DNA from: Pseudonocardiales bacterium
Lineage (GTDB): Bacteria; Actinomycetota; Actinomycetes; Mycobacteriales; Pseudonocardiaceae
Reading direction: 5' to 3'
Assembly: GCA_019244165.1 (NCBI GenBank)
Contig: JAFATA010000039.1
Location: forward strand, 1 to 34,456
Length of the DNA stretch: 34,456 nucleotides
A program made the position numbers and the translations under genes. Below, piece by piece: positions 1 to 34,456 of this stretch (its first letter is position 1; each line of letters opens with the position of its first letter). Under the pieces are notes generated by a model, which ran no database searches, was not told the DNA's origin, and saw only the letters and a list, made by a program, of their open reading frames with translations.

Positions 1-2
1 TG

Positions 3-1328
3 TCGATCATGACTGCAGGTCCCTGCGTGAGCTGGACCACCATCAGGTCGGCCACCACAAGCCCAGCTCTGCTGTCCTGGTTGGCGGTCTCGCCTGGGAG
101 CCCAGCTCAGCCACCCCGCTTGGCGGTCCGAGGCGAAGCCTCTTTGGACGAGGGGGCGACTCAATCACCTCCGTTGGCGCAGTTTGGCTCTGTCAGTGAT
201 ATTGTCGCGTTGTTCGCTGCCGCCGTGAACAGCCTTAATGAAGGAGAGGGGTACAATGAGCTACTGGCGAGCTTGCAGCGATTGGTGGACAGGATGAACC
301 GACGTGACCTGGGGCAGCTCCTTGGCCTGACCGCGACCACGTCCTTTGTTGCCCCATGGCTCCAAGGCCTGGATCCCGAGGAGCAGGAACGTCTGGCGGC
401 GGCCATCGTTACACCGGAGCGAATCGATGCGCAGGTCCTTACGCACATCGAATCTATTCTTTTCGATTCCCTCCTCAGCAACGACAGGCTAGGTCCGCGG
501 GCGGCGCTGCATACCGTCCTCGCCCAGCAGAAGATACTGCAGGCTATGATCGCCGAGTGTCCCGATGAGCTGCGCCCACGCCTGCTGTCGGTATTCGGCA
601 ACTCTCTGCGACTCGCGGGCTGGGTTTTCTTCAACGCCGGCGATCTCTCCGCTACACGTCGATACTACGAGCAAGCGCGTGTGGTGGCGCAGGACGCGCA
701 GGATGGGGAGCTCGCCACCATGGTGCTGGGGAACTTGAGTCATGCCGCCGAATCATCCGGAAATCCAGCGATGGCGGTTGACTACGCCGTTGCCGCACAA
801 ACATGGGCAAAACGAGCACACCACGCCGGTTTGAGTGCATTTGCCTTCGATATTGGCGCATGCGCTTTCGCGGCGACGGGCGACTACAACACAACAATGC
901 GGAACCTTGACAGCACGCAGACCTATCTACCTGGGTGTTCGGAATCGCCGCCTAACTTCTATACGTACAACGAGGGGGCACACGTCGCTAGGCGCGGCAA
1001 GTGCCTCCTTGGGCTCGGCCGGACAGCCGACGCGGTACAAGTCATTGGCGAGTCGTTGAAACTCTATGCGGAGCGGCCTGATTTCCCGTATAAAAATATC
1101 AATGTCGCGATGGCCAAATTGGATCTTAGTGCGGCCCACGTGCAAGCGGGTGATATTGATGAAGGCGCGGCTACGCTTGCGGATGTGGGGGACTTCGTTT
1201 CCCAGAATCGTGCCAATCGCCTCGTGAAACGAATACACGGCATCCATGCCACCATGGAACCATGGCAGGACGTGCCAGTGGTCAAGCAGCTTAATGATCA
1301 ACTTCACAGTTTCGGGCTGCGGTCGTGA
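3..1328 (+). CDS. TPR-type regulator-like protein, 5' end outside or disrupted
   Basis: The reading frame is open from the left edge and stops at 1326-1328. From about base 180 onward the product is a continuous alpha-helical, TPR-like protein, with helix pairs such as GNSLRLAGWVFFNAGDLSA and MVLGNLSHAAESSGNPAMAV. This resembles the C-terminal sensor half of actinobacterial XRE-family regulators that carry an N-terminal helix-turn-helix. No helix-turn-helix is visible. The first 55 or so residues of this frame are Ser/Pro/Thr-rich and do not look like a protein domain, so the 5' end is either outside the window or damaged by a frameshift. The DNA is visibly less GC-rich than the neighbouring housekeeping genes, which suggests acquired DNA. 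The coding call is fairly sure; the regulator assignment is family inference only. No ligand or target can be named. Confidence 0.6.
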   Translation, partial: SIMTAGPCVSWTTIRSATTSPALLSWLAVSPGSPAQPPRLAVRGEASLDEGATQSPPLAQFGSVSDIVALFAAAVNSLNEGEGYNELLASLQRLVDRMNRRDLGQLLGLTATTSFVAPWLQGLDPEEQERLAAAIVTPERIDAQVLTHIESILFDSLLSNDRLGPRAALHTVLAQQKILQAMIAECPDELRPRLLSVFGNSLRLAGWVFFNAGDLSATRRYYEQARVVAQDAQDGELATMVLGNLSHAAESSGNPAMAVDYAVAAQTWAKRAHHAGLSAFAFDIGACAFAATGDYNTTMRNLDSTQTYLPGCSESPPNFYTYNEGAHVARRGKCLLGLGRTADAVQVIGESLKLYAERPDFPYKNINVAMAKLDLSAAHVQAGDIDEGAATLADVGDFVSQNRANRLVKRIHGIHATMEPWQDVPVVKQLNDQLHSFGLRS

Positions 1329-1720
1329 ACGAGCGCTGTGAGAGTTGCGACGCGCAGATGAGAGGCGAGGGTCTGCTCGTATGGAGGTCCCGTGAGTTCG
1401 GCTCGCTGGCCGTCGGGTGTGATGGTGATGTGCCAGGTGTGGGCCGGGGTTTTCCGGCGGCTTTCCAGCTCCGGTAGACGGCGCTGACCTCGTCGAACCC
1501 CGATGTCCGCAGCCGCTACATGACCGCCGTAGTCGCCCGTGTCTGCGGTCTTGAGTGGCCCGTCGCCGAACAGCTCGCTGGCAATCCTGCGGGTTTTTTG
1601 CAGCCCGTTCTGGTAGCCCAGAGGTTCGCTCGTGAAGCAGTCAACGACCGTGACGCTGGCGCGCGATGGTGCGCCGCTGCCATGCTGCAAGCGCTCAGTC
1701 CTCTGATGGGGAGGTAGCTC
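1304..1720 (-). pseudogene. possible degraded ORF, unrecognised
   Basis: Between the TPR protein and the next gene there are about 390 bases without a convincing gene. On the minus strand one frame stays open and includes the stretch TVVDCFTSEPLGY, which faintly recalls the DDE core of IS3-type transposases, and a C-terminal stretch THTWHITITPDGQ-like (AHTWHITITPDGQRAEL) that looks protein-like. There is no clear start codon with a ribosome binding site, no terminal inverted repeats and no complete domain. It overlaps the 3' end of the TPR gene in a convergent arrangement. It may be a gene remnant or simply a chance open frame in GC-rich DNA. Confidence 0.2.
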
Positions 1721-1721
1721 C

Positions 1722-2579
1722 GTGGTTGTCATCGAGGTCCGCAACGCTGAGCTGCTGGAGACCGTGGCTAAGGAAGCCAAGCGTCTCAATATCGCCAACG
1801 GGGCGATCGTCAGCCTGATCGGTGCGGTGGACAGCTTCACCATCTCCACCATGTCCACACACGACGCCACCAAGGACATCATCTCTGACTACTCCGTACC
1901 GGCCGAGATGACCGGTACTGGGGAGATCGCCAACGGCGCGGCCGGGTACCCGCCGCATGCGCGGTATGACCGAGTGATCGCCACCGTGGCCTTCCCCCGG
2001 GTGCCCCCCGCACATCTGGAGCAGACCCACGCCGGGGCGCTGATCCTCATCCCGTTGAGTTTCGCTGGCCGTGGAGGGCTGATGGCGCTGCTGCGCCGCG
2101 ATGAGTCCGCCGGGGCGAGCGGACGTTTTCTCGCCCAGTACGGCGGGTTCATGGCCGTGCGCAATGTCCCAGAGCCCGCCGCCCCGAAGATTCGCCCGCG
2201 CCTACTGGCGGCCGCGCGTCCGACCGAGGTTCCGCCCGCCGCGCTCACCGACGCCCATCCGGCCGCGTTCTACCTCTCACTGTGCTGCTCGAGCCCATAC
2301 CGGACGCTGGGTTTCACCCCCGACGACCACAGCACTGGTCGGCAAACCTGGGGCCGGGGAGCCGACGGGTCCACCTTCGCCCTCACCACCCTCGGCGATA
2401 CCCCCCACGTCGCCGCCGAGGGTCCGCTGTGGGCCACTCTCGAGGCCGCCTACACCCAGTGGCGTGCACTGGGCCAACCCGCCCGCGACCGCTTCGGCAT
2501 CACTGCTGAGCGCGCACGGCAGTGGGTGTGGCTCGACCATCCCGGCCATGTGATCATCGAACCAGGTATGAGCTGCTGA
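1722..2579 (+). CDS. chimeric protein: PPC/DUF296 domain fused to PCMT-like methyltransferase C-terminus
   Basis: The GTG start at 1722 has a strong purine-rich ribosome binding site (GGGGAGG, 1708-1714). Residues 1 to about 68 look like a PPC/DUF296 domain, the predicted DNA-binding fold with a PD1-like motif (ELLETVAKEAKRLNI, NGAIVSLIGAVDSFTI). The PPC domain then breaks off before its conserved His-rich second half. From about residue 70 the sequence continues as the C-terminal half of an actinobacterial protein-L-isoaspartate O-methyltransferase-like enzyme of the kind found with ATP-grasp or FxLD peptide systems: AAGYPPHARYDRVIATVAF, then the distal DG/RFG and WLDHPGH segments. The SAM-binding N-terminal half (GxGxG region) is absent. 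The product therefore looks like an in-frame recombination product and should not be an active methyltransferase. The domain identities are recalled family patterns; the fusion itself is read directly. Confidence 0.75.
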   Translation: MVVIEVRNAELLETVAKEAKRLNIANGAIVSLIGAVDSFTISTMSTHDATKDIISDYSVPAEMTGTGEIANGAAGYPPHARYDRVIATVAFPRVPPAHLEQTHAGALILIPLSFAGRGGLMALLRRDESAGASGRFLAQYGGFMAVRNVPEPAAPKIRPRLLAAARPTEVPPAALTDAHPAAFYLSLCCSSPYRTLGFTPDDHSTGRQTWGRGADGSTFALTTLGDTPHVAAEGPLWATLEAAYTQWRALGQPARDRFGITAERARQWVWLDHPGHVIIEPGMSC

Positions 2580-2608
2580 TACGCAGCGGGGCCGTTGCAG
2601 TACATTAA

Positions 2609-2630
2609 GCCCCTGATATGGGGCGATTTT
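2609..2630 (+). terminator. short GC hairpin followed by T-rich run
   Basis: GCCCC (2609-2613) and GGGGC (2620-2624) form a 5-bp stem with a 6-base loop, followed by GATTTT. It lies 30 bases after the stop codon of the chimeric gene and upstream of the TerC gene, a position suited to an intrinsic terminator. The stem is short. Confidence 0.4.
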
Positions 2631-2755
2631 CACTCCATGTGGTGATAGAAACTGTGTGCTGGGGTGAACCTTCAGTATGGTCCCGTCAGCAAGCAGTGCA
2701 GTGCATTCCGGACGGGGCATTCCTGGCCGAGTTTCGCCAACAAGAGAGGGTGGCC

Positions 2756-3790
2756 GTGCGTATTCCCGAGTGGGCGTGGCTGGCGACCATTGTCGGCCTG
2801 TTCGTCATCATGGTTATCGACCTCGTCGTCGCCGATTGGCGCCGGTTCCAGTTCATGCCACGTGACGCCGTCCGCTGGATCTTTCTGTCGATACTTTTCG
2901 CCGTGCTCTTTTGCTCGGTTATCTGGGTGATCTGGGGTGGTCGATACGCTGGTCAGTTTCTGGCCGTCTACCTCACCGAGTACTCGCTGAGCGCCGACAA
3001 TCTCCTCGTTGTTGTGCTCATCATGTCAACCTTCGCGGTGCCCGAGATCCACCGGCATCAGGTGCTGGTCGTCGGGATGATGCTGGCGCTCCTGTTGCGG
3101 GCAGCGGCGATCACAGTGGGGGTCGCCGCCATCCAGGTGTTCGGCTGGGTCTTCTACCTGTTCGGTGCGTTCCTCATCTACACGGCATGGAAGGTAATCA
3201 CTAGCGGCAGCCAGGAAGACCCGAAGTTCACCGAGAACATCGTGCTCCGCGCGCTGCGTGCGGTACTGCCCGTGACCGGCGACTACCACGGCTCCCGGCT
3301 GCTGCTCCGGCTGGGCAGGAAGGTCTGGGTCACTCCGCTGCTGCTCGTCGTCATCGCCATCGGCACCACCGACCTGCTGTTTGCCGTGGACTCCATCCCG
3401 GCGGCCTTCGGGCTCACCAGGGAACCCTTTCTCGTTTTCACCGCCAACGCCTTCGCGCTGACCGGACTGCGGCAACTGTATTTCGTGGTCAGCGGTCTGG
3501 TGACCAAGCTGGCCTACCTTGCCCACGGCCTGGCGGTGATCTTGGGGTTCGTCGGTGGCAAGCTCATCCTGGAGACCCTGCACGGCAATACCCTCCCCTT
3601 CCTCAACAAGGGTCACCCCGTGCCGGTACCGACCGTGGGGAGCGGAACCTCCCTGGTAGTGATCGTCATCACGCTGACGGTGGCCGTGCTGGCCAGTGCG
3701 TGGAAAGTGCGGTCTGCTGGCCGCGCTGCATGTCCCGAGCTCGACAGTCTCGACAGTAGAGCTGTCCGCGAGCCAGCCGAACGGCTCTAG
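2756..3790 (+). CDS. TerC/Alx family integral membrane protein
   Basis: A 344-residue polytopic membrane protein with about nine hydrophobic segments. It carries the family landmarks: the acidic membrane motif in LTEYSLSADNLLVVVLI and the second one in IGTTDLLFAVDSIPAAFGLT. TerC proteins are linked to metal-ion stress, with some exporting Mn2+ and others tied to tellurite resistance phenotypes; the specific ion cannot be read here. The frame is open further upstream to an ATG at 2618, but the GTG at 2756 is chosen because it has a good ribosome binding site (GAGAGGG, 2744-2750) and because the family normally begins with the P-x-WAWL segment just before the first membrane helix. No manganese riboswitch was recognised in the leader. 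The C-terminus ends in a charged cytoplasmic tail. Confidence 0.85.
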   Translation: MRIPEWAWLATIVGLFVIMVIDLVVADWRRFQFMPRDAVRWIFLSILFAVLFCSVIWVIWGGRYAGQFLAVYLTEYSLSADNLLVVVLIMSTFAVPEIHRHQVLVVGMMLALLLRAAAITVGVAAIQVFGWVFYLFGAFLIYTAWKVITSGSQEDPKFTENIVLRALRAVLPVTGDYHGSRLLLRLGRKVWVTPLLLVVIAIGTTDLLFAVDSIPAAFGLTREPFLVFTANAFALTGLRQLYFVVSGLVTKLAYLAHGLAVILGFVGGKLILETLHGNTLPFLNKGHPVPVPTVGSGTSLVVIVITLTVAVLASAWKVRSAGRAACPELDSLDSRAVREPAERL

Positions 3791-3871
3791 CGTCGAGTTC
3801 GGCAGGCGCGGAGCGCTCCAAAAGATGCCGCGGGCGGCGTGTTCCTCACCAGAACCAGGGCACCGCGGGCC

Positions 3872-3877
3872 TACGCT
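3872..3877 (+). promoter_or_regulatory. -10 box (TACGCT), leaderless start
   Basis: TACGCT ends six bases before the GTG at 3884, with no ribosome binding site in between. This spacing puts the transcription start at or next to the start codon, and it helps choose 3884 over the ATG at 3839. No clear -35 box. Confidence 0.45.
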
Positions 3878-3883
3878 CGTCCG

Positions 3884-4600
3884 GTGTCACCAGGCCCCCT
3901 GTTATCCAGCCCCTTGTCATCCAGCGCCGAGTCACCGTCTCTATGGTTCGTGATCGCCGGGTTGGCTGCCCTCGCGGGTGGTGTTCTGCTGGCCCTGGAC
4001 CGCACTCAGCACAGCGCGCACCAGCGGGAACGGCGGCGCTGGGCGGCACTGCGCGGGTGGCGGTTCGTGCTCTCCGACTCGGCGCTGGCCCGTCGGTGGT
4101 GCCACGGTGCGATCGCTCGGGGTGGCGCGGGGCTGGCGAAGGACCTCGTGATCGGCAGTCTGTTCACCCCGCTGGGCCGCCGTGTGGTGCAGGTCTTCGA
4201 CCACGAGCAGGGCGGTGCGGTGTCCAACGTCATCGTCGCGGTGCAGCGCCGCTGCCATGCCGCGGACCTGGTCGTCGAGCTGTGGCTGCCAGACCAGTTG
4301 CCCCCGCCGGACCCCGGTCTGGTCTTGATGGGCACCCTGGGGGAGCGCCTTGCCCTGGTCAGCGACCGGGATCAGGCCCGCCCGGTGGGGGCAGCCGAAG
4401 TGGTCATCGCCCTGGGCGCGCTGGGCGACGACATCGCGGTGGCCTGGCTGGAGCAGGACTGGGTGCTGGCTGCCGCGCCGTGCGACGCCACCCCCGCCCG
4501 GTTGGAGCGCCTGCTGCGGGTCCTGGACGAGATCGCTGACCTGCTCGACGCCGCCAGTGTGGACTATCCCACCGTGCTCGCCGATTCGTCGCAGGTGTAG
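3884..4600 (+). CDS. membrane-anchored hypothetical protein
   Basis: A 238-residue protein starting at GTG 3884. One N-terminal membrane segment is visible ([19 protein letters not shown]), followed by a basic stop-transfer stretch (HQRERRRW). That implies an N-out, C-in single-pass protein with a cytoplasmic domain of about 190 residues. The soluble part has alternating beta-rich and helical stretches ([29 protein letters not shown]) and ends in an acidic helix. I recognise no catalytic motif or named domain. The frame is also open from an ATG at 3839, but the residues before 3884 are not protein-like. It is followed after 73 bases by the SDR gene, which has its own promoter-like box, so co-transcription is uncertain. 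Confidence 0.7.
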
Positions 4601-4660
4601 TGACCGGTGTAGTGACCCAGGGGTAGTAACCGAGCCGCCACGCTCCCCGCGTCACGAGGC

Positions 4661-4666
4661 TAGCCT
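4661..4666 (+). promoter_or_regulatory. -10 box (TAGCCT), leaderless start
   Basis: TAGCCT ends seven bases before the ATG at 4674 and there is no ribosome binding site between them, the usual pattern of an actinobacterial leaderless transcript. Confidence 0.5.
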
Positions 4667-4673
4667 GCAGACT

Positions 4674-5444
4674 ATGCCGACCGCGCTGATTACCGGTCCC
4701 ACCGCGGGGATCGGGGCCGCTTTCGCCCGTAGGCTCGCCGCCGAGGGCTACGACCTCGTGCTCGTCGCTCGGAACCGGGAACGGCTGTGGCAGGCCTCCG
4801 CCGAGCTGATGAAGCGCCACGGGGTGAGCGCCGAGGTGTTCCCCGCCGACCTGGCCAACGCCAGTGACCGGGAGCGCCTCGAGCAGCGGCTGCGTACCTC
4901 AGACCCGGTGGATCTGCTGGTGAACAACGCGGGCTTGGGAGTCACCGGGGAGTTCATCGACGTCGACATCGCGGAGCTGCAAGCTCAGCTGGATGTCAAC
5001 GTGACCAGCGTGCTGCGGCTGACCCACGCCGCGCTGCCGGGCATGGTGCGCGCCGGGCGTGGCGCGGTGATCAACGTATCCAGCCTGGCGAGCTTCCTGC
5101 CCGGCCGCGGTTCCAGCTACGGGGCGAGCAAGGCGTACGTGACGATGCTCTCCGAAGGGCTCGCGATGGCGCTGCGGGACACCGGAGTGCGGGTGCTCGC
5201 ACTGTGCCCGGGTTTGGTGCGCACCGAGTTCCATGCCCGCTCCGGGATCGACCAGAGCGGGGTTCCCTCGGCATTCTGGCTGGACGCTGACGCCGTCGTC
5301 CGCGAGTGCCTGGCCGACCTGCGACGCGGGCGCACCATCTCGGTGCCGGGCATGCACTACAAGGCCCTGGCGGGGCTGGTGGATGCGCTGCCTCGCGGCC
5401 TGGTCCGCTGCCTCGCCGGGCGCACGGGGCGAGGCCGGGTATGA
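4674..5444 (+). CDS. short-chain dehydrogenase/reductase (SDR)
   Basis: A 256-residue classical SDR. The N-terminal Rossmann dinucleotide-binding motif is [12 protein letters not shown] (residues about 7-18), NNAG follows near residue 83, and the catalytic triad is present: Ser in INVSSLAS, then Y149 and K153 in SYGASKAYV. Length is normal for the family. An Arg-rich segment after the first strand (VARNRERL) favours NADP(H) over NAD(H). The substrate cannot be inferred. The start at 4674 is chosen because the Rossmann fold begins immediately and because a TANNNT box lies just upstream; the open frame further 5' overlaps the preceding gene and is not real. pyrE starts 10 bases after the stop, so the two are probably co-transcribed although no metabolic link is obvious. 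Confidence 0.9.
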
Positions 5445-5454
5445 CCGGCACCCG

Positions 5455-5991
5455 ATGCTGACCAACCCCTCCCGGGCCCGCCTGGCGGAGCTGGTGCGTC
5501 AGCTGGCCGTGGTGCCCGGCCGGGTCACCCTGTCCTCCGGGATGCTGGCCGACTGCTACGTCGATCTGCGCCGGGTCACGCTGCACCACGAGGGCGCGCC
5601 GCTGATCGGTCGGCTGGTTCGCGAGCTCACTAGCGACTGGTTCTACCTGGCGGTGGGTGGCTTGACGCTGGGCGCTGACCCGGTCGCGACCGCCGTGCTG
5701 CACGCCCCGGGCCGCCCGGTGGACGCCTTCGTGGTGCGAGGGGCACCCAAGCAGCACGGGATGAGCCGGCGCATCGAGGGTCCGGACGTCGCCGGCCGCC
5801 CGGTGCTCGCCGTCGAGGACACCGCCACCACCGGCACCTCGGTGCTCACCGCCGTGGCGGCGCTGCGCGCGGCGGGCGCCGACGTCGTCGGGGTGGCCAC
5901 CGTGGTGGACCGAGACACCGGAGCCCGCGAGGCCATCGAAGCAGCCGGGCTGCGCTACCGCGCGGTGCTGGCGATGAGCGAGCTTTCGTAA
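5455..5991 (+). CDS. pyrE: orotate phosphoribosyltransferase
   Basis: A 178-residue type I phosphoribosyltransferase that converts orotate and PRPP to orotidine 5'-phosphate in de novo pyrimidine synthesis. The actinobacterial family pattern is clear: LSSGMLADCYVDLRRVTLHH near the N-terminus, VGGLTLGADPVATA, and the PRPP-binding loop VLAVEDTATTGTS. In the catalytic flexible loop the family sequence is R-K-x-x-K-x-H; here it reads R95-G96-A97-P98-K99-Q100-H101, so the first lysine (K100 in the enterobacterial enzyme) is glycine. The rest of the active site looks intact. The start ATG 5455 gives normal length; the open frame extends upstream only as a shadow of the SDR gene. It shares an operon-like junction with the SDR. 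The next gene downstream belongs to a different, accessory block. Confidence 0.92.
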   Translation: MLTNPSRARLAELVRQLAVVPGRVTLSSGMLADCYVDLRRVTLHHEGAPLIGRLVRELTSDWFYLAVGGLTLGADPVATAVLHAPGRPVDAFVVRGAPKQHGMSRRIEGPDVAGRPVLAVEDTATTGTSVLTAVAALRAAGADVVGVATVVDRDTGAREAIEAAGLRYRAVLAMSELS

Positions 5992-6019
5992 ATAGCGAGG
6001 CAAAAAAGACCGGTTCGGG

Positions 6020-6025
6020 GATAAT
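6020..6025 (+). promoter_or_regulatory. candidate -10 box (GATAAT) for the VMAP operon
   Basis: GATAAT is close to the consensus -10 and lies 43 bases upstream of the first possible ATG, in the gap after pyrE. No good -35 box is visible at 17 bases. It is the only promoter-like site before the three coupled genes. Confidence 0.35.
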
Positions 6026-6068
6026 CCAGGTGTTACATGGCAGTCAACGTTCGCGAGGGGTGATGCCC

Positions 6069-8192
6069 GTGTCGCAGCTGCGGCCTATGCCGCACCGAAC
6101 GATCGTCGTGGTCGATGTCGCGGGCTTCACCCGCCCGGACCGGACCATCATTCGCCAGGGCGCCGTGCACGAGGGCCTGTACCGGGTGTTACCAGACGCT
6201 TTCGCCGAACTCGGAGTCGACTGGGATGCCTGCGTGGTGGAGGACCGCGGCGATGGGATGATGATTTTGGTCCCGCCGGAGGTGCCCAACAGCCGGCTGG
6301 CCGATCTGCTACCGGGCAGATTAGTGGCGGAGCTGCGCCGGTACAATGATGTTCACTCCCCCAAGGCGGCGATGCAGCTCCGCGTCGCGGTGCATGTCGG
6401 CGAGGTGTACCAGGATGGGCGCGGCGTGGTGAGCCAGGCAGTCAACATCGCGTTCCGCATCCTGAATGCACCGGATGCGAGATCGGCATTGAGATCGTCC
6501 ACTGGTGTGCTCGCGTTCCTCGCCTCCGAGACCTTTTACCGCGAGGTGATCGTCCAAGACCCGGCGACTGACCCGGACTCCTACCGGCAAATCTCTGTTC
6601 CGGTCAGCGAGGGCGAGACGGTGGCGTGGCTCTGTCTGCCCGACCACGTAGCTCCGGTGGACGGTGGACTGCCGCACGACGCTCCACGGGCGATCGCGAT
6701 GGTGACGCCTGAGGTCCGTGAGGCCGTGGTGCAGGCGTTGGCAGAGGCCGAGCTAGCGGAGGATGCGCAGAGCTGCGCTCGCCTGACCCAGATGATCAGC
6801 AACTTCTTAGACCGCCCGCTCACGGTGCCACCACACGTGGTCGGGAGGGACTATCTGGTCGAGCTCGTCGATGCCTGCGTGAGGATCGAGGGCGGCCCGG
6901 CAGCGCTGGTCCGGGCGGTGTGGCTGATGCGGCCCGGATCGCCCGAGCATGACCGGATTAGCCGGCTCCTCGAGCAGCCGCCGGTGCTCGAGCTCCTGCC
7001 GGAGAGCGAGCTGCGACAGTTGCGCGAGTGGCTGGTCCAGATCACCATCCCGCAACTCCGCGCGCTGGTACATCACGCCGCCGGCCCCGGCGTGCCCGCC
7101 GCCCCGAGCGTGGTCAGTGCCTGGGAAGCATTCGCCCACCTGGCGGAGTTCAACGCCGGGGCCGATGGGTTCTCGCCAGCGTTGATGTTCGTCGAGTTCC
7201 TGGCGGGTCAGGTCGATGAGCCCATGAGCACCACGCTGACGAGATGGATTGATGATCAGGCGCGTCGCCTGCGGCTCGAACGTGAGCTGTGGGCCCGGCG
7301 GGCGGCAGGTACTCCCCGGATTCCGGTGGACTTCCGGCTGCACTTGATGATCGTTATGGAGCGCGATGGGATCGACCCCGACCGCTACCTGTTGTCGTAC
7401 TGGCGGCAGGACGATCCCGATCCCGCGAAGTGGCCACCCGCGCGCGGTGAAACTCACCTGGTCATGGTCGACGACCTGGAGCGGCGCGTTGACGAGCTGG
7501 TGGTGAGCGCGGAGCGGGCGTGGTCTGGACACCCAGGCGCGGTGGCGTTGGAGTTTGTGCTGCCCCGCGCCTTGCTGAACCTGCCGGTTCATCTCTGGCA
7601 CAAGGAACACGATTCGGGAGATCCGTGTCTGCTATGCTTGGATTACCCGATTGTGCTACGCTCGCTGGAACGGATGCAGTCGCAACATTGGCACCGGGTG
7701 TGGCGTCAGCGCTGGCAGGCATTGATGAACGAGCCTTCCGTGGAGCGAATTTACTTCGGGCAGCCAACGGACAGTGAGCAACGCTATCGTCTTGATGCCG
7801 TCTTGCGGGATCCGCGGTGGGCGCTCATGGTCCTCACCGCCCCGCCGCCCTGCCAGCCACAGCCCGGCGCGGACGAACTGACGGCGGCGTTGCGCTCGGG
7901 GTTGCCAGCGTTGGTCTGGCACCCCGATGCGTCGTTGGAGGCCCTGCGGGGGGTCGTCACCGGGCTCGTCGAGGATGGCGGTTTGAGGGATTTACCCGGG
8001 CGGACGCAGACCTTGCGGCAAGCTGCCTTCCAAACGACAGCGGCACCGTTGGAGGGGGACGTCGCGCGCGATCTGGTGGTGTTATGGGACGATCCGCATC
8101 GTTTAGTGGTTCTTGATCAGCCGGTGAACCAACCACCAGATGAGACAAATCCGGGAGGGGACATTGATGACGAGCGTGGCCGAGCCTCCTGA
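6069..8192 (+). CDS. nucleotide cyclase-like domain fused to VMAP regions
   Basis: A protein of about 707 residues. Residues 8-190 resemble a class III nucleotide cyclase domain: the first metal-binding Asp is in VVVDVAGFT (D16), the second in EDRGDGMM (D62), and the transition-state Asn and Arg are in AVNIAFRIL (N126, R130), so catalytic residues appear retained. Residues about 215-300 form a helical effector-associated-type domain (VREAVVQALAEAELAED). The remainder matches the VMAP middle and C-terminal regions; the C-terminal hallmarks are LEFVLPRALLNLPVHLWHK, LDYPIVLRSLERM, HRVWRQRW and ending LVVLWDDPHRL. VMAP proteins are the third component of MoxR/vWA ternary conflict systems. GTG 6069 is preferred for its spacing from GAGGGG (6055-6060); ATG 6063 is too close. 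It overlaps the MoxR gene by 26 bases. The product cyclic nucleotide, if any, is unknown. Confidence 0.8.
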   Translation: MSQLRPMPHRTIVVVDVAGFTRPDRTIIRQGAVHEGLYRVLPDAFAELGVDWDACVVEDRGDGMMILVPPEVPNSRLADLLPGRLVAELRRYNDVHSPKAAMQLRVAVHVGEVYQDGRGVVSQAVNIAFRILNAPDARSALRSSTGVLAFLASETFYREVIVQDPATDPDSYRQISVPVSEGETVAWLCLPDHVAPVDGGLPHDAPRAIAMVTPEVREAVVQALAEAELAEDAQSCARLTQMISNFLDRPLTVPPHVVGRDYLVELVDACVRIEGGPAALVRAVWLMRPGSPEHDRISRLLEQPPVLELLPESELRQLREWLVQITIPQLRALVHHAAGPGVPAAPSVVSAWEAFAHLAEFNAGADGFSPALMFVEFLAGQVDEPMSTTLTRWIDDQARRLRLERELWARRAAGTPRIPVDFRLHLMIVMERDGIDPDRYLLSYWRQDDPDPAKWPPARGETHLVMVDDLERRVDELVVSAERAWSGHPGAVALEFVLPRALLNLPVHLWHKEHDSGDPCLLCLDYPIVLRSLERMQSQHWHRVWRQRWQALMNEPSVERIYFGQPTDSEQRYRLDAVLRDPRWALMVLTAPPPCQPQPGADELTAALRSGLPALVWHPDASLEALRGVVTGLVEDGGLRDLPGRTQTLRQAAFQTTAAPLEGDVARDLVVLWDDPHRLVVLDQPVNQPPDETNPGGDIDDERGRAS

Positions 8193-9318
8193 CAGGGTGC
8201 CGCCCGAGCAGCGTGCACCTCGCTTTGATGCGCCCGACTGGTGGATTTACCGTGGTACTGGGCGGCCATTTCCTGACATTGCGCTGGCTGACCTCCTCCC
8301 GCCCCCGCCGCCATGGCGAAGCTTTCATGGCGGCCCATTGCCTGACCGTGACGAGCCTCCCCCCGACGATGGCGAGACGGAACGCCGACTCGGTGCCCGG
8401 TTTCACCTGTCCGAGCATGACGTGAACCCGCATGAAGTGGACATGGTGAACGCCGCGCTGTACCTGCGCCGTCCCTTGCTGGTCACCGGACTTCCCGGCA
8501 CCGGCAAGTCGAGTCTGGCCTTTCGGATCGCCCAGGAACTGCGACTGGGTCGGGTGCTGGTGTGGCCGATCACCAGCCGCACCACGCTGAAATCGGGTCA
8601 GTATGACTACGACGCCATAGGGCGTGCGATGGCCGCGGGAACAAGACAGGCCGTGGCCAGGTGGGGTCGGGAAGCGGGCGGTCGGGCGACGGAGGAGGCC
8701 ACAACCGCCGATCCCGTGGATCACGAGCCGCCGATCGGTGAGTTCATCCGGCTTGGCCCGTTGGGAACGGCGTTCCTGCCCAGCAGGCTGCCTCGCGTGC
8801 TGCTCATCGACGAACTGGACAAGAGCGACGTGGACTTGCCCAACGACCTGTTGAGCATCTTCGAAGACGGGGAGTTCGTCATTCGCGAGCTGGAGCGGAT
8901 CCGCAACCGCTCGCCCGAGGTGCCTGTGTTGACCAACGATCCGGAGGTCACGGCCACCATCGTCGGCGGCCGGGTCCGGTGTCACGCCTTCCCGATCATT
9001 GTGATCACCAGCAACGGGGAGCGGGACTTTCCGGCTGCCTTCCTGCGCCGGTGCCTCCGGCTGGAAACCCGCGCCCCTACTGCCGACCAGCTTGCCGCGA
9101 TCGTGGACGCCCATCTGGCGGACTCGGGTAGTGAACACCACCGGCAACGGCTCGTCCAGGAGTTCGTGGACCGAAGCAAGGCGAGTGGGGGCTTGCCCGC
9201 CGACAAGCTGTTGGACGCAGTTTATCTGGCGACCTCGGGCGCCTATCGCGAAAACGACGTGTCGTGGCCACGACTGGTGGATGCGTTGTGGCGGCAACTG
9301 ACGTCTGTGGTGCCGTGA
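8167..9318 (+). CDS. MoxR-family AAA+ ATPase of the VMAP system
   Basis: A 383-residue AAA+ ATPase. Walker A is GLPGTGKS (residues 108-115), Walker B is LLIDELDKSDVD (D215, E216), sensor 1 lies in IIVITSNGERDFP, and the arginine finger region is AFLRRCLRLE. The first 80 residues are a Pro-rich arm ending before the ATPase module. MoxR proteins act as chaperone-like ATPases working with vWA-domain partners, and a vWA protein follows directly, one base after this stop codon. ATG 8167 is chosen because GGGAGGGG lies just upstream; the frame also opens at 8140. The start overlaps the VMAP gene, which suggests translational coupling of all three genes. The role as an NTP-dependent regulator or effector loader is inferred from family context. 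Confidence 0.9.
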   Translation: MTSVAEPPDRVPPEQRAPRFDAPDWWIYRGTGRPFPDIALADLLPPPPPWRSFHGGPLPDRDEPPPDDGETERRLGARFHLSEHDVNPHEVDMVNAALYLRRPLLVTGLPGTGKSSLAFRIAQELRLGRVLVWPITSRTTLKSGQYDYDAIGRAMAAGTRQAVARWGREAGGRATEEATTADPVDHEPPIGEFIRLGPLGTAFLPSRLPRVLLIDELDKSDVDLPNDLLSIFEDGEFVIRELERIRNRSPEVPVLTNDPEVTATIVGGRVRCHAFPIIVITSNGERDFPAAFLRRCLRLETRAPTADQLAAIVDAHLADSGSEHHRQRLVQEFVDRSKASGGLPADKLLDAVYLATSGAYRENDVSWPRLVDALWRQLTSVVP

Positions 9319-9319
9319 C

Positions 9320-12300
9320 ATGAGCAGACCAGTAGGCGGGCTCGGTACCGATGACCTTACCTGGTCTGAGGTGGGGGATGCCGTCTGGCTGACGTCGGTT
9401 ACCCAGCACGCTTGGCAGGCACACCCCGCGCCGGAGCGTCCACCCCAGCCGGCCCAGGAAGACCCGGAGGGGGCACAACAGGACAGGCCGCAACCGCCTG
9501 TCGCGGCGGAGACCACCGACTCGGGCACCCTGGCGGAAAGTGAACCCGACGACCACGTCGAGCCAAGTGGTTTCCTGCTTCTCCGTTCCCCGGAGCCCGA
9601 GCCATCCGCCACGGCGCCACGTCTCTCGGCTGGCTCAGGTAGTGTCGCGCAGCCCGTTGCGCCACACCTTCCCGGCGCGAAGGACATCGTCCGTGTTCTT
9701 CGCCCGCTCCAACGAAGGGTCCCGTCCTGGTATGAGGATGAGGTCATCCTCGATGAGGAGGCCACCGCGGAACAGGCCGTCCAGGACGGGCTGTGGCTGC
9801 CGGTGACCAAGCCGGACACGGTGCGTCTGCTTGACCTGACCCTGGTGATAGACGCCAGCCCCTCGATGGCGTTGTGGCGGTCCACCGTCCGGAAGGTCAT
9901 TTCGCTGACGGAGCAGCTCGGCGCGTTTCGCTCGATCCAGCTCCGACTGCTCGACACCGAACCGTCGGCAGGAGCGTCAGCGTTGCCCGACGGCCCGGTG
10001 CTGCACGGCGGAACGCGGGCAACCCCACCCCGCAGTCCAGCCGAGCTGCTGGACTCCTCCGGCCGGCGGATCCTGCTGGTGTTAACCGACGGCGTCGGCC
10101 GGTGTTGGCGAGAAGATCTTGTCTCCCCGTTGCTCGCTCGATGGGGCGCCGCGATGCCGGTGGCCGTGATTCATCTGTTGCCGCAGCGGCTCTGGTCCCG
10201 TGGTGGGCTGGCGCTGCAGCGGGCCCGGTTGACCGTGCCCGGCCCGCTGAGACCTAATCGGCGCTGGGAGCTGGAGCTGCCGGACGCGTGGCTGGAACCC
10301 GATCCTGCCGCGGCGGTGCCGGCTGGAGTCGTACCGGTGCCGGTGCTGGAGTTGCAGGCGCGCTGGTTAGAGTGGTGGGCTCGGTTGGTCACCGGAGGCT
10401 ACCGGCGGGATCCGGCCGATGCTCTGGTGCTGCTCGCCGGCAGCACAGCGAATGACCGTGCTCGGCAGGGGGCGTTGTTGCGGGGGCGGGCGCGCGAGTC
10501 GCGCGGCTCAACCGGTGGCGAGGCGTCGGCCCAGCAGCGGGTACGGCACTTCCTCAGCGTAGCTTCACCCGAGGCCTTCCGGCTCGCCACGCTGCTGGCC
10601 GCCGCCCCGGTGGTGAGCCTGCCGGTGGCTCGGCTCGTGCAGGATCACCTCGTTCCTGAGTCCGGACCTGATCACCTGGTTGAGGTCTTCACCAGCGAGC
10701 TGCTGCGAGTACCTGCCGCTGCCGCCGACGGGCGTGCCTGGGACACGATCACCTTCGACTTCCGTGATGAGGTGCGCCAGACGCTGCTCAGCAGCGCCCG
10801 GCGCGCGGAGACCGCGCACGTCGGGCGCCTGGTCACCGAGCGTTTCGGTGACCAGATCAGTGCACTTCGCCATTTCCGGGACGCCCTGGATGCTCCAGAC
10901 GTCACTCCCGACCCCCCACTCACTGCCGACACGGCTCACTGGGTCGCGATCGAGCACACCGTCCTGCGCGCCCTCAGCGGTCCCTACCTGTTCCGTGCCG
11001 ATCGGCTTCGCAATGCCGACGCGGTGGCGCTCGACACGCCCGTTAATGACGCGGTGGCACTCGACACGCTCGTTAATACTGTTGCGTCGGGCGGTGAGGA
11101 TGACACAATGATCGCCGTGGCCGATCGCACAGATGTGGTTAGTGAGCCGACTCGCCCGGTGACACCCCCTCCGCTCAGTTCTTCAGCACACGATGGTGAG
11201 TCCCTGGCTGAGGCCACCGCTGGCAGCACGCCCACCGCAACGCGTCCGGGCCCGCAGCTCGGGTTCACGCCGGTATCCGCTCGCTCTAGGCAAGCGGATG
11301 CTGTCCCACCCATCTGGGGTGATGTGCCACCGCGCAACCCGAACTTCACCGGACGGGTCGAGTTGCTCCGAGGGCTGGACGAACGCTTGACCGCCGGTGG
11401 CACCACCGCCGTCCTGCCGGCGGCAGTGCACGGCATGAGTGGCATCGGCAAGACCCAGATGGCCGTGGAGTACATCTACCGGCACCTGCACGATTACGAC
11501 ATCATCTGGTGGATTCAAGCCACCCAGCTGGCCCAGGTTCGGGCCGGGCTGACCGATCTGGCCAAGCGTCTGGGTTTGCCGGGGAGTTCCGAGGCGCACA
11601 CGGCCGTGGCCGCGGTGCGGGAGGCCCTGCGGCTTGGTCAGCCCTACCGCAGGTGGCTGCTGGTCTTCGACGCCGCAGAAGCCCCGGAGGCGGTGCGTCC
11701 ATTCTTCCCGACCAATGGGCCCGGCGAAATCTTGGTCACGTCGCGGAACCCGGATTGGGCCGGAATCGCTCGGCCGCTCCAGGTCGATGTGTTCACCCGG
11801 GAGGAGAGCAAGGAGCTGCTCAGGCGCCGCGGCCCGGAGATCAGCGACGGGGAAGCCGACCGGTTGGCTGAGGTGCTGGGCGACCTGCCCCTGGCTATCG
11901 AGCAAGCCGCGGCGTGGCGAGCCGAGACCGGGATGCCGGTGGCTGAGTACCTTCGCTTGTTCGAGGAAAAGCGCGCGGAGATCCTCGACACATCAGCGCC
12001 CGCCGACTATCCGATGTCGGTAGCGGCGGCTTGGAATGTCTCGTTCGACGAGCTGCGTGCCCGCAGTCCTGCTGCGTTCCAACTCCTCCAGGTGTGCGCG
12101 TTCTTCGCCCCAGAACCGATCTCCCGGAGCCTGTTCAGCGGGGTCCGTGGGATGTCGATCTCCCCGGAGCTGGATGCGGCGCTACGGGACCCGATGCGGC
12201 TCAGCCGCGCGATCCGAGACATCAGCCGGTACGGTTTGGCCAAGATCGACCACCGTAACGACACCCTGCAGCTGCATCGGCTGGTGCAGTTGGCGCTGAG

Positions 12301-13786
12301 CAATCATATGATGCCGCAACGTGAGGCAGAAATGCGACACGGCGCGCATCTTCTGCTCGCCAATTATGACCCGAACGATCCAGTTTCCGCGAAACAGTGG
12401 CCGCGGTACCAGGACATGCTGCCGCACGTCTACGCGGCACAGGTGATCCAATGCGACGACCCTTGGGGACGTCAACTCGTTGTCAACCTGATGGAGTTCC
12501 TCTACCGCTGGGGTGACCACGAAGAGGCTGCCAGCCTCGCCAGGCAGGCAGTCGATTTATGGACGGAAAAGCTCGGCGAGAAAGACCTGCAGACGCTGCA
12601 AGTGGCCGGGCAATTGAGTTCCTATCTCCGGGTACTCGGCCGGTATGCCGAGGCGGCGGAAATCAACCAGCACACTGTGGAGTTATACCGTCAAGTGTCC
12701 GGCGAGATCAGCGAGGAGACAGTTAGAGCGGAACTTGATATTGCCACCGACCTGAACGTTAGCGGTGATTTTACTGCCGCACTTGAGCTGAATGAAAAAA
12801 TCTACCTGAAAGCGAAAGGGTTATTCGGCGAGGACGATCCGACAACCCTGAGAGCCGCGCATTACCTGCTCGGGAGTCTAGTGCTCACCGGACAATACCC
12901 CAGGGGACGGGAGTTGGGCGAGGACACCTATCGGCGCCGGGCGGAGGTGATCGGCTATGACAACCCGAATACGATGCGTACCCTCAATATTCTCAACCTG
13001 GCCCGCCTGGAGGCAGGTGATTACCGCTGGGCACGTGTTGAGCAGGAAGGGCTCGTTGAACGGTCACGTGAGCTCTTTGGTGCGGATAACGCCTTCACCT
13101 TGCAGGCTTCCTACCACCTCTCCGTAGCCAAGCGCAAAGACGGTGACCACCCGGGCGCACTAGAGCTATCTGCCCAAGTACTGGAGCGTTTCCGGGCGCG
13201 TTACGGGGACAAGCATCTGAACGCGATGGCCTGCGCTCTCGCCCAGTCAATCGACCTGAGACACGCTGGTGACCTCGGATCAGCACGTAAGCTCGGTGAG
13301 CAGGCTTTTAACCTGCATCGCCAGAATTTGGGTGAGCACCATCCGCATACCTTGTCTGCGCGCCTCGACCTGGCGGTGACACTGCGCCTGCTCGGCGATG
13401 CCGCCGGTGCCCGACAGCTCGACGAGCAGGTGCTCGAGCAGCTCCGGACCATGCTCGGTCCGGATCATCCGTATGCCATCGTCAGCGCGATCAACCTGGC
13501 CAGCGACCTCGCCGCGCTGGGGGAGACCGAGGCAGCTCTGGCGCTCGGCACCGAGGCGCTGGATCGAGCTAACCGCGTACTGAGCCTGGACCATCCCACG
13601 ACGCTGGCCTGCCTCACGAACCTTGTCCTTGATCTCCGCACTCTGGGTCGCACCCAGGATGCGGAGACGAAGTACGCGGAAGTTCTGACCCGCTACCGCC
13701 GCGTGCTAGGCGACGGCCATCCGGCCACCGGGGCGGCGGCCAGCGGGCAACGGGCGGACTGTGATATTGACCCGCTGCCGCTGTGA
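9320..13786 (+). CDS. vWA + NB-ARC + TPR protein, FxSxx-system TPR protein-like
   Basis: A 1488-residue multidomain protein. A Pro/Glu-rich linker (1-110) is followed by a vWA domain with the MIDAS motif DASPS near residue 178 and LVLTDG downstream, then a helical region of the SAV_2336 type (about 350-560). A second linker carries a duplicated ten-residue unit (about 567-586). The NB-ARC STAND NTPase follows: P-loop GMSGIGKT (about 704-711), LLVFDAAE, the VTSR sensor, and GDLPLAIEQAAAW (the GLPL motif). From about 1060 to 1480 there are TPRs of the kinesin-light-chain type. This is the layout of the TPR protein associated with FxSxx-COOH peptide systems, and its vWA domain can serve as the vWA partner of the MoxR upstream. 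The TPR part has lower GC than the vWA part. It is a switch-type signalling NTPase with peptide- or protein-sensing TPRs, by inference. Confidence 0.85.
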   Translation: MSRPVGGLGTDDLTWSEVGDAVWLTSVTQHAWQAHPAPERPPQPAQEDPEGAQQDRPQPPVAAETTDSGTLAESEPDDHVEPSGFLLLRSPEPEPSATAPRLSAGSGSVAQPVAPHLPGAKDIVRVLRPLQRRVPSWYEDEVILDEEATAEQAVQDGLWLPVTKPDTVRLLDLTLVIDASPSMALWRSTVRKVISLTEQLGAFRSIQLRLLDTEPSAGASALPDGPVLHGGTRATPPRSPAELLDSSGRRILLVLTDGVGRCWREDLVSPLLARWGAAMPVAVIHLLPQRLWSRGGLALQRARLTVPGPLRPNRRWELELPDAWLEPDPAAAVPAGVVPVPVLELQARWLEWWARLVTGGYRRDPADALVLLAGSTANDRARQGALLRGRARESRGSTGGEASAQQRVRHFLSVASPEAFRLATLLAAAPVVSLPVARLVQDHLVPESGPDHLVEVFTSELLRVPAAAADGRAWDTITFDFRDEVRQTLLSSARRAETAHVGRLVTERFGDQISALRHFRDALDAPDVTPDPPLTADTAHWVAIEHTVLRALSGPYLFRADRLRNADAVALDTPVNDAVALDTLVNTVASGGEDDTMIAVADRTDVVSEPTRPVTPPPLSSSAHDGESLAEATAGSTPTATRPGPQLGFTPVSARSRQADAVPPIWGDVPPRNPNFTGRVELLRGLDERLTAGGTTAVLPAAVHGMSGIGKTQMAVEYIYRHLHDYDIIWWIQATQLAQVRAGLTDLAKRLGLPGSSEAHTAVAAVREALRLGQPYRRWLLVFDAAEAPEAVRPFFPTNGPGEILVTSRNPDWAGIARPLQVDVFTREESKELLRRRGPEISDGEADRLAEVLGDLPLAIEQAAAWRAETGMPVAEYLRLFEEKRAEILDTSAPADYPMSVAAAWNVSFDELRARSPAAFQLLQVCAFFAPEPISRSLFSGVRGMSISPELDAALRDPMRLSRAIRDISRYGLAKIDHRNDTLQLHRLVQLALSNHMMPQREAEMRHGAHLLLANYDPNDPVSAKQWPRYQDMLPHVYAAQVIQCDDPWGRQLVVNLMEFLYRWGDHEEAASLARQAVDLWTEKLGEKDLQTLQVAGQLSSYLRVLGRYAEAAEINQHTVELYRQVSGEISEETVRAELDIATDLNVSGDFTAALELNEKIYLKAKGLFGEDDPTTLRAAHYLLGSLVLTGQYPRGRELGEDTYRRRAEVIGYDNPNTMRTLNILNLARLEAGDYRWARVEQEGLVERSRELFGADNAFTLQASYHLSVAKRKDGDHPGALELSAQVLERFRARYGDKHLNAMACALAQSIDLRHAGDLGSARKLGEQAFNLHRQNLGEHHPHTLSARLDLAVTLRLLGDAAGARQLDEQVLEQLRTMLGPDHPYAIVSAINLASDLAALGETEAALALGTEALDRANRVLSLDHPTTLACLTNLVLDLRTLGRTQDAETKYAEVLTRYRRVLGDGHPATGAAASGQRADCDIDPLPL
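11018..11077 (+). repeat. 30-bp tandem duplication in linker
   Basis: Two adjacent 30-base units (11018-11047 and 11048-11077) differ at two positions and encode DAVALDTPVN followed by DAVALDTLVN. The repeat is in frame, in the linker between the vWA/SAV_2336 part and the NB-ARC domain, and looks like a slippage or recombination duplication. Confidence 0.85.
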
Positions 13787-13790
13787 TTGT

Positions 13791-15620
13791 TCAATACAGG
13801 AAACAGCCGATCCAGGCGGCCAGCTCGTCGGGGAGCGGCACGGTGGGTGTGCGGGCGCGAATCCTGCGGTGCACGGCGCGGACCACTTCTGGGTAGTGCA
13901 GCAGGGCTCGGGCGGCCGGCGTCACGCCCAGCCCCGACAGGGCAAGACCGAGGCCGATCCAGGCAGCCGGGCGGTCTGCATCGGCGGCCAGTTCAGCGCG
14001 GTAGCCGCGAACAGCGTCGGTGAGTCGCCCGGTGACGTAGGCGAAGTCCGCCGCCGTGGCGCCGGGGATGCTCTGCCAGGTCGTGGACAGCGCGTTCCCG
14101 CCATCCGGGGAGTCAGCAATGCTGAGCCGGATCAGATCAGCCCGGGCGGATGACCAGGAGCCGTCCGGCACTGGCGTGGGTGCTCGATCGGTGCCCAGTG
14201 GGGTGGCGCTCGGACGGGCGGCCCCGGCCAGCCAAGCCTCCGCGAGGTCCGCCACCACTGCGGGATCTGGCCGCAGGTAGCTGATCCGCCAGCCAGCGTA
14301 GTGATCGGCGCTCACCGCTGCGACCAGAGCGCTCAGGTCGGCGGGCACCGGCTCGTCTTGCCAGGGGCCCAGCCGCTCGGCGATGCCGGCCACGAACTGG
14401 TGTCCAATCGGCGCGAGGCCCGGATCATCCCGCAGCGTAGCAAGCACGCGCCAGGTCTGCTCACGCCAGTACGCGAACTCAAACACGGCTCGGCGATCCG
14501 GTGTTCTTGGGTTAGCACAGGCGAGTGCCCGCCAGAACGTGGTAACCCCGAAGTAGGCGTACAAGCCCTGTAACACGCCGCCGATCGGACGTGGATCGTC
14601 CCGCCACGGGGTGTAGAACCGCTCGCGCGGGTCGTCGTCGTGCAGCCGGGTCAGGTGCAGCAGGCCGCTGAGGCGGATGTGCTGGAACTCGTGAACGAGT
14701 GTGGCCGCCAATGCGGCGGCGTCCGATGGTCGGGAGATGGTCGCGCTGCCGAAGGCATCACCGGTGGAGGCACTGGGTATCCGGAACGGAATCGCCGGAC
14801 GGGGCACCAGCGAGTCCAGCCCGGCGGGGAGGGCATCGGCGATGTCGGGAAGATGGTGGACAATCAGGCGCCAGGCCTGGTCGAGCAGGGCGTGCCACAC
14901 GTCCACCTCAGCGTGATCAAGTCGGTGTGGTCCCACCGGCTCGTAGAGGCCCCGGTAGGGGTCGAGGTCGTCAAGGCGCACCGAGAGCACCTGCTCGCCG
15001 GCCCGCATCGTGAGCCGCGGGATGCCCCACCACCCCGGTGCGTCCACCGCGAAAGCGGGTGGCAGGGCCACCCTCGCGACGTCGTTGCTGACTTGCACCC
15101 GACCATGTTCGCTGTGCACCTCGGCCACCGAGTACGGTGAGTCGGCGGCCAACCGGACCAGGCCCAGGGTGGGCAGCATGGCGCTGCTGTTCCAGAGCGG
15201 GATGTGGGTGTGAAAGTCAAGCCCCGCGTGGATTGCGGCTGCGGCGGCCAGCGCGTGCAGGTGTCCGGCGTGCATCCACATCGGGCACACTCCAGTGATC
15301 CGGTTGCGGAGCAGCCGCGCAGTGTAACCGGCCCAGGAACCGGTATAGGGGTGGGCAAGGATCACCTCAAGGGCCCGGGGTGCCCGCTCCTGGACCCGGG
15401 CCAGCAGCTCCCAGGCATCTTCCGCCGGGGGGAGCGGACCGAACAGTTCCGGAACCTTGGTGGTCTCCTCCACCAGAGCCCGCAGCAGGAACAGCCTCCT
15501 GCTGCGCTCCGCGCGCCGCAACCGCCGCACCGCACCCGCTCCGCCTTCCCCGCGAGCCAGGTTGTCGAAGTCGGCCCAGGACAGGCGGTGGAGCGTGAAG
15601 CCATCACCGGTGTCGGACAA
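13791..15620 (-). CDS. HExxH-motif putative peptide beta-hydroxylase
   Basis: A 609-residue protein with the hallmark LVHEFQHIRLSGLLHL (H310, E311, H314), followed by YTPWRDDPRPIGGVLQGLYAYFG. This is the signature of the HEXXH putative peptide-modification family, now regarded as 2-oxoglutarate- and iron-dependent peptide beta-hydroxylases. In FxSxx-COOH loci this domain is usually fused to, or next to, the radical SAM enzyme FxsB; here it is free-standing and no radical SAM gene is present. The N-terminal part (AVRRLRRAERSRRLFLLRALVEE) matches the family's usual start. The start is TTG 15620, as a stop codon lies three codons upstream; the ribosome binding site is weak, so it probably relies on translation of the precursor gene, which stops 23 bases before. 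The C-terminal 60 residues are TPR-like helices. It converges on the vWA/NB-ARC/TPR gene with a 4-base gap. Confidence 0.85.
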   Translation of the reverse strand: MSDTGDGFTLHRLSWADFDNLARGEGGAGAVRRLRRAERSRRLFLLRALVEETTKVPELFGPLPPAEDAWELLARVQERAPRALEVILAHPYTGSWAGYTARLLRNRITGVCPMWMHAGHLHALAAAAAIHAGLDFHTHIPLWNSSAMLPTLGLVRLAADSPYSVAEVHSEHGRVQVSNDVARVALPPAFAVDAPGWWGIPRLTMRAGEQVLSVRLDDLDPYRGLYEPVGPHRLDHAEVDVWHALLDQAWRLIVHHLPDIADALPAGLDSLVPRPAIPFRIPSASTGDAFGSATISRPSDAAALAATLVHEFQHIRLSGLLHLTRLHDDDPRERFYTPWRDDPRPIGGVLQGLYAYFGVTTFWRALACANPRTPDRRAVFEFAYWREQTWRVLATLRDDPGLAPIGHQFVAGIAERLGPWQDEPVPADLSALVAAVSADHYAGWRISYLRPDPAVVADLAEAWLAGAARPSATPLGTDRAPTPVPDGSWSSARADLIRLSIADSPDGGNALSTTWQSIPGATAADFAYVTGRLTDAVRGYRAELAADADRPAAWIGLGLALSGLGVTPAARALLHYPEVVRAVHRRIRARTPTVPLPDELAAWIGCFLY

Positions 15621-15643
15621 CGCTAATCAGTTAACCCGTCGCT

Positions 15644-15826
15644 CTAGCAGCTCTGCCAGCCGGCGACAACGGTCGCCCGTGAGTGCGCGGTTTGTTGCAT
15701 CACCCGCTGTACCGCTTGCCTGAGCACCGCGTCGTCCGACTCCCGCAACATCGTCATCGATACCGCACTGAGGTCGATCAGCCTGGATTCGACGCCCGGT
15801 TCCTGGTCGGCTGAGAGCGAGTCCAT
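15644..15826 (-). CDS. FxsA-like precursor peptide ending W-Q-S-C
   Basis: A 60-residue acidic peptide starting at ATG 15826 with an AAAGGGGG ribosome binding site about nine bases upstream. It has a leader with the FxSxx-precursor pattern (LIDLSAVSMTMLRESDDAVL, then RQAVQRVM) and a short C-terminal core ending VAGWQSC. FxSxx-COOH peptides end in Phe-x-Ser-x-x; this one has Trp instead of Phe and only one residue after Ser. The presumed partner, the HExxH enzyme gene, follows after 23 bases on the same strand, so they form a two-gene unit. The product is probably a ribosomally made, modified peptide (RiPP). The frame is also open upstream to 15904, but that extension lacks a ribosome binding site. 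The assignment to this small family is from pattern recall and could be wrong for the final residues' processing. Confidence 0.7.
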   Translation of the reverse strand: MDSLSADQEPGVESRLIDLSAVSMTMLRESDDAVLRQAVQRVMQQTAHSRATVVAGWQSC

Positions 15827-15986
15827 GGTGTAGTGCCCCCTTTGGTAGAGCACCAGTCCCCGCATCTTCTGGAGTCGAGGCGGGGGACGGCGCGGCCAGA
15901 CCACGTCAATCCCATGATGCCCTATCCGAATGGGTTTCCGGAAGGGTTTCGTGGTCGGGCCGCACCGTCGCTCTACCCCGCCGGGC

Positions 15987-16286
15987 CTACCACACCGCTA
16001 TTTGCCCGAATTGCTCCTGCGGGTAGGGGGCACCGGAGGTCACCGCGCTGAGCTGGCCATCGACCCCGAAGTGGTCTCTGGCGGTGAAGGCTGTCTGGTC
16101 GCCACGCCAGACGTAGTGCCGGTCGGCTTCCTGCAGTGCAAGGCGCCACTCGTTCAGTTCCCGCCGCTCGCGTGCTACGCGTTCGTACCGTGCACACAGT
16201 GCCTGGTCAGTCCATGAGGTACCCACCAGCGCGCCGAGGCACAGCAACAGCAGTCCGCCGAAGCAGACGATCAGGACGGCGCTCAT
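15987..16286 (-). CDS. small membrane protein with coiled-coil segment
   Basis: A 99-residue protein starting at ATG 16286. The N-terminus is one strong membrane helix (MSAVLIVCFGGLLLLCLGAL), followed by a charged, probably coiled-coil helix (ARYERVARERRELNEWRLALQ) and a variable polar tail. No family is recognised. It could be a membrane anchor or sensor. It lies on the same strand between the Crp-like regulator and the peptide precursor, with 190 and 160 bases of spacing, so it may have its own promoter. A perfect 18-bp palindrome sits six bases upstream of the ATG. The open frame continues further 5' to 16475 but that part is not protein-like. Confidence 0.6.
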   Translation of the reverse strand: MSAVLIVCFGGLLLLCLGALVGTSWTDQALCARYERVARERRELNEWRLALQEADRHYVWRGDQTAFTARDHFGVDGQLSAVTSGAPYPQEQFGQIAVW

Positions 16287-16292
16287 CGTGAT

Positions 16293-16310
16293 CGGCGGGA
16301 CGTCCCGCCG
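16293..16310. promoter_or_regulatory. perfect 18-bp palindrome, candidate operator
   Basis: CGGCGGGACGTCCCGCCG reads the same on both strands and lies immediately before the ATG of the small membrane protein, where a bound protein would block translation initiation or early transcription. It could also fold as an mRNA hairpin masking the start. No matching copy was noticed elsewhere in the window. Confidence 0.45.
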
Positions 16311-16476
16311 CGGCAGCTCGGGCCCACAACCGGCCGTAGCGCCGCGCTCCTCATCGTGTTCAACCTGCGCACGACCTACCCCTTTCCGTGTGGAACAGAT
16401 TGCCAGCCTCACCGTGCCGGGGGTGGCGGCTGCGGAAAAGGGATTCCTACCGGGAGCGAACCGGTAATTTTGCACA

Positions 16477-17154
16477 TCAGCGGATGAGCCGACGAAGCCT
16501 CTCGATGTCGATCACAATGATCTTGCGGTGCTCGGTCTGTATGCAGCCACCGGCGCGCAGCCTCTGCAGGGCTTTGGTCACGGCTTCGCGTGACGCGCCG
16601 ATCCAGCTGGCGAGTTCCTCCCGGGTGAGCCGCAGGGTGATCCTGACCCCGGATTCGGTCGGTTCGCCGAAGCGGTCGGCCAGTTCGACCAAGCGGCAGG
16701 CGACCCGGGCCAGGGTGTCGTAGACGCCGAACTCGGCCCGTTTGCGGTCCGCGTCGCGCAGCCGACCGGTGAGGGTGCGCAAGAGCAGCCACATTATTCG
16801 GGGATGGGCCTGCAGGAAAGCGGTGAAATCGGGCACCTTGATGGTCACAACCTCGACGGGTTCCATCGCGCTGACCGACGCCGAGTGTGGCTGCCCGTCG
16901 ATCGCCGCGAACTCGCCCACCAAGTCCCCTGGCCCGCGTACCGCCAAAAATACCTCGGTGCCGTCCTCGGCGGTGTGGAAGACCTTGACTTGGCCCGAGA
17001 TCACCACCTCCACTCGCTCGGAGCGGGTGGCCTCAAGGAACAGCAGTGCGCCGGCAGGCAGTCGATGCGGGCGGCCCTGCCGGAAAAGGTCGTTCCGTTC
17101 TTGCTGGGTCAGTTGCGCACCGAATCCCTGCCCCCCGGCAGCCTGATGTTCCAC
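16477..17154 (-). CDS. Crp/Fnr family transcription regulator
   Basis: A 225-residue regulator. Residues 20-135 form a cyclic-nucleotide-binding type beta-barrel (GALLFLEATRSERVEVVISGQVKVFH, GPGDLVGEFAAIDGQPHSASV), then a long dimerisation helix and a C-terminal winged helix-turn-helix (LTREELASWIGASREAVTKAL). In the phosphate-binding cassette the canonical Pro-Arg-Ser/Thr-Ala is Pro-His-Ser-Ala here, so the arginine that contacts the cyclic phosphate in cAMP-binding members is missing; the ligand may be different or absent. ATG 17154 has a GGGAGGG site about 11-17 bases upstream. It is divergent from the SpoU gene across a short gap that holds the 10-bp palindrome CGGTTAACCG (17170-17179). 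It shares orientation with the small membrane protein, precursor and HExxH genes and could regulate them. Confidence 0.88.
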   Translation of the reverse strand: MEHQAAGGQGFGAQLTQQERNDLFRQGRPHRLPAGALLFLEATRSERVEVVISGQVKVFHTAEDGTEVFLAVRGPGDLVGEFAAIDGQPHSASVSAMEPVEVVTIKVPDFTAFLQAHPRIMWLLLRTLTGRLRDADRKRAEFGVYDTLARVACRLVELADRFGEPTESGVRITLRLTREELASWIGASREAVTKALQRLRAGGCIQTEHRKIIVIDIERLRRLIR

Positions 17155-17212
17155 CGGGTCCCTCCCTCACGGTTAACCGCCCCGCGCTGCCACTAAGCAC
17201 GATAACCGCTTC

Positions 17213-17218
17213 TACGAT
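17213..17218 (+). promoter_or_regulatory. -10 box (TACGAT), leaderless start
   Basis: TACGAT ends six bases before GTG 17225. This supports a leaderless transcript from 17225; the alternative is ATG 17255 with an AGGTGAG ribosome binding site. Confidence 0.45.
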
Positions 17219-17224
17219 CACTAC

Positions 17225-17905
17225 GTGTACCCCTATGCCCGGGCAGGTGAGAAAATGAATGACGGCGGCTCACCAGGCCCCACGGAGTGGAGGGAGGCGG
17301 TTGGCGTCGGACCCTGGCTGGGGCCGTGGCCAGAGGATCCACGCTACGACCCCGCGCTGCTGCGGGAGGGCGACCGCCGCAACGTCGTGGACGCCTACCG
17401 CTACTGGCGCCGCGACGCGGTGGTCGCGGCTCTCGACACCCGCCGTCACCCGCTGCACGTTGCGATCGAGAACTTCGACCACGACCACAACATCGGCACC
17501 GTGGTGCGCACCGCGAACGCCTTCGCCGTGGCCGAGGTGCACATCGTGGGGCGCCGCCGGTGGAACCGCCGAGGCGCCATGGTCACCGACCGCTACCAGC
17601 ACCTGCGGCACCATGACGATATCGCCGAGCTCCTCGCGCACGCCGCCGAGGCGGGCCTGACCGTGGTCGCTGTGGACAACTCCCCGGGAGCGCAGCGGTT
17701 GGAGACCGCCAGCCTGCCCCGGTACTGCCTGCTGCTGTTCGGGCAGGAAGGGCCGGGCCTGACCCCCGAAGCCTGCAAAGGGGCCGCGCTGACCGTCTCG
17801 ATCGCCCAGTTCGGCTCGACCCGGTCGATCAACGCCGGGGTGGCTGCCGGCATCGCCATGCACGCCTGGATCCGCCAGCATGCCGATCTCGGGACTGCCT
17901 GGTGA
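17225..17905 (+). CDS. SpoU/TrmH-family RNA 2'-O-methyltransferase
   Basis: A 226-residue SPOUT methyltransferase (216 if the ATG at 17255 is used). The three SpoU motifs are present: NFDHDHNIGTVVRTANAF (motif 1, with the conserved Asn and Arg), LLLFGQEGPGLTPEA (motif 2) and SIAQFGSTRSINAGVAAGIA (motif 3). These form the trefoil-knot SAM site. The family methylates the 2'-hydroxyl of tRNA or rRNA; the exact nucleotide cannot be told. It resembles the M. tuberculosis protein Rv0380c, which lies close to pyrE, and so probably belonged next to the pyrE at 5455-5991. The GH76 gene starts within its stop codon (GTGA overlap), so the two are translationally coupled. Confidence 0.9.
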   Translation: MYPYARAGEKMNDGGSPGPTEWREAVGVGPWLGPWPEDPRYDPALLREGDRRNVVDAYRYWRRDAVVAALDTRRHPLHVAIENFDHDHNIGTVVRTANAFAVAEVHIVGRRRWNRRGAMVTDRYQHLRHHDDIAELLAHAAEAGLTVVAVDNSPGAQRLETASLPRYCLLLFGQEGPGLTPEACKGAALTVSIAQFGSTRSINAGVAAGIAMHAWIRQHADLGTAW

Positions 17906-18948
17906 GCCAGTGGGCGGCCCGGGCCGCTGCGGCCGAGCGGGCGGTGCACACCCGCCACCTCGGCTGGCTGTGGGGGTTGCCGGCCACCCGGCTGGGACGC
18001 ACCGGGTGGCCGGGGCGCTCGACGCACTGGCATTACTGGTGGCAGGCGCACCTGCTGGACTGCGCGCTGGATGCCTACCAGCGCGCCCCGACGCCGTGGC
18101 GGCGCGAGACCATCGCGGCCCTGGTGCGGGGCGTGCGGGTGCGCAACCTCACCGGCTGGGTCAACGACTACTACGACGACATCGCCTGGCTCGGCTTGGC
18201 GCTGCAACGCGGCGCGCGGGTGGCGGGGCTGCGCGCGCCGGGCGCGGAGCAGGCCATCCTGCGCCGGTTGCGGTCCGGGCGGGGCCCGGGCGGGGGGATG
18301 CGCTGGCGAGTTGGTGACGACTTCGTCAACGTCCCGGCCACCGGCCCGACCGCGATCTTCTACGCCCGCCGGGGAAACCTGGGCATCGCCGCGTCCCTGG
18401 TGGACTGGGTCCTGGAGCACCTGATCGACCCGCACACCGGCCTGGTCTTCGACGGGGCGCGGGTGAACCCGGACGGGTCGGTGCGCGCCCTCGAGCGGGC
18501 CGTCTACAGCTACTGCCAGGGGGTGCTGCTGGGGGCCTGTGTGGAGCTGGGTAAGGCCACCGGTGCGGCGCGCTGGTGGCAGCAGGCCGAGGCGACGGTG
18601 CGCGCGGTCGCCGGACACCTCACCGACGGTGGCGTGCTGCGCGGGCACGGCGGGGGGGACGGCGGGTTGTTCACTGGTATCCTCGCCCGCTACCTCGCGC
18701 TGGCCGCGGCCACCCTGCCCGCCGAGCCGTCCCGGCAGGTCGCCGCGCGCCTGGTGCTGGACTCCGCCGAGGCGGCCTGGCGCCACCGGGGGGTGGCCCA
18801 CGGCGGTCCAGTGTTCAGTCCGCAGTGGACGGCCGACGCCCGCCCGCCCGGCCCCGGGCTGGCCGAGCGTGACCTGTCGGTGCAGCTGTCGGGTTGGATG
18901 CTCTTGGAGGCCGCCGCCGCGCTGCCGAGCCTCGGGCGTCCCGGCTAG
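17902..18948 (+). CDS. glycoside hydrolase family 76 protein
   Basis: A 348-residue (alpha/alpha)6-barrel-type protein. The catalytic motif of GH76 endo-alpha-1,6-mannanases is two adjacent aspartates; here it is NDYYDDIAWLGLAL (D92, D93). Other family elements are the aromatic start HWHYWWQAHLLD and FYARRGNLGIAASLVDWV. No signal peptide is visible, so it is probably cytoplasmic. In actinobacteria such intracellular GH76 proteins are widespread with unclear substrate; mannan-type or lipomannan-derived chains are the family guess. The GTG start overlaps the SpoU stop by four bases, indicating an operon. The C-terminus ends 11 bases before the serS start, and the serS -10 box lies within this end. 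Confidence 0.82.
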   Translation: MSQWAARAAAAERAVHTRHLGWLWGLPATRLGRTGWPGRSTHWHYWWQAHLLDCALDAYQRAPTPWRRETIAALVRGVRVRNLTGWVNDYYDDIAWLGLALQRGARVAGLRAPGAEQAILRRLRSGRGPGGGMRWRVGDDFVNVPATGPTAIFYARRGNLGIAASLVDWVLEHLIDPHTGLVFDGARVNPDGSVRALERAVYSYCQGVLLGACVELGKATGAARWWQQAEATVRAVAGHLTDGGVLRGHGGGDGGLFTGILARYLALAAATLPAEPSRQVAARLVLDSAEAAWRHRGVAHGGPVFSPQWTADARPPGPGLAERDLSVQLSGWMLLEAAAALPSLGRPG

Positions 18949-18951
18949 GCT
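18946..18951 (+). promoter_or_regulatory. -10 box (TAGGCT) for serS, leaderless start
   Basis: TAGGCT overlaps the stop codon of the GH76 gene and ends eight bases before the serS ATG. No ribosome binding site intervenes, so serS is likely transcribed without a leader in addition to any read-through. Confidence 0.55.
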
Positions 18952-18959
18952 GATCAGTC

Positions 18960-20228
18960 ATGATCGACCTCAAGGTGCTCCGGGAGGACCCGGAGCGGGT
19001 GCGCGCCTCGCAGCGGGCCCGCGGCGAGGACGAGGAGACCGTCGATGCGCTGATCGCCGCCGACGAGCGGCGCCGCAAAGCCGTCGCCACCGCCGACTCG
19101 CTGCGGGCCGCGCAGAAGGCGCTGGGCAAGCAGCTCAGCCAAGCGAGCCTCGCCCGGGGCAACCGTGAGGAGTTGCTCGGCCGCGCCAAGCAGCTCGCCG
19201 AGGAGGTCAAGCTGGCCGAAGCCGAGCAGGCCAGCGCGCGGAAAGCGATCGAGTACGCGCACCGCGCGGTGCCCAACCTGATCCTCGAGGGGGTGCCCGC
19301 CGGTGGTGAGGACGACTACGTCGTGCTCAAGCACGTCGGGACGCCACCGGAGCGGGATTTCCCCGTCCGCGACCATGTCGAGCTGGGTACCGCGCTGGGG
19401 TTGTTCGACCTTGAGCGCGGCGCGAAGGTCTCCGGGAGTCGCTTCTACTTCCTCACCGGCCTGGGCGCCCGTCTCCAGCTCGGGCTGCTGCAGCTGGCGG
19501 TGGCGCAGGCGGTGGCTGCCGAGTTCACCCTGATGATCCCGCCGGTGCTGGTCCGTCCGGAGATCATGGACGGTACCGGGTTCCTCGGCGCGCACGCCGC
19601 TGAGGTGTATCGGCTGCGCGAGGACGACCTCTACCTGGTGGGGACCTCGGAGGTGCCGCTGGCCGGCTACCACGCCGAGGAGATCATCGAGCTGTCCCGC
19701 GGGCCGTTGCGCTACGCCGGCTGGTCGTCCTGCTTCCGCCGGGAAGCCGGCTCCTACGGCAAGGACACCCGGGGCCTCATCCGGGTGCACCAGTTCGACA
19801 AGGTGGAGATGTTCGTCTACTGTCGGCCCGGCTGCGCCGAGACCGAGCACCAGCGCCTGCTGGCCCTGCAGGAGCAGATGCTCGCCGCGATCGAGGTGCC
19901 CTACCGGGTCATCGACGTCGCGGCCGGGGACCTGGGCAGCTCGGCGGCCCGCAAGTTCGACTGCGAGGCGTGGCTGCCCTCCGGGCGGGCCTACCGGGAG
20001 CTCACCTCCACCTCGAACTGCACCACGTTCCAGGCCCGCCGGCTGGGCATCCGCTACCGGGACTCCGAGGGGCGGGCCCAGATCGCCGCCACCCTCAACG
20101 GCACGCTGGCCACCACCCGGTGGATCGCGGCGCTCTTGGAGAACCACCAACGGCCCGACGGCTCGGTGCGGGTCCCCGCAGCCCTCCGGCCCGCTCTCGG
20201 GGGCATCGAGTTGATCACTCCTGGCTGA
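18960..20228 (+). CDS. serS: serine-tRNA ligase
   Basis: A 422-residue class II aminoacyl-tRNA synthetase that charges tRNA(Ser) and tRNA(Sec) with serine. It opens with the family start [18 protein letters not shown], followed by the long antiparallel coiled-coil arm (about residues 27-105) that grips the tRNA variable loop. The catalytic core shows motif 2 ([20 protein letters not shown]), the binding segment QFDKVEMF, and motif 3 as [11 protein letters not shown], the form used by actinobacterial enzymes. Length is typical. The start is fixed by the family N-terminus. The HAD phosphatase follows after 21 bases with its own -10 box. Confidence 0.97.
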
Positions 20229-20236
20229 GGTGCCCG

Positions 20237-20242
20237 TAAGGT
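20237..20242 (+). promoter_or_regulatory. -10 box (TAAGGT), leaderless start
   Basis: TAAGGT lies in the short gap after serS and ends seven bases before ATG 20250, with no clear ribosome binding site. Confidence 0.5.
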
Positions 20243-20249
20243 TCGAGGC

Positions 20250-21059
20250 ATGCGAAGGCCGCGGCTGGTCGCCTCCGACGTGGACGGCACCTTGCTGGAC
20301 CCGGTCGACCAGATCTCCGAGCGCACCCGGGCGGCGGTGCATCGGGTGGTGGCCGCCAGCGTGCCCTTCGTGCTGGTTACCGGCCGCCCACTGCGGTTCA
20401 TCCCGCCGGTCGTCGAGCAACTCGGGCATGCCGGGCCGGCGGTGTGCGCCAACGGCGCGGTCCTGTATGACGCCGCGACCGATCAGGTCAGCTACACCGT
20501 GACGCTGGATCCCACCCAGCTGCGCGACGTCGCGAACGTGGTCGCCACCGCGCTGCCGGGCGCCAAGCTCGCCGTCGAGCTGCCTACCGGTGGTGCCGCG
20601 GTGAACGGGGTGGCGGCGTTCCTCGCCGAACCGGGCTACACCCACCCCTGGCCCGGCTCGGACGCCTTGGACGCGCCGCGCGACGTGCTGCTCGGCCGAC
20701 CCGCGATCAAGCTGCTGGCCTGCCAGCCGAACACGAGCAGCGACGTGATGGCCGCCGCGGTCCGCGAGCTGGGTCCGCACCTCGAGGTCACGTTCGCCAC
20801 CGGCTGCGGCCTGATCGAGTTCTCCGCGCCCGGTGTCACTAAAGGCACCGGACTGGCCCGGCTGGCCGGTGAGCTGGGGGTCGCGCCGCCCGACGTACTG
20901 GCTTTGGGTGACATGCCCAACGACCTGTCGATGCTGCGCTGGGCGGGATACGGGGTGGCGATGGCCAATGCCCATCCCGCCGTGCTCGAGGCGGCCGACG
21001 AGATTACGCGGGGTAATGCCGAGGACGGTCTAGCGGTCGTACTCGAGAGGTGGTTCTGA
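20250..21059 (+). CDS. Cof-type HAD-IIB phosphatase
   Basis: A 269-residue HAD-superfamily hydrolase with all four motifs: nucleophile loop SDVDGTLL (motif I), VTGRP (motif II), the lysine in GVTKGTGL (motif III) and LGDMPNDLSML (motif IV). A C2B-type cap occupies about residues 85-190. These enzymes dephosphorylate sugar phosphates or related small metabolites; the substrate cannot be read from sequence. It resembles M. tuberculosis Rv3813c, which lies between serS and glfT2 in that genome as it does here. The gap to the next gene contains a separate leaderless promoter. Confidence 0.9.
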   Translation: MRRPRLVASDVDGTLLDPVDQISERTRAAVHRVVAASVPFVLVTGRPLRFIPPVVEQLGHAGPAVCANGAVLYDAATDQVSYTVTLDPTQLRDVANVVATALPGAKLAVELPTGGAAVNGVAAFLAEPGYTHPWPGSDALDAPRDVLLGRPAIKLLACQPNTSSDVMAAAVRELGPHLEVTFATGCGLIEFSAPGVTKGTGLARLAGELGVAPPDVLALGDMPNDLSMLRWAGYGVAMANAHPAVLEAADEITRGNAEDGLAVVLERWF

Positions 21060-21084
21060 GCCCAAGTGGTGAACACAGTGGGGC

Positions 21085-21090
21085 TAGAGT
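21085..21090 (+). promoter_or_regulatory. -10 box (TAGAGT), leaderless start
   Basis: TAGAGT ends six bases before ATG 21097 and no ribosome binding site is present. It would drive the cupredoxin and its coupled membrane protein. Confidence 0.5.
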
Positions 21091-21096
21091 GACCCC

Positions 21097-21519
21097 ATGC
21101 TGACCCAGCCCACCACCATTGTCCGGTCCCGTCCCTCGACGATCCTGTTCACGATGTTACTCGCCGTGCTGGGGCTGGTGGTGGCCTGCGGCACGGCGTC
21201 AAACCCCAGCGGCGGCCCCGCGACGAGCGGCAACACGCCAGGCGGCGCTGTTGTCACCACGACACCCGCGGCCAACACCATTGTGATCAAAAATTTCGCG
21301 TACGTGCCCCCGTCCTTGACGGTTGCGCCCGGAACGAAGATCACAGTGATCAACGAGGATAAGGCCCCGCATACCGTGACGGCTACGGACCATTCCTTCG
21401 ACTCCGGCACCATCGAGGGTGGGCAGCGCGGCGAGGTCACCGCACCCACCACCCCGGGCACCTATCCCTACATCTGCACGGTCCACCCTTACATGAAGGG
21501 AACACTGATCGTGCAGTGA
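21097..21519 (+). CDS. cupredoxin (plastocyanin-like) lipoprotein
   Basis: A 140-residue exported copper-protein candidate. The N-terminus is a signal peptide with a lipobox-like end (LGLVVAC), then a Ser/Gly/Thr/Pro-rich spacer (about 35-60) and a single cupredoxin domain. The type 1 copper ligands are all visible: H92 in APHTVTA, then C127, H130 and M133 in the loop CTVHPYM. It should be lipid-anchored on the outside of the membrane and act in electron transfer or copper handling; no redox partner is obvious. Its stop codon overlaps the GTG of the next gene by four bases, so the two products are coupled and probably work together at the membrane. Confidence 0.9.
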   Translation: MLTQPTTIVRSRPSTILFTMLLAVLGLVVACGTASNPSGGPATSGNTPGGAVVTTTPAANTIVIKNFAYVPPSLTVAPGTKITVINEDKAPHTVTATDHSFDSGTIEGGQRGEVTAPTTPGTYPYICTVHPYMKGTLIVQ

Positions 21520-21938
21520 GCCCCCGCCCCTCGGCCGGTGAGCTCCTGGCCCGCGTGGTGGCCGCCGCCGGGCTCGGGTATGACGCCTACGCCCACCTTG
21601 ATCTCGCCAGCAGGTTCGACGCGAACACCGCCGTGATCAGTCAGGGCATGCTCTTTCGCGCCGAGACCGTGCTCGCCGTCCTCGCCGCGCTCGGGGTACT
21701 CCTCACCCGCTGGCGAGCGGCGGTGATCTTCGCTCTGCTGGTCGCGGGCAGCGCGCTGGGTGCGGTGCTGCTCTATCGCTATGTCGATGTCGGAGTTCTC
21801 GGCCCGCTGCCGAACATGTACGAGCCCGCCTGGTACCCGGAAAAGACCCTCAGCGCCGTTGCCGAAGCCGCCGCTGTTCTCGCCCTGGCTGCGCAACCGC
21901 TATTCGGCTCCGAATGGCGGTCACCGGGCTCTCGCTGA
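21516..21938 (+). CDS. four-helix membrane protein coupled to cupredoxin
   Basis: A 140-residue hydrophobic protein with about four membrane helices (around residues 7-25, 48-64, 66-86 and 110-128). A conserved-looking loop, LLYRYVDVGVLGPLPNMYEP, followed by WYPEK lies between helices 3 and 4. Similar small proteins are common in actinobacteria, but I know of no experimental function. The GTG start overlaps the cupredoxin stop (GTGA), so the proteins are made together; a copper or redox-related membrane role is a guess from that pairing. The 3' end contains the first copy of a short repeat that recurs just downstream. Confidence 0.75.
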   Translation: MSPRPSAGELLARVVAAAGLGYDAYAHLDLASRFDANTAVISQGMLFRAETVLAVLAALGVLLTRWRAAVIFALLVAGSALGAVLLYRYVDVGVLGPLPNMYEPAWYPEKTLSAVAEAAAVLALAAQPLFGSEWRSPGSR

Positions 21939-21961
21939 GTGTCATTTGGCTCCGAATGGCG
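21902..21961. repeat. short direct repeat pair with palindromic core
   Basis: ATTCGGCTCCGAATGGCG (21902-21919) recurs at 21944-21961 with one difference (C to T at the fourth base). The first copy contains the inverted repeat ATTCGG-CT-CCGAAT. One copy is inside the end of the membrane-protein gene and the other is in the intergenic gap before the DJ-1/PfpI gene. Confidence 0.6.
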
Positions 21962-22034
21962 TTGGAGGGGGTTTGCTGCGTTTGGTGGGTGGGTATGCGG
22001 GTCTGACCAGGATCGTAGGACGAAGGGAAACGGA

Positions 22035-22598
22035 ATGATGGCGGGTACGTTGACCGGACGTCGGGTGGCCATCTTGGCCGCCCGGGGCGTGGAGCAGGTC
22101 GAGCTGATCCAGCCGCGACAGGCGGTCACCGAAGCCGGCGCAACCACTGAGCTGTTGTCCCTGCAACCCGGCACCATCCAGGCCACCACCCACGATATCG
22201 AGCCGGCCGAGGAGTTCGAGGTGGACCGGGTGGTCTCTGCGGTCTCCATCGACGACTATGACGCGTTGATCTTGCCTGGCGGGGCGGTCAACCCCGACAC
22301 ACTGCGTCAAGACAGCGCCGCGGTGGGGTTTGTCCGGGACTTCGTCGAGGCCGGCAAACCGGTCGGGGTGATCTGTCACGGACCGTGGACGCTGGTGGAG
22401 GCCGACGTCGTGCGCGGGCGCACCCTCACCAGCTACCCGAGTATCCGCACCGACATTCGTAACGCTGGCGGCACCGTGCGGGATGAGGAAGTCGTCATCG
22501 ACGGCAACCTCGTGTCCAGCCGCGGGCCCCAGGACCTCCCGGCGTTCTGCCGCGCGATCGTGGCGCGCTTCGCCGCCGCCGAGGCGCACGCCTCCTAA
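22035..22598 (+). CDS. DJ-1/PfpI family protein
   Basis: A 187-residue class I glutamine-amidotransferase-like protein. The nucleophile elbow is VICHGPW (C114, H115), and DYDALILPGGAVNPD upstream supplies the strand and loop that usually carry the partner acidic residue. This is the PfpI/DJ-1 subgroup, with members acting as deglycases, chaperones or proteases under stress; the actual activity cannot be decided here. ATG 22035 (or the next ATG at 22038) is chosen because GAAGGGA lies just upstream; the frame is open back to 21939, but that part covers the short repeat and is unlike protein. It seems to be an independent gene inserted between the HAD/cupredoxin genes and glfT2. Confidence 0.88.
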   Translation: MMAGTLTGRRVAILAARGVEQVELIQPRQAVTEAGATTELLSLQPGTIQATTHDIEPAEEFEVDRVVSAVSIDDYDALILPGGAVNPDTLRQDSAAVGFVRDFVEAGKPVGVICHGPWTLVEADVVRGRTLTSYPSIRTDIRNAGGTVRDEEVVIDGNLVSSRGPQDLPAFCRAIVARFAAAEAHAS

Positions 22599-22784
22599 CG
22601 GCTCCTCAAGGACGGGGGGACCCGGTAACCCGGCGGATGGTCGATTCCCTGCGATGACCTGCGGGTCTGTGATGCAAGGGGTGCCGGCCCACCGGGGGTT
22701 GTTGCTGAGGGCTACCCTCTGGCGGCGCTACGCCTGTCAGGATCTATGTCGCGCTTGCCGCCATCCGGGAGGACTGAGGAGTTC

Positions 22785-24785
22785 ATGCCGAGCAGCACCC
22801 TCCCCAGCCCGGGTGGATCGGACCCCTCGACGCTGCTGCAGCGGGTGATCCTGCCCCGCCGAGCGGATCCGAGTGCGGTCCGGGCGCTCTACGTCGATGA
22901 GCAGCAGGCGATCGCCCGGCGGGTGTGGCCCGTGGCCGGGGGTGGTGCACCCAACCCCCGGGATGTGGATGTCGAGGTCGTTCTGGCCCACGCCAACGTT
23001 CGGCGGGTGCACGCGCTGTCGCGGACCAGCGTGCGGGTGCCCGAGCGGACCGAGGTCTCCTTCGCCGCGTACTTCAATGCCTTCCCGGCCAGCTACTGGC
23101 GGCGGTGGACCGCGCTGCGCACCGTGCATCTGCGCCTGGAGGTGCAGGGCGCTGGCCGGATCGACGTCTACCGCTCCAAGGCCGACGCGACCCAGATCCA
23201 CGTGCACGGCGAGCTGGTTGAGCATGCTACAGAGGGCGCTCCTGGGCGCCACCAGGTGGATATCGAGCTGGATCTGACCCCGTTCGAGGACGGCGGTTGG
23301 TACTGGTTTGACCTGTCCACCGAGGACTCGGAGCTGGTGGTGTACTCCGGTGGGTGGCACGCGGGGCTGCCCGCACCCGGGCGTGCTGCGGTGACCGTCG
23401 GGATGCCGACGTTCAACCGCCCCACCGACTGTGTGGCCACCCTGCGGGCGATCGGTGAGGACGAGCTGGTCCGCTCGATCGTGACCGCGGTGGTGGTTCC
23501 CGATCAAGGCGTGCACAAGGTTTGTGAGCAGGAGGGTTTCTCGGCCGCGCAGGCTGTGCTGGGGGAGCGGCTGCGGATCATCGACCAGCCCAACGTCGGT
23601 GGCTCCGGTGGTTATGCGCGCATCATGTACGAGGCGTTGGAGAACACCGACTGCGAGCAGATCCTCTACATGGACGATGACATCGTCCTGGAGCCCGACT
23701 CGATCCTGCGAGCCGTGGCGTTCTCCCGCTTCGCGCGCCACCCGATGCTGGTCGGCGGGCAGATGCTGCAGACCCAGTGCCGTTCCCGGCTGCACGCCTG
23801 GGGCGAGATCGTCGACCGGCAGCGGATGCGGTGGAACAAGGCACCGGGCACTGAGTATGACCACGACTTTGCCCAGCACTCGCTGCGCCAGACCGCGTGG
23901 CTGCACCGGCGCGCCGACGTTGACTATAACGCCTGGTGGATGTGCCTGATCCCGCGCAGTGTCGTCGAGCACATCGGGTTGCCGCTGCCGCTGTTCATCA
24001 AGTGGGACGACGTCGAGTACGGGTTGCGGGCCCGGGCGGCGGGTTACCCCACCGCGACGGTCCCCGGTGTGGCGATCTGGCACATGTCCTTTGCGGACAA
24101 GGACGACGCCACCGACTGGCAGGCCTACTTCCACCTGCGCAACCGGTTGGTCGGCGCGGCGCTGCACAGCCCCGAGGAGCGGCCCAGGGTGATGCTGGCC
24201 GACAGCCTCAAACATGCGCTCAAGCACGCGCTGGCGATGGAGTACTCCACGTTGGCGTTGCAGGAGATGGCGATCCGGGACTTCATGGCCGGACCGCAGG
24301 TGCTGTTCGACAAGCTGCTCACGGCCCTGGGTGAGGTCCGGGCCCGCTGTGCGGAGTTCCCCGACGGGCAGGTGGTGGACTCCCAAGAGCTCCCGCTCCC
24401 CGTGGGCGGGCAGCTGGAGGTGCAGCGCATGCTCACCCCGCCCACCAACCCGGTCACCATCGGCGCGAAGCTGCTCACTCGCCTGGCGCATCAGCTGCGC
24501 CCGGCTGATGCCCGGGCGGCGCAGCGCCCGCAGCTGTCGCTAGCCCGTCAGGATGCTCGGTGGTTCGTGCTCTCCGGGCTGGATGGGGTGACGGTCTCCA
24601 CGGCGGATGGCCGTGGTGTCACCTACCGCAAGCGCGACCCCCGGGCGTTCCGCTCGATGCTGGCCCGCTCGGTGGCGCTGCACCGCCAACTCGCCCGGGA
24701 GTTCCCCCGGCTGCGCCGGCTCTACCGCGACGCCGCACCGGGGCTGACCGATCTCACCGGCTGGAAACGGATCTTCGACGCGTGA
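22785..24785 (+). CDS. glfT2: galactofuranosyltransferase GlfT2
   Basis: A 666-residue polymerising transferase that builds the galactan of arabinogalactan from UDP-galactofuranose at the cytoplasmic face of the membrane. The N-terminal beta-rich domain (about 1-195) is followed by a GT-A domain starting VTVGMPTFNRPTDCVATL. The metal-binding DXD is YMDDDIVLEPDS (D297-D299), the catalytic region is KWDDVEYGLRARAAGYP (D408, D409), and GVAIWHMSFADKDDATDWQ supplies the metal-binding His (H433). The C-terminal helical region matches M. tuberculosis Rv3808c in pattern. ATG 22785 has an excellent ribosome binding site (GAGGAG, 22776-22781); an upstream ATG at 22746 lacks one. The preceding 186 bases have no gene and contain a possible TACCCT box at 22713-22718. 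The PAP2 gene overlaps its stop by one base. Confidence 0.96.
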   Translation: MPSSTLPSPGGSDPSTLLQRVILPRRADPSAVRALYVDEQQAIARRVWPVAGGGAPNPRDVDVEVVLAHANVRRVHALSRTSVRVPERTEVSFAAYFNAFPASYWRRWTALRTVHLRLEVQGAGRIDVYRSKADATQIHVHGELVEHATEGAPGRHQVDIELDLTPFEDGGWYWFDLSTEDSELVVYSGGWHAGLPAPGRAAVTVGMPTFNRPTDCVATLRAIGEDELVRSIVTAVVVPDQGVHKVCEQEGFSAAQAVLGERLRIIDQPNVGGSGGYARIMYEALENTDCEQILYMDDDIVLEPDSILRAVAFSRFARHPMLVGGQMLQTQCRSRLHAWGEIVDRQRMRWNKAPGTEYDHDFAQHSLRQTAWLHRRADVDYNAWWMCLIPRSVVEHIGLPLPLFIKWDDVEYGLRARAAGYPTATVPGVAIWHMSFADKDDATDWQAYFHLRNRLVGAALHSPEERPRVMLADSLKHALKHALAMEYSTLALQEMAIRDFMAGPQVLFDKLLTALGEVRARCAEFPDGQVVDSQELPLPVGGQLEVQRMLTPPTNPVTIGAKLLTRLAHQLRPADARAAQRPQLSLARQDARWFVLSGLDGVTVSTADGRGVTYRKRDPRAFRSMLARSVALHRQLAREFPRLRRLYRDAAPGLTDLTGWKRIFDA

Positions 24786-25315
24786 TGCCGCCCCCCCTGA
24801 AGGATCAGGAGACCGCGCTGCTCGTTGCGGTGCAGCGCAGGATCGCGGTACCGCGGGTGGTGAGCCTGGCCCGCGGGATGTCCTACTTCGGTGAGCACGC
24901 CGTGGGCTGGCTGGCGCTGGGTGCGCTGGGTGCGCTGCTCGATCGGCGGCGGCGGCGGCAATGGCTGGCCTCGGCGGCCGCGGTGGCTACCGCGCACGGG
25001 ACGTCGATCGGCCTCAAGCGGGTGGTGCGCCGGCACCGCCCGACCGATCCTTCGGTGGCGGTGCTGGCGGGTACACCCAGCCGGTTGTCCTTCCCGTCCT
25101 CGCACGCGGCCTCAACCACCGCGGCGGCGATGCTCTACGGCGGCCTGCTGGGTCGCCGGATCAGCCCGCTGCTGGTGCCCCCGATGCTGCTCAGCAGGCT
25201 GGTGCTGGGCGTGCACTACCCGAGCGATGTCCTGGTGGGCTCCGCGCTGGGCGCCGCTATCGGTGCCGGGATGCGACGCCGGCTTCGCCGTAACGCTCAT
25301 CAAGGAGGGGGATGA
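24785..25315 (+). CDS. PAP2 phosphatase, probable decaprenyl-phosphoryl-phosphoribose phosphatase
   Basis: A 176-residue membrane phosphatase with the three PAP2 signatures: KRVVRRHRPTDPS (C1), FPSSHAAST (C2) and SRLVLGVHYPSDVLVGS (C3), the two catalytic histidines lying in the last two. It has four to five membrane helices. Between glfT2 and the UbiA gene it occupies the place of M. tuberculosis Rv3807c, proposed to remove the 5-phosphate from decaprenyl-phosphoryl-5-phosphoribose on the way to the arabinose donor DPA. The ATG shares its A with the glfT2 stop (TGATG), and the stop overlaps the next start, so the three genes are one tightly coupled operon. Confidence 0.92.
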   Translation: MPPPLKDQETALLVAVQRRIAVPRVVSLARGMSYFGEHAVGWLALGALGALLDRRRRRQWLASAAAVATAHGTSIGLKRVVRRHRPTDPSVAVLAGTPSRLSFPSSHAASTTAAAMLYGGLLGRRISPLLVPPMLLSRLVLGVHYPSDVLVGSALGAAIGAGMRRRLRRNAHQGGG

Positions 25316-26220
25316 CCACCACCCTGTCGCGCGAGGTGACCACCGCCCGAGCAGGTTCAGTGCTGGCCGGGCTGGTCCGCACCATGCGGCCCCGGCAGTG
25401 GGTAAAGAACGTCCTGGTGCTAGCCGCGCCCTTCGCTGGCGGCACCATTTTCCAGCTGCCCGTGCTCGCCGCCGTCGGGATCGCCTTTGTCGCGTTCTCG
25501 CTCGCCGCCTCCGGCGTGTACCTGGTCAACGACGTCCAGGACGTCGAGGCTGACCGCGCGCACCCGACCAAGCGTCACCGGCCCATTGCCGCTGGAGTGG
25601 TGTCACCGGCCCTGGCGCTGGCCGTCGCGGTGGTCCTGTTCGTGGCCGCGATCGGGACCTCGGCGCTGGCCTCGAAAGACCTGGTTTTGGTCACCTTGGT
25701 CTACATCGTGGTGCAGCTCGCCTACTGCTGGTGGCTCAAACACCAGCCGGTGGTGGACATCTCCATCGTCGCGTCCGGTTTCCTGCTGCGCTCCATCGCG
25801 GGGGGCGCCGCCGCGGAGATCGCGCTGTCCCAGTGGTTCCTGCTCACCACCGCGTTCGGGTCGCTGTTCATGGTGGCTGGCAAGCGCTACGCCGAGATCC
25901 GGCTCGCCGAGCGCACCGGCGCGAAGATCCGTAAATCGCTGGACCGGTACACCGCCTCCTACCTACGCTTCGTGTGGACTCTCTCGGCCACTGGGGTGAT
26001 TATGACGTACGGTCTGTGGGCGTTTCAGCTTAGCCAGACCCACCACTCGCGCTGGCCTGTCATCTCTCTAGTGCCTTTCGTGGTGGCCGTGCTGCGCTAT
26101 GCGGTGGATGTCGATGGCGGCAACGGTGGTGAACCCGAGGAGATCGCGTTGGGTGACCGGGTCCTGCAGGTTTTGGGTGGTTGCCTTGTCCTCACCCTCA
26201 TCGCCACCGTCTATCTCTGA
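25312..26220 (+). CDS. ubiA: decaprenyl-phosphate phosphoribosyltransferase (UbiA family)
   Basis: A 302-residue polytopic prenyl-transferase-fold protein with about nine membrane helices. The first Asp-rich motif is VNDVQDVEADRAHPTKRHRP and the second catalytic region is KHQPVVDISIVASGFLLR. It matches M. tuberculosis Rv3806c (DPPR synthase), which transfers 5-phosphoribose from PRPP to decaprenyl phosphate, the first committed step toward the arabinose donor for arabinogalactan. The ATG overlaps the PAP2 stop (ATGA) and has GGAGGGGG just upstream. In M. tuberculosis the next gene is aftB; here it is a transporter of another family. Confidence 0.94.
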   Translation: MTTTLSREVTTARAGSVLAGLVRTMRPRQWVKNVLVLAAPFAGGTIFQLPVLAAVGIAFVAFSLAASGVYLVNDVQDVEADRAHPTKRHRPIAAGVVSPALALAVAVVLFVAAIGTSALASKDLVLVTLVYIVVQLAYCWWLKHQPVVDISIVASGFLLRSIAGGAAAEIALSQWFLLTTAFGSLFMVAGKRYAEIRLAERTGAKIRKSLDRYTASYLRFVWTLSATGVIMTYGLWAFQLSQTHHSRWPVISLVPFVVAVLRYAVDVDGGNGGEPEEIALGDRVLQVLGGCLVLTLIATVYL

Positions 26221-26235
26221 CAGCAAGGAGCAGGC

Positions 26236-26865
26236 ATGGCTAAGAGTGTCACGGAACACCGAGAGTCCCCCCAGGTCCAGACCGTGTCCCCGGGCGGTCA
26301 GATCGCCGACCCCGGCCCGCTGGGGCTGGCCGCATTCGCGATGACCACTTTCGTGCTCAGCTGCGTCAACGCTGGCCTGGTCGACAAGGCGATCGAACCG
26401 GTTGTCCTGCCGCTGGCGCTGTTCTATGGGGGGCTGGCTCAGCTGCTGGCCGGGATGTGGGAGTTCCGCAAGGCGAACACCTTCGGGGCGCTGGCGTTCA
26501 GCTCCTACGGCGCGTTCTGGTTGTCCTTCGCCGCCTACGCCAAGTTCATCGCCCCGGCGCTACCCGCCGAGGCCGCGGCGTCCGCGACCGGGCTGTTCCT
26601 GCTCTCCTGGACGATCTTCACCGCCTACATGACGATAGCGTCACTGCGGGTCTCCGGCGCCGTGGCCGCGGTGCTCATCGCCCTGCTCGCGACGTTCATC
26701 TTCCTGACCATCGGTGCGTACGCGGGCGACGCCGGCATCACCAGGTTAGGTGGTTACCTCGGCCTCGTCACCGCTGTCCTGGCCTGGTACGCCTCCTTCG
26801 CCGGGGTCACCAACGCGACGTTCAAGAACACTGTGCTGCCCGTCTTCCCTGCCGTGACGAGGTAG
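26236..26865 (+). CDS. GPR1/FUN34/YaaH (SatP-like) acetate transporter
   Basis: A 209-residue protein with six membrane helices after a hydrophilic N-terminus of about 30 residues. The family opening motif, usually NPxPLGL, appears as ADPGPLGLAAFAMTTFVLS, so the Asn is Asp here. Other family features are ALFYGGLAQLLAGMWEFRKANTFG and FSSYGAFWLS. The family moves acetate, succinate or related monocarboxylates and ammonium-type solutes in some eukaryotes; acetate is the best guess. The start has AAGGAG eight bases upstream and lies 15 bases after the UbiA stop, so it may be read through from the cell-wall operon even though the function is unrelated. A palindromic repeat begins at its stop codon. 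Confidence 0.92.
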   Translation: MAKSVTEHRESPQVQTVSPGGQIADPGPLGLAAFAMTTFVLSCVNAGLVDKAIEPVVLPLALFYGGLAQLLAGMWEFRKANTFGALAFSSYGAFWLSFAAYAKFIAPALPAEAAASATGLFLLSWTIFTAYMTIASLRVSGAVAAVLIALLATFIFLTIGAYAGDAGITRLGGYLGLVTAVLAWYASFAGVTNATFKNTVLPVFPAVTR

Positions 26866-26934
26866 GTGTCGTGAACTCGACACCAGCGACGTTTCCAGCC
26901 CTCGGAATGTCGCTCCTGTCGAGTTCACGACACC
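26865..26934. repeat. palindromic repeat, copy A
   Basis: Left arm 26865-26890 and right arm 26909-26934 are inverted repeats matching at 24 of 26 positions, separated by an 18-base loop starting GTTT. Shared core of the arms: TCGTGAACTCGACA. It starts at the last base of the transporter stop codon and could act as a terminator-like hairpin, but there is no T-run. A second copy lies at 27911-27974. Confidence 0.9.
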
Positions 26935-27027
26935 GGCCCTGTGGATGCCAAGGTGAGTGGGGACAAAGTGGGCATGTGGGGGCCGCGGGCGGGGGTGTTC
27001 GTGAGGGCGTAGGGCAGGCTCTGGGGT

Positions 27028-27999
27028 GTGATCGACGAGCTGACCCTGGGTGGCGCCCCGTTCCGAGGGTCGTGGGCGGTGCAGCGCGGGCTTCTCACGA
27101 AGCCTGTGCTCCGGGGCCCCCGGTATCGCCGGCTGTTTCCCGACATCTATCTGCTGGCCGATGCGCCAGCTGATCTCGATGCCCGGTCGCGCGGGGCGCT
27201 CCTGCTCGCTTCGGGGCGGTGCGTGCTGTCTGGTTACTCGGCGGCGGAACTGCTCGGTGCACGATGCGCACCGGCGGGGACGAACGTTGAGCTGACGGTG
27301 CCTGGCGGTGATCTTCGCGAGCAACCGGGCCTCACCATCCACCGTGACCAGCTCGCCAGCGACGAGATCATCGACTCCGGCGGTGCACCGGTCACCACCG
27401 CGCTGCGCACGGCCTGGGATCTGGCGCGGTGGCTGCCGACGGTGGAGGCGGTGGTGGCCCTGGACGCCCTAGCCAGGATCGGAGGGTTCGCGCCCCAGGC
27501 GGTGCTCGGCATCCACGGACGTTACCCGCGGGCCCGCTGGCGCCGCCGAGTACCCGGGGTGATCGACCTCTCCGACCCGAGAGCCGAGTCCCCCATGGAG
27601 ACGCGCTCCCGGCTCGTGCTCGTCCTGCGCGGGCTGCCGCGTCCCGAGCTGCAGTACCCGGTGTACGACGAGCTCGGCGTGTTCGTCGCGCGCCTCGATA
27701 TGGCGTATCCGTGGTGCAAGCTCGCGATCGAGTACGACGGCAGAGGCCACCTCACCGCCTGGCAGCAGGAGTCAGACGCCCGCCGCCTGAACAGGTTGGC
27801 CGCCTCCGGCTGGTCCATCCTCCGCTTCACCGCCCCCGACATCCTCCGCACCCCGACGCCACGGCCGCCCAGATCCGCGAAGCCCTCTCCCGCCGCTCCC
27901 GACGCTCGGCGTCGTGAACTCGACACCAGCGACGTTTCACGGCCCGCCAAAGTCGCTGGTGTCGAGTTCACGGCCCTGCCCCGTATCAGGGCACCGTAG
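27028..27999 (+). pseudogene. DUF559-type endonuclease-fold protein with C-terminal frameshift
   Basis: The N-terminal part (residues 1-90) is an AbiEi-type antitoxin-like winged-helix region (LFPDIYLLADAPADLDARSRGALL). The C-terminal part is a Vsr/MutH-like DUF559 domain: VARLDMAYPWCKLAIEYDG, then RRLNRLAASGWSILRFTA. After PDILR (about 27850) the frame becomes Pro/Arg-rich and runs through the palindromic repeat to a stop at 27997-27999. The adjacent frame instead reads PDATAAQIREALSRRSRR and stops at 27915-27917, exactly where the repeat begins; that is the normal family ending. A one-base loss in the run CGCACCCCGACG would explain it. Function is unknown; such proteins are common single-gene accessory items in actinobacteria. 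The start is GTG 27028. The preceding 93 bases after repeat copy A hold nothing else recognisable. Confidence 0.75.
27911..27974. repeat. palindromic repeat, copy B
   Basis: Left arm 27911-27933 and right arm 27952-27974 match at 22 of 23 positions as inverted repeats, again with an 18-base loop starting GTTT. The arms are nearly identical to copy A. It overlaps the apparent original stop codon of the DUF559 gene and encodes the aberrant C-terminus ELDTSDVSRPAKVAGVEFT in the shifted frame. Confidence 0.9.
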
Positions 28000-28037
28000 C
28001 TCAGGCTCTTAGAAGCAAGTGGGCACGAATAGGGGGG

Positions 28038-28919
28038 ATGTACGTGGCGCAGGTCCCGATGGTGGGAGCGCGGGAGGTCCTGCCGGAGCTGGATATCCTT
28101 CCGCCGCAGCGGCAGCGGCGCTGGACGGTACTCCTGCGGGTGCTGCTGGTGATCCCGCAGTACATCGCCATGGCCGTGCTGGGTATCGCCGGGTGGGTGG
28201 TGATGGTCATCGCCTGGTTCGGGGCGCTCGCGCTGGGCCGGTTGCCGGTGTGGTGTGCCGAATTCCTCGGCGGATGCCTGCGGTACGCGACGCGGGTGAC
28301 CTCGTACCTGTTCCTGCTGGTGGACACCTACCCGCCGTTCCAGTGGTCACCACAGCACCATCCGGTGTCCGTGCAGCTGGCACCGGGGCGGCTGAACCGC
28401 GCCGCTGTGCTGTTTCGGTTCATCCTGTACATCCCGGCGGCGTTCATGACAGCGTTCCTCGGGGTCGGCTGGACGATCCTGGCGGTGTTCTTCTGGTTGA
28501 CGGTGCTCATCCTCGGCAGGATGCCGCGACCGGTGTTCGACGCCACCGCTGCGGTGCTGCGCTACACGATGCGCGCGCAGGCCTACCTCATGATGCTCAC
28601 CTCGGCGTATCCGAAGTGGCTGTTCGGTGACCGGGCGCTGGTCGCGCCGGACCCCGACTGGCAGCAGCCGGTGCCGCCGCGTCCCAGCAGCACCCGCCCG
28701 CTGCTGCTCTCCCCCGGTGGCCGGGCGCTGCTGATCGTGATCATCGTGCTCGGTGTGTTGGGTTACATCTGGCAGAACATCGGCTCGGCGGTGCTACAGA
28801 ACCGGGATCTGGACACCGACGGCACCCCCGACCAAATCCAGGTGGTGGCCACGCTCTGGGGCTATCACCCGGCGCTGAACGGTTCGGTCGCCGTCGCGCC
28901 GGACACGCTGCCTTTCTGA
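28038..28919 (+). CDS. DUF4389 membrane protein
   Basis: A 293-residue protein with two tandem DUF4389-type units. Each unit has a pair of membrane helices followed by a conserved amphipathic stretch (LRYATRVTSYLFLLVDTYPPF and LRYTMRAQAYLMMLTSAYPKW). A fifth membrane helix (RALLIVIIVLGVLGYIWQNI) and a short extracytoplasmic tail follow. Function is unknown. GTG 28044 is better spaced than ATG 28038 from the purine run AGGGGGG (28031-28037), so the protein may be two residues shorter. The last 126 bases overlap the sigma-factor gene on the opposite strand. Confidence 0.8.
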   Translation: MYVAQVPMVGAREVLPELDILPPQRQRRWTVLLRVLLVIPQYIAMAVLGIAGWVVMVIAWFGALALGRLPVWCAEFLGGCLRYATRVTSYLFLLVDTYPPFQWSPQHHPVSVQLAPGRLNRAAVLFRFILYIPAAFMTAFLGVGWTILAVFFWLTVLILGRMPRPVFDATAAVLRYTMRAQAYLMMLTSAYPKWLFGDRALVAPDPDWQQPVPPRPSSTRPLLLSPGGRALLIVIIVLGVLGYIWQNIGSAVLQNRDLDTDGTPDQIQVVATLWGYHPALNGSVAVAPDTLPF

Positions 28920-29498
28920 GAGTCTGTGCTTGTTGCCCAACTGTCGGAGTTGCCGCAGTGCCCGCGCTCGGGTAGGTCCAATGCTGCCGAGCGGGATTCC
29001 CGTGGTGCGGGCGATCTCGGCGTAGGGCTGGGGGCTGTCAGTAAAGAGTGCTTGCAACAGGTTCCGCTTGGGGGCTTCCAGCTCGGCGATAAGGTTACGC
29101 AGCCTCTGTGCGGTATCCATGTCGATGACGTGCTGCTCCGGGTCGACGGATGGATCGGCGACAGTGTCACTGTCGATAGCGACAAAGACGAGTTTGGCTC
29201 GGTCGCGGAGGATGCGGAGGCATTCGCGTCGGGCGGTGGTCGCCAGCCACGCGCCCAACCGTTCCGGATACTGCACTCGGTGGGCGTTTTCGGCCAGCCG
29301 TAACCAGGTCATCTGCACTGCATCGAGCGTGTCGTCGTGCTGCAGCCGATACGACCGCGCTGTCGCGGAGACAAGTTCTCCGTACCGGCGCACGATCTCC
29401 TTCCAGGCCTCTGGGTCGCCGCCGCTCACGCGTGGCAGTAGGTCGGCTACCCTGAGGGTTGCGCTGGTCGGGGTGTATTTGGCGTTGACGGTTGTCAT
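28794..29498 (-). CDS. ECF-like RNA polymerase sigma factor
   Basis: A 234-residue sigma-70-family protein. Region 2 is visible as YGELVSATARSYRLQHDDTLDAVQMTWLRL with ERLGAWLATTARRECLRIL, and region 4 as LLQALFTDSPQPYAEIARTTGIPLGSIGPTRARALRQLR, including the helix-turn-helix. The family normally ends shortly after this point; here about 45 extra Arg-rich residues run antisense into the DUF4389 gene, suggesting a lost stop codon or simply a convergent overlap. No anti-sigma factor gene is next to it. It is divergent from the STAND-WD40 gene, and the 285-base gap between them contains two palindromes (29584-29596 and 29736-29757). ATG 29498 has GAAAGGG about 13 bases upstream, a long spacing. 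Confidence 0.88.
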   Translation of the reverse strand: MTTVNAKYTPTSATLRVADLLPRVSGGDPEAWKEIVRRYGELVSATARSYRLQHDDTLDAVQMTWLRLAENAHRVQYPERLGAWLATTARRECLRILRDRAKLVFVAIDSDTVADPSVDPEQHVIDMDTAQRLRNLIAELEAPKRNLLQALFTDSPQPYAEIARTTGIPLGSIGPTRARALRQLRQLGNKHRLSERQRVRRDGDRTVQRRVIAPERGHHLDLVGGAVGVQIPVL

Positions 29499-29725
29499 TG
29501 GGCGTCGCAGGCCCTTTCATGAGCCGTTGGAGTTGGTGGGTTGAGTCGGCCCTGTTCACCCGACATTGGTCACCGGACGCTGGGGGCCTAAGGCCCAACC
29601 CCGGGGAGACGGCCGTCCGGTACCGCGCAAGCTGGTCGCCATCCCGTGATCAAAGGTGGCATGGGTGGTCGGAAGTCTGGCTGTTACCACCCCGATGAGA
29701 ACCTAAAGCTCCTACTCAGATGCGC

Positions 29726-29731
29726 TAGATT
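29726..29731 (+). promoter_or_regulatory. candidate -10 box (TAGATT) of STAND-WD40 gene
   Basis: TAGATT lies just upstream of the 22-bp palindrome and 52 bases before the ATG. A start site about seven bases downstream would fall inside the palindrome. No clear -35 box. Confidence 0.35.
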
Positions 29732-29735
29732 TCTT

Positions 29736-29757
29736 TCCGGTCCGGATCCGGACCGGA
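29736..29757. promoter_or_regulatory. perfect 22-bp palindrome, candidate operator
   Basis: Half-site TCCGGTCCGGA followed directly by its reverse complement. It covers the expected transcription start of the STAND-WD40 gene, a position typical of a repressor site. It could be read by the helix-turn-helix-like N-terminus of the STAND protein itself or by another regulator. Confidence 0.55.
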
Positions 29758-29783
29758 GTCGTCTGCAGGCGGGGGTGTGGGTG

Positions 29784-32700
29784 ATGATGGAGCCGTCGGG
29801 GGCGCAGCGGGGGCCACGGGCGGTTTTCGCTGAGCGGTTCGCGGTGCTCTATGCCGAAGCCGGTGATCCACCGCTGCGGCAGGTGACCGCGACGGTCGCG
29901 CGGAGTGGTGCCGTGGATGAGTCGGGGCGGGCGGTTCGGGTCAGCGTGCAGCGGGTCAGTGACTGGCGAGCTGGGCGCAATGTGCCGGCCCGCTTCGCGG
30001 TTCTGGCCGCGGTGCTCATGGTGCTCATCGCGCAAGCCCGCAAGATTCGACCGGATCCCTGCCTGGAGGGTCTTTATGATGTGCCGGCTTGGCGCAGGCT
30101 GTGGGAGCAAGCCCTGGCCAGCCCGGTAGCCCCGGCGGATAGCCAGCTCGGGACACCAGAGTCTGGTGATACCGGGGTGTGTCCCTATAAGGGGCTTGCG
30201 GCATTCAGCCAGCAGGACGCCGGATGGTTTTTCGGCCGCGAGCACAGCACCGCAACCCTGGTAGCGCGGCTGGGAGAGGCGCTGGATAGCGGGGGAATCG
30301 TTATGCTGGTGGGAGCATCGGGCGCCGGGAAATCGTCTCTGCTCAACGCTGGTCTGCTCCCGGCGCTGGCGCAGGGGGAGCTGGGAATGGGGTCGGAGAG
30401 CTGGCCCGTGCTCACCATGAGCCCGGGGACCGATCCTGTGAAAGAATTGGTCCGGAATATTCCGGAGTTGACTGAAACCCTGGATACGGCGGGGGACCAG
30501 TTCGCCTCAGGTGTGCGGGCCGCGTGCGCCTCGCATCTTGCGCATACCGCGGGGGAGAACACCAGGTTAGTCATTGTCGTTGACCAGTTCGAAGAAACCT
30601 TCACCCTGAGCGGGAACGAGCAACGGCGCCGGCTGTTCGTGCGCATGTTGGAGGCGGCCAGCAGGCCCGAAGACCCCGGTGGGATGGCTCCAGCACTCGT
30701 CGTGGTGGGCTTGCGGGCGGATTTCTACAGCCAGTGTTTGGACTATCCCGAACTCGCGCGCGCGTTGCAGAACCGGCAGATGGTCCTGGGCCCGATGACG
30801 ACGCAGGAACTGCGGGCAGCCATCACGCGTCCAGCACAGGCCGAGGACCTCACGCTTCAGCCAGGGCTGGTAGAGCTGCTCCTGCGGGATCTCGGTGTGA
30901 CCGAGGACACCGCCGCTCAGGCGGCCGGTGACGACCCAGGGGCGTTGCCGCTGTTGGCGCACGCGTTGCGTGCGACGTGGCACCACCGCGAACGTCAAAC
31001 CTTGACGGTGGCCGGTTACCGGCGCACCGGGGGGATCCGCCAAGCCCTGGCCACCACCGCCGAACACGCCTACACCCAGCTCAGCCCGATCGAGCAGCCG
31101 ATCGCACGGCAGGTCCTGCTGCGGTTGGTCAACGTCAGCGACCAAGGGGGCAGCGCAGACACCCGCCGCCGACTACCGCGGGCTCAGCTCATCGAGGCAC
31201 TGCCCGACTCCGCCCCGGCGGTGGAGGCGGCGCTGGAGGCCTTCGGGGGCGCCAGACTGCTCACCTTCGACACCACCAGCGTGGAGATCACCCACGAGGC
31301 CCTGCTGCGCGCCTGGCCGAGGCTGCGCCACTGGATCGACACCGACCGCGCGGGCAACCTGACCCGCCAAGACCTCGAACACGCCGCCACCCGATGGGAC
31401 CGGGATGGCCGCGACAGCGCGGCACTGTACCGGGGAGCCCGACTGGAGACCGCCCGCGCCTGGATCGCATCCCAGCCGAACAAGGGCGACCTGAGCCCCG
31501 CCGCCTCGGCGTTTCTCACCGCCTCCACCACCCAGCAGCGCCGCAGCGCGCAACTGCGCCGCACGGTCCTCGCCGCGCTGTGCGTGCTCGCCCTGCTCAC
31601 CTCCGGGACCGCGGCCCTCGCCATTTACCAGCGCACCACCGCGCAGCAGCAACGCGACACCGCCATTCTCAACCAAATCATCGCCCGAGCTGACCGGCTG
31701 CGCGGCACCGACATCTCCCTCGCCGCCCAACTCGACCTCACCGCCTACCGCAGGCGACCGACTCAGGATCTCTACACGGCCCTCATCACCGACGCGAACG
31801 CCGCTTTGTCCACCCCGCTGAGCGGCCACACGGACTCGGTCAACGCGGTGGCGTTCAGTCCGGACGGGCGCACTCTCGCTAGCGGTAGCAGCGACCACAC
31901 CATCCGGCTGTGGAACATGGCCGACCCGACCCACCCCACGCCGTTGGGCTCGTCCCTGAGCGGCCACACCGACTCGGTCAAGGCGATCGCCTTCAATCCA
32001 GATGGGCGCACCCTGGCTAGCGGTAGCAGCGACCACACCATCCGGCTGTGGAACGTGACCGACCCAGCCCACCCCACGCCGCTGGGCTCACCTCTGACCA
32101 CCCAAACCGACCAGATCGCCGCGGTAGTGTTCAGTCCGGATGGGCGCATCCTGGCCACCGGCAGCGGCGACCAGACCGTGCTGCTCTGGAACGTCACCAA
32201 CCCCACCCACCCCACACCCGTAGAACCACCCCTGACCGGCCACAACAGCTACGTAGGCGCGGTAGCGTTCAGTCCGGATGGGCACACTCTCGCTAGCGGC
32301 AGCTGGGACCAGACCATGCGGCTGTGGAACATTCCCTCGGTGTTCCTCATCAGCCACACCGGCCCGGTCCATGCGGTGGTGTTCATTCCTGATGGGCGCA
32401 TCCTGGCCACTGGAAGCTACGACCGGACGGTGCAGCTGTGGAGTGTGGTCGACTCAGTTCATCCCGCTGCGGTGGGTCCGCCCCTGAGCGGGCACACTGG
32501 CAACGTCAACGCCGTGGCGTTCAGCCCAGATGGACACACGCTGGCCAGCGGTAGCGACGATCACACCATCCGGCTGTGGAGTGTGGCCGATTCAGCTCAT
32601 CCCGCTGCGGTGGGTCCGCCCCTGAGCGGGCACACCGGCAACGTCAACGCCGTGGCATTCAGCCCCGACGGGCGCACCTTGGCTAGCGGCAGCGACGACC

Positions 32701-33251
32701 ACACCGTGCGGCTGTGGAACATCACCGACCTCACTCACCCCACGCCCGTGGGCAAACCCCTGACTGGCCACACCAACACCGTCTTTGCGGTGGCGTTCAG
32801 CCCGGATGGACGCACCTTGGCCAGCGGCAGCGACGACCAGACCGTGCGGCTCTGGAACGTCACCGACCCCAACCACGCCATGCCCCTGGGCGCGCCGCTG
32901 AACGGCCACACTAACACCGTCCGCTCGGTGGCGTTCAGCCCAGATGGACACAGGCTGGCCAGCGGCAGCGACGACCGCACCATCCGGCTGTGGAATGTGG
33001 CCGATCCGGCCCATGCCACTGCGTTGGGTCAACCTCTGACTGGCGACACCCGCTTCGTCTCCGCGGTGGCGCTCAGCCCAGATGGACACACGCTGGCCAG
33101 CGGCAGCCGCGACCGCACCGTGCGGTTGTGGGACTTGAACGTCGACCAGGCGATCCAGCGGATCTGCGCCACCACCGCGAACACCCTCACCCCCGCGACG
33201 TGGGCCCAGTACGTATCACCGGACCTGCCCTATCGCCCGCCCTGCTCATAG
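29784..33251 (+). CDS. nSTAND1 NTPase with WD40 beta-propeller
   Basis: A protein of about 1155 residues. The N-terminus (1-100) is helical with an XRE-like segment (VSVQRVSDWRAGRNVPARF). The STAND module follows CPYKGLAAFSQQDAGWFFGRE: P-loop GASGAGKSS (177-185) and Walker B LVIVVDQFEE (D267), then winged-helix and helical regions to about 580. A membrane helix (TVLAALCVLALLTSGTAALAIY, about 594-615) is followed by a helix and by ten WD40 repeats (about 680-1115), each with the pattern SPDGxTLASGSxDxTxRLW. The tail ends in Cys-Ser. Such proteins are signal-sensing switches that oligomerise on activation; the membrane helix places the propeller outside if the STAND module is cytoplasmic. The start choice follows the GGCGGGGG ribosome binding site; upstream residues to 29646 are not protein-like. 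It is divergent from the sigma factor. Confidence 0.92.
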   Translation: MMEPSGAQRGPRAVFAERFAVLYAEAGDPPLRQVTATVARSGAVDESGRAVRVSVQRVSDWRAGRNVPARFAVLAAVLMVLIAQARKIRPDPCLEGLYDVPAWRRLWEQALASPVAPADSQLGTPESGDTGVCPYKGLAAFSQQDAGWFFGREHSTATLVARLGEALDSGGIVMLVGASGAGKSSLLNAGLLPALAQGELGMGSESWPVLTMSPGTDPVKELVRNIPELTETLDTAGDQFASGVRAACASHLAHTAGENTRLVIVVDQFEETFTLSGNEQRRRLFVRMLEAASRPEDPGGMAPALVVVGLRADFYSQCLDYPELARALQNRQMVLGPMTTQELRAAITRPAQAEDLTLQPGLVELLLRDLGVTEDTAAQAAGDDPGALPLLAHALRATWHHRERQTLTVAGYRRTGGIRQALATTAEHAYTQLSPIEQPIARQVLLRLVNVSDQGGSADTRRRLPRAQLIEALPDSAPAVEAALEAFGGARLLTFDTTSVEITHEALLRAWPRLRHWIDTDRAGNLTRQDLEHAATRWDRDGRDSAALYRGARLETARAWIASQPNKGDLSPAASAFLTASTTQQRRSAQLRRTVLAALCVLALLTSGTAALAIYQRTTAQQQRDTAILNQIIARADRLRGTDISLAAQLDLTAYRRRPTQDLYTALITDANAALSTPLSGHTDSVNAVAFSPDGRTLASGSSDHTIRLWNMADPTHPTPLGSSLSGHTDSVKAIAFNPDGRTLASGSSDHTIRLWNVTDPAHPTPLGSPLTTQTDQIAAVVFSPDGRILATGSGDQTVLLWNVTNPTHPTPVEPPLTGHNSYVGAVAFSPDGHTLASGSWDQTMRLWNIPSVFLISHTGPVHAVVFIPDGRILATGSYDRTVQLWSVVDSVHPAAVGPPLSGHTGNVNAVAFSPDGHTLASGSDDHTIRLWSVADSAHPAAVGPPLSGHTGNVNAVAFSPDGRTLASGSDDHTVRLWNITDLTHPTPVGKPLTGHTNTVFAVAFSPDGRTLASGSDDQTVRLWNVTDPNHAMPLGAPLNGHTNTVRSVAFSPDGHRLASGSDDRTIRLWNVADPAHATALGQPLTGDTRFVSAVALSPDGHTLASGSRDRTVRLWDLNVDQAIQRICATTANTLTPATWAQYVSPDLPYRPPCS
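32443..32718 (+). repeat. tandem 138-bp WD40 repeat units, recently duplicated
   Basis: Units 32443-32580 and 32581-32718 encode neighbouring WD40 blades with almost the same linker (HPAAVGPPLSGHTGNVNAVA). I count six differences over the first 86 or so bases, much closer than other blade pairs, which points to a recent unequal exchange. Confidence 0.8.
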
Positions 33252-33394
33252 CTCATAACTTCAGCGGCGATCGTAAACGCAATCATGTGGTGCTCTTGAT
33301 TAGTAGACTTTATTATTCAACGCCTGCTCGATGGGAGAGGTCAGCCAGTAGTCACCCGGAGCTGTCGTCGATTGCCATCCATCCCAGGTGGTGA

Positions 33395-34135
33395 TCACAG
33401 AGGCTTGCGAGCGACGAGTACCGTCCGCGTGTCGTCCCGGATCGGCTCGCCTGTGAACCCTCCATACATGTGTACCTCATCGTAACCGGCGGCGCGCAGC
33501 ATTGTCTGGAGTTCGGGACGGGTGTACAGCCGGGTGACGCAGGTTCGGCTCCAGTCACCGCAGGTGTAGGTGTTATATGACACGCCTTTTTTCCAGTCGA
33601 AGGTTGCGTCCTCTCGTACGCCGTTGCTGGTAACGGACTTACGTCCGATCTCTTCGCTGTTGCTCCGATTCGCTGCCTCGGCGTGCTCCCGTGTGGTGAG
33701 TTCCATGACCAGGTAGCCGCCTGGTAACGTGGCGATGTTCCATTGAGTGAGGGCGTCGAGGTCTTCCTTCCGGCCTGGTAGGCTGCCGAAGCTGGTCCAG
33801 AGGTTGAGCACGGTGTTGTAGCCGGACCCCGGCACGGCTCGCATGTCGCATTGATGGAATTCGACGTCGGGCCATTTCTGGCGCGCCCGACGGATTTGAG
33901 CCGCAGAAGCATCGACTCCGACGACTCTGAATCCGTGTGCGTTGAGCGTGCCTGCGTGGCGGCCCCAGCCGCAAGGCACGTCGAGAATCAGACTGCTCGC
34001 GGGGATGGGCACCAGTTTGAGTAGGTTGCTGATGTCGGTCTCGGTGGTGTCGTACTTGCCGAGTCGTCGGAACGTTTCTTCGTAGCCTTCGTCGAAGAAG
34101 CTGTCTGTCCAGTTGCTTGCTGCGAATGTCGTCAT
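33395..34135 (-). CDS. class I SAM-dependent methyltransferase
   Basis: A 246-residue Rossmann-fold methyltransferase. Motif I is LILDVPCGWGRHAGTLNAHG, the acidic end of strand 2 is VVGVDAS, motif post-I/II is VEFHQCDMRAVPGSGYNTVLNLWTSFG, and the C-terminal strands carry GYDEVHMYGGFTGEP. It is of the UbiE/methyltransferase-11 and 25 type acting on small molecules; the substrate is not readable. ATG 34135 has a good AAGGA ribosome binding site. It follows a 75-residue ORF by 14 bases on the same strand. The 143 bases between it and the convergent STAND gene are AT-richer and hold no clear gene or terminator. Confidence 0.88.
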   Translation of the reverse strand: MTTFAASNWTDSFFDEGYEETFRRLGKYDTTETDISNLLKLVPIPASSLILDVPCGWGRHAGTLNAHGFRVVGVDASAAQIRRARQKWPDVEFHQCDMRAVPGSGYNTVLNLWTSFGSLPGRKEDLDALTQWNIATLPGGYLVMELTTREHAEAANRSNSEEIGRKSVTSNGVREDATFDWKKGVSYNTYTCGDWSRTCVTRLYTRPELQTMLRAAGYDEVHMYGGFTGEPIRDDTRTVLVARKPL

Positions 34136-34149
34136 ATCGGTCCTTCTCT

Positions 34150-34377
34150 TCAGAGTTCGAATTCGGCGAGGTTCTGCGATGTGGTCACGAGATGTTCATG
34201 GAGCGACGGATCTCGCGTGGCGATGACGTAGCGTCCCAAGACGTCCGGCCCGCTCATGTGGACAGATTGGCCCGTCTCGTCGCTGACGTGACCACCCGTT
34301 GCGGTGATCAGACCCGATTCCGCGAGTAGCAGGGTGAAGTGATCTTCGGTTCTGGTTTGTGATCTTCTGGTGGCCAT
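34150..34377 (-). CDS. small hypothetical protein upstream of methyltransferase
   Basis: A 75-residue frame starting at ATG 34377. The sequence is hydrophilic and slightly acidic (LLLAESGLITATGGHVSDE, HEHLVTTSQNLAEFEL), contains no cysteine or membrane helix and matches no family I know. There is no ribosome binding site before the ATG, so the start is uncertain. Its stop lies 14 bases before the methyltransferase start, so the two are probably co-transcribed. From 34378 to the window end nothing recognisable is seen. Confidence 0.5.
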   Translation of the reverse strand: MATRRSQTRTEDHFTLLLAESGLITATGGHVSDETGQSVHMSGPDVLGRYVIATRDPSLHEHLVTTSQNLAEFEL

Positions 34378-34456
34378 TTTCGGGGTATGGGCAGGTCGAT
34401 GGCCCGAGTGTCGCCTCGGGTGTGCGGGTTCCGGGGTGGGTTGGGGTCGTGGGGGC

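Follow-up and report, generated by a model that had tools for sequence, protein, structure and literature searches.

In the bacterium studied here, a small peptide with an FxsA-type leader is encoded together with a stand-alone HExxH enzyme, facing genes for VMAP, a MoxR-like ATPase and a vWA-type protein, and the radical SAM enzyme FxsB is missing from this cassette. The absence is not peculiar to the source genome; it is a property of an old class. What would the enzyme do with the peptide? The reading that we put forward, and hold with about even confidence, is that the HExxH enzyme oxidises the peptide tail without a radical SAM step, with a product that likely goes to the VMAP/MoxR/vWA-AP-ATPase-TPR system. 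The window, i.e. the whole stretch of 34,456 nucleotides that was analysed, is one whole contig (G000:C6) of an 85-contig, 3.74 Mb genome from a Pseudonocardiales bacterium, and the completeness of this genome (88%) sets the scope of the genome-level absences given below. The cassette and its neighbour are as follows.

6030..8192, plus strand: VMAP protein (EAD2, VMAP-M0, VMAP-C), 720 aa, assigned by Pfam
8140..9318, plus strand: MoxR-like AAA+ ATPase of the ternary system, 392 aa, assigned by AAA_5
9320..13786, plus strand: vWA-type SAV_2336 N-terminal domain with AP-ATPase (NB-ARC) and TPR repeats, FxsT-like, 1488 aa, assigned by NF041121 and NF040586
13791..15620, minus strand: stand-alone enzyme of the aKG-HExxH peptide hydroxylase family, 609 aa, assigned by TIGR04267 and fold
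15644..15826, minus strand: FxsA-like precursor peptide, 60 aa, assigned by TIGR04268, relatives P0121-P0124, leader alignment and dN/dS
16477..17154, minus strand: Crp/Fnr family regulator, upstream and in the same direction, assigned by PF00027 and PF13545

The peptide ORF lies upstream of the enzyme ORF, 23 bases apart, and this unit is convergent with the VMAP operon, the two stop-codon ends being at 13786 and 13791. The Crp/Fnr regulator is possibly a part of the unit. The first-pass annotation had described a two-gene unit of a precursor-like peptide and a free HExxH protein facing an FxsT-like TPR protein, MoxR and VMAP, and the profile matches bear this out. The FxsT-like gene matched NF040586 (FxSxx_TPR) with 883.3 bits and NF041121 with 405.1 bits, as well as NB-ARC, TPR_12 and TPR_10; the MoxR-like gene matched AAA_5 with 27.8 bits (cut-off 22); and the VMAP gene matched PF20028 (146.9 bits), PF19916 (90.4) and PF19956 (52.2). 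VMAP, the MoxR-like ATPase and the vWA-type protein share one operon, which is the mark of a VMAP-ternary system; the vWA label for the SAV_2336 N-terminal domain is taken from the available part of Kaur et al. 2020 (PMC7159879). Within the cassette no radical SAM gene was found, and the AP-ATPase and TPRs are fused to the vWA protein in 9320-13786, as in the RxD-type module. That part of Kaur et al. already describes systems in which VMAP goes with RxD or acidic peptides and no radical SAM enzyme is present. It distinguishes four peptide types (FxSxx, RxD, acidic and FtsH-associated), of which the FxSxx type is accompanied by radical SAM, and the RxD and acidic types by the vWA-fused AP-ATPase. 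Our cassette has in common with the RxD and acidic modules the short variable peptide, the zincin-fold enzyme, VMAP, MoxR, the vWA/AP-ATPase/TPR protein, the lack of radical SAM and, in some cases, a Crp-like gene.

Some other genes of the window should be noticed. The ORF at 29646-33251 (+) encodes about ten WD40 repeats fused to an nSTAND1 NTPase, and its DNA has 138-base units with 78-79% matching in two arrays, 31818-32330 and 32435-33131. The ORF at 1722-2579 (+) seems, from its alignment, to be what remains, truncated or fused, of a second system for peptide modification: its residues 69-267 align with 162-361 of 363, the second half, of TIGR04188 (ATP-grasp peptide maturase methyltransferase) at 132.4 bits, below the cut-off of 380, and a weak PCC-domain match lies ahead of this part. 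The ORF at 9-1328 (+) encodes a TPR-like regulatory protein of the NsdA family (162.3 bits against a cut-off of 75).

The enzyme itself matched TIGR04267, the aKG-HExxH-type peptide beta-hydroxylase family, with 172.6 bits against a cut-off of 40. It has a TTG start, its HEFQH motif occupies residues 310-314, WRDDPRP starts at residue 339, and the C-terminal part (about 487-609) is helical and TPR-like. The structure model (pLDDT 87.8) has a predicted fold that matches SjiH (22ob) and ChlH (8s5f) by Foldseek and VIA-align, and the match to 22nu, the other SjiH entry, is 183.4 bits. Fold, HExxH and a WRxDxRP-type motif are thus common to the three enzymes. There are differences as well: PDB 22nu carries the label of a radical SAM protein; ChlH, according to the available part of Ouyang et al. 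(PMC12636437), is one domain of a fusion protein with radical SAM and has a cyclophane substrate, whereas the enzyme of the window is free-standing, with the extra C-terminal helical part. From family and model, 2-oxoglutarate-dependent hydroxylation is predicted for the enzyme. Kaur et al. interpreted the zincin-fold enzyme of the short peptide as a cleaving peptidase, at least in the portion available, so that a zincin metallopeptidase would hydrolyse the precursor and release the tail. The HExxH motif and the zincin-like fold agree with that proposal, and PflC is reported to hydrolyse when the leader is missing (PMC12636437, available part). However, the nearest solved relatives are aKG-type HExxH enzymes, the family TIGR04267 is named for hydroxylation, and the WRxDPR-type motif is shared with SjiH and ChlH; hydrolysis is therefore regarded as unlikely here. 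As a side observation, a tandem pair of HExxH genes stands beside one VMAP-type operon at locus L088 of genome G277 (8998-13217, minus strand).

The peptide gene has a GGGGG ribosome-binding-like run directly upstream of its ATG. The product matched the FxSxx-COOH family, NCBIfam TIGR04268, with 32.1 bits, above the cut-off of 28; a leader of about residues 1-50 is followed by a short tail ending VVAGWQSC-COOH. The leader is alignable with 14 relatives. Against the same-genus genome G154, over 52 codons, its dN is 0.197 and dS is 0.544 (dN/dS about 0.36), which indicates coding constraint. A protein search with the peptide gave four matches (P0121-P0124), one identical and three non-identical; the latter, P0122, P0123 and P0124, scored 23.5, 14.3 and 14.5 bits against TIGR04268, all below the cut-off. 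The worry that the small ORF might not be conserved in relatives is thus removed: relatives exist, the leader is constrained, and a peptide match is present in 40 of 40 orthologous stretches. The tail is another matter. AGWQSC is not FxSxx, since W replaces F and one residue is lacking, and C-terminal RxD is not present either. The tails of the relatives are VVGYNTC (P0122), GGSRQRVD (P0123) and SDEGP (P0124), and that of G154 is LWKPTD, with an 11-base DNA gap separating G154 from the window sequence. In view of this gap, and of the ERVD-like end that the other frame has by eye, an assembly artefact or frame error was considered for AGWQSC, and dropped as the main reading because the independent P0122 ends in VVGYNTC, of similar character: it is 80% identical, has the same length as the window peptide and keeps the aromatic, amide, hydroxyl and Cys residues. 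The window tail is thus genuine though unusual; its probable origin is an RxD-tailed ancestor that underwent a change of frame, a suggestion from two sequences. Of the proposed FxsA-like precursor, the leader stands and the tail does not, so that on present sequences the peptide is FxsA-like in its leader only.

Is the radical SAM enzyme really absent from such cassettes? To this end, orthologues of the enzyme were searched in 297 genomes of the family, 112 of which had a match at E <= 1e-10; 40 genomes at an identity of at least 50%, the source genome included, form the orthologue set. FxsB is absent in 33 of these 40 and present in seven. Forty stretches were then fetched, covering 38 of the 39 other genomes at this identity (all except G083) and two genomes at 45% and 42%. 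An fxsB tblastn gave no FxsB in any of the 40, nor in another 20 FxsB-free loci from the family, while the same search found it in each of the 20 control loci with FxsB and in 7 of the 21 class-wide loci. Three of these seven (L165, L166 and L169) also show MoxR and VMAP matches; VMAP therefore does not exclude FxsB. Enzyme-related ORFs occur in 40 of the 40 stretches, FxsT and MoxR in 39 each and VMAP in 37; the FxsT operon lies on the opposite side in G057 (L072) and not within the fetched stretch in G230 (L075). The sole addition to the cassette genes that recurs in at least 10 stretches is the Crp-like gene (24 of 40), other rows of that frequency being read as overlapping frames, and no conserved exporter was found among the genes recurring in these stretches. 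Could FxsB have been overlooked? Incomplete assembly was rejected for the class, since single-contig genomes also lack FxsB. To see whether some other radical SAM gene accompanies the cassette, the ORFs of at least 200 aa in the 40 stretches were scanned for CxxxCxxC; seven rows came out, none of which was judged by eye to be a radical SAM protein. The enzymes of FxsB-linked and FxsB-free loci also separate on trees. The idea of an FxsB-less pathway is hence upheld at the level of the class; what does not hold is that it would be a reduction special to the source genome, the class being old and already described in the accessible text of PMC7159879.

The source genome nevertheless carries fxsB, which counts against our reading. 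The first-pass annotation had found no radical SAM enzyme and had named an fxsB gene just outside the window, acting on the same peptide, as a result that would tell against it. There is indeed none in the window or just outside the cassette, but contig C84 holds the nearest FxsB match, in two frames (441.9 and 28.5 bits), so that half of this result was obtained. The HExxH remnant beside it loses similarity early (44 aligned residues), and neither an FxsT nor a precursor match was found in the initial 14 kb of C84. The locus is colinear with the intact loci of the same-genus genomes G191 and G180, and its fxsB is apparently decayed; sequencing error and true decay fit the frame break alike and cannot be told apart. 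A genome search for FxsC gave no match, and in the TIGR04268 search only the window peptide was above the cut-off among the 150 of 179 candidates scored. Would this FxsB act in trans, cross-linking W-Q-S of the window peptide into a cyclophane that the HExxH enzyme then hydroxylates? Besides the strength of the larger FxsB match, it could be argued that W-Q-S is an aromatic-x-Ser triad, that the peptide of the FxsB locus in G191 has AGWSSF, and that the close relative P0122 retains the pattern as Y-N-T-C. On the other hand, the fxsB reading is broken with only a remnant as HExxH partner, no FxsT or precursor was matched near it, and G154 has the cassette and lacks FxsB. Six other genomes hold both; the FxsB locus was fetched for five of them (G066, G131, G212, G238 and G255), and in all five FxsB has its own FxsA-like peptide beside it. 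We regard this route as quite improbable. Two further observations concern the source genome. At G000:C84:1845-5879 (L009) a peptide-methyltransferase-like reading, also frame-changing, precedes fxsB. At G000:C14:857-1983 (L028, L018) another radical SAM gene adjoins a HExxH gene that has diverged (46.5 bits against a cut-off of 40); the two form a separate RiPP-like locus.

The tails were compared across all sets, 98 peptides from 102 loci, comprising 23 FxsB-linked and 75 FxsB-free peptides. F-x-[SND] within the last 20 residues is found in 19 of 23 FxsB-linked and 6 of 75 FxsB-free peptides; the FxsB-linked row L115 is a spurious frame, and without it the former is 18 of 22. Arg-x-Asp-COOH ends show the opposite distribution, 0 of 23 against 36 of 75. 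With the wider pattern [FWY].[SND] the two groups differ less (21 of 23 FxsB-linked, 28 of 75 FxsB-free), and the presence of this pattern in FxsB-free tails speaks against our reading. In the orthologous set, the C-terminus is RxD in 30 of 41 peptides and FxSxx in none; the last residue is Asp, His or Asn in 37, and 29 have Gly at -5 and 32 have Arg at -3. Outside the family RxD ends are found as RRFD, RRLD, NRTD, DRQD (two loci) and, in Streptomyces sp. MMG1533, ARCD. However, the FxsB-free tails are very diverse, with 43 distinct last-four forms among 75 peptides, so no single target residue is in common. The FxsB label needs one change on a tree of 69 rows (one branch, SH-aLRT 96) and two on the 90-row tree, where the RxD state changes seven times; L119 and nine near-identical orthologues were left out of the trees. 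With only one or two tree changes, the small p-values of the link between FxsB and tail are not independent evidence, which again weakens our reading. Across the peptides of the cassette the leader is conserved and the tail changes fast, as might be expected if the small protein regulated the enzyme or the TPR-ATPase, or served one of them as adaptor, and its tail were free of chemical constraint. Yet RxD makes up 10 of the 43 distinct spellings against about 0.3 expected from composition, and the leader is homologous to the leaders of modified FxsA peptides; this alternative is very improbable.

How would the tail be modified? In the mechanism that we propose, the leader would dock on the HExxH enzyme, and HExxH-held Fe(II) with 2-oxoglutarate would hydroxylate a tail residue of the type Asp, His, Asn or Gln; in the window's WQSC this would be Gln, and in RxD tails Asp. 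Since no exporter is conserved, the product would stay in the cell, where the TPR/AP-ATPase protein may read it as a signal or threshold, and tail oxidation would then be the trigger of the VMAP gene set. The leader, the hydroxylase fold, the D/H/N/Q tails and the lack of FxsB and exporter fit such intracellular oxidation of a peptide tail. In the parts of Ouyang et al. (PMC12636437) available, HEXXH enzymes hydroxylate Gln and cut oxidatively at ARMD; against our proposal, ChlBH requires a preinstalled cyclophane, and PosC tolerates the loss of Arg, Met or Asp of ARMD individually. The available text of PMC13060819 has an aKG-HExxH proline hydroxylase and precursors ending R(V/T)DN, whose Asp in the nitrilobacillin cluster is hydroxylated by an MNIO and not by the HExxH enzyme, also an argument against; the window tail, moreover, offers neither RxD nor a C-terminal Asp.

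Oxidation might instead fall on a backbone alpha-carbon near the tail end, e.g. at the conserved Gly of GGERID, so that a short RxD peptide would be split off and an amide would remain. PflC and PosC act in this manner at the C-terminal ARMD, and a small residue at the cut (Ala, partly Gly) is decisive there (PMC12636437, available part); the frequent Gly at -5 and Arg at -3 of the orthologous peptides, and the ARCD end of the Streptomyces relative, are in accordance with it. But this Gly is one residue farther from Arg than Ala is in ARMD, and the window tail has no RxD to release, so such cleavage is possible and rather doubtful. The Pseudomonas PflC/PosC systems do share a stand-alone HEXXH enzyme and a leader-bearing precursor with ours, and ARMD resembles the RxD of the orthologues, a likeness of the tail ends; as far as the available text goes, their clusters have MNIO-nitroreductase, GNAT and transporters, and no VMAP.

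Returning to tail oxidation by a hydroxylase, how does the cassette stand among known systems? With the FxsA/FxsB/FxsC/FxsT cyclophane RiPP loci (TIGR04268, TIGR04269, TIGR04276, NF040586) it has the FxsA-type leader, the HExxH domain and the FxsT-type TPR protein in common; it lacks the adjacent FxsB and the FxSxx tail, the genome has no FxsC match, and VMAP and MoxR are added. It departs from the modules of Kaur et al. in that family and fold assign its enzyme to aKG hydroxylases and not to cleavage, and the tail GWQSC fits none of the four tail types in the text available. In PMC12257519 the role of BpmH is, in the part available, predicted only, and PMC8195603, likewise seen as an excerpt, gives background on VMAP. 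No literature linking VMAP systems to aKG-HExxH hydroxylation was found in open-access PMC, subscription papers being outside this scope. Thus the arrangement is not new; new here are the tested FxsB absence, the reassignment to the hydroxylase fold, the recurrence of the RxD tail in several families, and the odd GWQSC tail of the window with GYNTC in a relative.

What would tail oxidation mean for these bacteria? One speculative and rather unlikely scenario is an immune switch, in which the tail state of an intracellular peptide sets the threshold of the death-like TPR/AP-ATPase effector. The HExxH oxygenase would act as a sensor of 2-oxoglutarate, iron and O2, and the ligand would be the carboxyl tail in its hydroxylated (or its unhydroxylated) form. 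If true, bacteria would have an equivalent of HIF-type signalling by hydroxylation, and the tails (ERID, ERVD, ARCD and here WQSC) would have diversified like recognition codes. If our main reading, tail oxidation without a radical SAM step, is right, the peptide-processing arm of VMAP systems would be an oxygenase arm instead of a protease arm. A two-gene unit small enough for co-expression would then reveal the signal read by immune-like ATPases, and HExxH peptide oxygenases with FxsA-type leaders would be an old class that needs no cyclophane formation by radical SAM enzymes.
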